Assembly (NCBI RefSeq): GCF_013085255.1
Contig: NZ_JABFCX010000002.1
Location: forward strand, 434,001-498,000
DNA: 64,000 nucleotides
Reading direction: 5' to 3'
Source: Parvularcula mediterranea
GTDB taxonomy: Bacteria > Pseudomonadota > Alphaproteobacteria > Caulobacterales > Parvularculaceae
Shown here: positions 1 to 64,000 of the stretch, piece by piece
Layout: every line of letters begins with the position of its first letter
Position numbering within the stretch: position 1 is the stretch's first letter
Notes under the pieces: generated by a model
The model's input: only the letters and a program-made list of their open reading frames with translations
Databases searched by the model: none
Told to the model about the DNA's origin: nothing
Program-made: the position numbers and the translations under genes

Positions 1-2077
<2,077 letters not shown>

Positions 2078-2080
2078 GAC

Positions 2081-2689
2081 ATGACCCAGGTTATTCTCCT
2101 CGAACGCGTCGAGAAGCTCGGTTCGATCGGTGACGAAGTCGCCGTGAAGCCTGGCTTCGCCCGCAACTTCCTCATCCCGCAAGGCAAGGCCCTGCGCGCC
2201 AACGCTGCGAACCGTGCAAAGTTCGAAGCCGAGCGCTCGGCCATCGAAGCCCGCAACGCTGAAGAGCGCGAGAAGGCTGAACAGCTTTCCCGTTCGGTCG
2301 CCGACAAGCAGTTCGTCGTCGTCCGCTCTGCGTCGGATGCTGGCATGCTCTACGGTTCGGTTTCGGCTCGCGACATCGCCGAGATCGCTTCGACCAAGAA
2401 GCTCAAGCTCGACCGCCACAACGTCCTGCTCGATGGTCCGCTTAAGACCCTCGGGATCTTCCCGGTGCGCGTCCGCCTGCACCCTGAAGTGACCGTTGGC
2501 ATCGAGATCAACATCGCCCGCTCGACCGAAGAGGCCGAGAAGCAGGCACGCGGTGAAGACATCTTCGCCCGCGAAAAAGAAGAAGTCGAACAGGTCACCG
2601 GCACGGGTGAGTTCGACGAAGACGGCGCCGTCCCTGTCGAAGCTCCGGCAGAAGAAGGCACCACGGAAAACGTCACCGACACTCCGTAA
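2081..2689 (+). CDS. rplI: 50S ribosomal protein L9
   Basis: L9 binds 23S rRNA near the L1 stalk and limits frameshifting. The N-terminal domain is clear (MTQVILLERVEKLGSIGDEV followed by KPGFARNFLIPQGKA). A long connecting helix and the C-terminal domain follow (residues about 75-150). At 202 residues it is some 50 longer than the E. coli protein because of an acidic C-terminal tail rich in Glu and Thr, a pattern seen in many alphaproteobacteria. It is the last gene of the rpsF operon and is followed by a strong terminator. Confidence 0.97.
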   Translation: MTQVILLERVEKLGSIGDEVAVKPGFARNFLIPQGKALRANAANRAKFEAERSAIEARNAEEREKAEQLSRSVADKQFVVVRSASDAGMLYGSVSARDIAEIASTKKLKLDRHNVLLDGPLKTLGIFPVRVRLHPEVTVGIEINIARSTEEAEKQARGEDIFAREKEEVEQVTGTGEFDEDGAVPVEAPAEEGTTENVTDTP

Positions 2690-2711
2690 GCCGATCTTCA
2701 AAGATCCAAGG

Positions 2712-2746
2712 AAAAGCCCCGCATGTTCTGCATGCGGGGCTTTTTT
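2712..2746 (+). terminator. Rho-independent terminator after rplI
   Basis: A perfect 14-bp stem (2712-2725 with 2731-2744) with a 5-base loop, containing GCCCCGCATG/CATGCGGGGC, is flanked by A and T runs and followed by further T. It lies 23 bases after the rplI stop. The flanking A-run means it could also act on the minus strand, for the lipoprotein gene ending at 2809. Confidence 0.93.
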
Positions 2747-2808
2747 GTAGGCAAATCAGTCCGTTCGGCACGGTCTGCTACTCTCGAGCCGGACCTCGTG
2801 AAACAATC

Positions 2809-3255
2809 CTAGTAGCGGCAAAGCCCTGGCGCGCCGATGGTCCAGCGGACGCCCTGCTGATCCGTGCCGTAGATCGGGCCGTCTGAGAGCCTTGCCCAGC
2901 CGGGTACCGAGACGACCGCCTGGCCATAGGCCGTCGGGATCGAGAAATAGTTCCGGTCACGGCGGTAAAGCTCCCGTCCCGCAGCGCGGTTCAGCTCCGC
3001 CCCGCTCCTCACGGTGGCGTAGACGAGCCGCTGCCTGCCATTGCCGCGGGAGACACAGACCTGGAGCGAGCGGGAGTTAAAGCCCGTATCGCCATAACGG
3101 CCATAGCCGGAGGGCGCGCCATACTGGCTTTCATACTGCGCCTGCTGGAGCCCTTGGGATATCCCGGTGATCAACGCTGCCTGCTCTTCCGGGGTGAGTT
3201 CACATCCCGTTGTTCCAGCAACAAGGATAACGGACAGTCCCAGTCGGCGCAGCAT
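2809..3255 (-). CDS. Small putative lipoprotein, unknown function
   Basis: I do not recognise the family. The 148-residue product has an N-terminal signal-like segment (MLRRLGLSVILVAGTTGC) ending in Cys18. The lipobox TTGC is non-canonical because Thr replaces Leu/Val at -3. The next part is Gln-, Gly- and Tyr-rich (residues about 30-60). The C-terminal half has a compact domain with two Cys (CVSRGNGRQRLVYATV and the terminal GLCRY) that could form a disulphide in the periplasm. It stands alone, convergent with rplI and divergent from dnaB. Confidence 0.7.
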   Translation of the reverse strand: MLRRLGLSVILVAGTTGCELTPEEQAALITGISQGLQQAQYESQYGAPSGYGRYGDTGFNSRSLQVCVSRGNGRQRLVYATVRSGAELNRAAGRELYRRDRNYFSIPTAYGQAVVSVPGWARLSDGPIYGTDQQGVRWTIGAPGLCRY

Positions 3256-3354
3256 TGCTCTCTCCAGTTCCCGTCCTCAGAGGATGGGCCATTCTTAACC
3301 CATGTCAAAAGCGCGATGCAGCTGGGGGTGCGCACGCTTTGCCCCGCGAATCGG

Positions 3355-3370
3355 GAAAGCTTCAGCTTTC
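3355..3370. repeat. Inverted repeat upstream of dnaB
   Basis: GAAAGCT-TC-AGCTTTC is a perfect 7-bp dyad with a 2-base centre, 31 bases before the dnaB start. It lies in the 146-base gap between the divergent lipoprotein and dnaB genes. It could be an operator or a small hairpin in the dnaB leader, and no regulator is recognisable. Confidence 0.35.
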
Positions 3371-3401
3371 TTCGCCCCTCAGTTTTTGAGATGGTCGCCC
3401 C

Positions 3402-4886
3402 ATGCCTGACGGATCAGCCCTCCCCGCCACCCTCGGTGGCCCCGACGAGAAGAAGCTCCCCTACTCTATTGACGCGGAGCAGGCGCTGCTTGGCGCGGTG
3501 CTTTACGACAATGAGGTCTTCTACAAGGTCAACGGGTACCTGAAGCCTGAGCATTTTTACGACCCGCTGCACGGCAAGATCTACGAAGCGTGCGACAAGC
3601 TCATCAGCTCGGGGCGCCTCGCCTCGCCTGTGATGCTGAACACCTATTTTGGGGATGAGACGGCGTTCCATGAGGCAGGCGGCGAGCGTTATCTCGTTTC
3701 GCTGGCGCAGGCGGTGCCGACGACGGTGGGCGCAGCTGACTATGGCCGGCTGATCTTCGACCTGCATACGAGCCGTGGTCTGATCAATATTGGCAGCCAG
3801 ATGATCGAGCGCGCCAACACCGCCGACATCGACGACAACCCCAGAGGCCAGGTCGAAGCGGCGGAGAAAGAGCTCTACGCCCTTGCCGAGACGGGCCATT
3901 ATGGCGGCGGTTTCGAGAGCTTCGAAAGCGCGCTGACGACGGCAATCAACATTGCCCAGGCTGCTTTCCAGCGCGGCGGCGGCCTCTCCGGCGTGACGTC
4001 TGGTCTTCGCGATCTCGATGGCAAGCTTGGTGGCCTTCACGGCTCGGACCTCATCATCCTCGCAGGGCGTCCCTCGATGGGAAAGACGGCCCTCGCGACC
4101 AACATCGCGGTCAACGCAGCCAAGGCCTTCGTTCCTGAAAAGGCCGCAGACGGATCATACAAGAACAAAGAAGGCGCCCGCGTCGGCTTCTTCAGTCTCG
4201 AGATGAGCTCGGACCAGCTCGCCTCGCGTATCCTCGCGGAGTTCTCCGGCGTTGCCTCCGACAAGATCCGGCGCGGCGACATCAACGAGCAGGACTTCGT
4301 CGAAATCTACGACGCCGCCGGAAAGCTCGAGCAACTGCCGCTCTACATTGACGACACGGGTGGCCTGACCATCGCGCAGGTTGCGGCCCGCGCGCGACGT
4401 CTCAAGCGCATGAACGGGCTCGACATGCTGGTCATCGACTATCTCCAGCTGCTCGCCGGCTCGAAGAAAGCAGGCGAGAACCGTGTCCAGGAGCTGACCG
4501 AGATCACGACGGGTCTTAAGGCTCTAGCGAAAGAGCTCAGCGTGCCGATCATCGCGCTCTCGCAGCTCTCGCGTCAGGTCGAAAACCGCGAGGACAAGCG
4601 GCCCCAGCTCTCGGACCTTCGTGAATCGGGCTCGATCGAGCAGGACGCCGACGTCGTCATGTTCGTCTATCGCGAGGAATACTATCTCGGCCGGACCGAG
4701 CCTCGCGAGGGTACGCCTGAGCATATCGAGTGGCAGCAGAAGATGGATGACGTGCACGGCATGGCCGAAGTCATCATCGGCAAGCAGCGCCACGGCCCCA
4801 TTGGCACAGTGAAACTGAGCTTCGCGCCTGAGCTGACCCGCTTCGGCGACTATGCCGACCCTGACCGCTACCCACAGCAGTACTGA
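3402..4886 (+). CDS. dnaB: Replicative DNA helicase DnaB
   Basis: Hexameric 5'-3' helicase that unwinds DNA at the replication fork. The N-terminal domain starts about residue 19 (LPYSIDAEQALLGAVL) and interacts with primase. The RecA-like domain carries Walker A AGRPSMGKT (about 221-229), the FFSLEMSSDQLASR stretch, Walker B-like MLVIDYLQLL and the motif LSQLSRQVENREDKRPQLSD. At 494 residues it has the normal length, and no intein interrupts the Walker A or other motifs. It is followed directly by alr. Confidence 0.97.
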   Translation: MPDGSALPATLGGPDEKKLPYSIDAEQALLGAVLYDNEVFYKVNGYLKPEHFYDPLHGKIYEACDKLISSGRLASPVMLNTYFGDETAFHEAGGERYLVSLAQAVPTTVGAADYGRLIFDLHTSRGLINIGSQMIERANTADIDDNPRGQVEAAEKELYALAETGHYGGGFESFESALTTAINIAQAAFQRGGGLSGVTSGLRDLDGKLGGLHGSDLIILAGRPSMGKTALATNIAVNAAKAFVPEKAADGSYKNKEGARVGFFSLEMSSDQLASRILAEFSGVASDKIRRGDINEQDFVEIYDAAGKLEQLPLYIDDTGGLTIAQVAARARRLKRMNGLDMLVIDYLQLLAGSKKAGENRVQELTEITTGLKALAKELSVPIIALSQLSRQVENREDKRPQLSDLRESGSIEQDADVVMFVYREEYYLGRTEPREGTPEHIEWQQKMDDVHGMAEVIIGKQRHGPIGTVKLSFAPELTRFGDYADPDRYPQQY

Positions 4887-4890
4887 TCAG

Positions 4891-5940
4891 GTGACGGACT
4901 ACCGCCCTCGCCTGACGGTCGATCTCGCAGCGGTGCGGCGGAACCTTCGCGCGCTGAAGAACATCAGGCCCGGCGTGGAGATCATGCCGGTGGTCAAGGC
5001 GGATTGCTACGGCCTCGGCGCGGAAGCGGTCGTGCCCGTGCTGGTCGATGGCGGATGCAGCGCGTTCTACGTGTCTTATCTCGAAGAGGCTCAGGCTCTG
5101 GAGAAAGTCGCCCGCGGCGCGGTGTTCTACATCCTCAACGCAGGCTCCGGCGCTGGTCCGTGGACGGAGGAGCACCGACCGGTGCATTACGACGCCGAGG
5201 CGTTGAAGGCCTGGCAGAGTGGCCCTTGCGGCGTCCAGATCGACATCGGCATGAACCGGGTCGGGATGCCGCTTTCTGCGTTGGAGGATATGGCGCCGCG
5301 TGAGGATGTGAGCCTCGTAATCGGCCATATGAGTGATGCCGGTGATCCGTCGTCGGAGCGCAATGCAGACCAGCGCGCGCGGTTTGAGGAGATTAAGTCA
5401 AAGCTGCGCCAGACCTTCCCGCGCGCCCGCTTCGGCCTCTCCGCCACTGGTGGCCTCCTGCAAAAAGAGACCGTCGAAGAGGACTGCCTGCGGCCCGGCG
5501 TTGGGCTTTATGGCGCGGCGGCAGGGTCACTTGGTCCGCTCGAACAGGTCGCAACGTTCGAGGCCCGTGTGCTGACGGTCTTCGACGTCGAGCCCGGTGA
5601 GCTTGTGGGTTATTCGGGCCGCTGGTCGCCACAGCGGCCATCAAAGCTGGCGACACTGGCCGTCGGCTATGCGGATGGCCTGCCGCGCAGCTTACTGGGC
5701 GGCGGCAAGGTTTTTCTCGGCGGCGCACGATGCCCCTATGCAGGCGCGGTGAGCATGGACCTCCTGACCGTCGACATCACCGATGCGCCGGGCAAGGTGA
5801 AGCCCGGCGACTGGGCTGAACTCTTCGGCGAAGAGATCAAGGTCGACTGGCTCGCGGACAAGGCCGGGACGATCGGCTATGAGCTGTTAACCGCCGTACG
5901 CGGACGAACCCAGCGGGTCTATCGCGACAGCGACAGGTAG
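4891..5940 (+). CDS. alr: Alanine racemase
   Basis: PLP-dependent enzyme that converts L- to D-alanine for peptidoglycan. With the GTG start at 4891, five bases after the dnaB stop, the PLP lysine in VVKADCYGLGA is residue 36, matching its usual place near residue 35-40. An upstream ATG at 4852 in the same frame would overlap dnaB by 35 bases and is less likely. GMNRVGM, LSATGGLL, RPGVGLYG and SMDLLTVDIT (second active-site region) are present. The length of 349 residues is normal. Its end overlaps the convergent ATP12 gene by 22 bases. Confidence 0.93.
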   Translation: MTDYRPRLTVDLAAVRRNLRALKNIRPGVEIMPVVKADCYGLGAEAVVPVLVDGGCSAFYVSYLEEAQALEKVARGAVFYILNAGSGAGPWTEEHRPVHYDAEALKAWQSGPCGVQIDIGMNRVGMPLSALEDMAPREDVSLVIGHMSDAGDPSSERNADQRARFEEIKSKLRQTFPRARFGLSATGGLLQKETVEEDCLRPGVGLYGAAAGSLGPLEQVATFEARVLTVFDVEPGELVGYSGRWSPQRPSKLATLAVGYADGLPRSLLGGGKVFLGGARCPYAGAVSMDLLTVDITDAPGKVKPGDWAELFGEEIKVDWLADKAGTIGYELLTAVRGRTQRVYRDSDR

Positions 5941-6605
5941 CGCAGCACGTCGTCGAAGTCGCGGCGCAGCGCGTTCTCACGCTCCTTCGCCTCGCCATCG
6001 ACGCCCCACTTCTCAGCCTGAAATGCCTCGTCGAGCCTGGCGGCGGCGAAGGCGTTATCAGGCTCCTGATCCGCATAAAGAGCGAGGACAGCAGAGCCTA
6101 GGATCTCCGTCAGAAGCTTGCGCGGATAGAGCTCGGAAAGCTCCATCGCGCTAAGCCGGTCGCGCATCGCTTCGATGGTCTCGGGCGGCTGCTCGACTGG
6201 GATGATCCCGGCGGTCACGGCAAAGGTGAGGCCCTGCTCTTCCGCCCGCGCCAGAAACGGGCCGAAAATCTGCTCCTGCCGCTCCGCGAGCTTGGGCTCA
6301 TCGGCGCGGTAGCAGAGAAGATCGCTCCCGGCATACTGGCAGATCGTGTCGGTGAACTCCGCCTTGCCCTGCTCGCCAGCGTCGAGGACAAAGCCGTGAA
6401 GCCTCGTCAAAGGCATCGTCTCCATGCGGACGGTATCCGTCTGAGCGTCCCATTCCTCGCGCAATGCTTCGGCCAGCTTCTTCGTCGCAACGAGGGGATG
6501 GCGCCCGACGGTCTTGGCGATCCGGCCATCGAGGGCGACGGCATATCCCCCGTCCTGCTCAAGGAGGGAAACCTCCTTGTAGAAACGTTTCGGTCCCTCG
6601 GTCAC
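5919..6605 (-). CDS. ATP12 family F1-ATPase assembly chaperone
   Basis: The product resembles the ATP12 chaperones that help assemble the F1 alpha subunit, a family typical of alphaproteobacteria and mitochondria. Characteristic stretches are KRFYKEVSL, YAVALDGRIAKT, LVATKKLAEALREEWDAQ, MPLTRLHGFVLD and DLLCYRAD. A GTG at 6605 is chosen because it overlaps the stop of the upstream pseudouridine synthase gene (GTGA) and has GGAGG four bases upstream. ATGs at 6620 and 6659 also lie in frame inside that gene. The predicted protein has 228 residues. The gene ends 22 bases inside the convergent alr. Confidence 0.88.
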   Translation of the reverse strand: MTEGPKRFYKEVSLLEQDGGYAVALDGRIAKTVGRHPLVATKKLAEALREEWDAQTDTVRMETMPLTRLHGFVLDAGEQGKAEFTDTICQYAGSDLLCYRADEPKLAERQEQIFGPFLARAEEQGLTFAVTAGIIPVEQPPETIEAMRDRLSAMELSELYPRKLLTEILGSAVLALYADQEPDNAFAAARLDEAFQAEKWGVDGEAKERENALRRDFDDVLRYLSLSR

Positions 6606-7564
6606 AGATCCTCCGGCCATTCGGGTTTGGCACGTTCGTCGAAATTGAAGAGCTTCCACGTCTCTTTCATGTGGCCATGAAGCGGTGCTTCGAGCACCAG
6701 CGGGCGGTTGCCGGGACGCGGGATAACAAGCCTGCGGCAGAAGAGGTGCATCTTTTGCGGCAGGCCATCGACCTTGGCGTCGGAGCCGCCATACTTACCG
6801 TCGCCAACAATCGGTGTACCGATCAGCGCCATGTGCGCACGCAGCTGGTGCGTCCTGCCGGTGATCGGGCGCAGCGCGACGAAGCTCGCCTTCTGCGCCG
6901 CCATTTCGATCACCTGGTAGTCGGTGATGGCTTTCTGTCCGTCATCGGAAGGCCGCGCCTTTTCCTGCCCTTTGGGGCCAGCCTTTTCGAGCTTCGCGTC
7001 GATGCGGCCTTCGAGGGGTTGCGGCACGCCCTTGACCAGCGCCCAGTATTCCTTCTCGATCGTCCTTCCACGGAAGGCTTCGGTCAGCCACTGCGCCGCC
7101 TTGCGGGTCTTCGCGGTGACGAGCAGCCCGCCCGTGTCGCGGTCGAGGCGGTGGACCAGCCTGATCCGCGCATCATCGGGGCTTACAGCCTCAAGGAGAG
7201 CGTCGATGTGGTCCGTGGTCTTCGCACCGCCCTGCACCGCAAGGCCGAAGGGCTTGTTGAGGACCATGACCCCGGCATCTTCGTACAGCGTCATCTCGGC
7301 CAGCCGTTCGCGCGCATCGGCGCGGGACATGGCCCGGGGCTTCGGCGCATCGCTTGGATCCGGCATGGGCGGCACGCGGATCATCTGGCCAGCCTCGATC
7401 CTGTGCGAGGCCTGCACCCGGCCGCCATCGACCCGCACCTGCCCCTTGCGCAGCATCTTCTGGAGCGCGCCGAAGCTTAGCTGCGGGTAGTGGTTCTTGA
7501 ACCAGCGGTCGATGCGGATCCCGTCATCGTCCCACTTCACCTTCACCTGCGTCGGCCCGTTCAT
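6602..7564 (-). CDS. RluC/RluD-type 23S rRNA pseudouridine synthase
   Basis: Converts specific uridines in large-subunit rRNA to pseudouridine. An S4-like RNA-binding domain occupies roughly residues 10-75 (IRIDRWFKNHYPQLSFGALQ). The catalytic domain carries the motif RLVHRLDRDTGGLLV with the catalytic Asp in HRLDRDT, and the later PITGRTHQLRAHM motif. The start at 7564 overlaps the crcB stop as ATGA. The reading frame stays open for 87 more codons upstream, but only as an overlap with crcB. The product has 320 residues. Whether the target site is that of RluC or another RluA-family member cannot be told from sequence. Confidence 0.9.
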   Translation of the reverse strand: MNGPTQVKVKWDDDGIRIDRWFKNHYPQLSFGALQKMLRKGQVRVDGGRVQASHRIEAGQMIRVPPMPDPSDAPKPRAMSRADARERLAEMTLYEDAGVMVLNKPFGLAVQGGAKTTDHIDALLEAVSPDDARIRLVHRLDRDTGGLLVTAKTRKAAQWLTEAFRGRTIEKEYWALVKGVPQPLEGRIDAKLEKAGPKGQEKARPSDDGQKAITDYQVIEMAAQKASFVALRPITGRTHQLRAHMALIGTPIVGDGKYGGSDAKVDGLPQKMHLFCRRLVIPRPGNRPLVLEAPLHGHMKETWKLFNFDERAKPEWPEDL

Positions 7565-7923
7565 GATGCAGCCCTCACGAGCATGGTGCTTGCGATGAAG
7601 GCAAGAATGCCGAGGATCAGCGACAGGCCGACATAAAGCGCGGCTTGCGGCACCGAAACGCTCCCCAGACGGATGATATCGTAGGAATAGGTGCTGTAGG
7701 TTGTGAGGCCCCCAAGGAGTCCTGCGCCGAGAAACGCGGTCAGCACATCCGACCGCCCCTCCCCTGACGCGACCACGAGGCCGAGGAGGAACGAGCCCGC
7801 GACGTTGAGCGCGAGGATGCCCCACGCGCCGCCGAGGCCGAAGGTGACAAAGCCATAGCGCAGCGAAGCGCCAAGGGCGCCGCCTGCCGCAACGGCGAGG
7901 ATGGTCTGAGGAAAATTGCTCAC
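7561..7923 (-). CDS. crcB: CrcB/Fluc fluoride ion channel
   Basis: Small dual-topology membrane protein that exports fluoride. Four hydrophobic segments are visible. Family motifs are GGALGASLRYG (residues 14-24), the conserved Asn40 with GSFLLG, and GGLTTYSTYS (71-80). I chose the GTG at 7923, giving VSNFPQTILAV and 120 residues; a TTG at 7944 is an in-frame alternative. The end overlaps the downstream pseudouridine synthase start (ATGA). The gap to the upstream methyltransferase is only 39 bases, too short for a fluoride riboswitch. Confidence 0.92.
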   Translation of the reverse strand: MSNFPQTILAVAAGGALGASLRYGFVTFGLGGAWGILALNVAGSFLLGLVVASGEGRSDVLTAFLGAGLLGGLTTYSTYSYDIIRLGSVSVPQAALYVGLSLILGILAFIASTMLVRAAS

Positions 7924-7962
7924 GAGGCGGCCCTTAGTCGCCAAGCCTGCCCGGGGAAAGGG

Positions 7963-8712
7963 TCAGGCGACCCGGCCCGCAACGATCGTGAGCGGCATCG
8001 ACACTCTGCGCGGCGCGTCCCCGAACTTGCGGACGGCATCCTCCATCAGGTCATCGAGCGTCGCGCTGTGCCCATCGGCCCGGGCGCGGGTGACGGCGGA
8101 CCATGTTTCCAGCATCTGGATCAGGCGCGGAACGCTCCAGTCGAGGTCCATCCGGATGGCTGGCGGCGTCACCTCTTCGAATGGGAAGCCGATCTCATCC
8201 CTTTGATAGCCGCGCAGGCTCAGGCGGTTGCCTTCTGCCCAGTAAGGGTCGGCGATGGCGAGAACCTCGTCCAGAAGCTCGCGCTGCACCTCTGGCTCGG
8301 CTTCGGTCAGGCCATAGGTCCAGCCGCAGAAAAGCGCGCCGGGTTTGCAGATGCGCCGCACCTCCTCCCAGAACTTTGGGAAATCGAACCAGTGGAGCGC
8401 TGTCGCCACGGTGACGGCATCGGCAACGCCGCTGGCGAACCCTGTCTTCTCCGCTGATGCGACGGCGTAGGTGATGTTTGGCGCGATGGGCGCGTGGGCG
8501 ATCTGCTCTTCAGAGATGTCCGAGGCGAAGACATGAGTGAAGCGCTCCGCCAGCGACAGCGCGGCCTGGCCCGAGCCTGTCGCGATGTCGATGGCGCAGG
8601 CCGTGCCCGGGGCTTCGGAGACAATCCAGTCGAAAAGCTCGCCGGGATATCCGGGCCTTCCCTCGGCATAGCGCCGGGCATTGGCCCCGAAAGAGGTCGC
8701 GTTTTCAGTCAT
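7963..8712 (-). CDS. Class I SAM-dependent methyltransferase
   Basis: The N-terminal segment (FGANARRYAEGRPGYP) and SAM-binding motif I AIDIATGSGQAALSLA (about residues 40-55) place it among the UbiE/trans-aconitate-methyltransferase-like proteins. ALHWFDFPKFWEEVRRICKP corresponds to motifs around the substrate side. It has 249 residues. The substrate is unknown and cannot be inferred from the neighbours. It begins the minus-strand group methyltransferase-crcB-RluC-ATP12 and diverges from aroK. Confidence 0.85.
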   Translation of the reverse strand: MTENATSFGANARRYAEGRPGYPGELFDWIVSEAPGTACAIDIATGSGQAALSLAERFTHVFASDISEEQIAHAPIAPNITYAVASAEKTGFASGVADAVTVATALHWFDFPKFWEEVRRICKPGALFCGWTYGLTEAEPEVQRELLDEVLAIADPYWAEGNRLSLRGYQRDEIGFPFEEVTPPAIRMDLDWSVPRLIQMLETWSAVTRARADGHSATLDDLMEDAVRKFGDAPRRVSMPLTIVAGRVA

Positions 8713-8815
8713 CAGTCGCTTTTTCGCACTGCAACACAGTCTTCGTCCAGCCTCGGGCGCAGCGCAAAGGAAGGCAGTGGAATCCAGCGCGGGATCAGCC
8801 TAGCGTTCCCGCGCT

Positions 8816-9391
8816 ATGAACAACGTCGCCCGGTTCCCCTTCCCGCGCCCTGAGCTTCGCCTGACCCGACCCATCGTGCTGGTCGGCCTGATGGGCGCTG
8901 GCAAATCGACCACAGGGCGACGGCTTGCCAAGAAGCTGGGCGTGCCCTTCGCCGATGCTGACGATGAGATCGAAGAAGCGGCGGGCATGCGCATCGCCGA
9001 TATCTTCGAGATCTACGGCGAGGAGGAGTTCCGCGAGGGCGAGCGCAAGGTTATGCAGCGGCTTCTGGAGTCGGGCCCCTCGGTGCTCGCGACGGGCGGC
9101 GGTGCCTTCATGAACGAGGAAACGCGGGCGCTCGTGAAGGCGACCAGCACATCCGTCTGGCTGAAGGCAGACCTTGCGACCCATGTCCGGCGCACGGCGC
9201 TGAGGGACACGCGGCCGATCCTGAAGCGCGGCGATCCGGAAGATATCCTCCGCAAGCTGATCGAAGAGCGTAGCCCTGTCTACGCGCAGGCTGACGTCAC
9301 GGTGCTCTCGCAGGACGGCCCGCACAAGGACACGGTCGGTTCCATCATCAAGGCGCTGAGGAAGCGCGTTCGCGAAGGCGAGACGATATGA
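8816..9391 (+). CDS. aroK: Shikimate kinase
   Basis: Phosphorylates shikimate in the aromatic amino-acid pathway. The Walker A loop is GLMGAGKST (residues 24-32). The shikimate-binding DADDEIE motif, the FREGE segment and the VLATGGGAF loop follow, and the lid carries LRDTRPIL. It is 191 residues long with a short N-terminal extension (MNNVARFPFPRPELRL). Its stop overlaps the aroB start as ATGA, which indicates coupled expression. Confidence 0.96.
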   Translation: MNNVARFPFPRPELRLTRPIVLVGLMGAGKSTTGRRLAKKLGVPFADADDEIEEAAGMRIADIFEIYGEEEFREGERKVMQRLLESGPSVLATGGGAFMNEETRALVKATSTSVWLKADLATHVRRTALRDTRPILKRGDPEDILRKLIEERSPVYAQADVTVLSQDGPHKDTVGSIIKALRKRVREGETI

Positions 9392-10491
9392 CGACTGACG
9401 TTTCCGTTGACCTGCCGGGGCGTGAGTACCTTGTCCGCATCGGGCCTGGTGCGCTGGAGGCCTGCAGGCCGGAGCTCAGGCGCCTGACGGCGAAGCCTAG
9501 CGCTATCGTAGCCGATGAGGCGGTGCTCGCACAGCACGAAGATGCGCTGCGCAAGGTCCTGCCTGAGCTGCCCCTCATCACTGTACCTTCCGGCGAGGCC
9601 ACCAAAAGCTGGCAGAGCTATGCGGACGTCAGCGAGAAGCTCCTCGAAGCAGGTGTCGAGCGCGGCGGGAGCGTCGTCGCCTTCGGCGGAGGCGTCACAG
9701 GAGACCTCGCAGGCTTCTGCGCGGCGACGCTCAGGCGCGGCTGCAGGCTCGTCATGCTGCCAACGACGCTCCTGTCACAGGTCGACAGTTCCGTAGGCGG
9801 AAAGACAGCGATCAACACGGCGTCAGGCAAGAACCTTGTCGGCGCGTTCCATCAGCCTTCCCTCGTCGCCATCGACACGAGCTTTCTCAGCACCCTGCCA
9901 AAACGCGAGTTGCTGGCTGGCTATGCGGAGGTCATCAAGTACGGCGCGCTGGGCGATCCGCAGTTCCTGTCATGGCTCGGCGAGCGCGGTGATGCCGTCC
10001 TCGCGCTCGAGCCAGCTGCGCTCACTGAAGCGATCGCAGTCAGCTGCCGGGCCAAGGCGGCCATCGTCACCGAGGACGAAACCGAGCGCGGCCGGCGCGC
10101 CCTCCTCAATCTCGGCCACACCTTCGGCCACGCGATCGAGGCGGAGGGCCAGTATGACGGACGCATCCTCCACGGCGAAGGCGTCGCCATCGGCATGGTC
10201 ATGGCGGCCCGCTTCTCCGAGCGCGAAGGACACCTGAGCCCCGGCGAAGCGGAGAGGTTCGAAGCTCTGGTCGCGAGATCAGGCCTGCCGACACGTCTCG
10301 CCGATGTCCCGGACATCCCTGCTGATCCGGGCCGACTTCTCCTGCACATGAGACAGGACAAGAAGGTGGACAGCGGCGCCATGACGCTCATCCTGCTCAA
10401 GCGGCTCGGCGAAGCATTCGTCGCGAAGGATCAGGACGAAGCCCGCATTCTGGACTTCCTGGGCGAGGAGGCCCAACTGCCCAAGCTATGA
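9388..10491 (+). CDS. aroB: 3-Dehydroquinate synthase
   Basis: NAD- and metal-dependent cyclisation of DAHP to 3-dehydroquinate, the second shikimate-pathway step. It contains the nucleotide-binding PSGEATKSW segment, AFGGGVTGDLAGF, SSVGGKTAIN, AEVIKYGAL and the metal-ligand motif LNLGHTFGHAIE. The length of 367 residues is typical. The order aroK-aroB-CNNM protein is common in alphaproteobacteria, and both junctions here are ATGA overlaps. Confidence 0.97.
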   Translation: MTTDVSVDLPGREYLVRIGPGALEACRPELRRLTAKPSAIVADEAVLAQHEDALRKVLPELPLITVPSGEATKSWQSYADVSEKLLEAGVERGGSVVAFGGGVTGDLAGFCAATLRRGCRLVMLPTTLLSQVDSSVGGKTAINTASGKNLVGAFHQPSLVAIDTSFLSTLPKRELLAGYAEVIKYGALGDPQFLSWLGERGDAVLALEPAALTEAIAVSCRAKAAIVTEDETERGRRALLNLGHTFGHAIEAEGQYDGRILHGEGVAIGMVMAARFSEREGHLSPGEAERFEALVARSGLPTRLADVPDIPADPGRLLLHMRQDKKVDSGAMTLILLKRLGEAFVAKDQDEARILDFLGEEAQLPKL

Positions 10492-11759
10492 TCACGACAG
10501 CTCTCTTCATTCTCCTTCTTCTCTGCTTCTCCGCCTTCTTTTCAGGATCGGAGACGGCCCTCACCGCCACATCCCGCGCGCGGATGCGCTCGCTTGAGCT
10601 CAAGGGCGACAAGAAGGCCGCGGCCGTCAGCAAGCTGACCGAGGACCGCGAGCGGATGATCGGCGCGATCCTCCTGGGCAACAATGCAGTGAACATCCTC
10701 GCTTCGGTGCTGGCGTCGGGCCTGTTCATCCAGCTCTTCGGCGAAGGCGGCATGGCCGTGGCGCTGTCGACCATCGTGATGACCCTGCTGGTCCTCGTCT
10801 TTGCGGAGGTGATGCCCAAGACGGCTGCCATCGCCCGCGCCGATAGCATCGCGATGCTCGTCGCACCGATCATGCGCAGGATCGTCGCGGTGCTCGCGCC
10901 GATCGTCAGTGTGGTGAGCGCCATCGTCAGGACGACCCTGCACCGGGTCTTTGGCCTCGACGTCACGGCGATGGATGACGCCCTCTCCGCCCATGAAGAG
11001 CTGAAGGGTGCGATCGAACTGCACCACGAAGAAGGCCAGATGGAGAAAGAAGCGCGCGACATCATCAGGGGCGCCCTCGAACTCGACGACATCACCGTCG
11101 AGGACATCATGCTCCACCGGAAGTCGATCGAGATGCTGGACGTGAACACGCCCCAGATCGAGATCGTCGAAGCGGTGCTCGCGTCGAACCACACGCGCAT
11201 CCCTCTCTATGACGAAGACCCGGACAATGTCGTCGGCGTCCTCCACGCCAAGGATATGCTCCGTGCCCTGTGGAAAGTGGGGAACGAGCCGGACAAGGTC
11301 GACATTCGCGAAATCGCGATGCAGCCCTACTTCGTGCCGGAGACCACCACGCTTCAAGAGCAGCTCGACGCCTTCAAGACTTCGCAGATGCACTTCGCCC
11401 TTGTGATTGACGAGTACGGAACGCTTCGCGGCCTCGTAACGCTTGAGGATATTCTCGAAGAGATCGTCGGCGAGATTGAGGACGAGCATGACGTGGTCGT
11501 TGTCGGCGTCGAGAAGCAGTCCGATGGCGCGGTGCTGGTCGATGGCGATGTCACGATCCGCGACCTCAACCGCATGATGGACTGGCGCCTGCCTGACGAG
11601 GAAGCGGTGACCATTGCGGGCCTGGTGATCCACGAGGGCCGCTGCATCCCCGATGTCCGGCAGATGTTCAGCTTCCACGGCTATCGCTTCGAAATCCTCG
11701 CCAAGCGCCGGAACCAGGTCACAAAACTAAAAGTCGTCCCCCTCGCAGAAGCGGCCTGA
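10488..11759 (+). CDS. CNNM/CorC-type membrane protein with CBS domains
   Basis: The N-terminal DUF21/CNNM transmembrane domain (residues about 1-190) begins LFILLLLCFSAFFSGSETAL. A CBS pair follows (about 200-330; VEDIMLHRKSIEMLD and FVPETTTLQEQLDAF), then a CorC_HlyC domain (about 345-423). Relatives are implicated in magnesium or cobalt efflux and were historically annotated as hemolysins. The ATG overlaps the aroB stop. The co-transcription with shikimate genes is conserved but functionally unexplained. The protein has 423 residues. Confidence 0.9.
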   Translation: MITTALFILLLLCFSAFFSGSETALTATSRARMRSLELKGDKKAAAVSKLTEDRERMIGAILLGNNAVNILASVLASGLFIQLFGEGGMAVALSTIVMTLLVLVFAEVMPKTAAIARADSIAMLVAPIMRRIVAVLAPIVSVVSAIVRTTLHRVFGLDVTAMDDALSAHEELKGAIELHHEEGQMEKEARDIIRGALELDDITVEDIMLHRKSIEMLDVNTPQIEIVEAVLASNHTRIPLYDEDPDNVVGVLHAKDMLRALWKVGNEPDKVDIREIAMQPYFVPETTTLQEQLDAFKTSQMHFALVIDEYGTLRGLVTLEDILEEIVGEIEDEHDVVVVGVEKQSDGAVLVDGDVTIRDLNRMMDWRLPDEEAVTIAGLVIHEGRCIPDVRQMFSFHGYRFEILAKRRNQVTKLKVVPLAEAA

Positions 11760-11824
11760 TACACCCCAGGTGAGACATTTTGCCCGCGCGGCTGTTCCTT
11801 CCTCACGAAAGGAGCAGCCGAGCG

Positions 11825-12730
11825 ATGCGCTTCGAACAATTGGTGCTTTCAGGGGGCGGCACGCGCTGCTTCTGGCAGGCAGGTTTTCTTCACCGGGTCA
11901 GGGACGAGATCAGCCTCGAACCCAGGCGGATCACTTGCGTTTCAGGCGGGGCGATGATCGCGGCAGGCTTTGCAGCGCGGCTCGGTCCTGAACTTCTCCG
12001 CCTTACTCGCATCCAGTTCCGCCACAGCCGCAACTTCCACTGGCCGTCGAGCCACCTCGGCTTCATGCCCCACGAAGAGGCCTACCGCCGTGTCGTGGAC
12101 AAGGTCTTTGACGAGGAGGCCGTCGCGAAAATTGCGTCGGGCCCACCCATCGAAGTCGTCCTGACGGAGCTGCCCGCCCGCTACCCCAATGCGGTAGGAG
12201 CGACAGTTTCGCTCATCACCTACCTGATCGAACGCGCAGTGAAGGACGCGACCGACAAGAGCTGGACCCGCAAGCTCGGCATGCGCGAAATCCGCGCCGA
12301 CCTCGCTCAAGCCGCCCGTGATGGGAGGCTTGCAGAGCTGATCACGACCGCAGCGCGCATCCCCCCTGTCTTCCAGTTCGAGTGCTGGGACAACCTGCCG
12401 GTGATCGACGGCGGCTCGATGAGCGATGCGCCCATGCCCAGCGAAGAAAACGGCCCAACGCTCTGCCTGCTCGCGAGCTATTTCAGCCACCTTCCGCATA
12501 AGGAAGACCGCATCTTCATCATGCCGTCGGAGACCATACCCACGGGCAAGATCGACCTGACCGAGTCAAAGGAAGTGCAGGAGGCCTGGGACCTCGGCGA
12601 GAAAGACGGTGAGGGCTTCCTGAAGCTCTGGCGGGCCGGTGATCTCGACTGGACCCGGCCTCACAAGATCGGCGATCCCACTTGGCGCGGGCGCCGTTGG
12701 AGGCCGGAGACGGAACCTGCTATGGCCTGA
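11825..12730 (+). CDS. Patatin-like phospholipase family protein with altered nucleophile elbow
   Basis: The protein has the patatin layout: the oxyanion-hole motif LSGGGTRCFWQAG (residues about 8-20), a nucleophile-elbow candidate ITCVSGGAMIA, and the catalytic-Asp motif VIDGGSMSDAP. The elbow reads C-V-S-G-G rather than the usual G-x-S-x-G, so activity is uncertain. The start at 11825 has AAGGAG upstream; a longer frame from 11780 lacks family similarity. No signal peptide is seen, so it is likely cytosolic or peripherally membrane-bound. It is 301 residues long and three bases upstream of the sirtuin gene, with which it probably forms an operon. Confidence 0.82.
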   Translation: MRFEQLVLSGGGTRCFWQAGFLHRVRDEISLEPRRITCVSGGAMIAAGFAARLGPELLRLTRIQFRHSRNFHWPSSHLGFMPHEEAYRRVVDKVFDEEAVAKIASGPPIEVVLTELPARYPNAVGATVSLITYLIERAVKDATDKSWTRKLGMREIRADLAQAARDGRLAELITTAARIPPVFQFECWDNLPVIDGGSMSDAPMPSEENGPTLCLLASYFSHLPHKEDRIFIMPSETIPTGKIDLTESKEVQEAWDLGEKDGEGFLKLWRAGDLDWTRPHKIGDPTWRGRRWRPETEPAMA

Positions 12731-12733
12731 GCC

Positions 12734-13444
12734 ATGGCCAAGGCTCAGAACATCGTCATCCTCACCGGCGCAGGCGTTTCTGCCGACAGCGGCGTTGATA
12801 CCTTTCGCGATCCAGACGGCGCATGGGTGAAGAACGACCCCGTGAAGGTCTGCACGCCGGAGGGCTTCGCCGCCGACCCTGCGCTGGTCCACGCCTTCTA
12901 CAATGCCCGCCGTGCGCAGCTACCGAGCGTTGATCCGAACCCGGCGCATTTCGCACTGGCGAAGCTCGAGGCCGAGACGGTGAAGGCAGGCGGCACGGTG
13001 ACCCTCGTCACCCAGAACGTCGACAACCTGCACCAGCGCGCAGGCTCCGAACGGATCCTCCCGATCCATGGCCACCTCGACAAGGCGGAGTGCACGAGCT
13101 GCGGCAAGGTCCATCACTGGACGGAGGATCTCTCGACGGAGACTCCCTGCCCGGCCTGCGATGCGAAAACCATGCGGCCTTATATCGTCTGGTTCGGGGA
13201 AATCCCTCGCGGCTTTGACGAGGTCGAGGAAGCGATGATGGAAGCTGACCTCTTCGTCGCCGTCGGCACGTCAGGCAGCGTCTACCCAGCGGCAGGCCTC
13301 GTCGGCTTCGCAAGACAGCGCGCCATCCCGAGGGTCGAGCTGAACCTCGAGGCATCGGACAATGCGACGCTCTTCACCGAAGCGCGCTACGGAAAGGCCA
13401 GCGAGATCGTCCCTGCCTGGGTGGATGAGGTTCTCAGCAGCTAA
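12734..13444 (+). CDS. cobB: NAD-dependent protein deacylase, Sir2 family (CobB-like)
   Basis: Sirtuin that removes acyl groups from lysines using NAD. The NAD-binding GAGVSADSGVDTFRDPDG (residues 12-29) is followed by TQNVDNLH (93-100) and catalytic His112 in IHGH. The zinc site is Cys120-x2-Cys123 and Cys139-x2-Cys142. FYNARR (55-60) supplies the Tyr and Arg that mark class III enzymes (E. coli CobB, human SIRT5), so desuccinylase as well as deacetylase activity is expected. It has 236 residues. Its stop overlaps the convergent membrane-protein gene by four bases. Confidence 0.93.
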   Translation: MAKAQNIVILTGAGVSADSGVDTFRDPDGAWVKNDPVKVCTPEGFAADPALVHAFYNARRAQLPSVDPNPAHFALAKLEAETVKAGGTVTLVTQNVDNLHQRAGSERILPIHGHLDKAECTSCGKVHHWTEDLSTETPCPACDAKTMRPYIVWFGEIPRGFDEVEEAMMEADLFVAVGTSGSVYPAAGLVGFARQRAIPRVELNLEASDNATLFTEARYGKASEIVPAWVDEVLSS

Positions 13445-14406
13445 AGTTGGCCAACCCGTAGCAACCTATCGATGCGTGCCTTCCCACCCGGCTCATACTC
13501 TCCGTAAAAAGATCGAAGGCACTTTGGGTTAAGAGGGTCTCGCTTGAGCCATTCCCAGCGAACGAATTCGGCGTTCGAAGCTCTTAGCCGTTCATCTATC
13601 GCCTCCAGAGAAGCGAGATAATCCGTGCCCTTCACAGGGTCCGCCGAAGAGATACGGACGGAGCGCGTGGGGAATACCACTTTATAAACCAACGACGCCC
13701 CGTCGTCAGTTTGATTGCAGCCCAGCTCGACAAGTTCCGCTGTAGACCATGGAAGGATCTTATTCTCTGTAAACGGAATAAACCGGTCAATCACGACCTC
13801 CTCTTCGGTGATGTAGTCTCCTGACGTGAGCTCAGCCCAGATAAGAACAACACCAACCGCTATTGGCAGCGACGCAATGCGAAGCACGCGCCTTATGTAC
13901 TCTAGCAGCCAGCGGCGGGCGAATTCGTCAGAGGACGTAACACTGCTGGCATGCTCCGCCACGGCGTTCAACGCACCAGCTCCAAAAGGCTGCGAGTCGC
14001 TGCTCATCATGGCGTCGTGGACACGACTAAACCGCTTGTTCAATGGCAGCACGAGATAAACCAGCGCTAGGACTGCACCAGCTGAGAAGATCCACCCGAA
14101 AAGCCAGGCCAACATCCCAAATCCAAAGTCATTGCCGACCAGGATCGCACCAATCTGTGTCGCTTGTTCGGCGGCATGAGTATCCTGAAGCCGCTCGAAG
14201 TAGGGCCAAATCCAGCGCCAACCAACTCCAAACCCACCAACCATGATGATGAAGAACCCCCAGATCGAGAGCTGGTGTGCAAACCACCCCTTCGGCGGCT
14301 GATCGAAATTGAGCCGTATCTCTTCCGCGACTTCACGATTCACACCAAAAATGTCTTGGATTTCGTCGAGCTCCTCCTCGATTGGATCCTGAGGTCTTTG
14401 CGCCAT
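13441..14406 (-). CDS. Orphan membrane protein with three predicted TM segments, unknown function
   Basis: I do not recognise this protein. It begins with an acidic segment (EEELDEIQDIFGVNREVAEEIR), followed by predicted membrane spans at about residues 46-66, 96-120 and 175-192. A soluble C-terminal domain of about 125 residues contains Arg/Lys-rich and aromatic stretches. Base composition is lower than in the neighbours: the line 13501-13560 has 31 G/C of 60, against 40 of 60 at 12901-12960 in the sirtuin gene. That suggests acquisition by transfer. It is monocistronic, convergent with the sirtuin and divergent from the MFS gene. No start better than the ATG at 14406 is seen. Confidence 0.75.
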   Translation of the reverse strand: MAQRPQDPIEEELDEIQDIFGVNREVAEEIRLNFDQPPKGWFAHQLSIWGFFIIMVGGFGVGWRWIWPYFERLQDTHAAEQATQIGAILVGNDFGFGMLAWLFGWIFSAGAVLALVYLVLPLNKRFSRVHDAMMSSDSQPFGAGALNAVAEHASSVTSSDEFARRWLLEYIRRVLRIASLPIAVGVVLIWAELTSGDYITEEEVVIDRFIPFTENKILPWSTAELVELGCNQTDDGASLVYKVVFPTRSVRISSADPVKGTDYLASLEAIDERLRASNAEFVRWEWLKRDPLNPKCLRSFYGEYEPGGKARIDRLLRVGQL

Positions 14407-14554
14407 CTCTGCTCTCAGCTGATTGTTCTCACGGTCTTTCTGCTAACCCCAAAAACAGGCTGCCGACCACCGCCAACTGCCGAACAAGCTAGGCCCACGC
14501 CCTGCGGCTGTGTCCCAGCTTGACCGTTCCCACGGCGGAGCGCACAGCCTCTTG

Positions 14555-15808
14555 ATGAGCGAAAAGACCCTCCCCTCGCCGCGCGCGGCGCTCACCTTCA
14601 TGTTCATCACGGTGCTTCTGTCGATGATCGGCTTTGGTATCATCATGCCGATCCTGCCCCAGCTCCTGATGGAGGTGACCGGTGAGAACGTCAGCCAGGC
14701 CGCGACCTATGGCGGCGTGCTCTACTTCGTCTACGCGCTGGCGCAGTTCTTCATGTCGCCGGTGATGGGCGGTTTGTCAGACCGCTATGGCAGGCGGCCT
14801 GTGCTTCTGATTTCGCTCGCCTTTTATGCGCTCGACTTCCTGTTGATGGCGCTGGCCCCGACCTATGCGTGGCTCGTTGTCGCGCGGTTCCTGTCAGGGG
14901 CGACCTCGGCAACCTATTCCACCGCCAATGCGGTGATCGCCGACATCTCCCCGCCGGAGAAGCGGTCGGGCAATTTCGGCCTGATCGGCGCGGCCTTCGG
15001 CCTGGGCTTCATTATCGGCCCACTGGTTGGCGGGCTTTTCGCGACGATCGACGTCCGCGCGCCGTTCTATGCAGCGGCAGCGCTCGGCGCGATGAACTTT
15101 GTTTTCGGATTTTTCTTCTTCCCGGAAACGAACTTCAAGAAACGCCCGTTCTCGCTGGCGCGCGCCAACCCGTTCGGCAGCCTCTGGTCCGTGACCCGGG
15201 TGCGTATCGTGATGGTGGTGCTCGGCGCCTATTTCCTGATGCAGTTCGCGCACAACTCGCTGCCCGCGGTCTTCAGCTACTTCGCTGTCCAGAAGTATGG
15301 CTGGTCGGGCCTCGACATCGGCTTCGCTCTCGCCTTCGTGGGGGTGACGGCGGCGCTGGTGCAAGGCGGGCTGACCCGGACCTTGATCCCCAAGATCGGC
15401 GAGCCGAGGGCCGTGCTGATCGGCGCGACGTCCATGACCATCAGCTTCATCGGCTACGCGTTCTTCGCGCCGACGGGCATGTGGATCTATGTCTGGATCG
15501 CCGTGGGCGCCCTTGGCGGCCTCATGATGCCGGCCATGCAGGGCCTCATGTCCTCCGCCATTCCGGCGGACAGCCAGGGTGAGCTTCAGGGGGCAATCGC
15601 CAGCGTCATGTCCCTGACCATGATGACGAGCCCTCTCGTCATGACCCGGATCTTCACTGAGTACACCGACAGCGAAGGCATCGTCTTCCCGGGTGCGCCG
15701 CTGCTCCTCGGCGGCATCTGCATCATGGCGTCGATGATCCCCTTCGCGGTCATCGTATCCCGGGCGAACCGGAAAGAGGCTCAGGCCTCGCCGGGGGTCA
15801 GTGCCTGA
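14555..15808 (+). CDS. MFS transporter, TCR/Tet-like drug:H+ antiporter family
   Basis: A 417-residue protein with about 12 hydrophobic segments. Family motifs include GFGIIMPILPQLL in TM1, the motif-A loop GGLSDRYGRRPVLL between TM2 and TM3, and an RFLSGATSATYSTANAVIAD stretch in TM4/5, all typical of the TetA/TCR branch. An upstream in-frame ATG at 14510 adds 15 hydrophilic residues, and 14555 is preferred because TM1 follows closely. Tetracycline resistance should not be assumed, since many members export other compounds. No TetR regulator is adjacent. Its 3' end overlaps the convergent bolA by 28 bases. Confidence 0.88.
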   Translation: MSEKTLPSPRAALTFMFITVLLSMIGFGIIMPILPQLLMEVTGENVSQAATYGGVLYFVYALAQFFMSPVMGGLSDRYGRRPVLLISLAFYALDFLLMALAPTYAWLVVARFLSGATSATYSTANAVIADISPPEKRSGNFGLIGAAFGLGFIIGPLVGGLFATIDVRAPFYAAAALGAMNFVFGFFFFPETNFKKRPFSLARANPFGSLWSVTRVRIVMVVLGAYFLMQFAHNSLPAVFSYFAVQKYGWSGLDIGFALAFVGVTAALVQGGLTRTLIPKIGEPRAVLIGATSMTISFIGYAFFAPTGMWIYVWIAVGALGGLMMPAMQGLMSSAIPADSQGELQGAIASVMSLTMMTSPLVMTRIFTEYTDSEGIVFPGAPLLLGGICIMASMIPFAVIVSRANRKEAQASPGVSA

Positions 15809-16053
15809 ATTGAAAGGGCATGGACAGGCCCAGCGAGCTCGTCCTTCAGGGTCTCGTTCACGGCCCTCTGGCGCTCGAGCCGCGACATCTTGCCAAACAG
15901 CTCGGAGACGATCTTCACGCGGAAATGGCTCTCCCCGCCTTCGGGTGCGCCAGCGTGCCCCTTGTGAAGATGGCTCTGATCCACAATCTCTAAAACCAGA
16001 GGCTCAAACCGCCCCTTGAGCTTGCCTTCGATCGCTTCAGCAACCTGACCCAT
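15781..16053 (-). CDS. BolA family protein
   Basis: A 90-residue BolA/IbaG-type protein that usually partners a monothiol glutaredoxin in Fe-S or iron regulation. The conserved core is VDQSHLHKGHAGAPEGGESHFRVKIVSELF, with the invariant His in ESHFRV, followed by RLERQRAVNETLKDEL and HALSIQALTP. It diverges from the J-domain gene at 16154, an arrangement often seen in alphaproteobacteria. The last 28 bases overlap the end of the convergent MFS gene. Confidence 0.95.
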   Translation of the reverse strand: MGQVAEAIEGKLKGRFEPLVLEIVDQSHLHKGHAGAPEGGESHFRVKIVSELFGKMSRLERQRAVNETLKDELAGPVHALSIQALTPGEA

Positions 16054-16153
16054 AAAATTTCTCCTATCTGGGGAAAAAAGCGCGACAGTCCGCCTGCGAA
16101 CAAGCGGTAAGTCAAGCCTGTTCCCGACACCTCACAAGCACCATAATCACACC

Positions 16154-16798
16154 ATGGCCGACGACTACAGCTACAAGCCGCGACACGGCTTCGACATCCG
16201 TATCAAGCCCACCAAAGGCTCGCGGAACGCCCGGAAATCCTGGGCGAAGACCGAGACGCGCACCTGCGACCGGGACGATTGCGACAAGCCGGCGGAGACC
16301 CGTGCGCCCAAGGCGCCGGACGCAATGAACGAATATCTCTGGCTGTGCACCGTGCACGCGCGGGAGCACAACAAGAACTGGAACTTCTTCGAGGGGAAGA
16401 CCGACGCCCAGGCCGCGCAGATGCGCGACGCTGCGCGCTATGGCGACCGTCCGACGTGGAAGATGTCCAAGAACGGCCGCGCTGCCGCTGCTGCCCGGGC
16501 GGGCATGGAAGGCATGGCGGAGATCGACGACGCAATCGGCGGCAACACCCGTATGGAAAATTCGGGGCCAGACGAGGGTGTCTATCGCGAAGGCCGCAAA
16601 CTGACCCGCCTCCAGCTCCAGGCGTTCCGCACGATGAACCTTAAAGCGAACGCTTCCTCATCGGAGCTGCGCAAGCGCTATGCGGAGCTCGTGAAGCGGT
16701 TCCACCCGGACTCGAACGAGGGCGACCGCTCTGCCGAGGAGCAGCTGCAGGAGGTCATCAAGGCCCACCAGATCCTCAAGAAGGCTGGCTTCTGCTGA
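16154..16798 (+). CDS. J-domain (DnaJ-class) co-chaperone
   Basis: The C-terminal 55 residues form a J-domain with the essential HPD (184-186) in KRFHPDSNEGD and a helix ending ILKKAGFC, so it should stimulate an Hsp70 ATPase. The N-terminal 150 residues lack the Gly/Phe and zinc-finger domains of DnaJ. They carry Cys38-x4-Cys43 and Cys65-x2-His68, a possible small metal site, and a KNGRAAAAARAGMEGM helix. In many alphaproteobacteria this gene lies between bolA and cobS. Here bolA is present and cobS is not adjacent. The protein has 214 residues. Confidence 0.9.
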   Translation: MADDYSYKPRHGFDIRIKPTKGSRNARKSWAKTETRTCDRDDCDKPAETRAPKAPDAMNEYLWLCTVHAREHNKNWNFFEGKTDAQAAQMRDAARYGDRPTWKMSKNGRAAAAARAGMEGMAEIDDAIGGNTRMENSGPDEGVYREGRKLTRLQLQAFRTMNLKANASSSELRKRYAELVKRFHPDSNEGDRSAEEQLQEVIKAHQILKKAGFC

Positions 16799-16825
16799 TC
16801 CATCGAGCGGGTTGAGAAGGACGCG

Positions 16826-16850
16826 AGGGGCGCTCACGGCGCCCCTTTTT
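16826..16850 (+). terminator. Rho-independent terminator after the J-domain gene
   Basis: A stem GGGGCGC (16827-16833) pairs with GCGCCCC (16839-16845) around loop TCACG, with an additional A-T pair and a run of five T at 16846-16850. It lies 28 bases after the stop codon. Confidence 0.92.
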
Positions 16851-17070
16851 GATTCGCGCCGCAAGATTTTTGAGCACTAAAGTCCCGATCAATAGATGAC
16901 ATCGATCTAAAATGCTCCCTCGTAACAGTTTTCTGCTAAGATTTGTTGCGGTCTAGCAACATTCATGCCGCGAATGAACTTTTTACGACGCAGCGCAGCA
17001 TAAGCTGCTTGCGACTGCGAAGCTTAGTTCCCTAGCCTCTCTTCTGCGTTGCACACAGGAAGGGTGGATT
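16851..17070. promoter_or_regulatory. AT-richer leader/promoter region of the TorF porin gene
   Basis: This 220-base stretch is visibly richer in A/T than its surroundings and has no ORF. It contains two short dyads, GTTGC-GGTCTA-GCAAC (16945-16960) and GCAGC-ATAA-GCTGC (16995-17008), and an AGGAAGG ribosome-binding site just before the ATG. It probably holds the promoter and a structured 5' leader for the porin gene. I cannot assign a sigma factor or regulator. Confidence 0.45.
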
Positions 17071-17787
17071 ATGCGACTATCGAAGGCCAGAAAGGCACTT
17101 TACTATTCCGTAGCGAGCATCTGCGCGATGGGCGTGCTGGGGGGCGGCACGGCCAGCGCCCAGATGTTCAACGGCTGGGCCTATTCTGGCGGCATCACGC
17201 TGGTCACGGACTATCGCTTCCGCGGTATCTCCCAGTCGACCAATGACCCGGCGTTCCAGGGATCGCTGAGCGCCAGCAAGAACGGGCTGACCGTCTCGGT
17301 CTGGGGCTCCTCAGTCGAAGGATTCGCCGACACCGAGCTCGACTTCATTGTCGACTATGGGTTCAGCTATGGCGAGAACTCGATCAATGTCGGGGCCATC
17401 TACTATAGCTATCTGGGTGCGGATGATCTTGGCTACGCCGAGGCCTATGCCACCTGGAGCCGCAGCTTCGACGACTGGACGGTTGGGCTCGCCAACTACA
17501 TCTCGCCAGACTTCTTTGGAATGTCGGGCGTCGCCACCTATTCCGAGGCCAATGCCTCCTACGCCTTCAGCGATGCGATCTCGGTGACGGGCCGTTATGG
17601 CTGGCAGTATGTCGAGGAAAGCTCCGTCTACGGCGTTCCTGACTATGGCTCATGGTCGCTCGGCGTCGCCTACACGCCCAACAAGTTCACCTTTGGTGTG
17701 ACCTACGAGGACACGGACCTCTCCGACAGCGAGTGCGGCGACGCTTGCGACGGGATGGTCGTCCTCTCCCTGAGCTTCCCGCTCTAG
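17071..17787 (+). CDS. TorF family putative porin
   Basis: Predicted outer-membrane beta-barrel protein of the TorF (Gcw_chp) group. A signal peptide precedes a likely cleavage after ASA (residue 30). The mature part starts with SGGITLVTDYRFRGISQS, the family hallmark, followed by alternating aromatic/polar beta strands such as VSVWGSSVEGF, ELDFIVDYGFSY and the terminal VVLSLSFPL ending in an aliphatic residue after Phe. It has 238 residues, usual for the family. The substrate is unknown. It stands alone and converges on mgtE. Confidence 0.9.
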   Translation: MRLSKARKALYYSVASICAMGVLGGGTASAQMFNGWAYSGGITLVTDYRFRGISQSTNDPAFQGSLSASKNGLTVSVWGSSVEGFADTELDFIVDYGFSYGENSINVGAIYYSYLGADDLGYAEAYATWSRSFDDWTVGLANYISPDFFGMSGVATYSEANASYAFSDAISVTGRYGWQYVEESSVYGVPDYGSWSLGVAYTPNKFTFGVTYEDTDLSDSECGDACDGMVVLSLSFPL

Positions 17788-17796
17788 GGACGCCTG

Positions 17797-17834
17797 GCTG
17801 GCAGGTCGCCGAGGGGGATCGGCGGCCTGCCAGC
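17797..17834. terminator. Long hairpin between convergent torF-like and mgtE genes
   Basis: GCTGGCAGG (17797-17805) pairs with CCTGCCAGC (17826-17834). Inside, CGCCGA (17807-17812) pairs with TCGGCG (17819-17824) around a GGGGGA loop, with one T-G position between the stems. It sits between the two stop codons and has no T-run, so it may be a bidirectional mRNA-end barrier rather than a canonical intrinsic terminator. Confidence 0.6.
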
Positions 17835-17842
17835 GCTTCGCT

Positions 17843-19300
17843 TCAGTTGACGAGGAACGTCGCTGCCAGCCCCAGGAAGGCAAAGAAGCCGACGACGTCC
17901 GTCACCGTGGTGACGAACACCGCAGAGCTGACGGCAGGGTCTTGCCCTGCCCTCTGAAGCCCAAGCGGGATCAGGATGCCCGCGAGCCCTGCGCAGAGCA
18001 TGTTGATGATCATCGCAGCCGCCAGAACCGATCCGAGTGCTGTGGCCTCCGCCCTCGGCTGACCGACGAGACCTGCGTACCAAAGACCGGCCGCGACACC
18101 CATCAGCACCGCGAAGGCAGCGCCGTTGATGACGGAGACGGCCGTCTCCTTCCAAACAGCCCGAACCGCTGTGGCCCCGGTCAATGTCCGTGTGGAGAGG
18201 TTCCGCACCGCGACCGTCATCGTCTGCGTCCCGGCATTGCCGCCCATGCTGGCCACGATCGGCATGAGGATAGCGAGCGCCACCATCTGCTGGATCGTCG
18301 CGTCGAAGAGGCCAATGATGAAGCTCGCGAGGATCGCTGTGCCGAGGTTCACCAGCAGCCAGACGAAGCGGGACCGCGCGACCTTCCTGATCGGCATGTT
18401 GATCGCGTTGTCTTCCTCGATACCCGCAAGCGCGAGCATGTCCTCGTTGATCTCCTCTCGGACGATCTCGACGACATCGTCCACCGTGACCATGCCTACG
18501 AGACGCTTGGAATCATCGACGACGGGCGCTGAGATGAGGTTGTACTTCTCGAAGAGGTAGGCAACCTCTTCCTGGTCCATCTTCGCGTCGATGACGATCG
18601 GTTCGGGCGTGCAAAGCTCCTGAACGATCTGGTCACGCTTGGCCTTGATGAACTTGCTCAGTGGGACGAGACCGATGATCTTGTAGCCTGGGTCGACCAC
18701 GTACACGTCGTAAAACGTCTCTGGAAGGCGCTCGACAGATCGCAGACGATCGAGGATCTGGCCAACAGTCCAGTAGCCGGGCGCCGCGAAGACGTCCCGC
18801 TGCATGATCCGGCCAGCGGTCTCGTCGTCATATTCAAGCGCAGCCTTGAGGGCGAGCCGATCGGCGATCGGCATCTCGGCCAGGACTTCCGCCCTGTCCT
18901 TCTCCCCCATGTCCTCGAGGACGAAGGCTGCCTCATCTGTGTCGAGCTCCGCGACGGCTTCGGCCAGTTGCTCGGTCGAGAGCGCGTCAATGACCGTGTC
19001 GCGCGCACCATCTTCCAGCTCAGCCAGCGCCTCCGCTGGAAGCTCGGCCCCCTCGATCTCGACCAGCTTGCGTGTGTCGTCCTCGCCAAGCTGCTCGATC
19101 AGGTCTGCGACGTCGGCGGGCTTGAGCTCGGCGACCTGCCGCCTGACCTCGTCATCGTCCCGTTCGTCGATCCGCTCACGGATCATCCGAACGAATTCGG
19201 ATGTCAGGTTCCCTCTCTCGTCAAGCGGAGCATCCTGCTCCAGCTCTTCGGGCGGCAACTCGTTGGCGTGGGGCGGCTCAGGCGTCAGGGTTTCAGACAC
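17843..19300 (-). CDS. mgtE: Magnesium transporter MgtE
   Basis: Mg2+-selective channel gated by intracellular magnesium. The cytosolic N domain (about 40-165, rich in helical acidic repeats) precedes a CBS pair (about 165-300; FAAPGYWTVGQ and APVVDDSKRLVGMVTVDDVVE). A membrane domain of five helices follows, with the pore motif PIVASMGGNAGTQT. The length of 485 residues is typical. It is separated by 99 bases from the DUF1467-ending operon upstream and may have its own promoter there. Confidence 0.95.
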   Translation of the reverse strand: MSETLTPEPPHANELPPEELEQDAPLDERGNLTSEFVRMIRERIDERDDDEVRRQVAELKPADVADLIEQLGEDDTRKLVEIEGAELPAEALAELEDGARDTVIDALSTEQLAEAVAELDTDEAAFVLEDMGEKDRAEVLAEMPIADRLALKAALEYDDETAGRIMQRDVFAAPGYWTVGQILDRLRSVERLPETFYDVYVVDPGYKIIGLVPLSKFIKAKRDQIVQELCTPEPIVIDAKMDQEEVAYLFEKYNLISAPVVDDSKRLVGMVTVDDVVEIVREEINEDMLALAGIEEDNAINMPIRKVARSRFVWLLVNLGTAILASFIIGLFDATIQQMVALAILMPIVASMGGNAGTQTMTVAVRNLSTRTLTGATAVRAVWKETAVSVINGAAFAVLMGVAAGLWYAGLVGQPRAEATALGSVLAAAMIINMLCAGLAGILIPLGLQRAGQDPAVSSAVFVTTVTDVVGFFAFLGLAATFLVN

Positions 19301-19399
19301 TCGTCAGGCAATCTCCGGTGATGAATTGTTGGGATGACCAGCCCATAGCATTTTAGCCGGTTTTCCACAATTCAGAATCTCAGTCGCCTCACGCTATCG

Positions 19400-19642
19400 T
19401 CAGTCACTGCTCAGTATACCGCTCGAAATGACGGCGAAGACCACGATCCAGATCGGCACCGCAATCATGGTGGTCAGCCTGACCTTGTACCAGATGGCAG
19501 GATCGATCGGCGCACCGCGGTCGGTCCCCTTCGCATGCTGGTCAGGTTCTTCCCAGACAGACTTGGGCCGTATCGGCAGGACCGCAAAGAGGACCAGCCA
19601 CCAGATCATTACGAAGGATACGATGCTTCCGCCGACACCCAT
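19400..19642 (-). CDS. DUF1467 family small membrane protein
   Basis: An 80-residue protein with two predicted membrane spans (about 5-24 and 52-75) joined by a polar loop, WEEPDQHAKGTDRGAPIDP. It matches the pattern of the alphaproteobacterial DUF1467 family, whose function is unknown. It starts two bases after the RNase J stop and is the last gene of the nuoJ-to-DUF1467 run, a position it holds in many alphaproteobacteria. Confidence 0.85.
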   Translation of the reverse strand: MGVGGSIVSFVMIWWLVLFAVLPIRPKSVWEEPDQHAKGTDRGAPIDPAIWYKVRLTTMIAVPIWIVVFAVISSGILSSD

Positions 19643-19644
19643 GA

Positions 19645-21312
19645 TCAGACCCTCAGTATATGGACAGCTATCTCAGAGCGCTTGCCCCAGCGGGGTGTCA
19701 GCTCTGACCTGATGCCGCGACGCACCTGCATCTCGACGTCGCGGTCGCTCTGGCGCTTGGGCCGTGGCAGCGCATCCAGCGCCTCGTCCACGGCTTCTTC
19801 GATGAGGGACAGCAGTTCCTCGCCCTCATCGTCTTCCTGCGGAATACCTTTGGCGAAGATCGGAGCGCGGTCCTTGATCTTCCCGTCCTTGTTGATCGCG
19901 ACGGACACGACAATCACGCCCTCTTCGGCGAGCCGCCTACGCTGGCGGAGCGCGGTGTCCCCCTCCGCGAGGAGGATCTTGCCGTCGAGGTAGAGCCGGC
20001 CTGACGGCACCTCATCGATCTTCTTCGCCTCACCGGGCGCGAGCCGGATCAGGTCGCCGTTCTGGGGGACGATGGCGCGATCCGCGCCAATGGTCGTCGC
20101 ATAGGCGCCGTGCTCGGCCAGATGGCGGGGCTCTCCGTGGACGGGGATCGCGAGCTCGGGACGGACCATCTGGTACATGTCCTTGAGTTCGTCCCTGTTC
20201 GGATGGCCCGAGACGTGCACAAAAGCATCGCTCTCCGTGATCACCGTGACGCCCTGCTCGGTCAGCTGGTTCATCAGCTCAAAGATCGGACGCTCATTGC
20301 CTGGAATGATTTTGGAGCTGAAAATGACCGTGTCGCCCTCATTCAGGACAAGCTCAGGGTGCTCATCCCGAGCGATCCGGCCAAGGGCAGCCCGCTCCTC
20401 GCCCTGGCTGCCGGTGCAGAGGTAGAGGACCTTGTCGTTCGGCAGATAGCCCGCCTCATTCGGCTCAACGAAGCTGACGCCGTTTGGCAGTAGACCGACC
20501 TGACGCGCGACGTCCGTCATGCGCAGCATCGACCGCCCGAGGAGACAGACCGAACGGTCCGCCTTCACCGCAGCACGGCAGACCGAGACCAGCCGACTGA
20601 CGTTCGATGCAAACGTCGTAACGGCTACGCGCTCTTTCTGCTCACTGATGAGTTGCACCAGAGCATCCGCGACATCGCTTTCAGAGCCCGACCGGCCTTC
20701 GGAGAAGACGTTGGTCGAGTCGCACATCATCGCGAGAACACCCTCTTCGCCCAGGGCCTTAAGCGTATCGTGATCGGTCTCTTCACCGAGCACTGGCCGC
20801 GGATCGATCTTGAAATCGCCTGTGTGCAGAACAAGACCCAGAGGTGTCCGGATCGCGACTGCGTTAGGCTCAGGGATCGAGTGGGTAAGAGTGATGTACT
20901 CAAGATCGAACGGTCCGAGCTGGAACCGCGCACCGAGGTCCATGACCTTGATCGGCGCATCATGCTCGCCCGTCTCCGCAAACTTGCGGCGCACGAGCTC
21001 CGCCGTGAACGGGGTTGCGTAGATCGGGCCTTCAAAGGCTGGCCAGAGATGCGCCACGGCACCGATATGATCTTCGTGGCCGTGGGTCAGGACGAGGCCA
21101 AGGAATTCCGCTCCCTGATCAATCTCATCGAGAAGATAGTCAATGTCCGGGGTGATGAGGTCGATGCCCGGCAGGTCGTCGCCGGCAAACGTCACGCCGC
21201 AATCGATCATGAACCACTTCCGCGCATGCGCAGGCCCGAACCCGTAAAGGTTCAGGTTCATCCCGATTTCGCCCGAGCCGCCGAGGGGCAGGAAGACAAA
21301 GTCGTCGCTCAT
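19645..21312 (-). CDS. rnj: Ribonuclease J
   Basis: Metallo-beta-lactamase/beta-CASP nuclease with 5'-3' exo- and endonuclease activity in RNA decay and rRNA maturation. [16 protein letters not shown] begins the protein, the metal motif THGHEDHIG lies at 76-84, and [13 protein letters not shown] and the beta-CASP His motifs [10 protein letters not shown] and [10 protein letters not shown] follow. It has 555 residues. Its start overlaps the coaX stop by four bases (ATGA). Confidence 0.95.
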
Positions 21313-22082
21313 GCCTCCTCCTCCAGCCGTCTGGCTATCTCTATCAGTCCACTGATGGTGAGATCGGGGTCGAAATGGTCGATGGCTTTGGTTGCTCCTT
21401 CGAAGAGAGAGGAAACGCCGCCGGTCGCGACGACCGTCATCGGCTTTCCGTATTCGGATTTGATACGCTCGATCATGCCTTCGATGAGGCTGATGTAGCC
21501 GTAGAATGTGCCAGACTGGAGAGCCTGCACCGTGGTCTTGCCAATGGCGCGATCGGGCTCTGCGATGGCGATGCGCGGCAGCTGGGCTGCGGCCTCGTGG
21601 AGGGCCTTCTGGCTGAGATAGATGCCGGGCGCGATCACGCCGCCTTCAAATGCGCCATCCTCGGCCACGATATCGAAGGTGGTCGCTGTTCCAGAGTCCA
21701 CGATAATCAGTGGACCGCCATAGCTCACATAACCCGCCACGGCGCCAACAAGACGGTCAGCGCCCGCCTCGCTCGGCCGGTCGATCCGGACCTCGATGCC
21801 GGGAATATTGGCATCGACGACCATCGGCTCGACTCCGACATAGCGGCGGCTGAGGTTCCTAAGATGAAAAAGGCTCTGCGGCACCACCGTCGAGATGATG
21901 CAGCGCTTGATGGTCTTGAGGCCGCCATGGCCGGAGAGCGCAAGAAGCTGGGTCAGCCAGACGGCATACTCGTCCGCCGTGCGCTCAGGCATCGTTGCGG
22001 CGCGCCAGCTCTCCTTGGTTTCGCTGCCGTCGATCAGCGCGAAGACCGTGTTCGTGTTACCTACGTCGATAGCCAAAAGCAT
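21309..22082 (-). CDS. coaX: Type III pantothenate kinase
   Basis: First step of CoA synthesis, phosphorylating pantothenate. The ASKHA-fold phosphate loop DVGNTN is at residues 6-11, followed by the pantothenate-binding GADRLVGAV and the adenosine-side [11 protein letters not shown] motifs. The length of 257 residues is typical. It lies between birA and rnj, the usual alphaproteobacterial order, 33 bases after the birA stop. Confidence 0.96.
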
Positions 22083-22115
22083 AGGGGCGCCTTCTGCACG
22101 AAAGGCCGGGCCACG

Positions 22116-22832
22116 TCACGTGCGCGCAGCGTCGCCTGCCGTGATTGTGCGCATGGTGCCGTCGGGCAGCCGCAGGCGGAGATGTCCATGGGGATCGAGG
22201 TCCTCGAAAACGCCCTCGAGCGGAACGCCGGAGGTCCGGATCGCCAGGGGTTCACCCAGCCGCCAGGCCTGCTTTTTCCAGGCCTCGAGGATAGCTGGCA
22301 TGCCGTGGGCCTCAGCCTGCGAAATCCAGCGCGTCAGCGCCGTGCCGAGGGTGTCGCCGAAGGCGCTCGGATCAGGTGCGCCATCCGCGAAAACTGCAGC
22401 AGCTGGGAAGAGGGTCTGGTCTGGCGCTTCCCGCAGGTTGACGCCGATACCGACAATGAAGGCGCGGCGGCTCTGGTCCTCGACAAACTCGGAGAGCACC
22501 CCGGCGACCTTCTTCTCCGAGAGGAGGACGTCGTTGGGCCACTTCAGCTTCAACTCGGCGGGGTTCGCGCCGAAGGCGGACAGCGCATCCCTGATCGCTA
22601 GCCCTGCGATAAGCGATAAGGCCCCCGGCTCCGAAAGGAGCGCGCGGGTGGCCATGACGAGGAAACTGCCAGCGAAATTGCCCTGAAGCTGAGACCAAGC
22701 CCGGCCCTCACGGCCGCGGCCCTTGGTCTGCTCGGCAGCGCTGATCAGGAGCGGAAGCGCGTCGCCCGCTTCGAAAGCACGCCGCGCCTCGTCATTGGTC
22801 GAGGCGCAGCTTTCGAGGCGGAGATGCCTCAC
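22116..22832 (-). CDS. birA: Biotin-[acetyl-CoA-carboxylase] ligase, non-repressor type
   Basis: Attaches biotin to the biotin carboxyl carrier protein. The biotinyl-AMP loop GRGREGRAW is at residues 38-46 and KWPNDVLL at 97-104, followed by KKVAGVL and GIGVNL. There is no N-terminal helix-turn-helix, so it should not act as a transcriptional repressor. A short C-terminal SH3-like cap follows. It has 238 residues, and its start overlaps the nuoN stop by four bases. Confidence 0.94.
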   Translation of the reverse strand: MRHLRLESCASTNDEARRAFEAGDALPLLISAAEQTKGRGREGRAWSQLQGNFAGSFLVMATRALLSEPGALSLIAGLAIRDALSAFGANPAELKLKWPNDVLLSEKKVAGVLSEFVEDQSRRAFIVGIGVNLREAPDQTLFPAAAVFADGAPDPSAFGDTLGTALTRWISQAEAHGMPAILEAWKKQAWRLGEPLAIRTSGVPLEGVFEDLDPHGHLRLRLPDGTMRTITAGDAART

Positions 22833-24286
22833 CCGGCCGAACTGACTGGGAAGAGCGCTTCTGCCGCCGTGCCAGCCGAAGAGGCGAGCGGGCCGATCAG
22901 GAAGACTAGGCCAATCGTCACGACGACGGCTGAACCGATAGCCGTCACACGGACGATCGTATCATGCTCGCGCACAAAGTCCGGCGCAGGCTCGGCGAAC
23001 CAGATCGTTCTGATCACGGAGAGATAGTAGAAGGTCGCGATCACACTCGTCACCACACCGACGATAGCGAGGATGAAGAGCCCCTCCTCCACCGCCGCGG
23101 TGAAGACGAAGAACTTCGCAAAGAAGCCGATGAACGGAGGGATGCCCGCAAGCGACAGGAACAGGACCGTGAACGCAATTGCCAGGCCCGGACGGCTCTG
23201 GCTGAGGCCTGAAAGGTCCGAAATGTTCTCAGCCATGCCTTCAGGACGGCGCATCATCAGGATGCAGGCGAAGACGCCCAGAGTCATGATGAGATAGATC
23301 AGCATGTAGCTGACCATGCCGCTGATCCCCGTGGCGGTGCCTGCGGTGACGCCGATCAGTGCGTAGCCCATGTGACCGATCGAGGAGTAAGCCATCAGGC
23401 GCTTGATGTTCGTCTGGACGATGGCGCTCAGTGAACCGACAACCATCGACGCAGCTGCGATGAGCCAAAGGACCGGCTGCCACTGATCCGTCAGGCCCGG
23501 GAAGGCCTGAACCAGAACGCGGCCGAAGAGGAACATGCCTGCAAGCTTTGGCGCTGCGGCGAGGAAAGCAGTCACCGGGGTCGGCGAGCCTTCATAGACG
23601 TCCGGCGTCCACATGTGGAACGGCGCGGCGGATACCTTGAAGGCGAGTGCCGACACGAAGAACACGAGGCCGAAGGACAGGCCAACAGGGCTGTCGGTCG
23701 AGACGCTGGCTGCTGCAATGTCCGCGAACTGGGTCGAGCCTGTGAAGCCGTAGATCAGCGATGCACCGTAGAGCAGGAAGCCCGAGGACAATGCGCCGAG
23801 CACGAAGTATTTGAGGCCAGCTTCTGTCGACCGCTTCGAATCGCGGTTCAGGGTCGCCATGATGTAGACGCAGAGCGACTGCAGCTCGACGCCGAGATAG
23901 ACCGAGATGAGGTCCGTGGCGGAAACCATCAGGCCCATGCCGATGGCGCTGAGCAGCACCAGGACGACATATTCAGGACGCAGAAGCTTCTCGAGCTTGA
24001 AGAACGCGTGGCTGATCAGGAGCGCCAAAGCAGCGGCGATGAACACTGCAATTCGGCCAAAGCGAGAGAAAGCGTCAGCGCGGAACGCATCGTTAAATGC
24101 GGAGGCCGGACCTTCCGTAGACGGCACGAGGAAGCACGCGACCAGCAGCGAGAGCGCACCAGCATAGGAGAGCATCCGCGTGTGATCGTTCTTGAGGAAC
24201 ACACCGATGATCAGGATCGCCATGGCGGCGAGCGACAGGAAAAGCTCCGGCAGGAGGAGCTGAACGTCGACGAAGGGCTGGATCAT
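22829..24286 (-). CDS. nuoN: NADH-quinone oxidoreductase subunit N
   Basis: Antiporter-like proton-pumping subunit of complex I. About 14 hydrophobic segments are present. Characteristic stretches are [15 protein letters not shown] with the key Glu, [36 protein letters not shown] with the Lys and His, and [15 protein letters not shown]. The length of 485 residues is typical. It overlaps nuoM upstream and birA downstream by four bases each. Confidence 0.97.
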
Positions 24287-25881
24287 TCCTGGACCTCGTT
24301 TTCGGCCAGTTCGGTCTCAGCAGCCTTGCGCGCTTCCATGCGCTGGTGGGCTGCGAGGACTTCTTCACTGATAGGCGCGGTCGGAACCGCAAAGACGTCG
24401 AGGGTCGGCGTCGGACGGACACCGAGATAAAGGGTCATCACGCCGAGGACCGTGAGAAGCGCAAGCTCCCTGCGGTTGAGATCAGGCGTGGTCGCCTCGG
24501 CATCTTTCGGCTGGTCAAAGACCACTTCGCGGTAGAGCCTGAGGCCGTAGGCGGCCGACAGGATCATGCCGAGGGCGGCGAGCGCTGCCACCCAGGTGTT
24601 GATCTGGAAGGCGCCGATCATGGTCAGGATCTCGCCGATGAAGCCTGACAGGCCCGGAAGGCCGACATTCGCCATCGAGAAGAAGAGGAAGAAGAAGGCG
24701 AAGACCTTCATCGACTTCGCAAGACCGCCGAATGCCGAGATCGAACGGGTGTGACGCCGCTCATAGAGGACGCCGACGCAGAGGAAGAGCGCGCCCGAGA
24801 TGAAGCCGTGGCTGAGCATCTGGAACATCGCGCCGTCGATGCCCTGCTGAGTGCCGGTGAAGAGGCCCATGGTCACAAAGCCCATGTGGGCCACGGACGA
24901 ATAGGCGATCAGCTTCTTCATGTCCTCCTGCGCAAAGGCCACGAGCGAGGTGTAGACAATCGCGATGACGCTCAGCGCAAAGACGAGCCCGGAGAAGTAG
25001 ACGCTGGCATCCGGGAACATCGGCAGGCTGAAGCGGATGAAGCCGTAGCCGCCCATCTTGAGGAGGATGGCCGCCAGAACGATCGAACCGCCGGTAGGCG
25101 CCTGAACGTGAGCGTCAGGCAGCCAGGTGTGGACCGGCCACATTGGCATCTTCACTGCGAAGCTGACGAAGAACGCAAGCCAGAGCCAGCGCTGAACACC
25201 CTCGGCAAAGTCCGTCTGCAGAAGGGTCGGTACGTCCGTCGTTCCCACCGTCAGGTAGATGTAGATCAGGGCGATCAGCATCAGGAGCGAGCCGAGGAGC
25301 GTGTAGAGGAAGAACTTGAACGCTGCGTAGACCCGGTTCGACACCGTGCGGCCGAAGATCTCGCGCGTGCCGGGGCTTCCCCAGATGCCGATAATCAGGA
25401 ACATCGGGATCAGCGATGCTTCGAAATAGACGTAGAAGAGGACCAGATCGAGCGCCGTGAAGACGCCCATGATCGCGGTCTCGAGGACCAGGAAGGCGAT
25501 CATGTAGTCGCTGACCCGCGTCTTGATCGAGCTCCAGCTCGCCAGGATACAGATCGGCATGATGAACGCCGTCAGGAACACGAAGAGGACGGATATTCCG
25601 TCTACGCCGAGCTTGTAGCCAATGCCTTCGCCAATCCAGTTCGCTTCCTCGACCAGCTGGAAGCCAGCTTGTGTCGTGTCGAACAGAACGAAGTAGACAA
25701 ACGCCGTGAGAACAAAGCCTGCGACCGTGGTCAGGAGCGCCACGCGGCGCGCAGCCTGCGCAACGCTTTCATCTTCGCCACTCGTCGCCATGAAGCGGCG
25801 AAAGGCGATGAACGCTGCACCGATCAGAGGCAGGAAGGTGATCAGCGAGAGCCAGGGGATATCTGTGGTGCTTTCGGCCAT
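24283..25881 (-). CDS. nuoM: NADH-quinone oxidoreductase subunit M
   Basis: Second antiporter-like subunit of complex I. It shows [18 protein letters not shown] with the conserved Glu, the Lys/His motif [23 protein letters not shown], and [16 protein letters not shown]. It has 532 residues with a charged C-terminal tail ([18 protein letters not shown]). Its start is one base from the nuoL stop and its end overlaps nuoN. Confidence 0.97.
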
Positions 25882-25882
25882 G

Positions 25883-28027
25883 TCAGGAAACGATCAGCAG
25901 AAGGATGATGACGCCGAGGAGCATCACAAAGGCGTAGTGGAAGACGAAGCCTGACTGCAGACCGACCGTCCGCTGGGCTCCGAGGTTCATGAGACGGGCA
26001 AGGCCATTCGGGCCGCCGCCGTCGATCGTGTTCTCGTCACCGCGCTTCCACAAGAAGCGGCCAACGATGCGCGCAGGCTCCTGGAACAGGATCTGATAGA
26101 GCCGGTCGATGTACCATCGGTTGGCGAGGAACTCGTAGAACATACCGCCCGGTGCGATCATGCCTTTCCTCAGCGGGTCCTTGCCCGGCTGGAGGTACTG
26201 GAACCAGGCGAATAGAAGACCGATCAGGCCAGCTGCCATTGGCGCCACGAGGACCCAGGCAGGGAAATGGTGCCCGCCGCCATGGTTCTCCTCAGCGTAG
26301 GCGCTGCCCTCTTTGGCTTCGTCAGCTTGGGAAGCATCAGCATACCCAGCATCGCCGCCGTGGCTGTCATCCTTGGCATAGCTGTCGCCGCCGTGGCCAT
26401 CCGAAGCGTAGTCGCTGGAGTGAGCCTTGGCTTCCATATGGATGGCGCCGTCCCAGAATTTCTCTGCGCCTTTGCCGACGAACGGTTTGTAGAAGAACAT
26501 GCCTGCCACCACGGCACCGAGCGCCAGCGGAAGAAGCGGCATGAGCATCCAGTTCGGCACAGAGTGCGGGTGCTTGCGCACCTCGGCATCGGCCCGCCAC
26601 TCACCGTTGAAGGTGAGGAAGATGAGGCGCCAGGAATAGAAGCCCGTCAGCATTGCTGCGAAGAGGCCGCCGTAGAACGCAGCGCCGGCGAAAGCCTTGC
26701 CGCTTTCCATCTCGGCGAACGCGGTCTCGAGGATCATGTCCTTCGAAACGAAGCCTGCGAAGCCGACCGGGAACGGCGAGAGATCGGGGTAGATGAACGG
26801 GATACCGATACCGGTGATCGCCAGCGTACCAAGGAGCATGGAGAGCCAGGTCAGCGGCATCTGGGTGCGGAGGCCGCCCATGTTGCGCATGTCCTGCTCA
26901 TGGTGGCTGAAGTGGATGACCGCCCCTGCCCCCAAGAAGAGGAGCGCCTTGAAGGCCGCGTGGGTCGTCAGGTGGAACATGGCCGCGCCGTAGCCGCCGA
27001 GGCCTGCTGCGAAGAACATGTAGCCAAGCTGCGAAGCCGTCGAGTAGGCGATGACCCGCTTGATGTCGGTCTGAACAAGGCCAACCGTCGCCGCGAAGAC
27101 TGAGGTGATCAGGCCGATGACCGTGATCATCGCCGAGGCAGCGGGTGCCGCTGCGTAGAGGTCAGACATGCGGCAGACGAGGAAGACGCCCGCGGTGACC
27201 ATGGTCGCGGCGTGGATGAGAGCCGACACAGGTGTCGGGCCTTCCATCGCGTCCGGCAGCCAGGTGTGCAGGATGAACTGCGCCGACTTACCCATCGCGC
27301 CGATGAAGAGGAGGATGCCGATGATCTCGATGGCGCTCCAGGTGCGGTCGAGGAACTGGATCGAGAGATCCGACAGGTGCACCGCTTCGGTCATACCGAA
27401 GGGCTGGACGAACCCGTCGTTCCGGACCGCATCGAGGATCGGATCGAACTCCACCGAGCCGAAGACGAAGAAGCAGGCCATGATACCAAGGCCCAAGCCG
27501 ACATCGCCGACGCGGTTGACGACGAACGCCTTGATCGACGCGTCGTTGGCAGACTTCTTGTGGTGCCAGAAGCCGATGAGCAGGTAGGACGCAACGCCCA
27601 CGCCTTCCCAGCCGAAGAAGAGCTGGATCAGGTTATCCGCGGTCACCAGCGAAAGCATCGCGAAGGTGAAGAGCGAAAGGTAGGCGAAGAAGCGGGGCCG
27701 CGACGGGTCCTCTTCCATATACCCGATCGAGTAACAGTGCACGAGCGCGGAGACCGTCGTGATTACGATCATCATGGTCGCCGACAGTGCATCGACACGG
27801 ACCGCCCAATTGGCCTGGAGGTCGCCCGAACGCAGCCATTCAAAGAGGACGATCGTCTTCTCGCCATCGCCGAAGCCAACCTGGAAGAAGGTGATCCACG
27901 CGAGGGCCGCTGCGAGCGCGACGAGGATCGTCGTCGTCAGCTCAGCTGCGCGAGCGCCCGACGCCTTGCCGATGGGCATGGCGAGGAGCGCGCCGAAGAG
28001 CGGGAGGAGAACAATGAATGCCTGCAC
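25883..28027 (-). CDS. nuoL: NADH-quinone oxidoreductase subunit L with a hydrophilic insert
   Basis: Distal proton-pumping subunit with the long lateral helix along the membrane arm. [50 protein letters not shown] and [16 protein letters not shown] are conserved. At 714 residues it is about 100 longer than the E. coli protein. Part of the difference is a low-complexity insert at about residues 530-587, rich in His, Asp, Gly, Ser and Ala (for example [17 protein letters not shown]), placed in a loop before the C-terminal part. nuoK lies three bases upstream. Confidence 0.97.
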
Positions 28028-28030
28028 GTT

Positions 28031-28339
28031 CTAGTTCCGCATCGTGTTGGCCGACGTCACGGCGATATCGCCGCGATTTCGGAAGAAAGTGACGAGAATG
28101 GCGAGGCCGATGGCGGCCTCTGCTGCCGCAACCGTCAGGACCATGAAGGCGAACACCTGACCGACGAGATCCTGCAGGAACATCGAGAAGGCGACGAAGT
28201 TGATATTCACCGCGAGGAGCATCAGCTCGATCGACATCAGGATGATGATGACGTTCTTCCGGTTGAGGAAAATGCCCGCGACGCCGATGGCGAAGAGGAT
28301 GCCTGCGACCGTCAGATAGGCGGAAAGACTGGTAGCCAT
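28031..28339 (-). CDS. nuoK: NADH-quinone oxidoreductase subunit K
   Basis: Small three-helix subunit of the complex I membrane arm. The key Glu sits in [20 protein letters not shown], and the last helix holds the second conserved Glu in [18 protein letters not shown]. The length of 102 residues is typical. Two bases separate it from nuoJ. Confidence 0.97.
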
Positions 28340-28341
28340 GG

Positions 28342-28980
28342 TTAGATCCCCCTGCCCGTCGGCACCGAGACGACTTCGACCGAGTCCTCGCGCTTACGCC
28401 CGACCTGCTCGCCAACGTCCTGGGTCTTGATGCCCCGGCGCTCCCTGAAAGTTAGGAGAATGGCGCCGATCATGGCGACGAGGAGGACAAGGCCAGCGAT
28501 CTGGAAGAAGTGGACATATTCCGTGTAGAGAACCTGCCCGAGCTGCTCAGCATTGTTGAGCTGTTCTCCTGAGGTATCGCGCATCACCTCTGTTGGCTGC
28601 TGGCGTGCGGCGACCGCCTCGTCTGGGATCTGCCAGACTGCCACCATCATGCCGATCTGGACGACTAGGCCGACCGCCACGAGCGCACCCAGCGGGGCGT
28701 AGCGCATGTAGTCCGCGCGAAGCTCGGCAAAGTCGACGTCGAGCATCATCACGACGAAGAGGAAGAGGACCGCGACTGCGCCGACGTAAACGACGACCAG
28801 CAGGAACGCGAGATATTCAGCCCCCAACAGGACGAAGAGCCCGGCCGTCGAAATGAAGGCGAGGATCAGCATGAGGACTGAGTGAACGGGGTTTCTCGCC
28901 AGAATCACACCGAGGCCGCTGACCACGGTGAAAAGAGCGAAGACTGTGAATGCTACGTCGGCAAAGCCCATAGGAACCAT
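28342..28980 (-). CDS. nuoJ: NADH-quinone oxidoreductase subunit J
   Basis: Five-helix membrane-arm subunit. The diagnostic stretch is [23 protein letters not shown], containing the pi-bulge helix, followed by [10 protein letters not shown]. It is 212 residues long with a polar C-terminus. A second in-frame ATG nine bases in (MGFADVAF) is an equally plausible start. It is the first gene of this partial nuo operon: no nuoI or other nuo gene lies upstream, where recA is found instead. Confidence 0.95.
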
Positions 28981-29067
28981 GAGTTCGGGAGGACCCGGAA
29001 GGAGACCGGATCGCTTCCCTCTGAAAGCTTCGCGGCGCGCTAGCGCAATCGGTCAGGGTAGGAAAGC

Positions 29068-29098
29068 CCTGCCGGAAGAAACCCTTTCCACCGGCAGG
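29068..29098 (-). terminator. Hairpin downstream of recA (weak terminator candidate)
   Basis: CCTGCCGG (29068-29075) and CCGGCAGG (29091-29098) can pair around a 15-base loop, between the recA stop and the nuoJ start. There is no clear U-run on the minus strand, so its role as a recA terminator is only a guess. The promoter of the nuoJ-led operon should also lie in this 179-base gap, but I cannot point to it. Confidence 0.3.
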
Positions 29099-29159
29099 AC
29101 AAAAAATGACGCGGCGAGTGCCAGAACCGGGATATCTCGCGGTTCCAGCTGCCTGCTGA

Positions 29160-30227
29160 TCAGCCTTCAGCGGCTTCGTCGCCGCCGGGCTGGGCCAGCA
29201 TGTCTTCAGCGATCAGGCCAGCATTCTGGCGGATCTTCGCTTCGATATCGTCAGCAATTTCAGGGTGGTCCTTGAGGAACTGCTTCGCGTTCTCGCGGCC
29301 CTGACCGATGCGTTCGGAATTGTAGCTGTACCAGCTGCCGGATTTCTCGATCACATTGCCAAGGACGCCGAGGTCGATCAGCTCGCCTGTCTTCGAAATG
29401 CCCTCACCGAACATGATATCGAATTCGACCTGCTTGAACGGAGGCGCGACCTTGTTCTTCACGACCTTCACGCGGGTTTGGTTGCCCAGGAACTCGTCGC
29501 GTTGCTTGATCGAGCCGATACGGCGGATGTCGAGGCGCACGGAGCTGTAGAATTTCAGCGCATTGCCGCCGGTGGTCGTCTCGGGCGAGCCGAACATGAC
29601 GCCGATCTTCATGCGGATCTGGTTGATGAAGATCACCAGGCAGTTCGACTTCGCGATCGAGCCTGTCAGCTTCCTGAGCGCTTGGCTCATCAGTCTCGCC
29701 TGAAGGCCCGGCAGCGAATCACCCATGTCGCCTTCGAGTTCGGCGCGGGGCGTCAGCGCCGCCACCGAATCGATCACGAGGACATCGACCGCGCCGGAGC
29801 GCACAAGCGTGTCCGCAATCTCGAGGGACTGCTCACCCGTATCGGGCTGTGAAATCAGAAGCTGATCGAGATCGACGCCAAGCTTCTTGGCGTAGGCCGG
29901 GTCCAGCGCGTGTTCCGCGTCGATGAACGCCGCGGTGCCGCCAGCTTTCTGCGTCTCGGCCACCACGTGGAGCGTCAGGGTCGTCTTACCCGAGCTCTCA
30001 GGGCCGTAGATCTCGACGATCCGGCCTTTGGGCAGGCCGCCAATCCCGAGGGCGATGTCGAGCCCGAGGGAGCCGGTCGAGACCGATTCGATCGCCACCA
30101 CCTGCTCTTTCGCGCCGAGCCGCATCACCGAGCCCTTGCCGAAAGCCTTGTCGATCTGCGACAGCGCCGCATCGAGAGCTTTTGCCTTGTCCATTCCGCC
30201 GTCCACTACTCTGAGGTTCTTGGTCAT
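29160..30227 (-). CDS. recA: Recombinase RecA
   Basis: Forms filaments on single-stranded DNA for strand exchange and LexA cleavage. The start at 30227 gives [20 protein letters not shown] and 355 residues. The open frame extends 31 codons further upstream, but those lie over the SOS-box-like site and are unrelated to RecA. Walker [10 protein letters not shown] is at 75-83, the [21 protein letters not shown] region follows, and [21 protein letters not shown]-type L2 features are present. It is followed on the same strand by nuoJ. Confidence 0.97.
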
Positions 30228-30295
30228 CTTCTGGGCAATCCTCTCTTCGGTGCCAACTCCCCGGGAGCTGCTTCTTCCGGTTGACGAGGACAGCC

Positions 30296-30310
30296 GTACA
30301 CGTTTTGTTC
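30296..30310 (-). promoter_or_regulatory. Candidate LexA/SOS box upstream of recA
   Basis: On the recA strand the site reads GAAC-AAAACGT-GTAC, which on the plus strand is GTAC-N7-GTTC. This matches the alphaproteobacterial LexA box (GTTC-N7-GTTC, direct repeat) at seven of eight defined bases. It lies about 70 bases upstream of the recA start, a usual place for an operator overlapping the promoter. Confidence 0.65.
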
Positions 30311-30356
30311 TCACCCGCAAGGGTGTTCTGCAGTTTTTCTTTTCGGGAGAGTCGTC

Positions 30357-30542
30357 ATGGGTTTGAACACACCGAATGAGATCGAGGCCGATCTTCAGGT
30401 GGGACCGACCGACACAGGGATGGTCCGGATCTACCTGACCGGGCCTGAGGTCGATCTCCCGCTCGATTTCGACCCTGAGGATGCCGAAGCGATCGCTGAA
30501 GAGCTCCGGGCCGCGGCGGCCAAGGCGCGGGAGATCAAGTGA
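30357..30542 (+). CDS. DUF6324-like small conserved protein
   Basis: A 61-residue protein, [20 protein letters not shown] followed by a [18 protein letters not shown] segment and a C-terminal Ala/Glu-rich helix. It resembles a small alphaproteobacterial family I know as DUF6324, function unknown; the assignment rests on memory of the GPTDxGMVRI core. GGGAGAG sits before the ATG. The stop codon overlaps the start of the AsmA gene, so the two are probably co-translated. Confidence 0.75.
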
Positions 30543-32623
30543 TGAAGTGGCTCCTTGGTATCCTCGTAGGCCTCGCCGCGCTCATCGGCGTCGCGATTTT
30601 CGCTCTCCCCATGCTGATCAGCACCGAGACACTGGTCAGTGAGGCTGAGAAGCAGGCTTCGACCGCGCTTGGCCGCGATGTGACCATTGGGTCGATCGGC
30701 GGCGTCAGCATTCTTCCTCCGCGGCTCTCGATCAACGATCTGACGGTCGGAAGCGGTGACGGGTTCGAGGCGGAAAACCTCGTCACGGTGTCGGAAGCCA
30801 GCCTCGCGGTGAGGCTGATGCCGCTCTTCTCGCAGCGGGTGGAGATCGAGACCTTCATTCTGCGCGAGCCGCAGATCTTCCTCGAGACGAGAGCGGACGG
30901 CACGAACAACTACACCTTCGAAGGAGCTCCCGCAGAGGAGACCCGCGAAACAGAAGGCCCAAGCGAAGCATCAGCTCCAGCGACTGGCCGCATCGTCGTG
31001 GAGAATGGCGCCCTCTCCTGGGTTGCACCTGACCAGAGCTATAGCGCCGAGGATGTCGACCTCACTCTTGTGCTTCCGCCGCTCGGCGAGCCGCTCACTC
31101 TTGATGGGTCGATGAGGCTTGAAGAACTCCCCGCGCGGGTGGGCCTCGAGGTGGCGGAGCCCTGGGCGATGACCGCGAACCAGGCGTCGGACCTGAGCTT
31201 CGACGTGGACCTCGCGGGCAATAAGGTCGGCGGGAGCTTCAACGCGCTGGCCGAGCCCCTGCGGATTGAGGGACCCCTCTCCGTCAAGCTGCCTCAGCTA
31301 GCGGCTCTGACCCCGCTCTTGGGCGCCGAGCTCGTTGAAGCCGCTGCGCCGTTTGGCGTGATCGAGGTCTCGGGGCAGGCCAAGGCCACAGCGGACACCG
31401 TTCAATTCGCCGGTGCCCGCTTCGCCACCGCCCTCGCCTCGGGCTCAGGCGACTTCAGTGCAGCTCTCGCAGGCGAGAGGCCGAAGCTCACCGGCAGCGT
31501 TGCGGCAGGACGGGTCGATCTCCGGCCGTTCTTCCCAGAAGCGATGCAGGAAGAGGAGAGCCCGACTGCGGGCGAAGGCTTCCCCGCATGGTCGGAAGAG
31601 CCGATGGACTTCTCAGGTCTCAAGGCCGCCGACGCAGATGTCAGCATGACGGCGGGGGAGATCGTCCTGCCGACCTACTCGATCACCGGCATCGCTGCGA
31701 AGGCGCGCCTTCAAGGCGGCAGGGCGAACATGTCGCTGGACCGAGGGCGAGCTTTTGGCGGAGATGCTTCAGGAAACCTCTCGCTGGACGCCCGACAGGC
31801 GACGCCAACGGTGGGCGCGGTGATGGAGTTCGCCAGCGTGAACTTCGGTGAAGCAGCCCCTGCCCTCCTCGGCACCAAGCGCCTCTTCGGCAAAGGGACG
31901 ATCGGCTTTGACGTCTCCACACGGGGTCAGAGCCAAAAAGCCTTCATCGATGCGCTCACCGGAAGCGCGACGGCGGACATCGAGAACGGCCTGGTCGACG
32001 GGATCGATCTATCGGCCCTTGCGACAACCGGCATTGCGTTGATTGAGGAGCTCCAGTCCGACCGGGGCAAGCTGCCCGCAGTGACGTCGAGCTTCAACAG
32101 CCTGCGGACGAATGTCGTGGGCGCCGATTCGAAGACCAACTTCGATGTCGCGGACTTCGATTTGGCGATCGAGAACGGCGCTGTCAGCATTGGCGAAGCC
32201 AAGCTCCTGACCGACACGGTGCGCACGACGGTCAGGGGCAATGTCAGCTTGCCTGCCCAGGGCCTCGACCTCCGGATCCTCCTCGCGGCGAAGGCGCCTG
32301 AAGCGACCGGCTTCCGGGAGTTCCGCCTGCCTGTTTCCGTTGGCGGGACGTTCAGCAAACCGACCTTCGGTATCGATACGAAACCGCTGGCGTCTGAGAT
32401 CGCGCGCGGTGCGGCGAGCGATGCCCTCGGCAGAGCCGGTATCGACGTTAGCGATGACGAGAAGATCGAGGACGCGATCAAGGACAAGGCGCGCGACGAG
32501 CTCCGCGGCTTCCTTGGAAATCTGGGCCGCAAGAAGAAGGATGAGCCGAAGGACGACGAGGCAGCAGACGAGCCTGCAGACGCAGAGACCACCGATGAAG
32601 AACCCGAAGCTCCGCAGCGCTAG
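30542..32623 (+). CDS. AsmA family protein
   Basis: Large inner-membrane-anchored periplasmic protein. An N-terminal membrane anchor (about residues 3-26) is followed by an AsmA N-terminal domain ([21 protein letters not shown]). A long beta-rich middle and the AsmA_2-type C-terminal part ([16 protein letters not shown] and LKTLLAAK-like [14 protein letters not shown]) come next. It ends in a Lys/Glu/Asp-rich tail. The AsmA/TamB-like group is linked to outer-membrane assembly and phospholipid transport. The ATG at 30542 overlaps the previous stop (TGATG); a GTG at 30539 is possible. The protein has 693 residues. Confidence 0.9.
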
Positions 32624-32646
32624 CGGCATCAGACGAGGAACGCCAC

Positions 32647-33042
32647 ATGCCTGAAATCACGCTTCTTTACGCCGGTCTCCTTGGCCTCCTGATGGTAGTG
32701 CTGGCTCTTCGGGTCCCGATGAGGCGGCGCGCGCTCGGTGTTTCACTTGGTGATGGCGGCGACGAGGATCTCCTTGCGAGAGTTCGTGTCTTCGGTAATT
32801 TCACCGAGTATGTGCCGATGGTCCTGATCCTCATGGCTCTGGTCGAGCTTGGTGGCGGGGCAGGATTGTTTGTGCACGTTGTAGGGGTAGCGCTTCTCGT
32901 TGCGCGTCTCTCTCACGCTGCCTCACTCACGGCAGGAGCCATGACCCCGCAGCAGCGCATGGGGCGGATGATTGGCACAGCGTTGACGATGCTGGCTCTC
33001 CTGATCTCGTCAGCTTACGCTGTTTTTCTCGGCATCGCCTGA
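32647..33042 (+). CDS. MAPEG family membrane protein
   Basis: A 131-residue protein with four predicted membrane helices of the MAPEG (eicosanoid/glutathione metabolism) superfamily. The family loop VRVFGNFTEYVPMVLILMALVE, with the RxxxNxxE pattern, is clear, as is a downstream VARLSHAASL helix. Bacterial members bind glutathione, but their substrates are mostly unknown. It follows the AsmA gene by 23 bases and is followed by a strong terminator. Confidence 0.9.
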   Translation: MPEITLLYAGLLGLLMVVLALRVPMRRRALGVSLGDGGDEDLLARVRVFGNFTEYVPMVLILMALVELGGGAGLFVHVVGVALLVARLSHAASLTAGAMTPQQRMGRMIGTALTMLALLISSAYAVFLGIA

Positions 33043-33046
33043 CAAA

Positions 33047-33072
33047 AAAAGCCCCGCCGAAGCGGGGCTTTT
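33047..33072. terminator. Bidirectional rho-independent terminator
   Basis: AAAAGCCCCGC (33047-33057) pairs with GCGGGGCTTTT (33062-33072) around a CGAA tetraloop. It lies between the MAPEG stop and the convergent acyl-CoA ligase stop, with an A-run on one side and a T-run on the other, so it can serve both. Confidence 0.95.
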
Positions 33073-33093
33073 CTCATCCCTGCACCGATGAAA

Positions 33094-34716
<1,623 letters not shown>

Positions 34717-34785
34717 ATGTTCCTCCGGTCGGGGTTGGTCCGAGCTTTTCCCAGATCACTAGGCCAGCGTGCACCGCACACGCAA

Positions 34786-34822
34786 GCACGGGCGGCTGCG
34801 GGTTCCCGCGAGCCGCCCGTGC
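34786..34822 (-). terminator. Very strong hairpin after the M56 gene
   Basis: GCACGGGCGGCT (34786-34797) pairs perfectly with AGCCGCCCGTGC (34811-34822), and GCGGG/CCCGC extends the stem inside, leaving one bulged G and a two-base loop. It begins 27 bases downstream of the M56 stop on the minus strand and about 70 bases upstream of the acyl-CoA ligase. There is no long U-run, so it may slow polymerase or protect the mRNA end rather than act as a classical terminator. Confidence 0.7.
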
Positions 34823-34848
34823 CCGATTGACGCCTTTGGGGCCCGGCG

Positions 34849-37308
34849 TCAGTCCTTGCGAAGCTCTTTCAGCGCGAAGTTTCGCTCAGCCGGCGATGCC
34901 TTGGCGCGGAGAAGGAAGCTGCGAAGCTCGCTGGAGCTAATGTTTTCAGCGCCCTCGGGGATGCAGACCGCGCGGACCTTGTCGCCCGAGTGATCGACCT
35001 TGGCGGAGAGAATGCGGATGTCGTCGCTCTCCTCACGATGGTCTTCGCATTCCTCGGCAAGGTCACCGACGGTCTCGCCGATCTCGCCCATCTTCTCGCC
35101 CCAGGCTTCCATCTTCTCGCCGAAGACTTCCATCCTGGCCTCGAACTTCTCCATGGCCGCTTCGAACTCGGACATGTCAGGCTCGTCGGGGATCAGGATC
35201 CAGGTGCCTTCGTCGGTCTTCTTCTCCTTGATCTCCGGCGCCTTGATCTCGACGTGCGGAGGCTCAGGCGGCTGGACGTTCGGCATCTCGAGGTCAGCGA
35301 ACGGGTCCGACATGAGGATCAGGTGACGGTCGTCGACCTTCCGGGATGTCCAGCGCGAGCCGACCTTCTCCTTGTCGCCGCGATGGACATAAAACGCGCC
35401 TTCATTGTCAGCCTTCGGATAGAAGACGCTGCGCTTGCCATCGAGGTCGATCGTGACGTTCTTGCCGTCCGAGTCTTCGAAATCGAAGACCACGTCACCG
35501 TTGCCGACCGTCTTGGCGTTCGCGAAGGCGAAGCGCTGACCTTTGAGAGCCTCAACCTTGCGGATCTCGACTTTCTTGCCGTTCGTATCGAGGTCGAAGC
35601 GGAACGTGTTTTCGTCATTGTGGTCAATCTGAACGTCGAGCTCGATGCCGTGCTTCTTCGCGAAGCGCTTCATCTCCTTCTCGTTCATCAGCTTGCCGTT
35701 CTCGTCGATCATCAACTCAAAGGCAGCGTCGCCTTCGTCGAGGACAACGATCTGACGGGTCTCGCTCTTCAGGTTGCCGTCGATCTTGCGGAGGAGCTTG
35801 CTCTCTTTACGGAGCTTTTCTGCCTTGGCGTGCTCTTCCTTCTGTTTGGCGAAGAGTTCTTTCTGGCGCAGGCGCATTTCGGCCTGCTTCTCGTGGCGCG
35901 ATGCGCGTTCGACAGCCCGTTCGGCTTCACGGCGGCGGAGCTCTGCAACCCGCTCCACAGCGGCGCGGTCACGTTCCCGGGCCGCTTCAGTGCGCTTGAA
36001 TTCCGATGACTTGCCTTCGGCAGGGAACTTCATCTCCCGGGTCGGCTTGCCGGATTTCTCGACGAAGGCCTTCCACTGAGCATCGCCATCACCGCCTGCT
36101 TCGAGGCTTTCGAGGAAGCGGGCCCAATCGGCGTCAGCATCCTCTGCAGACGATGCTTTCTTCTTGCCGCCTGAACGCTCCTCGACCTTTTCGTCTTCGC
36201 TGTCCTGGTACTCGACCACCGTGGTGGTGCCTGCGGTGAAGCCGGCAACGGCGATCGCGGAGACGCCAGCTGCGAGGATGAAGGCATAGCGCTTCATGGC
36301 GGAGGATACGGGGATCTGCATACGGATGATTCGTTCTTTGAGGCTGTGGTCCAGCGTCATTGCCGGGACCGGGCGCCCGTTGCTGGCAGCCTTCAGGAGA
36401 AGGGCAGCATAGTCCTTGGTGTTCACGCCGAGGTCACGGACAGCCTCGTCGCAAGCCGCTTCCTGGTCGGCGCGCAGTGCTTTGCGAGCATGCCGTGAGA
36501 GCGGGTTGAACCACTGAAGGGCAAAGGCAGCTTCAGAAGCCATCAGTACGCTGAGGTCACCGCGCTTGAGGTGGGTGAGCTCGTGGAGGAGAGCCATCTC
36601 CTGCTCGCTCGCCGTGTAGCGCTCGGTGAAGTCGGTCGGCAGGGCGAGGATCGGCTTGCCGAGGCCCATGATCTGGGGCTGGGCAGCAGCGCCAGAGACA
36701 ACCAGCGTGAAGGGCTTGGACGTCCCTGCCCGCTCGGCCATCCGGCCTGCGAGGTCCGAGAGATCAGCGGGCACGTCCTTCGCCTCGGCGAGGAGCGTGC
36801 GGCGCCACCGGGCTCCGCGCATGGCGCAGAGGCCGAGCGCGGTCAGCACACCGACGAACCAGAGGCTCATGACCAGCGCAGCGACCATGTCTTCGGTGAC
36901 GAAGCTCTGGATCAGGGGCCAGATCGCAGCGGAGGCGCTTTCGACCGGAGCCGATTCGACCGTCTCTGCCGGGCCGTAGGTGTAGACCGCCTCCCTGACC
37001 ACTGGCTCAGCGGTGATGGCAGGCTGAGCCAGCGGTTCCGGGGCAGGCTGAATGGCCCAGTTTCCAGAGGCGACGGAAACGGGACCCTCCTCAGCAGGAG
37101 CCGCTAAAGGTGTATCGACGGAGACAGTCTCCTTGCGCGTCAGGACCGGCGCCACGAGGCGCAGGGCCGGAAGCGCCCAGAGAAGGATCGCAGCGCGCGA
37201 GCCGAACCGGGCTGTTACCGGGCCCCTCAGGGCCAGGACGAGGATGATCAGGAAACTGACCCAGAGGGTGGTCTCCAGACCGTGGATGAGCGTTTCGCTA
37301 GCGGTCAT
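34849..37308 (-). CDS. BlaR1-like M56 membrane metallopeptidase with long C-terminal extension
   Basis: Residues 1-360 form an M56 (BlaR1/MecR1-type) integral membrane peptidase: hydrophobic segments near 15-28, 38-55, 140-162 and 336-358, the zinc motif HELTH (242-246) in LLHELTHLKRGD, and a downstream Glu in ADQEAACDEAV that can complete the zinc site. There is no penicillin-binding domain. Instead about 460 residues follow. These comprise an acidic/Lys-rich linker, a Glu/Lys/Arg coiled-coil stretch (about 430-520), a beta-rich region with DENGK-like repeats, and a final helical stretch with repeated Met/Glu heptads. It overlaps the BlaI-type repressor gene by 11 bases. The signal it senses is unknown. 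Confidence 0.88.
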   Translation of the reverse strand: MTASETLIHGLETTLWVSFLIILVLALRGPVTARFGSRAAILLWALPALRLVAPVLTRKETVSVDTPLAAPAEEGPVSVASGNWAIQPAPEPLAQPAITAEPVVREAVYTYGPAETVESAPVESASAAIWPLIQSFVTEDMVAALVMSLWFVGVLTALGLCAMRGARWRRTLLAEAKDVPADLSDLAGRMAERAGTSKPFTLVVSGAAAQPQIMGLGKPILALPTDFTERYTASEQEMALLHELTHLKRGDLSVLMASEAAFALQWFNPLSRHARKALRADQEAACDEAVRDLGVNTKDYAALLLKAASNGRPVPAMTLDHSLKERIIRMQIPVSSAMKRYAFILAAGVSAIAVAGFTAGTTTVVEYQDSEDEKVEERSGGKKKASSAEDADADWARFLESLEAGGDGDAQWKAFVEKSGKPTREMKFPAEGKSSEFKRTEAARERDRAAVERVAELRRREAERAVERASRHEKQAEMRLRQKELFAKQKEEHAKAEKLRKESKLLRKIDGNLKSETRQIVVLDEGDAAFELMIDENGKLMNEKEMKRFAKKHGIELDVQIDHNDENTFRFDLDTNGKKVEIRKVEALKGQRFAFANAKTVGNGDVVFDFEDSDGKNVTIDLDGKRSVFYPKADNEGAFYVHRGDKEKVGSRWTSRKVDDRHLILMSDPFADLEMPNVQPPEPPHVEIKAPEIKEKKTDEGTWILIPDEPDMSEFEAAMEKFEARMEVFGEKMEAWGEKMGEIGETVGDLAEECEDHREESDDIRILSAKVDHSGDKVRAVCIPEGAENISSSELRSFLLRAKASPAERNFALKELRKD

Positions 37309-37663
37309 CTTTCAGCCTCCGAACAAGTGATTCGAGTTCTTCGATGTCGTCGTCGCTGAGGTCCCGCGCATCGGCGAGGTGAGCGACCAGCGGAGCGGCC
37401 TTGCCGCCGAAGAGCGTATCCGCGAGGCGGCCGACCATCGACTTGCGGTGCTCCGCGCGCTCGATCAGCGGATGGTAGAGATAGCGGCGACCCTCGGGTT
37501 CAGCGCGAAGGGCGCCCTTCTCGACGAGGCGTGCCAGAAGGGTCTTCACGGTCTTGTCCGACCAGTCATGACCCTCGATCCGGCCAGCAATCTCGGCGGC
37601 GCCAAGTCCGGGAGCGGACCAGACGATCTCCATAACCGAGAGCTCGGCATCACTGATGCGCAT
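37298..37663 (-). CDS. BlaI/MecI/CopY family transcriptional repressor
   Basis: A 121-residue winged-helix repressor: RISDAELSVMEIVWSAPGLG, the recognition-helix region DWSDKTVKTLLARLVEKGAL, and the wing EGRRYLYHPLI. The C-terminal dimerisation helices follow. The ATG at 37663 is chosen because the longer frame, from 37720, would run through operator-like dyads and has no family match. In BlaI systems the paired M56 protein triggers repressor cleavage. The overlap with the M56 gene supports that pairing. Confidence 0.92.
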   Translation of the reverse strand: MRISDAELSVMEIVWSAPGLGAAEIAGRIEGHDWSDKTVKTLLARLVEKGALRAEPEGRRYLYHPLIERAEHRKSMVGRLADTLFGGKAAPLVAHLADARDLSDDDIEELESLVRRLKDDR

Positions 37664-37696
37664 GGCGTTCTTCTCCCATGGCCGCGAAGGGCCTTT

Positions 37697-37712
37697 GACT
37701 ACGAGTGTAGGC
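37697..37712. promoter_or_regulatory. Operator-like dyad 1 upstream of blaI-type gene
   Basis: GACTAC-GAGT-GTAGGC is an inverted repeat with one mismatch, 34 bases upstream of the repressor start. Its half-sites match those of the second dyad, 25 bases away centre to centre. The layout agrees with the TACA/TGTA-type dyads bound by BlaI/MecI proteins, with a different half-site sequence. Confidence 0.65.
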
Positions 37713-37721
37713 ATTTGCACA

Positions 37722-37737
37722 GACTACGCCTGTAGTC
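37722..37737. promoter_or_regulatory. Operator-like dyad 2 upstream of blaI-type gene
   Basis: GACTAC-GCCT-GTAGTC is a perfect 6-bp inverted repeat with a 4-base spacer, the same half-sites and spacing as the dyad at 37697-37712. Together they look like a tandem operator through which the repressor would control its own operon. Confidence 0.7.
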
Positions 37738-37799
37738 AATAGAGTTCCATCCTACCTGTCCGGGGAGTCATGTGGGCAGGACATCAAGCCTTGCAACGC

Positions 37800-38792
37800 C
37801 TAGCGTTTAGCCGTTTCCGATCCCTGCACCAGAGGCCCGATGACATCGATCCGGTCGGTCATGATCGTGCCGGAGAAGCTGTCGGGAAGAAGCGCAAGGT
37901 CTTCTGCGGTATCAATGCCGCTGGAGCCACCGCCGATGGACTTGAGCCTGCCCGTCACCGTCACGCCGAAGGGTGTCTCCTCGAACCGGTTTTCCAGCCT
38001 TGAGGGCCAGCCCCAATAGAGGTGCCTGAGATCGAGGGGCACGCCAATGCCCATCTCGCTGCAGGCATCAGGGACGTGCCCCATCCAGCCGCGGGCGAGA
38101 TAACCCTTGGCGCAGGCTTTGCCCTCCGCCCTGCTCGATGCGGGGATCGGTCCGCCAATCTCCCGCCAGCGCGCCAGCCATTTCGGCCCGGTGACGATGA
38201 ACAGCCCGTCGCGATCCAAGTCATTCCGCTCACTGAGATACTCGTAGAGCTTCTCGGCATCGCGCGGATTGTTGCTCTTCGCGTTGATGAAGAAACGCTC
38301 CTCCGGGAAGGCATCGAGCACCTCGCCCAAGGTCGGCACCAGTCCTACGCCCTTGCCGCGAAAGGGAAACGTCTCGCCGCCGTCAGCGGTGTAGCCGTAG
38401 CCTATGTCCAGGGCTTTGAGCTCCGCCATGCTCTTGTCGATGGTCCTGCCCGACCCTTCGGTCCGGCAGTCTACAGTCCAGTCGTGGAACACCGCAAACT
38501 CGCCATCCGTGGTCGCATGAATGTCGATCTCGACAACATCTGCGCCATAGTCGAACGCTGCGCGCATGGAGCGGATGGTGTTCTCAAGGTATTCATGCGT
38601 AGGCGGAAAGATCCGCGTCGCCGTGCAGGTCTCGTTCGTCAGGCCTTCGCGGGAATAGGTCTGCGCAACACCGCGATGGGCGATGATCTGCACCACACGA
38701 TCAGGCTTCGGCGCAAGCCATGAGGCGTTGAAAGCGTAGACGGCCGCCGCTGCCGCAATGAACAGACCAAGGCCGTATCGAAGTCCGCGCAT
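37800..38792 (-). CDS. Glycerophosphodiester phosphodiesterase family protein, membrane-anchored
   Basis: TIM-barrel GDPD-type protein. An N-terminal hydrophobic segment (about residues 5-24) is a signal anchor or signal peptide. The active-site motif IAHRG (37-41), then ENTIRSMRAAFDYGADVVEID and HDWTVDC, give the His-Arg-Gly, Glu and Glu-x-Asp and second His expected. The C-terminal part is less conserved, so the substrate may not be a simple glycerophosphodiester. The ATG at 38792 has AAGGGGAG upstream, and in-frame codons before it are not supported. It has 330 residues and diverges from the ABC-F gene. Confidence 0.87.
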   Translation of the reverse strand: MRGLRYGLGLFIAAAAAVYAFNASWLAPKPDRVVQIIAHRGVAQTYSREGLTNETCTATRIFPPTHEYLENTIRSMRAAFDYGADVVEIDIHATTDGEFAVFHDWTVDCRTEGSGRTIDKSMAELKALDIGYGYTADGGETFPFRGKGVGLVPTLGEVLDAFPEERFFINAKSNNPRDAEKLYEYLSERNDLDRDGLFIVTGPKWLARWREIGGPIPASSRAEGKACAKGYLARGWMGHVPDACSEMGIGVPLDLRHLYWGWPSRLENRFEETPFGVTVTGRLKSIGGGSSGIDTAEDLALLPDSFSGTIMTDRIDVIGPLVQGSETAKR

Positions 38793-38882
38793 GAGCTCCC
38801 CTTCCCGATGAAACGCTAAGGCGGTCGCCCCGGAACGACAACACTTCCCCTCGCAGCGCTTCCCCGCTAACCGCGCCCTCCC

Positions 38883-40763
38883 ATGCTGCACATCAACGAC
38901 CTCACCTACCGCATCGAAGGGCGGCCGCTCTTCGAGCAGGCGACCGCCATGATTTCCGACGGCTGGAAGGTCGGGTTCACGGGTCGCAACGGCACGGGGA
39001 AATCAACGCTCTTCAAGCTCATCCGGGACGAGATCAGCCCGGACGATGGCTCGGTTTCGATCCGTCCCGGCGCAAGGGTTGGCGGGGTCGCGCAGGAGGC
39101 ACCTGCGACGCAAAGCAGCCTCCTCGAAACCGTCCTCGCTGCCGACGAGGAGCGCCACGGCCTCCTCGCCAGAGCCGAAACAGAGACCGACCCGATGGCC
39201 ATCGCGGAGATCCAGACGCGGCTCGCCGACATAGAAGCGCACTCGGCAGAGGCGCGCGCGGCGGCAATCCTCTCAGGGCTCGGCTTCTCCACCGAAGAGC
39301 AGGCCAAACCGTGTGCGGAGTTTTCAGGCGGCTGGCGGATGCGCGTGGCGCTAGCGGGTGTCCTCTTCGCCAGGCCGGACCTTCTCCTCCTCGATGAGCC
39401 GACCAACTATCTCGACCTCGAAGGCGCGGCATGGCTTGAGAGCTATATCGCGAAATATCCGTATACCGCTCTCATCATCAGCCACGATCGCGGGCTTCTG
39501 AACCGGTCGGTGACGCACACCCTCGCCCTCGATCATAAGAAGCTGTCGATCCACAATGGCGGCTACGACACCTACGCAAGGCGCAGGGCCGAACAGGCAC
39601 GCCTCGCCTCCATGCAGGCCGAGAAGATCGAGACCCAACGCGCCCACATGCAGGCGTTCGTCGACCGCTTCAAAGCCAAGGCATCCAAGGCGAAGCAGGC
39701 CCAGAGCCGGGTGAAGGCCATCGAAAAGCTCGCCTCGGTCGACCTCCCCGTAGCCGAGCGCACGACGCCCTTCCACTTCCCCTCCCCCAAGCCCGTCATG
39801 GCCCCGCCGATCGTCAGGCTGGAGCAGGCTGACATCGGTTATGAGGAAGGCAACCCGGTCCTGAGGAAGATCACCCTGCGGATCGACTCCGAAGACCGCA
39901 TCGCCATCCTCGGTGCCAACGGTCAGGGCAAGTCCACCCTCGTCAAGGCCGTTTCCGGACGATTGGCGGTAATGGAGGGCAACCTCTACAAGCACAAGAA
40001 GCTCAAGATCGCCTATTTCGCCCAGCACCAGCTCGACGAGCTGAAACCGAAGCAGTCCCCTTTCGAGCATGTCCGGGCCCTGATGCCCGATGGCACCGAG
40101 GCAGAAGTCCGCTCACGGACGGCTCAGCTCGGCTTCGGCGCACAGAAGGCTGACACCAAGGTCGAGAAGATGTCTGGCGGCGAGAAGGCGCGGCTGCTCT
40201 TCGGCCTCATCACCTTCGATCATCCGCACATGATGATCCTGGACGAGCCAACGAACCACCTCGACATCGACAGCCGTGATGCGCTGATCGAGGCGCTGAA
40301 CGCCTATGAAGGGGCGGTACTCCTCATCACCCACGACGCCCACCTCGCAGAAGCCGTGGCGGACCGTCTGTGGGAGGTGAAGGACGGCGATGTCCTGAAG
40401 CTCGACGACAGCCTCGACGATTACCGCGCCCGGGTGCTGGCGGCGGAGAAGAAAGAAACGAAGGCCGAGAAGCCGCAAGGCGAGACCGCAGCCGACCGCC
40501 GCCGTGATGCTGCAGAGAAGCGCAAGGCGCTCCAGCCGCTCAAACGCAAGGTCACGGACGCCGAAAAGCTCATGGAGAAGCACTCCGCGCTCATCGAAAA
40601 GCTCGATGGCGCCCTCGCCGATCCCAGCCTTTATGAGAAAGACCCAGCCAAAGCCGCGAGCCTCAACAAGGATCGCGCCGACGCCGTGCGGTCATTGGAG
40701 GCTGCTGAGGAAAGCTGGCTCGAGGCCAGCGCGGCTTATGAGGAAGCCCAGGCCGAGGGCTGA
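38883..40763 (+). CDS. ABC-F family ATP-binding protein
   Basis: Two fused ABC ATPase domains without membrane segments, the layout of ribosome-associated ABC-F translation factors. Domain 1: Walker A GRNGTGKST, signature FSGGWRMRVALAG, Walker B LLLLDEPTNYLD. A linker rich in Lys/Gln (SKAKQAQSRVKAIEKL) is the P-site-tRNA interaction motif region. Domain 2: GANGQGKST, MSGGEKARL and MILDEPTNHLD. The charged C-terminal coiled coil (about 520-626) places it near the YheS/Uup-type proteins. It has 626 residues. A role in antibiotic resistance is not indicated. Confidence 0.93.
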   Translation: MLHINDLTYRIEGRPLFEQATAMISDGWKVGFTGRNGTGKSTLFKLIRDEISPDDGSVSIRPGARVGGVAQEAPATQSSLLETVLAADEERHGLLARAETETDPMAIAEIQTRLADIEAHSAEARAAAILSGLGFSTEEQAKPCAEFSGGWRMRVALAGVLFARPDLLLLDEPTNYLDLEGAAWLESYIAKYPYTALIISHDRGLLNRSVTHTLALDHKKLSIHNGGYDTYARRRAEQARLASMQAEKIETQRAHMQAFVDRFKAKASKAKQAQSRVKAIEKLASVDLPVAERTTPFHFPSPKPVMAPPIVRLEQADIGYEEGNPVLRKITLRIDSEDRIAILGANGQGKSTLVKAVSGRLAVMEGNLYKHKKLKIAYFAQHQLDELKPKQSPFEHVRALMPDGTEAEVRSRTAQLGFGAQKADTKVEKMSGGEKARLLFGLITFDHPHMMILDEPTNHLDIDSRDALIEALNAYEGAVLLITHDAHLAEAVADRLWEVKDGDVLKLDDSLDDYRARVLAAEKKETKAEKPQGETAADRRRDAAEKRKALQPLKRKVTDAEKLMEKHSALIEKLDGALADPSLYEKDPAKAASLNKDRADAVRSLEAAEESWLEASAAYEEAQAEG

Positions 40764-40878
40764 GGCGCAGCTCTCCGCTCGGTAACGTCTTCGCAGTTGC
40801 AGCATGCGGCGCAGCGGCGCATGGAACTCTCTCGAAGCCACGCGCGTTGGAAGGCGTGGTTAAGGAAAGGGACAACCA

Positions 40879-41175
40879 ATGAACAAGCTGAGCATTCTCG
40901 CCGGCGCCGTTTCGCTCCTCGCGATTGCAGCGTGCGGTAACGACAACGACACGCTCGAAGACGATCTCGACGAGACCGCATCCGAGATCGAAGAAGCCGC
41001 TGAAGATATGGGCGATTCGATGCAAGACGCCGCCGAAGACACGGGCGACTCCATGGAAGAGGCTGCCGACGATATGGGCGACGCCGTCGAGGAAACCGTC
41101 GAAGAGGCTGAAGGCGCTGCAGAAGACGCCGCCGACGAGATGGAAGAAGCGATGGACGACGACGAGCCTCAGTAA
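40879..41175 (+). CDS. Small acidic lipoprotein with 11-residue repeats
   Basis: A 98-residue protein with a signal peptide and lipobox AIAAC (Cys19). The mature part is almost only Glu, Asp, Ala and Met. From about residue 38 it is built of 11-residue units of the type EEAAEDMGDSM, QDAAEDTGDSM and EEAADDMGDAV, a hendecad pattern compatible with an amphipathic or coiled-coil helix. The DNA shows the matching 33-base units at 40990-41022, 41023-41055 and 41056-41088. I know no function; an envelope-attached, strongly negative helix is what the sequence supports. AAGGAAAGG precedes the start, and a terminator follows. Confidence 0.85.
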   Translation: MNKLSILAGAVSLLAIAACGNDNDTLEDDLDETASEIEEAAEDMGDSMQDAAEDTGDSMEEAADDMGDAVEETVEEAEGAAEDAADEMEEAMDDDEPQ

Positions 41176-41197
41176 GGCTCGCCCCATAGCAAATGCG

Positions 41198-41226
41198 AAA
41201 GCCCCGCCCTCACCGGCGGGGCTTTT
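41198..41226 (+). terminator. Rho-independent terminator after acidic lipoprotein gene
   Basis: AAAGCCCCGCC (41198-41208) pairs with GGCGGGGCTTT (41215-41225) around a 6-base loop and runs into TTTTTT. The core repeats the GCCCCGC/GCGGGGC sequence of the terminators at 2712 and 33047. Confidence 0.94.
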
Positions 41227-41287
41227 TTCTGGACGGCCCCCTGTGCCGCTTGGCATGCTCTCCCTCGCGCACCGGGAGGGGAACGCC

Positions 41288-41548
41288 ATGAAAAGCCTGA
41301 TCAGCCTCGTACTCGCCGTCTTCGGCACGGCCATGCTGCTGCATGGATGGATTGGGCCCCTGACCCCTGCCGAGGGCTTTCCGACATTGGAAGTGATCGG
41401 GCTCTATGCCCTGCTGCCGGTGGCCCTGATCGGGATCAGCGTCGCCTTGACGGAGTCGAAGATCCTGAAGTTCCTGCTCAGCTTCCTGCTCATCGGCGCC
41501 GTGGCCCTTCTCGGCTACACGGCGCTGTCGATGACAGTCCTAACGTAG
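41288..41548 (+). CDS. Small hydrophobic membrane protein, unknown
   Basis: An 86-residue product with three predicted membrane segments (about 5-22, 35-53 and 60-82) and almost no soluble part. GGGAGGGGAAC just before the ATG at 41288 supports this start within a longer open frame. I do not recognise a family. Its last nine bases overlap the convergent DUF2799 gene. No operon partner is evident. Confidence 0.7.
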   Translation: MKSLISLVLAVFGTAMLLHGWIGPLTPAEGFPTLEVIGLYALLPVALIGISVALTESKILKFLLSFLLIGAVALLGYTALSMTVLT

Positions 41549-42175
41549 ACCGAACTCGAACTCGATCTGGCGCAGCTCGTCCTCGGCAATGCCGGCCGCG
41601 CGCTCATAATCCACGAGCAGGAAGCGGAGCTGGTATTCGCGGCGCTCGAGGTGATCGAGGCTGGCAAAAGCCTCGTCGAGGTCACGGTTGATCCTCGCAC
41701 GCTGCTCCCGGGACAGGTCCTTCTTCCTCAGCGCATAGCGAAGCCGGTCAATCTCCCGCCTGACAAAGCGTCGGCGCTCGAAGAGATTGTCGAACTCGAA
41801 CCTTGCTTCGTCGAAACGCTGGTCGGCCTGCCGGAACCTGACCGCCGCACGGTGGATGCGGAGTAGATCCGGCTCGAACCCGCAGAGCGCCGCGTCGCCC
41901 TGGCCCTTGAGGCCCGCATTGTAGACGCCCGCCGGGGTGCAGAAGGTCTCAAGCCCCTTCTGGTGCCCGCGCCGCCAGGCCTCGGAGTTCACCGCCAGAT
42001 CATACCGGGCGCATTGCTTCACATAGCTTTGGAATTTGGAGAGCGGAGCACCATTGATCCCGTCCTGCTCCCCGACCAGCTCCCAGTCGGAATACTGGCA
42101 CTCACCTTCGGAGAGAGTCGCGCAGGAGGCTAGGAGGATTGCTCCCAAGACGAGGGGAAATGCAAAGCGAGCCAT
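41540..42175 (-). CDS. DUF2799-type lipoprotein
   Basis: A 211-residue periplasmic lipoprotein with lipobox LLASC (Cys18). The region WELVGEQDGINGAPLSKFQSY followed by RGHQKGLETFCTPAGVYNAGL matches the DUF2799 pattern known from gammaproteobacterial lipoproteins, including its conserved Cys and Gly. The C-terminal 90 residues are a charged, Arg/Glu-rich helix likely to form a coiled coil. Function unknown. It ends nine bases inside the convergent small membrane-protein gene. Confidence 0.82.
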   Translation of the reverse strand: MARFAFPLVLGAILLASCATLSEGECQYSDWELVGEQDGINGAPLSKFQSYVKQCARYDLAVNSEAWRRGHQKGLETFCTPAGVYNAGLKGQGDAALCGFEPDLLRIHRAAVRFRQADQRFDEARFEFDNLFERRRFVRREIDRLRYALRKKDLSREQRARINRDLDEAFASLDHLERREYQLRFLLVDYERAAGIAEDELRQIEFEFGLR

Positions 42176-42235
42176 CGACCGGGCCTCCTGCGCTCCGGGG
42201 TTTGTGACATTTTCTCAAACCCCCTGCAATAAATA

Positions 42236-42898
42236 TTAACCAATGAGCCTGCGATCGCTAATCGACAGAATTCGCGGGAGTTTTTCAGCCAGCGTCACGT
42301 CATGGGTGGCCATGATCATGGCCACACCCTCATCCTGCACCAGAGACAAAAACAGATCGAAAACGCGGGACGACGTCGTCTGGTCGAGGTTTCCGGTCGG
42401 CTCATCCGCTAGGAGGAGCGCAGGTTTGTTGATCAACGCGCGGGCGATAGCGACCCGCTGTTTCTCACCGCCGGAAAGCTGCGCTGGCTGATGGGTCAGC
42501 CGCTCGCCGAGGCCGAGGCGTTCAAGAAGCTCCGTTGCCCTGTTCTTCGCGGCTTTCTCCGTATGCCCCGCAATCAGCATCGGGATCATGACGTTCTTTA
42601 GCGCCGTGAACTCAGGCAGCAGGTGGTGGAACTGGTAGACGAAGCCGATACGCGAGCGCCTGATCGCCGTGCGCTGGCGATCGGAAAGCTTCGAGGTGTT
42701 CTTCCCCTCGATCAGCACCTCGCCGCCGCTCGACCGCTCGAGAAGCCCGGCGATGTGGAGGAGCGAGGACTTGCCCGAGCCCGATGGACCGAGAAGCGCC
42801 GCGGCCTCTCCCCGGCCTAGGGTCAGGTCGAGGCTCTCGAAGATCGTAAGCTCGCCATAGCGCCGGTCGACGCTGCGCAGATCGAGGACATTACTCAT
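42236..42898 (-). CDS. lolD: Lipoprotein-releasing system ATP-binding protein LolD
   Basis: ABC ATPase that powers release of outer-membrane lipoproteins from the inner membrane. Walker A GPSGSGKSS, the Q-loop region IGFVYQFHHLLPEFTALKNV, which carries the Lol-specific FQFHHLL-like motif, signature LSGGEKQRVAIARAL and Walker B LLLADEPTGNLD are all present. It has 220 residues. It follows the permease gene with an 8-base overlap. Confidence 0.93.
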   Translation of the reverse strand: MSNVLDLRSVDRRYGELTIFESLDLTLGRGEAAALLGPSGSGKSSLLHIAGLLERSSGGEVLIEGKNTSKLSDRQRTAIRRSRIGFVYQFHHLLPEFTALKNVMIPMLIAGHTEKAAKNRATELLERLGLGERLTHQPAQLSGGEKQRVAIARALINKPALLLADEPTGNLDQTTSSRVFDLFLSLVQDEGVAMIMATHDVTLAEKLPRILSISDRRLIG

Positions 42899-44189
42899 AG
42901 CGAAGCGCCTCCACCGGATCGAGACGCGAGGCGCGCCATGCGGGGTACGCGGAGAAGATCAGCGACATGGCCAGGGTAAAGACGAGCACCGTCGCCACCT
43001 CCCCGGGCTCGAAGATCGCCGGGACCTTGTCGAGATAGTACACCTCCGGCGGGAAGAGGCAGGTATCGAACTCCCGGCACAGGAACTTCTCGATCGGCGC
43101 GAGATAGATCGAAATGGCCGAGCCGAGGATCACGCCCATGAACGCGCCAGTCACGCCGATCAGTGCACCGACCATCAGGAAGATCCGCATCACCCCGCCG
43201 CTGGTCGCACCCACCGTCCTCAGGACCGCGATGTCGCCCGTCTTGTCCTTCACCAGCATCACGAGCCCGGAGAAGATGAGGAGCGTCGCGATGCCGATGA
43301 TCATCGAGAGGATGATCCGCATCAGCCCGCGCTCGACCTCCAGCGCATTGAAGAAGCTGCGGAAACGGTTGCGCCAGTCAAAGACAAAGACCTGCTGGCC
43401 TGCCGCTGCCTCGATCTGGGGAAGGTAAGTGTCGATCTCGAGGGGCCGCTCGACGCGCATCTCTACCTCGGTGATCTGGCCCCGTTTGCCGGAAAAGATC
43501 TGCGCCTCCGAAAGCGGCATGTAAACGAGGAGGTTGTCGTACTCGTAGTTGCCGATCTGGAAGATCGCATCCACGCGATAGGCCTTCTGGGATGTCGGCA
43601 ACGTTCCGAACGGCGTCGCGCGGGACCGCGCGGTGATCAGCGTCACGGCCTCACCAGCGGAGACGCCAAGCTTCGCCGCCACCCCGCTCGCAAGCGCAAT
43701 GCCGACACCTGTGCCCTCTTCGCTTTCTCCGTACCCGTCAAATGTGCCCTGACGGAGCGCATCGATGCCGGAGACCTCTTCGATCTTGAGAAGGTCCTCT
43801 CGCGCCATGCCCTGAATGTAGACAGGCGCCTGACCGCCTCCATTGCTCACAGAGAACGCCTCGACCTTGAGGACCGGCACCGCGAACTCCACCCCGTCGA
43901 CGCCTTCGAGGTTGGCGAGATAATCGTCACTGTCGGGCAAGGTCCCGCCTGCAGGCTGAATGAAGACGTGGCCGTTCACGCCGAGGAGCTGGTCGAGCAG
44001 CGTCACCCGGAAGCCCTGCATGACGCTCATCACGACGATCAGTGTAGCGACCGACAACATGATGCCGAAAAAGGCGATAAGGGTGATGAGGCTGACCCCC
44101 GCCCCCTTCCGCGTCGCTCTCAGATACCGGAGCGCCAGCATGCGCTCGAAAAGACCGAAAGGCTTCGGCCGGGCTTGCGTGTCGGACAT
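42891..44189 (-). CDS. lolC: Lipoprotein-releasing ABC permease LolC/LolE family
   Basis: Inner-membrane permease partner of LolD. It has the N-terminal cytosolic motif FERMLALRYLRATRKGAGVSLITLIAFFGI followed by TM1, a large periplasmic domain (about 50-270) and three C-terminal TM segments of the FtsX type, ending AYPAWRASRLDPVEALRYE. The start at 44189 (MSDTQARPKPFG) gives 432 residues. The same frame is open for another 352 codons upstream, but those lie antisense to the DUF2306 gene and are spurious. Only one permease gene is present, so a homodimeric LolF-like complex is possible. Confidence 0.92.
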   Translation of the reverse strand: MSDTQARPKPFGLFERMLALRYLRATRKGAGVSLITLIAFFGIMLSVATLIVVMSVMQGFRVTLLDQLLGVNGHVFIQPAGGTLPDSDDYLANLEGVDGVEFAVPVLKVEAFSVSNGGGQAPVYIQGMAREDLLKIEEVSGIDALRQGTFDGYGESEEGTGVGIALASGVAAKLGVSAGEAVTLITARSRATPFGTLPTSQKAYRVDAIFQIGNYEYDNLLVYMPLSEAQIFSGKRGQITEVEMRVERPLEIDTYLPQIEAAAGQQVFVFDWRNRFRSFFNALEVERGLMRIILSMIIGIATLLIFSGLVMLVKDKTGDIAVLRTVGATSGGVMRIFLMVGALIGVTGAFMGVILGSAISIYLAPIEKFLCREFDTCLFPPEVYYLDKVPAIFEPGEVATVLVFTLAMSLIFSAYPAWRASRLDPVEALRYE

Positions 44190-44231
44190 GGACGGACCTT
44201 CTGAACTCCCCGGGGTTTGGCAAGTTCCGGC

Positions 44232-44249
44232 CCGTTGGACAAGCAACGG
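44232..44249 (-). terminator. Hairpin downstream of the DUF2306 gene
   Basis: CCGTTG (44232-44237) pairs with CAACGG (44244-44249) around a 6-base loop, 24 bases after the DUF2306 stop on the minus strand and upstream of lolC. It is short and lacks a U-run, so terminator function is uncertain. Confidence 0.3.
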
Positions 44250-44272
44250 CTTGGACAGGTTGGTTCCCTCGC

Positions 44273-45058
44273 TTAGCCGAGAACCGGGAACCACATGCCG
44301 AAGGTCGCGAGCAGCACGCCAACCACCATTGCCGCGGCGGCAATCCACAGGAAGACTGCCATCGCTCCCCGGCTGAGAACGCCGCCGCCATCCCTCACCC
44401 GCCAGTATGTCTCGTAGATCACCAGCGGCAGGAACTGGATCAAGGACATGGCGTCGATGAAAGGCCCCGTCCCGTCGCTTGTGTTGATGCCGACGCCGCC
44501 GGTCGTGACGAACCAGACCATGATGATGACCCTGAAGAACCAGACGGCACTCGCGGCAAGGAACAGCCGCGTCGCCCATCTCATGTGGGTCGCGAAGTCT
44601 CTCGCCATGGCGTTCTTGACGGCAAGGACAGCGAACCACGCAATGAAGACCGCCTGCAGGATGAAACCGGACTTGAGGAAGATGCTGCCGATATCCCTGA
44701 CCACCAGCATGTAGGCGCCGGAGACGATCGCCACGGTGACAGCGAAGATGAAGAGCCTGCCGTTCCAACGGTGAAAGCCCGGAGCCCTCGCCCTGACCGA
44801 TGGCACGAGCTGCAAAGGGCCCAGCAGGTGGATAGCGATGGCCAGGAAGACATGCGCCGCCACCGCGCTGTTTCCGAGGGTCTCCCCCGGCTGGTAGGCA
44901 TTGGAGATGTGCCCGTTCCAGGCCGCGAAGTCTCCGAACAGCGCAGGCCAAAGATAGGCATACAGAATATAGGCGGTGAAAGCCCACTGCCCGACCAGCA
45001 CCGGTGCATACCAAGCCTTCGCCGCGAGCTGCAGCGCACCCTGACCTCGTCCGTTCAT
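44273..45058 (-). CDS. DUF2306 family membrane protein
   Basis: A 261-residue protein with about seven hydrophobic segments. Conserved-looking His and Arg residues at membrane edges (AIHLLGPLQLVPSVRARAPGFHRWNGRLF and DFATHMRWATRLFLAASAVWFFR in pieces) fit the DUF2306 pattern of predicted membrane proteins with ligand- or haem-like His sites. Function unknown. It diverges from the GNAT gene. Confidence 0.82.
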   Translation of the reverse strand: MNGRGQGALQLAAKAWYAPVLVGQWAFTAYILYAYLWPALFGDFAAWNGHISNAYQPGETLGNSAVAAHVFLAIAIHLLGPLQLVPSVRARAPGFHRWNGRLFIFAVTVAIVSGAYMLVVRDIGSIFLKSGFILQAVFIAWFAVLAVKNAMARDFATHMRWATRLFLAASAVWFFRVIIMVWFVTTGGVGINTSDGTGPFIDAMSLIQFLPLVIYETYWRVRDGGGVLSRGAMAVFLWIAAAAMVVGVLLATFGMWFPVLG

Positions 45059-45096
45059 CGGATCGATCTTTCGTTCTGCCCAGTCTCAACGTATAT

Positions 45097-45113
45097 CGTT
45101 TATCAATAAATCG
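45097..45113. promoter_or_regulatory. AT-rich imperfect dyad in the DUF2306/GNAT divergent promoter region
   Basis: CGTTTAT-CA-ATAAATCG is an imperfect inverted repeat in the most AT-rich part of the 123-base gap, about 40 bases upstream of the DUF2306 start. It may be an operator or a promoter element of one of the two divergent genes. Confidence 0.35.
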
Positions 45114-45181
45114 CAACAGGGCTTGCGGTCTGGTCTCTCCTGCGTGAGACGGAGCGAGACTAGCAGAGGAGAGCCCGAGCG

Positions 45182-45847
45182 ATGTCAGAGACTTGGAGCC
45201 CTCGCAGAACCGGTTGCCCGGGCCATGACGTCCTCGACGGGTCATCGGTCACCCTGACGCCGGTAGCTCAGGATGGGGTGAGTGAAGCCCTCGCCCGAGC
45301 CATGCTTCGGGAGAGCGCTGAGCTCTGGCGCTGGATGGGCATTGGTCCGTTTGCGGATGAGGAGACGTTCCTCGCGATGCTGGCTGAACAGGCGGAGGCT
45401 GGCCTCAACCTTATGGCGATCTCGAAGCCCGGAGGCCCTCCCCTCGGCATGGCCGCCTTCATGCGGATGAAGCCCCAGTTCGGCTGCGCCGAGATAGGCT
45501 CGGTGACCTATGGCCAAGACCTCCAACGGACCAAGGCCGGGACCGAAGCAATCTTCCTTATGCTGAAACATATCTTCGAGGACTATGGCTGGCGGCGCGC
45601 GGAGTGGATCTGCAACGACCAGAACAAGCCATCCGCCCGCGCCGGCGAGCGCTACGGCTTCACCTATGAAGGCACCTTCCGCAACCACCGCTGGGTCAAG
45701 GGTGCCAACCGGGACACGGCCTGGTTCTCAATGATCGACACCGAATGGCCGGAGCGGAAAGCTACCTTCGAGGCTTGGCTCGACGACGCCAATTTTTTTG
45801 CAGATGGCAAACAGCTGAAATCGCTGACTGATCTCCGCCACCGCTGA
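45182..45847 (+). CDS. GNAT family N-acetyltransferase (RimJ/RimL-like)
   Basis: A 221-residue acetyltransferase of the type with an ARGERYGFTYEGTFRNHRWVKG C-terminal signature in pieces, as in ribosomal-protein-serine acetyltransferase relatives. LTPVAQD opens the fold, and GTEAIFLMLKHIFEDYGWRRAEW covers the acetyl-CoA-binding region. The substrate is unknown: family members acetylate protein N-termini, amino acids or drugs. It lies upstream of the Acg-type gene, with a 73-base gap holding a palindrome. Confidence 0.88.
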   Translation: MSETWSPRRTGCPGHDVLDGSSVTLTPVAQDGVSEALARAMLRESAELWRWMGIGPFADEETFLAMLAEQAEAGLNLMAISKPGGPPLGMAAFMRMKPQFGCAEIGSVTYGQDLQRTKAGTEAIFLMLKHIFEDYGWRRAEWICNDQNKPSARAGERYGFTYEGTFRNHRWVKGANRDTAWFSMIDTEWPERKATFEAWLDDANFFADGKQLKSLTDLRHR

Positions 45848-45891
45848 GCAAGGACAGTCCCAGGCCTTGCGCGCCTCCTATTCGATAATAT

Positions 45892-45911
45892 CGTTCGTTA
45901 GGAAACGAACG
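45892..45911. promoter_or_regulatory. Perfect 20-base palindrome, operator candidate for the MarR regulator
   Basis: CGTTCGTT-AGGA-AACGAACG is a perfect 8-bp dyad with a 4-base spacer, ending nine bases before the Acg-type gene start. Its size and place suit a MarR-family dimer, and the MarR gene is the second gene of the same unit, so autoregulation is likely. It overlaps the region where the ribosome would bind, so repression at the RNA level by a hairpin is also conceivable. Confidence 0.7.
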
Positions 45912-45920
45912 GATAATGAG

Positions 45921-47075
45921 ATGAACAGGCGACATTTACTGAAGACCGGCACGGCGGCAGCGATCATCCTTTCGACGTCAGTGCCGCAGGGCGCCCGGGC
46001 GATCGACGCGCCGCCCAAAGGTCCGCGTGCAGCATGGCAGCGAGCAGGCAGCAGCTTCGGCGATCCGCGGCTGGACGCCCTCGCCTTTGGCATTCTAGCG
46101 CCCAACCCGCACAATAAGCAGCCCTGGCTCGTGGAGCTTTCAGGCGAGAGCGACATCCTCGTCCGCTGCCAGCTCGACCGGCGTTTGCCGATGACGGACC
46201 CGCCGGACCGTCAGATCACCATCGGCCTCGGCGCGTTCGTCGAGCTGACGAAGATGGCGGCGAACGCGCAAGGATACTCCGCGGAAGTCACGCCATTCCC
46301 TCAAGGCACGCCAACGGACAGGCTCGATGACAGGCCGGTCGCCCGCATCCGCCTTAGCTCTGGCCCGGCCGAAGCCGACCCCCTCTTCGCACAGGTCCTT
46401 GAACGGCGGACCAACCGCGAGACCTACGAAGAGCGAATGCTTGACCCCAGCGCCGTGGAGGCCATTGTCGCGGCAGGAAGAACCGAAGGTCCGCACGCCT
46501 CGGATCCCGGATCCGTTCTGCAGGCGGACGATATAGAAGCCATCCGGCAAATCGCGACAGAGGCCTGGGCAATTGAGCATGGCACGGATCGGACATGGAA
46601 GGAGAGTGTCGACGTCACGCGCGTCGGCAAGCGGGAGGTCGCTCAGAACCCTGACGGTATCGCTGTGGAAGGATTCCCGATGGGCCTCCTGCGCGCCATC
46701 GGCATCATGTCCGAGGAAAACCTGATGAAGGAAGGCAGCATGGCCCGGCGTTCGTCGCTCGACTTCTATCAGAAGAGCATCGATACCGCTCGAGGCTTCC
46801 TGACCCTGACGGCTGCTGAGAATACGCGCGAGGGCCAGCTGACGACTGGCGCCCAGTGGCTCCGTATGCAGATGAAGGCCACGGAGCTCGGTGTTGCCTT
46901 CCACCCGCTGAGCCAGGCTTTGCAGGAGTTCAAGGAGATGGAGGGGCCCTATCGCGCCATCCATGAGAAGCTTCGCCCAACCGGCGTCGTTCACATGCTG
47001 GCGCGGATAGGCTACGCTGACAGGCCCGGGCCCTCCCCGCGCTGGCCGCTCGAATCAAGGATCACTGACGCCTGA
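45921..47075 (+). CDS. Acg family FMN-binding nitroreductase-like protein, Tat-exported
   Basis: The 384-residue product begins MNRRHLLKTGTAAAIILS, a twin-arginine signal, and then shows the nitroreductase-fold pattern ILAPNPHNKQPWLVEL for FMN binding and the late MQMKATELGVAFHPLSQALQ stretch typical of the Acg group named after mycobacterial Acg. Acg proteins can sequester FMN rather than catalyse reduction. Export with bound flavin by Tat fits the signal. The ATG at 45921 is chosen over one at 45867, which would place 18 residues before the Tat motif and run through the palindrome. The stop overlaps the MarR start. Confidence 0.85.
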   Translation: MNRRHLLKTGTAAAIILSTSVPQGARAIDAPPKGPRAAWQRAGSSFGDPRLDALAFGILAPNPHNKQPWLVELSGESDILVRCQLDRRLPMTDPPDRQITIGLGAFVELTKMAANAQGYSAEVTPFPQGTPTDRLDDRPVARIRLSSGPAEADPLFAQVLERRTNRETYEERMLDPSAVEAIVAAGRTEGPHASDPGSVLQADDIEAIRQIATEAWAIEHGTDRTWKESVDVTRVGKREVAQNPDGIAVEGFPMGLLRAIGIMSEENLMKEGSMARRSSLDFYQKSIDTARGFLTLTAAENTREGQLTTGAQWLRMQMKATELGVAFHPLSQALQEFKEMEGPYRAIHEKLRPTGVVHMLARIGYADRPGPSPRWPLESRITDA

Positions 47076-47530
47076 TGAATGATGACGAAGCGATCGTCGC
47101 GGCACTGACGGAAATCGGCATCATTCAGCAGCTGGTCGATACCGAGATGCGCCTCGCGCTCGCCCCCGCCCTCTCGGTCAGTGAGTTCGGCGTCCTCAGT
47201 CACTTCATCCGAAGGCCCGATCCGGTGGAGCCGGGACGCCTTGCCCGCGCGTTCCAGCAGGCAAAATCCTCCATGACCGCGACCCTCGCCAAGCTCGAAC
47301 GCAAGGGCTTGGTCAAGATCGATCCGGACCCTGAAGATGGCCGAAAGAAGCTGGCTTCGCTAACCGATGAGGGGAGAAAAGCGTGGATGGAAGGCGTCGC
47401 TTCGACGACGCCTCTCAGGGAGAAATTGAAGGCCGGGTTCGGCGCGGATCAGCTCCGCACCATCCTCCCGGCCCTGTCGTCGCTCCGGGCCTGGCTTGAT
47501 GAGGCCCGAAACGAGAGGGACGGCTTCTAG
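47075..47530 (+). CDS. MarR family transcriptional regulator
   Basis: A 151-residue winged-helix dimeric regulator. LALAPALSVSEFGVLSHFIRR leads into the DNA-binding helix FQQAKSSMTATLAKLERKGL and the wing DPEDGRKKLASLTDEGR. It is translationally coupled (TGATG) to the Acg-type gene and probably controls that unit through the palindrome at 45892-45911. The ligand is unknown. The last four bases overlap the convergent acyl-CoA dehydrogenase. Confidence 0.92.
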   Translation: MNDDEAIVAALTEIGIIQQLVDTEMRLALAPALSVSEFGVLSHFIRRPDPVEPGRLARAFQQAKSSMTATLAKLERKGLVKIDPDPEDGRKKLASLTDEGRKAWMEGVASTTPLREKLKAGFGADQLRTILPALSSLRAWLDEARNERDGF

Positions 47531-49326
47531 GCCGAAAGAAGCGTCGGCTCGAGCGGCTCGACGGTCTCTGCGCCTGCACGAACGGCAGGGGCGAAGCCCT
47601 GCGCACGCGGCAGGAGATTGTCGCAGTAGAAGCTGGCAATGTGCATCCGGCTGTCGTGATAGTCAGCCTGCGAAGCATCAGCCGCCTTGGCGCCGTGCGA
47701 AGCGATGGCGGCCTTCAGGAGGTAATGACCGCCAGCGACATAGCCGAACTGCTCAAGGAACGGCGTACCGCCTGCAAGGCCAGCTTCGGGCTTGGTCTGC
47801 ATCGCGGTGACCATCCATGCCGTGTTCTCGCGAAGACTTTCCGCTTCGAGCTTCATCCGCTCACCGGCCCGCGCGAGGTCTGCGTCACCCGTTGCGATCG
47901 CGGCATCGGCGTTCTCGATCATCTCCTCGATGAGGTCATAGGCAAGCTTACCCTCGCCCATGCCGAGCTTACGGCCGATCAGGTCGATGCCCTGTATACC
48001 GTTGGTGCCCTCATAGATCGTGCAGATCCTCACATCACGGAAGAATTGCGCAGCGCCCGTCTCCTCGACAAAGCCCATGCCGCCGTGGATCTGAATGCCG
48101 ATGTTCGTCGTCTCCAGCGCACGGTCGGAGGAGAAGGCCTTTGACAGCGGCGTCAGCAGCTCTTCGCGCTCCTTCGCCTTTGCCGCGATCTCGGGATCAG
48201 GCGAGCGGCGAGCGACGTCATAGGCGACCATGTTCGCAAGGCAGATCGCCTTGGACGCATCGGTCAGCGCTTTCATCGTGTACAGATTACGGCGCACGTC
48301 CGGATGGTTCCAGATTGCCGTGGCGGGGCCAGACTTCACGCCGAACTCGCGGCCCTGCGGGCGGTCCTGAGCATATTCGAGGGACTTCTGGAAAGCAGCT
48401 TCGCCTACCGATGCGGCCTGCATGCCGACGTCGATCCGGGCTGCGTTCATCATGACGAACATGTTGCGCAGGCCCTCATTCTCCTTGCCGACGAGGGTGC
48501 CGATGCATTCGTCATTATCGCCGTAAGCCATGACGCAGGTTGGCGAGCCGTGCTGGCCGAGCTTCTCTTCGATCGAGACGATCTTGACGTCGTTCTGCTG
48601 GCCGATATTGCCTTCGCTATCCACACGGAACTTCGGCACAAGGAACATCGAGATGCCGCGGGTACCTTCTGGCGCATCGGGCAGGCGCGCGAGGACGAGG
48701 TGGACGATGTTGTCCGACATGTCATGGTCGCCGTAGGAGATCCAGATCTTCTGGCCCTTGATATTGTAGGTACCATCGCCGTTCGGGGTGGCTTTGGTTT
48801 TGATGGTGGCAAGGTCCGAGCCTGCCTGCGGTTCGCTGAGGTTCATCGTGCCCGACCATTCAGCGGTCACGAGCTTCTCGAGGTAGAGCCGCTTCTGCTC
48901 ATCATCACCGAAGGCGAGGAGCGCTTTAACGGCAGCGGTCGTCAGCATCGTGCCCATGGCAAAGCTGATGCAGGCACCCTGCATCGCGTCGACCACCGAG
49001 AGAGCGACGGAGTTCGGCATGTTCTGCCCGCCCCACTCCTCAGGGAACGCAACCGAGTTCCAGCCAGCTTCGACATACTGCGCGTAGGCTTCCTTGAACC
49101 CGGGGGTCGTGAAGACCTTTCCGTTCTCAAGGCGTGCACCCTGCTGGTCCGAGGTCCAGTTCAGCGGCGCGAGGATATCATTCGCGAACTTGCCGGCTTC
49201 TTCGAGGATCGCGCCGACAAAATCGTCGCTGAGGTCCTCAAAGGCACCGGTTTCGCGGACAGCATCGAAATCAGCGGCGTGGTTCAGCAGGTAATGCACG
49301 TCGCGGACGGGGAATTGGTAGGCCAT
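47527..49326 (-). CDS. Acyl-CoA dehydrogenase, DmdC-like long form
   Basis: FAD flavoprotein that introduces a C2-C3 double bond into an acyl-CoA. The start at 49326 gives 599 residues. The N-terminal helical cap (YLLNHAADFDAVRE) precedes the FAD motifs SGTMNLSEPQAGSDLATIKT and KIWISYGDHD, the catalytic-Glu region ICTIYEGTNGIQ, and a C-terminal ACAD domain of about 120 residues. This layout is shared with 3-methylmercaptopropionyl-CoA dehydrogenase (DmdC) and other long acyl-CoA dehydrogenases. The actual substrate cannot be inferred because no related pathway genes adjoin. The upstream 246 codons of open frame are antisense to the Sua5 gene and not coding. Confidence 0.92.
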   Translation of the reverse strand: MAYQFPVRDVHYLLNHAADFDAVRETGAFEDLSDDFVGAILEEAGKFANDILAPLNWTSDQQGARLENGKVFTTPGFKEAYAQYVEAGWNSVAFPEEWGGQNMPNSVALSVVDAMQGACISFAMGTMLTTAAVKALLAFGDDEQKRLYLEKLVTAEWSGTMNLSEPQAGSDLATIKTKATPNGDGTYNIKGQKIWISYGDHDMSDNIVHLVLARLPDAPEGTRGISMFLVPKFRVDSEGNIGQQNDVKIVSIEEKLGQHGSPTCVMAYGDNDECIGTLVGKENEGLRNMFVMMNAARIDVGMQAASVGEAAFQKSLEYAQDRPQGREFGVKSGPATAIWNHPDVRRNLYTMKALTDASKAICLANMVAYDVARRSPDPEIAAKAKEREELLTPLSKAFSSDRALETTNIGIQIHGGMGFVEETGAAQFFRDVRICTIYEGTNGIQGIDLIGRKLGMGEGKLAYDLIEEMIENADAAIATGDADLARAGERMKLEAESLRENTAWMVTAMQTKPEAGLAGGTPFLEQFGYVAGGHYLLKAAIASHGAKAADASQADYHDSRMHIASFYCDNLLPRAQGFAPAVRAGAETVEPLEPTLLSA

Positions 49327-49395
49327 AGCGGTCGTCTCCCTTGCGAGTTTTCGCTCTTTGTGCGCCTTCTGCGCGAGACTGAGCAGGAAAGCAAA

Positions 49396-50325
49396 GTGAC
49401 GAACGGCAGCAGAATGTTGCGGCATCCCGACGAGGCTGCCGAGATCCTCAAAAGCGGCGGCATCTGTGCCCTGCCGACGGAGACGGTCTATGGGCTCGCG
49501 GCCCTCGCCTCCGACGGCAAGGCGGTGGCGCGCATCTACGAGACCAAGGGTCGGCCCAGCTTCAACCCGCTGATCGTCCACTGTGCGAGCCTTGAGCAGG
49601 CGGGCACCGTGGTGAAGCTCGACCACTGTGCGACAAAGCAGGCAGCCAGGTTCTGGCCGGGTCCTCTCACGATCGTCCTGGAGAAGCAGCCTGACGCCCC
49701 GGTGTCGCAGCTGGCAGGCGCAGGGCTCGATACCCTCGCGGTCAGGATCCCTGCCCATCCGCTGATGCGCGCGGTCATCGAGGCCGTCGGAGCGCCCCTC
49801 GTCGCCCCGTCGGCCAACCGATCGGGCAGGCTGAGCCCCACCACAGCAGAGCATGTGCTCGAAGAGTTTGCAGGCGAAGTCCCTGTCCTCGACGGCGGGC
49901 CTTGCGAGGCGGGCATTGAGAGCACCATCATCAGCCTCGCAAAAAGCCGCCCCACCCTTTTGAGGCCCGGAGCCATTCCTTCCGCAGAAATCGAAGCCGT
50001 CCTCGGCCACCCCCTCGCCTCTCCCGGAGAAGGCATCGAGGCCCCCGGGATGATGTCGAGCCACTACGCTCCCGACGCCGCGATCCGTCTAAGCGCGCAC
50101 GCAGCCAGAGAGGGCGAGAGCCTCCTCGGCTTCGCCGGGACAGACGGCGCAACGCTCGACCTCTCGCCAACAGGTGACCTCCGCGAGGCGGCCACGAACC
50201 TCTTCGGCTACCTCAGACAGCTTGACGCCCTCGGCAAACCCATCGCCGTCGCCCTTATCCCGGAAACAGGCCTCGGCCAGGGCATCAATGACCGCCTGAG
50301 GCGCGCGGCGGCGCCGCGTCCCTGA
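49396..50325 (+). CDS. L-threonylcarbamoyladenylate synthase, Sua5 type
   Basis: Makes threonylcarbamoyl-AMP for t6A37 modification of ANN-decoding tRNAs. The YrdC domain shows GGICALPTETVYGLAA, KGRPSFNPLIVH, RFWPGPLTIVL, VRIPAHPLM and APSANRSGRLSPTTAEHV. The extra C-terminal Sua5 domain (about 210-309) includes the linker APGMMSSHYAP. A GTG at 49396 is favoured because AGGAAA lies at a proper distance; the ATG at 49414 lacks such a site. A much longer frame upstream is antisense to the acyl-CoA dehydrogenase. Confidence 0.93.
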   Translation: MTNGSRMLRHPDEAAEILKSGGICALPTETVYGLAALASDGKAVARIYETKGRPSFNPLIVHCASLEQAGTVVKLDHCATKQAARFWPGPLTIVLEKQPDAPVSQLAGAGLDTLAVRIPAHPLMRAVIEAVGAPLVAPSANRSGRLSPTTAEHVLEEFAGEVPVLDGGPCEAGIESTIISLAKSRPTLLRPGAIPSAEIEAVLGHPLASPGEGIEAPGMMSSHYAPDAAIRLSAHAAREGESLLGFAGTDGATLDLSPTGDLREAATNLFGYLRQLDALGKPIAVALIPETGLGQGINDRLRRAAAPRP

Positions 50326-50388
50326 CCTCTCGGCGCTCGACAAGTTCCCCGGCGCGGGGCATCGTCCGCGCTTCTAGGGAGCCAAGCC

Positions 50389-51123
50389 ATGTCCACGTTC
50401 AGCCGCAGGTCCGTTCTGACCCTCCTCGCCGCCAGCCCTCTCGCGGCCTGTAATTCCGAAGATCTCGGCAACGTCCTCGACGGCGTCCTGTCAGGTAGCG
50501 CGCAGGGCGGGCTAACCTCCGCAGAAGCGGCAGAGGGCATCAAGGCGGCGCTGACCCAGGGCATTGGCGAGGCAATCGGTCAGGTCGGCAAGCTCAACGG
50601 CTATTTCGCCGACGGCGCCATTCGCATCCCCCTCCCCGGAGACCTGAGGGAGATCCAGGAAGAGCTGGCGCGCTTCGGTCTTTCGGGCAGCCTCGATGAT
50701 CTCGAACGGCAGCTGAACCGCGGCGCAGAACAAGCCGCACCGCAGGCGCGCGGCATCTTCCTTGACGCGATCCGTTCCATGTCGATCCGTGACGCCATCG
50801 ACATCGTGCGCGGCAGCGACACCGCGGCAACAGACTATTTCCGGGGCAAGACCTCCGCAGGGCTCACAGCCGTCTTCTCGCCGATCATGACCGATGCCCT
50901 CCAGCGGGTCGGCGCGATCCAGACCTTCGACCGTCTGGTCAGCCGTCTCGCCATCGTTCCGGGCGCGCCGGAGCTCGGCGCCAACGCCAAGCAGGACCTG
51001 ATCAACCACGGCGTGGACAAGGGCCTCGGCGGTCTCTTCTACTACGTCGCGCAGGAAGAGAAGGCGATCCGCGAGAACCCGGCCAAGCGCACCACCGAGA
51101 TCCTGCGCCGGGTGTTTGGCTAA
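50389..51123 (+). CDS. DUF4197 domain lipoprotein
   Basis: A 244-residue protein with MSTFSRRSVLTLLAASPLAAC, combining a twin-arginine-like motif and a lipobox (Cys21), so it may be a Tat-exported lipoprotein. The rest matches the all-helical DUF4197 family: GLTSAEAAEGIKAALTQG, FLDAIRSMSIRDAIDIVRG, and DLINHGVDKGLGGLFYYVAQEEKAIRENP in pieces near the C-terminus. Function unknown. It stands between the Sua5 and flavoprotein genes. Confidence 0.88.
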   Translation: MSTFSRRSVLTLLAASPLAACNSEDLGNVLDGVLSGSAQGGLTSAEAAEGIKAALTQGIGEAIGQVGKLNGYFADGAIRIPLPGDLREIQEELARFGLSGSLDDLERQLNRGAEQAAPQARGIFLDAIRSMSIRDAIDIVRGSDTAATDYFRGKTSAGLTAVFSPIMTDALQRVGAIQTFDRLVSRLAIVPGAPELGANAKQDLINHGVDKGLGGLFYYVAQEEKAIRENPAKRTTEILRRVFG

Positions 51124-51172
51124 GCCCTTCCCCTGACTTGCAAGGGACTGCGCCACCCGGCATCTGTCGGGC

Positions 51173-52582
51173 ATGACGATCCCTGCCGAACATATCGAAG
51201 CCCTGCGCGCCCTTGCCGATCCCAAATCGATCGTGCCGGAGGACGCGGCGGGCACGCACCTTGAGGAGTGGCGCGGCCGCTGGCCCGGTGAGAGCCCGCT
51301 GATCCTCGCGCCTTCCGCCACCGAAGAGCTGTCGCGCCTGATGGCCGAGGCCTACCGGCGCGGCGTGCCGATGGTGCCGCAAGGGGGGCATACCGGCCTT
51401 GTCGGCGGAGGCTCGGCCAAGGGCGAAGTGATCATCAGCACCAAGAGGATGCGGCAGGTCCGTGACGTCTCGGCCGAAGGCTTCACCATGACCCTCGAGG
51501 CAGGGATCACTCTTCAGGAAGCCCAGGAGCTCGCCAGGAAAGACGACCGCCTCTTCCCCCTCTCCATTGGCGCGGAAGGCACGGCCAACATAGGCGGTGT
51601 GCTGAGCACCAACGCAGGCGGTGTGCATGTCCTGCGCTACGGCAATGCGAGGGACCTCGTTCTCGGCATCGAAGCGGTACTGCCCGACGGACGGATCTGG
51701 AAAGGCCTCAACCAGCTTCGCAAGAACAATACGGGCTACGACCTCAAGCACCTCTTTATCGGCGGCGAGGGGACGATCGGCATCATCACGGCGGCGGTGC
51801 TCAAGACCTACCCGAGGCCGAAAGAGCACGTCACGGCGATGCTTGCCCTGCCCTCGCCTGAGCACGCCGTGAAGCTCCTGTCGCTGGCGCAGGCACGGTC
51901 AGGCGGGCAGCTTGGCTCGTTCGAAGTGATGAATGACGGAATGCTGGAGCTCGTCCTTCATCAGTTCCCGGATCTTCCGCGTCCGCTGGAGACAAAATCA
52001 GGCACCTACGTCTTGATGGAATTCTCTTCGGGGCAGGAAGGCACCCTCCGCGAAACCGCCGAAGGCATTCTCGAAACCGCCTTTGAAGAAGAGCTTGTGA
52101 TCGACGGCACCGTCGCCTCCTCCGAAGCGCAGGCCGAGGCCCTCTGGACCATCCGCCACAACGCTTCCGAAGCGATGAAGAAAGACCCGAGCCCTTGCGT
52201 CAAAGCGGACGTCAGTGTGCCGATCGCCGCGATTCCTGAGTTCCTCGCCAAAGCTGACGCCAAAGTCCTTGAGATGGAACCGGGTGCACGGATCATCTCC
52301 TTCGGCCACATGGGCGATGGCAACATCCACTATGATATCTTAGGTCCTGCCGAAGGCCCCCACGACAAGTGGAAAGCCCGCATGGCCGAGTTCGAGCACA
52401 AGGTGCACGACATCGTCGTGGAGCTGGGCGGCTCGATCTCAGCCGAGCACGGCATCGGCCAGCTCAAGCGCGATGAACTCGTCACCCGCAAGGACCCCGT
52501 CGAAATGGATCTCATGCGGACGATCAAGCGGAGCCTCGACCCGAAAGGGTTGATGAACCCCGGCAAGCTCCTCAACCCATGA
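51173..52582 (+). CDS. FAD-linked D-2-hydroxyacid dehydrogenase (D2HGDH/GlcD-like)
   Basis: A 469-residue flavoprotein of the PCMH/FAD_binding_4 superfamily with an FAD-oxidase C domain. FAD-binding PQGGHTGLVGGGS and IGAEGTANIGGVLSTNAGG are at the N-terminal half. The C-terminal half has the metal/substrate motif FGHMGDGNIHY and the closing ISAEHGIGQLKRDEL. These features fit D-2-hydroxyglutarate or D-lactate/glycolate dehydrogenases; the exact substrate cannot be fixed. GlcE/GlcF partners are absent, which favours a stand-alone D2HGDH-like enzyme. Confidence 0.9.
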   Translation: MTIPAEHIEALRALADPKSIVPEDAAGTHLEEWRGRWPGESPLILAPSATEELSRLMAEAYRRGVPMVPQGGHTGLVGGGSAKGEVIISTKRMRQVRDVSAEGFTMTLEAGITLQEAQELARKDDRLFPLSIGAEGTANIGGVLSTNAGGVHVLRYGNARDLVLGIEAVLPDGRIWKGLNQLRKNNTGYDLKHLFIGGEGTIGIITAAVLKTYPRPKEHVTAMLALPSPEHAVKLLSLAQARSGGQLGSFEVMNDGMLELVLHQFPDLPRPLETKSGTYVLMEFSSGQEGTLRETAEGILETAFEEELVIDGTVASSEAQAEALWTIRHNASEAMKKDPSPCVKADVSVPIAAIPEFLAKADAKVLEMEPGARIISFGHMGDGNIHYDILGPAEGPHDKWKARMAEFEHKVHDIVVELGGSISAEHGIGQLKRDELVTRKDPVEMDLMRTIKRSLDPKGLMNPGKLLNP

Positions 52583-52639
52583 AGGGTGCGCCTCCGCGTC
52601 CCCTTCCCGACTCAGCCCCTGACCTATTAGTGACGCCCC

Positions 52640-53398
52640 ATGAAGCTCGTCCTCTCCCCCGCCAAGAACCTCGACTTCGAACCTGCCGATGGCCGTCTCA
52701 AGACGACCGAGCCGCGCTTTGCCGAGGACACGGATCGCCTGCTGGGCACGCTGAAGAAGAAGTCGGCGCGGCAGCTTGGCCAGATGATGAGCATTTCTGA
52801 CGACCTCGCGACCCTCAATGCGGAGCGCTACAAGGCGTTTGGCGAGCAGTCGAAGAAGCAGGCGATCCTTGCCTTCAACGGCGACGTCTATCGCGGCTTC
52901 GATGCGAGCACCCTCGACGCCGATGGCCTCCACGCCGCGCAGGAGCGGGTGCGCATCCTCTCAGGCCTCTACGGCGTCCTCCGGCCTCTCGATGAGATCG
53001 AGCCCTACCGCCTCGAAATGGGGACCAGCCTCAAGACCCGCCGCGGCGAGAGCCTCTACGACTTCTGGGGCGAACGTCTCGGCAAAGCGCTTGAAGAAGA
53101 GCTCGAAGGCCAGCCCCTCGTGAACCTCGCGTCCAACGAATACTTCAAGGCCGTCAAAGGGTTGAAGAGCCCGGTCATCACTTGCCAGTTCAAGGATGAG
53201 AAAGACGGCAAGCTCCGGACCCTTGGTTTCTTCGCCAAACATGCCCGCGGGATGATGGCCCGCTTTGCCGTCGACCAGCGCATCGATGACCCTGAAGGAC
53301 TGAAAGACTTCAACGGCGGCGGCTATACCTTCAGCGCCGAGCATTCGAAGCCCAGGACCTGGGTCTTCACGAGGCCTCAGCCGCCCAAGGTCAGCTAG
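52640..53398 (+). CDS. yaaA: Peroxide stress protein YaaA
   Basis: DUF328/YaaA family protein that in E. coli limits intracellular free iron during hydrogen peroxide stress. LVLSPAKNLDF opens the protein, followed by AFNGDVYRGFDA, ILSGLYGVLRPLDEIEPYRLEM, NLASNEYFKAV and KHARGMMARF. The length of 252 residues is typical. It is probably transcribed with the flavoprotein gene 57 bases upstream. Confidence 0.93.
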   Translation: MKLVLSPAKNLDFEPADGRLKTTEPRFAEDTDRLLGTLKKKSARQLGQMMSISDDLATLNAERYKAFGEQSKKQAILAFNGDVYRGFDASTLDADGLHAAQERVRILSGLYGVLRPLDEIEPYRLEMGTSLKTRRGESLYDFWGERLGKALEEELEGQPLVNLASNEYFKAVKGLKSPVITCQFKDEKDGKLRTLGFFAKHARGMMARFAVDQRIDDPEGLKDFNGGGYTFSAEHSKPRTWVFTRPQPPKVS

Positions 53399-53485
53399 CC
53401 GCACTTTTTAGGGATGCCGGAGGCCAGTTCCAGCTTGCGGGCGGCCCGCGCGTCTCTTAACCTGCGGTTAACTCTGGAGGGCAGC

Positions 53486-54076
53486 ATGATCCGTATTCTC
53501 GCAGCAGCCTGTGTGCTGCTGACGTCCTTTGCTTCGGCCGAAATCTCGGCTTCGAAGGCGAAGGAAGTACTCAACGACACCAACGCCGCGACGCTCGGCC
53601 CGGTCCTGCGTGCGCAGGGGCTCTTTCCTGAGACCCTCACCATCGAGAACCGTGAGGTCCTCGTTGTGCGCCAGAACGGCAATGTCGTGATGCTGCGCCC
53701 GCGCGTCTGCAACCCGGACTGCACCGGCCTCCTGATGTACATTGTCATGGAAGGCGCAGCGCCCGCCTCCTCGATCAACGCGTTCAACCAGCAGACCCCG
53801 GCCACCGTTGCCTACACCAATGGCCAGGCCACGGTGCTGTCGCGCTACTTGATCGCTGACCACGGCATCACGGCCGGCACGTTCCTCGTGAACCTCGATG
53901 TCTTCAGCCGCACGGTCTCCAAGTGGACCCAGACCCGCAATGCGCGCAACGCCATGTCGGTCTCGCTCCTCTCGTCAGCACCGATCGATGACTACGACCC
54001 GGACACCGAGGCCCTCGTCCGTGAGGCGCTGCGCCGTCCTGAGCTGCTGAGCGGCCGGATCGTCTCGGACTATTGA
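53486..54076 (+). CDS. YbjN domain-containing exported protein
   Basis: The ATG at 53486 has GGAGGG five bases upstream and gives a 196-residue product with a signal peptide ending near FASA (residue 18). The body has the YbjN-like alternation of helices and strands: ILAAACVLLTSFASAEIS, then TLTIENREVLVVRQNG, CNPDCTGLLMYIV with two Cys, and LIADHGITAGTFLVNLDVF. YbjN proteins are type III secretion chaperone-like folds of unclear role. A longer frame upstream from 53414 lacks a ribosome-binding site. Confidence 0.78.
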   Translation: MIRILAAACVLLTSFASAEISASKAKEVLNDTNAATLGPVLRAQGLFPETLTIENREVLVVRQNGNVVMLRPRVCNPDCTGLLMYIVMEGAAPASSINAFNQQTPATVAYTNGQATVLSRYLIADHGITAGTFLVNLDVFSRTVSKWTQTRNARNAMSVSLLSSAPIDDYDPDTEALVREALRRPELLSGRIVSDY

Positions 54077-54100
54077 TCCCGCCGACAGGCAGGAATGACG

Positions 54101-54124
54101 AGGGGGCCTACGCGGCCCCCTTTT
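54101..54124 (+). terminator. Rho-independent terminator after the YbjN-like gene
   Basis: GGGGGCC (54102-54108) pairs with GGCCCCC (54114-54120) around TACGC, with an extra A-T pair and a TTTT tail. It lies 25 bases after the stop and separates this gene from pth. Confidence 0.92.
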
Positions 54125-54155
54125 CTTATGCGCCGAGCTTTGCTCCTAAGGGGGC

Positions 54156-54848
54156 ATGTTTCTTCTCGTCGGCCTCGGCAATCCAGGCGCCAAGTATCAG
54201 GGCAACCGCCACAATGCGGGCTTCATGGCCATCGACGCCATCGCGGATGGCCTCGGCCTTGGCGCGTTCCGCTCGAAGTTTCAGGCGGAGGTCACCGACG
54301 GCAAGATCGGGACCGAGCGTGTCCTCCTGATGAAGCCGCAGACCTTCTACAACGAAAGCGGCCGCGCGGTTCAGGAAGCCTGCCGCTTCCACAAGATCCC
54401 GCCCGAGGATGTCCTCGTCTTCCACGACGAGATCGACCTTGCACCCGGAAAGCTCCGTATCAAGAAGGGCGGCGGCCTCGCAGGCAACAATGGCCTCAAG
54501 TCTATCGCGGCGCATCTGTCGCCGGATGTCTGGCGGTGCCGCATCGGCGTCGGTCACCCCGGCCACAAGGACGCCGTGACCCACCACGTGCTCAAGGACT
54601 TTGCGAAGGAAGAGCGCGACGGCTGGTTCGGCGAGATGCTTTACCGCATGGGTCCTGCTGCGAAGCACCTTCTTCCGCTGACAGATGAAAACACACAGCG
54701 CTTTGTATCAGCTGTGTTCCAGCCGCCCAAGGCCGAGAAGAAAGCCCCCCGCGCCGAGGCCAAGCCGAAGCCGCAGGCGCCTCCTCCGCCGGAGAAAACT
54801 CCCTCCGCCTTCGACGCCCTCAAGGGCCTTATCGGAAAAAAGGACTGA
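54156..54848 (+). CDS. pth: Peptidyl-tRNA hydrolase
   Basis: Releases tRNA from prematurely dropped peptidyl-tRNA. VGLGNPGAKYQGNRHNAGF carries the catalytic His19, FHDEIDLAPGKLRIKKGG and LAGNNGLKSI follow, with the conserved Asp, and a WRCRIGVGHPGHKD segment. The core ends near residue 190. A Lys/Pro/Ala-rich tail (PKPQAPPPPEKT) then makes it 230 residues, longer than the E. coli enzyme (about 194). It is followed three bases later by the esterase gene. Confidence 0.96.
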   Translation: MFLLVGLGNPGAKYQGNRHNAGFMAIDAIADGLGLGAFRSKFQAEVTDGKIGTERVLLMKPQTFYNESGRAVQEACRFHKIPPEDVLVFHDEIDLAPGKLRIKKGGGLAGNNGLKSIAAHLSPDVWRCRIGVGHPGHKDAVTHHVLKDFAKEERDGWFGEMLYRMGPAAKHLLPLTDENTQRFVSAVFQPPKAEKKAPRAEAKPKPQAPPPPEKTPSAFDALKGLIGKKD

Positions 54849-54851
54849 CCC

Positions 54852-56102
54852 ATGTTCCGCAAGCTGATCGCCGCCCTCATCCTGTTCGTGCTGCCAGCCT
54901 GTGGAGACACAATGACGTCCCCGGACGAACCGGTGCCCGAGGCCTTCGCTGACGTCACGATCATCGCCGTGGTCCCTGAGGGGACAGGCGATGTCTACCT
55001 CGCCACCAACCGCAACGGATGGTCGCCCGACGCCTCGCCGATGACGCCAGAGGGCGGTGCGCCTAACCGCAGGGTCGCGCAGCTCCTCCTCACTGAAGGC
55101 TTTGACCTCGAATACAAATTCACCCTCGGAAGCTGGGCTCGCGAGGCTGTGGATGGCGCAGGTCTTCCGCTCGAAAATGCGATCCTGACAGCCAGCGACG
55201 GCCTCTCCGTCACCCACGAGATTGAAGGCTTCAAAGCCGATCCCGAGACCCTCCTCGACACATGGCAGGACGCAGGCATCCTCGGCACGCTGATCTACTG
55301 GCGCGATGTCGAAAGCGAATTCCTCGACCGCACTCGGAATGTCTCGGTCTGGCTGCCGCCGGGCTATGCTGAAGCGGAGAACGAAGGCGTCCGCTACCCC
55401 GTCATTTACATGACCGATGGCCAGAATCTCTTCGATCCGCGCATCGCCAACACGGGCACCGACTGGGGCATTGATGAGGCGATGATGCGCGGCATGGAAA
55501 GCGGCGCGTTCCCGCCTGCCATCGTGGTTGCGCACTGGTCCACCGATATGCGCGGTCAGGAGTACAGCCCCTGGCACGACGCCTCCAAGCTCGCCCAGTT
55601 CGTAAAAGACGAGCTCAAGCCCCGAGTCGATCAAGAGTTCCGCACCCTGACCGACAGGGACAACACCTTCGCCATGGGCAGCTCCATGGGCGGCCTCTAC
55701 GCGATGTATCTCGTCATGGAGCACGCTGAGACGTTCAGCGCCTGCGGCTGCGTCTCGAGCCACCTGCCCTTCTCCGAAGCGGTGATCGCCCAGTTCCAGG
55801 GCCAGGACCCGAGCGAAGCGGATGAGACCCCCTACTACCTCCGCGATATCGAAGCAGGCGGCCTCCTGATCCCCGACGGCGCGCGGATGTTCTTCGACTG
55901 GGGCACCGCGACCCTCGACGCCCTCTACCCGCCCGAGCACGGCAAGCTCCGCGAGCATTTCGAGGCGCAGGGCTACGCGTTCGGTGAGGACTACTACCTG
56001 CGCGAATATCCCGGCGCCGAGCATAACGAAGCCGCATGGCGCACCCGGGTGCAGGATCAGCTGCACTGGATGCTCGCCCGCGAAATCCCGCCGGGGGAGT
56101 AA
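54852..56102 (+). CDS. Lipoprotein esterase of the enterochelin-esterase/esterase-D type
   Basis: A 416-residue predicted lipoprotein (lipobox VLPAC, Cys17). Residues about 33-125 form a beta-sandwich-like domain with VYLATNRNGWSPDASPM, recalling CBM20/CBM48-type modules. The alpha/beta-hydrolase domain has VIYMTDGQNLFDP, the nucleophile elbow AMGSSMGG (Ser278), a likely Asp near residue 355 and the His in GAEHNEAAW. Esterase-D relatives cleave acyl, feruloyl or siderophore esters. The GH9 gene next door suggests a polysaccharide-side substrate, but that is inference. Confidence 0.85.
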   Translation: MFRKLIAALILFVLPACGDTMTSPDEPVPEAFADVTIIAVVPEGTGDVYLATNRNGWSPDASPMTPEGGAPNRRVAQLLLTEGFDLEYKFTLGSWAREAVDGAGLPLENAILTASDGLSVTHEIEGFKADPETLLDTWQDAGILGTLIYWRDVESEFLDRTRNVSVWLPPGYAEAENEGVRYPVIYMTDGQNLFDPRIANTGTDWGIDEAMMRGMESGAFPPAIVVAHWSTDMRGQEYSPWHDASKLAQFVKDELKPRVDQEFRTLTDRDNTFAMGSSMGGLYAMYLVMEHAETFSACGCVSSHLPFSEAVIAQFQGQDPSEADETPYYLRDIEAGGLLIPDGARMFFDWGTATLDALYPPEHGKLREHFEAQGYAFGEDYYLREYPGAEHNEAAWRTRVQDQLHWMLAREIPPGE

Positions 56103-56125
56103 CCGTAGCGGATACGGCAGCACGC

Positions 56126-56143
56126 ATCGCCACGTGAGGCGAT
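56126..56143 (+). terminator. Short hairpin after the esterase gene
   Basis: ATCGCC (56126-56131) pairs with GGCGAT (56138-56143) around ACGTGA. It lies 23 bases after the esterase stop without a T-run. The rest of the 151-base gap should hold the GH9 promoter, of which only a TTGACA-like hexamer near 56214 is suggestive. Confidence 0.3.
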
Positions 56144-56253
56144 AGGAATGTTACCGCTCGCATTTTTCCTTGATTCCTCTCACCCCTTGCGATGATACTC
56201 AGCCCGACAACGTTGACAGGGTCCGCCAGAATGCCCTGCGGAAAGGGAGAGAG

Positions 56254-58152
56254 ATGCTTCGCCTTCACACCGCCGCAGGAGCGGCAGCCCTTCTCGGCTT
56301 CACGGCGCTCACCGCCTGCAGCAGCGGCGGAGGCGGCAACAGTACGCCACCTGCGCCAAATCCCGGCGGCGGCACACCGCCTCCTCCGACGGCAGTCACT
56401 GTCTCCGCGGTCTTCGCGAACCAGCACGGGTACCTGACCAACGGCGCAAAAGGCGCGACCGTCGTCACCGATGCGACATCCGCCCTCGAATGGGATCTGC
56501 TCAACGCTTCGGGAAGCGTCGTCGCGGACGGCACCACGACGACCTTCGGCGCCGATGATGCGTCTGGCGAGACCGTGCAGAAGATCGACTTCTCCGCCTT
56601 CGCCACCGCAGGCATGGGCTACGTCCTGAGGGTCGACGGCGTGGATAGCGAGCCCTTCGATATCGATGCGGACGTCTACGATGCTCTGCGCACGGACAGC
56701 GCAGCTTTCTTCTACCACCAGCGGGTCAGCACGCCGATCGAAGCGCAGTATGTGGGCGCAGCTCTCTCGCGCCCGACGGCCCATGACCCAGACAGCGGGA
56801 CCTGCTTCGGGCCGGACGATGTCCGCGGCAACACATGGGGAGGCTGCCCCTATACCCTCGATGTCAGCAAGGGTTGGTATGACGCAGGCGACCACGGCAA
56901 ATATGTGGTCAACAGCGGCGTCTCCGTCTGGACCCTGATGAATGCCTATCAGCGTACCGAGGGAACCACGGCAGGCAGCACATTTGCCGATGGCGGCCTG
57001 TCGATCCCCGAAGGCGCCAACGGTCAGCCTGACCTCCTAGATGAGGTTAGGTGGAACATGGACTTCATGCTGGCGATGCAGGTCCCTGACGGCACGACAC
57101 TGAACCTGCCGCTGGGTGATCAGTACGGGAACCGTGATAGCCTGACCTTCACGTCCGTCGATGCCTCAGGGATGGTTCACCACAAGTTCCACGACGAGCG
57201 CTGGGCAGCCTTCCCCCTCGCACCCCACGACAACAACGCCACGCGCTACCTGTCCTACCCCTCAACGGCAGCCACGCTGAACCTCGCAGGGACAGCAGCC
57301 CAGTGCGCGCGCCTCTTCCGCAGCATCGACAATGCGTATGCGGACACTTGCCTCGCGGCCGCCGAAAAAGCCTACGCAGCGGCCGAGCGCGTCCCCGACG
57401 CCCTCGCCTACACGGTGACCGATGGTGGCGGCGGCGACTATGGCGACCAGAACCTCGCCGATGAGTTCTATTTTGCCGCCGTCGAGCTTTATCTCGCTAC
57501 GGACGATCAGGCCTACCTCGACGACGCGAAAGCATCGAGCCGCTACCTCGCGGCAGGCGGGTTCAACTGGCCTGAGCTTTCGACGCCCGGCACCATTGCT
57601 CTTGCGACTGCTCCGCAGACCTCATCGCTCAGCGCGTCAGACCGCCAGGCAGCCGTCGATGCGGTTACAGCGTCTGCTGATGGCTTCCTGGCGGAGATCT
57701 CGGGCGAAGGCTTCCACGTGCCTTTCGACCGGACCTATGGCTGGGGCTCGAACAGCGACATGCTCTACCGCGCCATCGTCATCGGGACGGCCCATGACCT
57801 CACCGGCGAGGACCGCTACCACGACGGGGTCATCGCCGTCATGGACTACCTCCTCGGCAGGAACCCGCTCGGCCAGTCCTACGTGTCAGGGTACGGAGAA
57901 AACCCGATGCGCGCGCCGCATCACCGCTACTGGGCGGAGGCCGTGGACCCCAGCTTCCCGCCTCCGCCGCCTGGCGTCCTCGCAGGCGGCCCCAACAAGG
58001 AAAACCCCGCCGACAGCGTCGCCCAGTCCATCAACGCAACCTGCGCGCCCATGGCCTGCTACCGCGACGACGCAGACGCCTACGCCCTCAATGAAGTCAC
58101 CATCAACTGGAACGCCCCCCTCCTCTGGGCAGCGCATTTCCTGGCGGACTAA
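56254..58152 (+). CDS. Glycoside hydrolase family 9 protein (endoglucanase-type lipoprotein)
   Basis: Predicted surface or periplasmic lipoprotein: signal with lipobox LTAC (Cys22), then a Ser/Gly/Pro-rich linker (about 23-47), an N-terminal Ig-like CelD_N domain (about 48-140; VFANQHGYLTNGAKGATVV) and the GH9 (alpha/alpha)6 barrel. KGWYDAGDHGKYVVNSG (206-222) holds the two catalytic-region Asp residues. MDYLLGRNPLGQSYVSGYG and PMRAPHHRYW give the His signature, and YALNEVTINWNAPLLW carries the general-acid Glu. It should cleave beta-1,4-glucans or related oligosaccharides. The start at 56254 follows GAAAGGGAGAGAG. It has 632 residues. Confidence 0.93.
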   Translation: MLRLHTAAGAAALLGFTALTACSSGGGGNSTPPAPNPGGGTPPPPTAVTVSAVFANQHGYLTNGAKGATVVTDATSALEWDLLNASGSVVADGTTTTFGADDASGETVQKIDFSAFATAGMGYVLRVDGVDSEPFDIDADVYDALRTDSAAFFYHQRVSTPIEAQYVGAALSRPTAHDPDSGTCFGPDDVRGNTWGGCPYTLDVSKGWYDAGDHGKYVVNSGVSVWTLMNAYQRTEGTTAGSTFADGGLSIPEGANGQPDLLDEVRWNMDFMLAMQVPDGTTLNLPLGDQYGNRDSLTFTSVDASGMVHHKFHDERWAAFPLAPHDNNATRYLSYPSTAATLNLAGTAAQCARLFRSIDNAYADTCLAAAEKAYAAAERVPDALAYTVTDGGGGDYGDQNLADEFYFAAVELYLATDDQAYLDDAKASSRYLAAGGFNWPELSTPGTIALATAPQTSSLSASDRQAAVDAVTASADGFLAEISGEGFHVPFDRTYGWGSNSDMLYRAIVIGTAHDLTGEDRYHDGVIAVMDYLLGRNPLGQSYVSGYGENPMRAPHHRYWAEAVDPSFPPPPPGVLAGGPNKENPADSVAQSINATCAPMACYRDDADAYALNEVTINWNAPLLWAAHFLAD

Positions 58153-58169
58153 AGCAAACGAATGGCTTC

Positions 58170-59177
58170 TTAGCCCGGCGCGGGAAGGAGAATAGTTCTC
58201 AGCGGAATTGCACGGTGTACAGACGATGGAAGGCGCGAATAATGCTCGTAAATCATTTGCGTCAGACCTCGACCGTCGATCAAGCGAATGTTCGGCTTCA
58301 TCTGTTCGTACACGGATGCTTCGGAAGAGTAATGTCCCAAAGTAATGAATAAACCGAATTCGCTCGCGGCGATCGCGCCGTCCAGTTTCTGGACGTCAGG
58401 CCGCCCGATGGTTGAAAATGTCTGCTTGCACTGGACCTTGATGATGGGCGGCTCGAAACCGAGTTCGTCTTTGTGTGCGATAACGTCAACGCCGCCATCG
58501 TGGGAGTATTTTGTTGCGCGAGCATGATACCCCATGGCCTCGAGCAAATGGGCACAAACCTGCTCGAACTCCTGTGGATTGAAGGCCGTCTTCAGCTTCT
58601 TGAGGACATAATCGTCCGTCCCCTCGACCACGCTTTCGGAGATGAGCTCGACGTCCTCCTCTTCGGGCGGAGCGACGTCTTCGCTCGTCCCACGGAATGT
58701 CTCGAGAAGCGCGTCGGTGTTGTTCGCCACCTGGAAGAGGGTCAGGGCGGACCCGACTTCATTGAGGGTCGTCTGAGGGAAGGCCGTCCGTTCCAGCGCG
58801 CCGAGCCACCTGACCCTGCGCCTTATCTCGAGCTGCTCGATCGGCGCCTGCGGATGATACGTATAGGAACTATCGATTACGCCAAGATTGAGCATCCGGT
58901 CGTGCTTCGACGGATAGACGATTCCGTCGCCTATCTTGAGCACATGCAGGAACCTGTGGACGATGCCCGCCCAGAGCCGTTGGGCCCCGGGCTTTGCGTC
59001 GGGATAATGGGTCTCCATCGCCGCCTTCATAGCGTCGCGGGTCGGCTCGATCCTGGCCGGATCACCGAGCTCCGTCCAGCCCAGCGAGACAAACCCTTCG
59101 TCAAGGGCCTGCCGACCGCATTCGGTGGGCATATGGATACCCCACACGTTTTCGAACTCGGGGATTTTGGCGATCAT
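58170..59177 (-). CDS. COG4127-like restriction endonuclease with Mrr-type nuclease domain
   Basis: Two domains are visible. The N-terminal 155 residues (VWGIHMPTECGRQALDEGFVSLGW, KIGDGIVYPSKHD, RRVRWLGALERTAFPQTTLN and LFQ in pieces) match the PUA/EVE-like N-terminal domain of COG4127 proteins, thought to sense modified DNA. The C-terminal part is an Mrr_cat PD-(D/E)xK nuclease: Glu at EQVCAHLLEAMGY, Asp231 in HDGGVDV, and Q-C-K (249-251). No methyltransferase or other restriction subunit is adjacent, so it looks like a lone type IV-like enzyme. GC is low (29 of 60 at 58201-58260), suggesting transfer. The ATG at 59177 is preferred over upstream codons. Confidence 0.85.
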   Translation of the reverse strand: MIAKIPEFENVWGIHMPTECGRQALDEGFVSLGWTELGDPARIEPTRDAMKAAMETHYPDAKPGAQRLWAGIVHRFLHVLKIGDGIVYPSKHDRMLNLGVIDSSYTYHPQAPIEQLEIRRRVRWLGALERTAFPQTTLNEVGSALTLFQVANNTDALLETFRGTSEDVAPPEEEDVELISESVVEGTDDYVLKKLKTAFNPQEFEQVCAHLLEAMGYHARATKYSHDGGVDVIAHKDELGFEPPIIKVQCKQTFSTIGRPDVQKLDGAIAASEFGLFITLGHYSSEASVYEQMKPNIRLIDGRGLTQMIYEHYSRLPSSVHRAIPLRTILLPAPG

Positions 59178-59211
59178 GGGCAGTCCAGTTATCACGCTAC
59201 GCGACTTGAGT

Positions 59212-59236
59212 GTCCTGCCTGCCGAACTCGCAGGAC
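59212..59236 (+). other. Hairpin 1 in the ychF leader region
   Basis: GTCCTGC (59212-59218) and GCAGGAC (59230-59236) form a 7-bp stem with an 11-base loop in the 160-base gap between the divergent restriction gene and ychF. A second, stronger stem follows. Confidence 0.4.
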
Positions 59237-59270
59237 AAACGGAACTTCGTTCTGCAGCTTCCACCTGACG

Positions 59271-59305
59271 GACCCCGCCTCTTGCACCGCAGCATGGGCG
59301 GGGTC
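59271..59305 (+). other. Hairpin 2 in the ychF leader region
   Basis: GACCCCGCC (59271-59279) pairs perfectly with GGCGGGGTC (59297-59305), a 9-bp stem with a 17-base loop ending 32 bases before the ychF ATG. It would lie in the 5' untranslated RNA if transcription starts upstream of it, and might control ychF expression. No T-run follows, so it is not a standard attenuator. Confidence 0.45.
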
Positions 59306-59337
59306 ATAGCTTTGGGAACGAAAACAAGAAGGCGATC

Positions 59338-60435
59338 ATGGGTTTCAAATGCGGCATCGTTGGCCTCCCGAATGTCGGGAAGTCGACGCTTTTCAATGCT
59401 TTGACGAAGACCGCAGCTGCGCAGGCTGCGAACTATCCTTTCTGCACGATCGAGCCGAATGTCGGCGATGTGGCTGTGCCCGAGGCGCGGCTGCAGAAGC
59501 TGGCGGAGATCGCAGGGTCGGCGGAGATCATCCCCTCGCGCCTTCAGTTCGTGGACATTGCTGGTCTCGTGAAAGGCGCCAGCCAGGGCGAAGGCCTTGG
59601 CAACCAGTTCCTCGCTAACATCCGCGAGGTCGACGCTGTCGCCTACGTCCTGCGATGCTTCGAGGATGACGACATCACCCATGTCGAGGGCCGGATCGAC
59701 CCGATTGCCGACTATGAGACCGTCGAGACCGAGCTGATGCTCGCTGACCTCGAAAGCCTCGAGAAACGCCGGGTGAACCTCGAGAAGAAGGCCAAGGGCC
59801 AGGACAAGGAAGCCAAGGCGACCATTGTGCTGGTCGACCGCGCGCTGGAGCAGCTGCGCGATGGCAAGCCGGCCCGCAACGCCGAAGTTTCCGCTGACGA
59901 GGCCAAGGCCTGGAAAGGTCTCCAGCTCCTCACGACCAAGCCGATCCTGTTCGTAGCCAACGTCGATGAGGGCTCGGCGGCCGAAGGAAACGAATATTCA
60001 AGTAAGGTCTTTCAAGAAGCCGAGAAGCAGAACGCAAAGGCGGTCATGATTTCAGCGCGCATCGAAGCGGAACTTGCGACCCTCGAAGACGAGGAGGCGC
60101 AAGAGTTCCTGGCCGAGATCGGGCTGGAGGAACCTGGCCTCAACCGCCTGATTTCAGCAGGTTATGACCTCCTTGGACTTCACACTTACTTTACCGCGGG
60201 TCCCAAGGAGGCACGTGCCTGGACTATAAGGAAAGGGGCATTGGCCCCTGAGGCAGCAGGCGTGATCCACACGGATTTCGAGAAAAAATTCATTAGGGCC
60301 GAGACAATTTCCTACGAAGACTATGTCAGTCTTGGTGGTGAAAACGCGGCCAAGGACGCTGGTAAACAGCGCATCGAAGGGAAGGAATACGTCGTCAGGG
60401 ACGGGGACGTTATGCACTTCCGAACGGGGAACTAG
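59338..60435 (+). CDS. ychF: Redox-regulated ribosome-binding ATPase YchF (OLA1 family)
   Basis: Obg-family P-loop protein that prefers ATP and binds ribosomes. Walker [16 protein letters not shown] is at about 8-22. FCTIEPNVG, the switch region [20 protein letters not shown] and a coiled-coil arm (about 130-170) follow. A C-terminal TGS domain ends [23 protein letters not shown] occupies the NxxE-like nucleotide-specificity site. The length of 365 residues is typical. The next gene starts four bases after its stop. Confidence 0.96.
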
Positions 60436-60439
60436 ACCC

Positions 60440-61762
60440 ATGACCAAGGACCACGGCCTCTCAGGTCTTTTCGGCGAGGATGGCTCCATCCGCGTCAAGG
60501 ACCGCAAGAACGACGAGCCCGCACCGGCCGTCGAGGAAGAGCTGCCGCCGGTCCTTGAAGACGCTGACCGCTCGCCGCTGGACATGCTGGCCGACAAGAT
60601 CGGTATGGGTGACCCTGAGCCCACCCCTCCGCCAGCGCCGCCGGCCCCTGCGCCTGTCGCTGCCAAGCCCGAGCCGACGCCAGAGCCAAAGCCTGCTGAG
60701 GTCCCGGCCAATCCCCTCGACGCTGCCATGTCCGGTGGTGAAGAGCGGCGCGCCGCACCAGAACCCGCGGACGCAGAGCCGCAGGCTTATGACCCGTTCG
60801 CTGCCGCGTTCGCCGCCGGAAGCATGGCCGCCTCGGAGCAGTCCGAGCGTCGTGCTCCGGACCCTGCCCCTGTCCACACGCCTGAAGCCTCCACGCCGCC
60901 GACCGAGCGCGAGACCGTTGCGCCCAAGCTCGAGCCAGCTTCCATGCGTCCAGCATCGGCTGAGAACGGAGGCATCCTCTGCTTCCTGGTTCCCAGCGAC
61001 AATGATCGAGGCCGCAGGCGCACCCTCGAAGCGATCAACGTCGCCGCAGGCAATGGCGCCGTCAGGCTCCGGGCGCTGCCGGCTGATCCCGACGCCATGG
61101 ACCAGGTCCTCGAAGAGGCCGTTTCCTCGGCAGAGTGCGATTTCGTCGCCTTCCTGAGCGCAGGCACCGAGCCTGCCGATGACTGGGCCCTCGAATGCGT
61201 CCGCGCCTTCGAAGAGATGCCCAGTGCAGGCGCCGTCACCGTGCGCGCAGCCAATGCCGACCCGCTCAGCACATGGGCAAGGGTCGCCTTCTTCATGGAC
61301 GAAGCGGAGCGCCAGAAGGGCCGCTCGCGCGGCTTCGACACAATGGTCTTCCGCCGCTCAGCCCTGAACGAAATCGGCGAGAAGCTTGGCTTTGCTGTCC
61401 GCAATGGCCGTCTGGTCAGCGCTGTCGAAGGCCGCGGGCACAAGATTGCCCTCGCCACCGAAGCCCGCGTTTCAATCTCGACGCCTTCGGACCGCCGCGA
61501 GGTCTTCCGCTATATCCGGGAGCAGGCTCGCCTCGCAGCGCGCCAGAGCGCCCGTCAGAAGAACCCCGTCTCGCGCCTCTTCACGGCGCTGTTCATCCTC
61601 GCAGGCTACCCGTTCCGCATCCTCGCGGTCCGCAAGGCTGCCAAGCGTTCGGTGGGTACGACCCAGTTCCGTGAGGTTGCCTCGAAGATTGCCATGGCCG
61701 TCTTCGCCGACCGCCGGGTCAGGGCGACGACGATGCTCTTCCCCGGCAAGGACAAGCGCTAG
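60440..61762 (+). CDS. Hypothetical protein with Pro/Ala/Glu-rich N-terminus and glycosyltransferase-like domain
   Basis: Four bases downstream of ychF and probably co-transcribed. Residues 1-165 are disordered-looking, rich in Pro, Ala and Glu. From about residue 168 (ILCFLVPSDNDRGRRRTLEAIN) the protein has alternating strands and helices with AECDFVAFLSAGTEPADDWALE, resembling the GT-A fold where a DxD motif would sit, but only SAGTEPADD is present and no clear DxD is seen. A hydrophobic stretch near 395-415 (LFTALFILAGYPFRILAV) could anchor it in the membrane. It is 440 residues long. It could be a degenerate family-2-type glycosyltransferase or a protein of different function. Confidence 0.7.
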   Translation: MTKDHGLSGLFGEDGSIRVKDRKNDEPAPAVEEELPPVLEDADRSPLDMLADKIGMGDPEPTPPPAPPAPAPVAAKPEPTPEPKPAEVPANPLDAAMSGGEERRAAPEPADAEPQAYDPFAAAFAAGSMAASEQSERRAPDPAPVHTPEASTPPTERETVAPKLEPASMRPASAENGGILCFLVPSDNDRGRRRTLEAINVAAGNGAVRLRALPADPDAMDQVLEEAVSSAECDFVAFLSAGTEPADDWALECVRAFEEMPSAGAVTVRAANADPLSTWARVAFFMDEAERQKGRSRGFDTMVFRRSALNEIGEKLGFAVRNGRLVSAVEGRGHKIALATEARVSISTPSDRREVFRYIREQARLAARQSARQKNPVSRLFTALFILAGYPFRILAVRKAAKRSVGTTQFREVASKIAMAVFADRRVRATTMLFPGKDKR

Positions 61763-62052
61763 AGCTTGCCGCGCAGGCGCAGGCTTTCGCGGTTCATTTC
61801 CGCAAGATCGGCCTCTCCGCGAAGGGCCGCCTCTCCGAGGGCGATCGCCTCCGTAAGAAGGCTCTCCTCTGCGTGCCGATAGGCAGGCCGGCGCTCGATC
61901 ACCTCGTACCACACCTGACCGGCCGCATTGTCGAGGAGGATGCGCTGGAAGCAGTGGTCGAACACCACGGGCCAGCCGCGCGACCTCGCGACGGACGGCA
62001 TCTCCTCCCTCGTCAAACGCAGCCAACGGTTCTCAAGCTCACGGCGGTTCAT
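61759..62052 (-). CDS. Conserved hypothetical protein (often labelled GCN5-related)
   Basis: A 97-residue protein, MNRRELENRWLRLTREEMPS then GWPVVFDHCFQRILLDNAAGQVWYEVI and an Ala/Glu-rich C-terminal helical part. I recall homologous alphaproteobacterial proteins being annotated as GCN5-related acetyltransferases, but 97 residues are too few for a full GNAT fold and no acetyl-CoA motif is seen. The FDHCFQRILLDN core with its Cys and His is the most distinctive part. It converges on the ychF-linked gene with a 4-base overlap and diverges from the TRAP gene. Confidence 0.75.
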   Translation of the reverse strand: MNRRELENRWLRLTREEMPSVARSRGWPVVFDHCFQRILLDNAAGQVWYEVIERRPAYRHAEESLLTEAIALGEAALRGEADLAEMNRESLRLRGKL

Positions 62053-62171
62053 GGAGAGAGGATAGCCTGACCAGCTCCCGCGCGCCTATTGGCCAAAACA
62101 CCGCTCTGGACGCATGCCCCGCACCCCTCCAATGTGCGGCGCTCAGGGAAACACCGGACATCAGGGGCAGA

Positions 62172-63302
62172 ATGGCTGACAAGGCACGCCGCGGATTTTT
62201 GAAGACAGCGGCCCTCGCCGCTCCTCTGGCGCTGGCCGCCTGCGACTGCGCTGAGCGCTGCGCAGCCGTCGCGCCCGCGCAGGCAGCGGCGGGGATCGAG
62301 CCGCGGCGCCTCAAGATGGTGACCACCTGGCCCAAGGATTTCCCGGGCCTCGGGGACTCCGCCGAGCGCACGGCAGCTTTTGTCGGCATGCTGTCTGGCG
62401 GCGCGATCCAGATCGAAGTCTTCGCAGCGGGCGAGCTCGTCGGCGCGTTCGACAGCTTTGACGCTGTCGCTTCGGGTGCTGCTGATCTTTATCACGGTGC
62501 GGACTATTACTGGACGTCGAAGTCCCGGGCCTATCCCTATTTCACCGCCGTCCCCTTCGGCATGACGGTGACCGAGCAGATCGGCTGGCTTGAAGCAGGC
62601 GGCGGGCAGGAGCTCTGGGACCGTCTCGCCGCGCCCTTCGGCATCAAGCCGTTCGCGGCGGGCAACACAGGCCACCAGCTTGGCGGCTGGTTCAAGAATG
62701 AGCTGACGGACGTTGATGGCCTGAGGGGCCTTAAGATTCGTATGCCCGGCATTGGCGGCGAAGTGATGCGCCGCGCAGGTGCCTCGCCTGTTCTTCTTCC
62801 GGGTTCGGAGCTTTACCAGTCGCTCCAGTCCGGCGCGATCAGCGCCACCGAATGGGTAGGCCCCTGGAACGATCTTGCCATGGGCTTCTACCGCGAGGCC
62901 AAGTACTACATGTGGCCAGGGTTCCACGAGCCGAACGCCCAGCTCTCGATGGGGATGAACCTCGACCTCTGGAACAGCTTCTCGGCTCAGGAGCAGGCGA
63001 TCTTCAACGCCGCAGCGCGCTCAGCGAACCATGAGCTGATCGGTACGTATGTCATCAGGAACGCCGATGCCCTCCGTGTCCTGACCGAAGAACATGGCGC
63101 TGAGCTGACGCCGATGCCCGAAGACGTGATGGCGCTCCTCGCAGAGAAGACGACAGAGGTTCTCGAGGAAATCGCGGACTCGTCGCCCATCGCGCGGGAG
63201 ATCCATGACAGCTACATGGCGACCCTCAGGGACACGATGAAGCTCACGGCGATCACCGACGCAGCCTATATCGACCTGCGCCAGCGCCTGATCGGAGGCT
63301 GA
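62172..63302 (+). CDS. TRAP transporter substrate-binding protein (DctP family), Tat lipoprotein
   Basis: Extracytoplasmic solute receptor for a tripartite ATP-independent periplasmic transporter. The signal has both RRGFLK (6-11) and a lipobox LAAC (Cys24), so a Tat-exported lipoprotein is predicted. RRLKMVTTWPKDFPGLGD opens the mature domain. VDGLRGLKIRMPGIGGEVMRRAGASPVLLPGSELYQSLQSGAISATEWVGPWND, in pieces, has the family Arg that binds a substrate carboxylate. The tryptophan-rich WVGPWND segment and length (376) suit the subgroup binding 2-oxo- or aromatic acids. A permease gene starts near the window end. Confidence 0.93.
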   Translation: MADKARRGFLKTAALAAPLALAACDCAERCAAVAPAQAAAGIEPRRLKMVTTWPKDFPGLGDSAERTAAFVGMLSGGAIQIEVFAAGELVGAFDSFDAVASGAADLYHGADYYWTSKSRAYPYFTAVPFGMTVTEQIGWLEAGGGQELWDRLAAPFGIKPFAAGNTGHQLGGWFKNELTDVDGLRGLKIRMPGIGGEVMRRAGASPVLLPGSELYQSLQSGAISATEWVGPWNDLAMGFYREAKYYMWPGFHEPNAQLSMGMNLDLWNSFSAQEQAIFNAAARSANHELIGTYVIRNADALRVLTEEHGAELTPMPEDVMALLAEKTTEVLEEIADSSPIAREIHDSYMATLRDTMKLTAITDAAYIDLRQRLIGG

Positions 63303-63305
63303 GCC

Positions 63306-63806
63306 ATGTTCCCGTTTTCCAAGCTCAGCGATCCCAAGACGTCATTCCCCGTGGTGGTGGGCCTCGGCTGGCTCACCGCGACGATCCCTGCCCTGATCAT
63401 CGTCAACCTTCTCCAGATGGTCCTTCCGCCCGAGGCATTCCAAGCCGTTGAGGACGCGCTCATCTCCGGCGAGATGCCCTTCTGGGTCGACGCCGTCAGC
63501 ATCGTGCTCTTCGCACCGCTAGTCGAAACGCTCATCATGGGTCTCGTCTTCTGGCTCAGCCGCCTTGTCGGCCTCGGAGTCCGCGGACAGGTCATCGTGC
63601 AGGTGATCTTCTGGGCCGCCGCCCACGGAGCATTTGCCTTTGCGTGGGCATTCGGCCCGGCATGGATCTTCTTCGTCCTCGCCATCATCTGGGTCGGTCA
63701 GCGCGAGGCGTCGTCAGGCAAGGCCTTCTGGGCCGTCTTCCTCGTCCACGCGCTGAACAATGGCCTTGCGACAGCAGCCATCGCGGCGGAGCGTTTCGCG
63801 GGATGA
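63306..63806 (+). CDS. CPBP/CAAX-like integral membrane protein within the TRAP unit
   Basis: A 166-residue protein with four or five hydrophobic segments. The motifs resemble the CPBP intramembrane protease family: APLVETLIMG (Glu74-Thr75 where the family has Glu-Glu), FWAAAHGAF (His107) and FLVHALNNGLA (His148, Asn151). The second Glu and the Arg of EExxxR are missing, so it may be an inactive or divergent member. It begins four bases after the TRAP receptor and its stop overlaps the next start, so it belongs to the same operon. Confidence 0.72.
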   Translation: MFPFSKLSDPKTSFPVVVGLGWLTATIPALIIVNLLQMVLPPEAFQAVEDALISGEMPFWVDAVSIVLFAPLVETLIMGLVFWLSRLVGLGVRGQVIVQVIFWAAAHGAFAFAWAFGPAWIFFVLAIIWVGQREASSGKAFWAVFLVHALNNGLATAAIAAERFAG

Positions 63807-64000
63807 GCGTGAAGATCGCAGCCCTCATCCTGCTGCTCCTGCCTCTTCTAGCAGCCCTGCGCGTCCCAGCGGTGGAAGACGTCCTCACACGGATCGTCAA
63901 GCTCGGCTTCGTCATCGGCGCAGCCGCCTGCCTGCCGCTCTTTCTCGTCCAGTTCGCCGTGGTGATCTTGAGGAGCGTTTTCTCGATCAGTCTCATTTGG
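63803..64000 (+). CDS. Start of a TRAP transporter small permease (DctQ-like), cut by window edge
   Basis: Sixty-six residues are visible from the ATG at 63803, which overlaps the previous stop as ATGA. Two hydrophobic segments (about 4-19 and 34-57) are followed by QFAVVILRSVFSISLIW. This is close to the QYxVVxLRYVFGISFIWLQE pattern of DctQ subunits, where the Trp-Leu-Gln-Glu segment comes next. Position behind a DctP gene supports the call. The rest, and presumably a DctM large permease, lies beyond the window. Confidence 0.72.
   Translation, partial: MSVKIAALILLLLPLLAALRVPAVEDVLTRIVKLGFVIGAAACLPLFLVQFAVVILRSVFSISLIW

Follow-up and report, generated by a model that had tools for sequence, protein, structure and literature searches.

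Introduction

Pairs of a BlaI-type repressor and an M56 metalloprotease are commonly interpreted as antibiotic-resistance switches. The BlaI regulon of Mycobacterium tuberculosis was reportedly set out by Sala in 2009. Operators of the CopR-CopY type follow the consensus RNYKACANNYGTMRNY, and BlaI and MecI are named as users of the TACANNTGTA core (PMC7253601). The two operators of CopY mostly lie 24-39 bases apart, with a mode of 26, and a two-layer block has been proposed for CopY and, with reference to other work, for BlaI, in which the distal site covers the -35 box and the proximal site occludes RNA polymerase (PMC7253601). In Bacillus licheniformis several operators, OP1-OP3, precede the repressor operon; BlaI of this organism and MecI of S. 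aureus come off their operators in the presence of millimolar peptidoglycan dipeptides (PMC3305447). BlaI_0696 and BlaI_1845 of Clostridium thermocellum recognise paired inverted repeats, GTCTAT or GACTAT, in front of their own operons, as established by DAP-seq and EMSA (PMC8457756).

Here we analyse a blaI-M56 locus in a 64-kb stretch of the Parvularcula mediterranea genome (the window, 64,000 nucleotides). It resembles the CopR-CopY/cop box system in having consensus operators in a pair, and among the NCBIfam models the repressor scores best with CopY_TcrY, although at 89.6 bits this match stays under the cut-off of 121.95. The translated repressor contains no cysteine and so lacks the CXC metal motif by which a CopY is recognised; furthermore, its partner is a protease, whereas that of CopY is a copper exporter. 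With BlaI/MecI of Staphylococcus and B. licheniformis the locus shares the Penicillinase_R fold, an M56 partner in the operon, multiple operators and the KACANNYGT core. It differs from the bla and mec systems in having no adjacent beta-lactamase gene, no penicillin sensor domain that we could find and an outer operator flank of GAC/GTC. The paired inverted repeats upstream of the repressor's own operon are also seen for the two C. thermocellum proteins, but the regulons of those comprise three operons and one operon, and the available sections of that report mention no TonB-dependent receptor or GIN targets (PMC8457756).

Results and discussion

The sequence-only reading had placed two matched dyads ahead of a BlaI-type gene, and re-reading the sequence confirmed their coordinates, their sequences and the 25-bp distance between their centres (Table 1). 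On the forward strand the proximal dyad, O2, reads GACTACGAGTGTAGGC and the distal dyad, O1, reads GACTACGCCTGTAGTC. O1 is a perfect hexamer palindrome and O2 carries one mismatch (GTAGGC). Both sit in the 136-bp gap between blaI and an open reading frame for a GDPD-type phosphodiesterase (37800-38891, minus strand). A simple scan for the sigma-70 consensus upstream of blaI returned no full promoter. A longer blaI frame of 140 residues from GTG 37720, which would have made O2 intragenic, was dropped; aligned homologues start at about ATG 37663.

Table 1. Features of the blaI-M56 locus in window coordinates
Feature	Position	Strand	Remarks
BlaR1-like M56 metalloprotease, 819 aa	34849..37308	-	PF05569 E 1.6e-39; HELTH zinc motif; overlaps blaI by 11 bases
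blaI-type repressor, 121 aa	37298..37663	-	start codon 37663-37661; PF03965 E 1.5e-31
Putative ribosome-binding site GGGAGAAGA	37669..37677	-	read off the sequence
O2, proximal operator dyad	37697..37712	-	gene-strand sequence GCCTACACTCGTAGTC; second dyad in 29/30 blaI upstream regions
Putative weak -10 box AAATGC	37711..37716	-	17-bp spacing, touches O2; placed by spacing only, poor TATAAT match
O1, distal operator dyad	37722..37737	-	gene-strand sequence GACTACAGGCGTAGTC; in 30/30 blaI upstream regions examined
Putative -35 box TTGACT	37734..37739	-	overlaps O1; TTGAC[CT] in the same register in 30/30 family promoters

The PF03965 model covers the whole repressor (residues 3-115 of 121) with 109.6 bits against a cut-off of 22.6. 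The protein also matches MecI, whose structure has been solved (1okr), over its full length with an E value of 2.9e-14, and its recognition-helix region DWSDKTVKTLLARL resembles the MecI counterpart DWSPKTIRTLITRL. The NCBIfam penicillinase repressor models, which are narrow (type 'exception'), all score below their cut-offs: BlaI_of_BCL 66.9 of 180 bits, MecI_of_mecA 52.8 of 250 and BlaI_of_MRSA 46.3 of 250. Coverage of the entire protein by PF03965, together with operators that fit RNYKACANNYGTMRNY, places the locus, by sequence, among Penicillinase_R repressors with their operators. The half-site had been thought to differ from the staphylococcal TACA. In gene-strand orientation both dyads have the form KACANNYGT and fit RNYKACANNYGTMRNY, and the recognition-helix region is MecI-like; the supposed difference therefore does not hold.

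Could the dyads be chance palindromes, or belong to the upstream GDPD gene as a hairpin in its RNA or as its terminator? Allowing up to two mismatches, GACTAC-N4-GTAGTC occurs twice in the window against 0.67 expected, a count of at least two being reached by 13 of 100 shuffles. The 3.2-Mb genome holds 24 such sites compared with 172 for the reversed control and about 33 expected (scaled from the window). At this stringency the motif frequency is at chance level, which is the point in favour of chance palindromes. Good sites are scarce: the genome contains two perfect ones and four with at most one mismatch, these four being the window pair, one site upstream of an amidohydrolase lipoprotein gene and one upstream of a TonB-dependent receptor (TBDR) gene. 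The scattering of the motif all over the genome that the sequence-only reading had named as evidence against itself is thus seen for the chance-level sites with two mismatches and is absent for the good ones. A weight matrix trained solely on blaI promoters from other genera scored the window dyads at 22.4 and 17.7, while the maximum among 508 control stretches of 250 bp from the window was 7.9. The published CopR-CopY consensus fits twice in the 64 kb, both times at the window dyads. What exceeds chance is the scarcity of good sites, their pairing, their promoter position, the matrix scores and the upstream conservation at all 30 blaI loci compared. No terminator-like site was found, and the sequence, spacing and promoter register of the dyads are conserved across those 30 loci; we regard a chance or hairpin origin as having a negligible probability.

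A protein search gave blaI-like matches in 52 of the 62 family genomes. For the 30 family loci with the highest scores the upstream DNA was compared, leaving aside the close matches in G016, G027:C31, G032:C184, G012 and G031 as well as the weak matches. The distal dyad is present in every one and both dyads in 29, with a spacing of 25 bp in 19 pairs, 24 in eight, 23 in one and 22 in one. TT precedes the distal dyad in 30/30, forming a TTGAC[CT] -35 box that shares its last four bases with the operator. The exact consensus RNYKACANNYGTMRNY is fitted by 51 of the 59 family dyads; the other eight deviate. The locus with a single dyad is L041 of G053, and the two-dyad match of that genome appears to stem from L093, whose pair is not at a blaI gene.

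Across the whole order, 108 of 398 genomes match a strict two-dyad pattern; the reversed control gave zero among the matches listed. Thirty of these pairs, all from outside the family, were retrieved. In 29 the pair sits 41-64 bp 5' of a blaI homologue (41-60 percent identity), with a spacing of 25 in 28 and 24 in one and with TTGAC in 28 of the 29. The remaining pair (L167) has no blaI nearby.

Within the family the dyad pair tracks the close homologue of the repressor. By manual tally, 33 of the genomes have a blaI match at E <= 1e-20, and 26 of these, G053 among them, carry the pair; none of the 29 genomes lacking such a match does. This bears on whether the main protein at the sites is a different regulator, for instance the paralogue BlaI2 encoded in the same genome (G000:C2:566722). 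The presence of that paralogue speaks for this idea, but the palindromes in the 250 bp upstream of BlaI2 include no GACTAC dyad, GTGACAACTGTCGC being recognised there by eye, and its recognition-helix region differs from that of BlaI. Moreover, the pair is missing from all 19 family genomes that have only weak blaI-like matches, presumed paralogues (best E about 3e-9 to 2e-14). These observations suggest that BlaI2 is a paralogue with a different operator, and binding mainly by another regulator is very improbable. BlaI2 (L017:134-1854, own contig 2 at 566722) adjoins an M56 protease that carries a fused M23 peptidase domain.

The proposal of a dimeric BlaI-type repressor acting on its own promoter is strongly supported by the conservation of the dyads, their spacing and the -35 overlap, and by the restriction of the pair to family genomes with a close blaI. 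We conclude, with a probability of roughly 0.9, that the dyads serve as autoregulatory operators for the BlaI encoded just downstream, which is predicted to bind them. One BlaI dimer would occupy each dyad; that on the distal dyad would cover the -35 box in its 3' portion and that on the proximal dyad would touch the -10/start region, so that RNA polymerase would be kept off the blaI-M56 operon. A signal at the extracytoplasmic part of the M56 protein would lead the protease to cleave BlaI, which would derepress the operon together with a small regulon, mostly served by single dyads. In the own genome this regulon probably comprises the TBDR, a DUF2807/GIN protein and the amidohydrolase lipoprotein. 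We infer dimer binding, repression, cleavage, regulon and signal alike from sequence comparison.

The residues H242, E243 and H246 of the HExxH motif, along with E283, are invariant in all 32 aligned M56 proteins, one of which is only 324 residues long. C-terminal to the protease part, Pfam gives no domain in the window protein. A DUF2807/GIN domain is found in 3/32 of the proteins; a few of the other tails give weak matches and the rest look charged and variable. In the M56 protein of G150 (third family, L222:1822-3300) ankyrin repeats replace the usual tail. As an alternative to cleavage, a ligand in the cytoplasm, for example a peptidoglycan dipeptide, could free BlaI from the same operators. 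The dipeptide-driven dissociation of B. licheniformis BlaI and S. aureus MecI is a precedent (PMC3305447). The overlap of the M56 gene with blaI and the invariant zinc-site residues point to proteolysis instead, and we consider ligand release in its place improbable; the two modes are compatible with one another.

A wider regulon was sought in the genus, where at most one mismatch gives 29 sites in ten genomes, not far above the 16 for the reversed pattern; 13 are blaI dyads and 16 lie elsewhere. Perfect matches account for 13 of the 29 (seven at blaI, six elsewhere) against 0/16 control sites in the same genomes and 1/41 in 17 genomes. The location of 21 non-blaI sites, the 16 from the genus and five further, was assigned by an automatic rule in which deep means more than 150 bases from both frame ends. 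Eleven are intergenic, seven lie near the end of a predicted frame and three are deep inside; among the control sites (16 of 41 retrieved), one is intergenic and ten are deep. The intergenic excess (Fisher p 0.004) is a rough figure, since two pairs of neighbouring sites were counted as four and the control loci were shorter. Given the small excess over the reversed control and the three deep intragenic sites, the case for non-blaI targets rests on position, orthology and site quality. A TTGAC box is also formed by 10 of the 26 target sites tabulated.

Two targets recur. A site lies 89-145 bases 5' of the matched start of a TBDR gene (its Plug domain marginally above the Pfam cut-off) in the own genome (G000), G052, G053, G054 and G057, that is, in five of the eight blaI-positive genus genomes. 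The homologues in G051, G055 and G056 (35-44 percent identical, possibly non-orthologous) have no site, nor do the one homologue in the blaI-negative G058 and five additional TBDR copies in G000, G052 and G054. Likewise five of the eight, namely G000, G052, G053, G054 and G056, have a site at -64 to -70 of a gene for a DUF2807/GIN protein; none is present at the homologues in G051, G055 and G057 or at the only one in G050, which is blaI-negative. The GIN promoters of four Parvularcula genomes (L123-L126) have in common a second, CTATCTCGTTT-like stretch about 15-20 bp 3' of the dyad. The amidohydrolase lipoprotein is a single target, present in the own genome only; the other nine genus genomes hold no homologue at E 1e-30, so that conservation cannot test it. 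Further single targets are a patatin (G018), a DUF2937 protein (G053) and unnamed proteins. Pfam gave no match for the targets L095, L099, L200 and L207 and none above cut-off for L093. Of the 20 own-genome sites with two mismatches, C1:743603 and C1:780264 were retained by position.

Additional sites were checked in ten genomes outside the family. They stand 5' of a TBDR in G102 and G209, of a GIN protein in G113 and of unnamed proteins in G074 and G148; in G148 the site at 2698722 is upstream of the blaI-M56 operon of that genome. In two genomes of another family the TBDR genes with a dyad (L201, L202) adjoin cell-wall/division-type genes, which we take from their translations to be ddl and ftsQ. 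Several candidates were set aside. The G062 site (L205) lies inside an AcrB-type efflux gene, and those in G058 (L105), G012 (L074) and G015 (L075) are deep in long frames; all four were taken as chance. G058 and G015 are without a close blaI, and G012 has a blaI match of E 1.7e-25. An own-genome site (L022, C1:1388687) was inspected for open reading frames and discarded. On this evidence a regulon including TBDR and GIN genes is probable, our confidence having been lowered slightly after three further coding-region sites were added.

The nature of the inducing signal can be approached through the protease and the predicted targets. If the locus were a classical beta-lactam resistance switch, a BlaR1-type sensor would detect beta-lactams and a beta-lactamase would be induced. 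The homology of BlaI and of the M56 protein fits such a switch, as do the beta-lactamase-fold PF00144 genes directly 3' of a single dyad in G054 (L098:2997-4150) and G044 (L104:1274-3048). PF00144 also includes many esterases and peptidases. No bla gene occurs in the operon or the scanned neighbours, and at E 0.01 no penicillin-binding or transpeptidase Pfam domain was detected in 32 M56 partners (the window protein and 31 others). The NCBIfam blaR1_generic model covers only the protease part of the window protein, with 62.6 bits where the cut-off is 400, and the recurring targets are TBDR and GIN proteins. Repressor, operator and protease thus resemble those of BlaI-BlaR1, whereas the sensor domain that defines a BlaR1 was not found. 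As no penicillin-binding sensor domain was found, the signal is probably not a beta-lactam, and a classical resistance switch is an unlikely reading. We infer an envelope signal instead.

A more specific and distinctly speculative possibility, to which we give little weight, is that BlaI-M56 is an envelope-monitoring switch, in which the exterior of the M56 protein would report on GIN-domain or TonB-receptor assemblies at the surface and cleavage of BlaI would release exactly those genes. A hint of such like-domain sensing comes from the GIN domain on three of the 32 M56 proteins, together with the operator-bearing GIN gene in G113. In that genome, which belongs to another family, the M56 protein (L206:3462-5720) ends in DUF2807/GIN and a separate GIN gene (L204:2268-3014) carries the BlaI operator.

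Conclusions

The operator half-site is of an already known type; the predicted wider regulon of TBDR and GIN genes is new. In the open literature we found no publication describing such a BlaI regulon, judging from titles and the openings of abstracts (the term BlaI also matches names like Blair). The same core of repressor, operator and protease recurs across an order without a detectable penicillin sensor. The operator is predicted also to mark outer-membrane and surface genes, which makes the regulon testable, and such loci should not be annotated as beta-lactam resistance.
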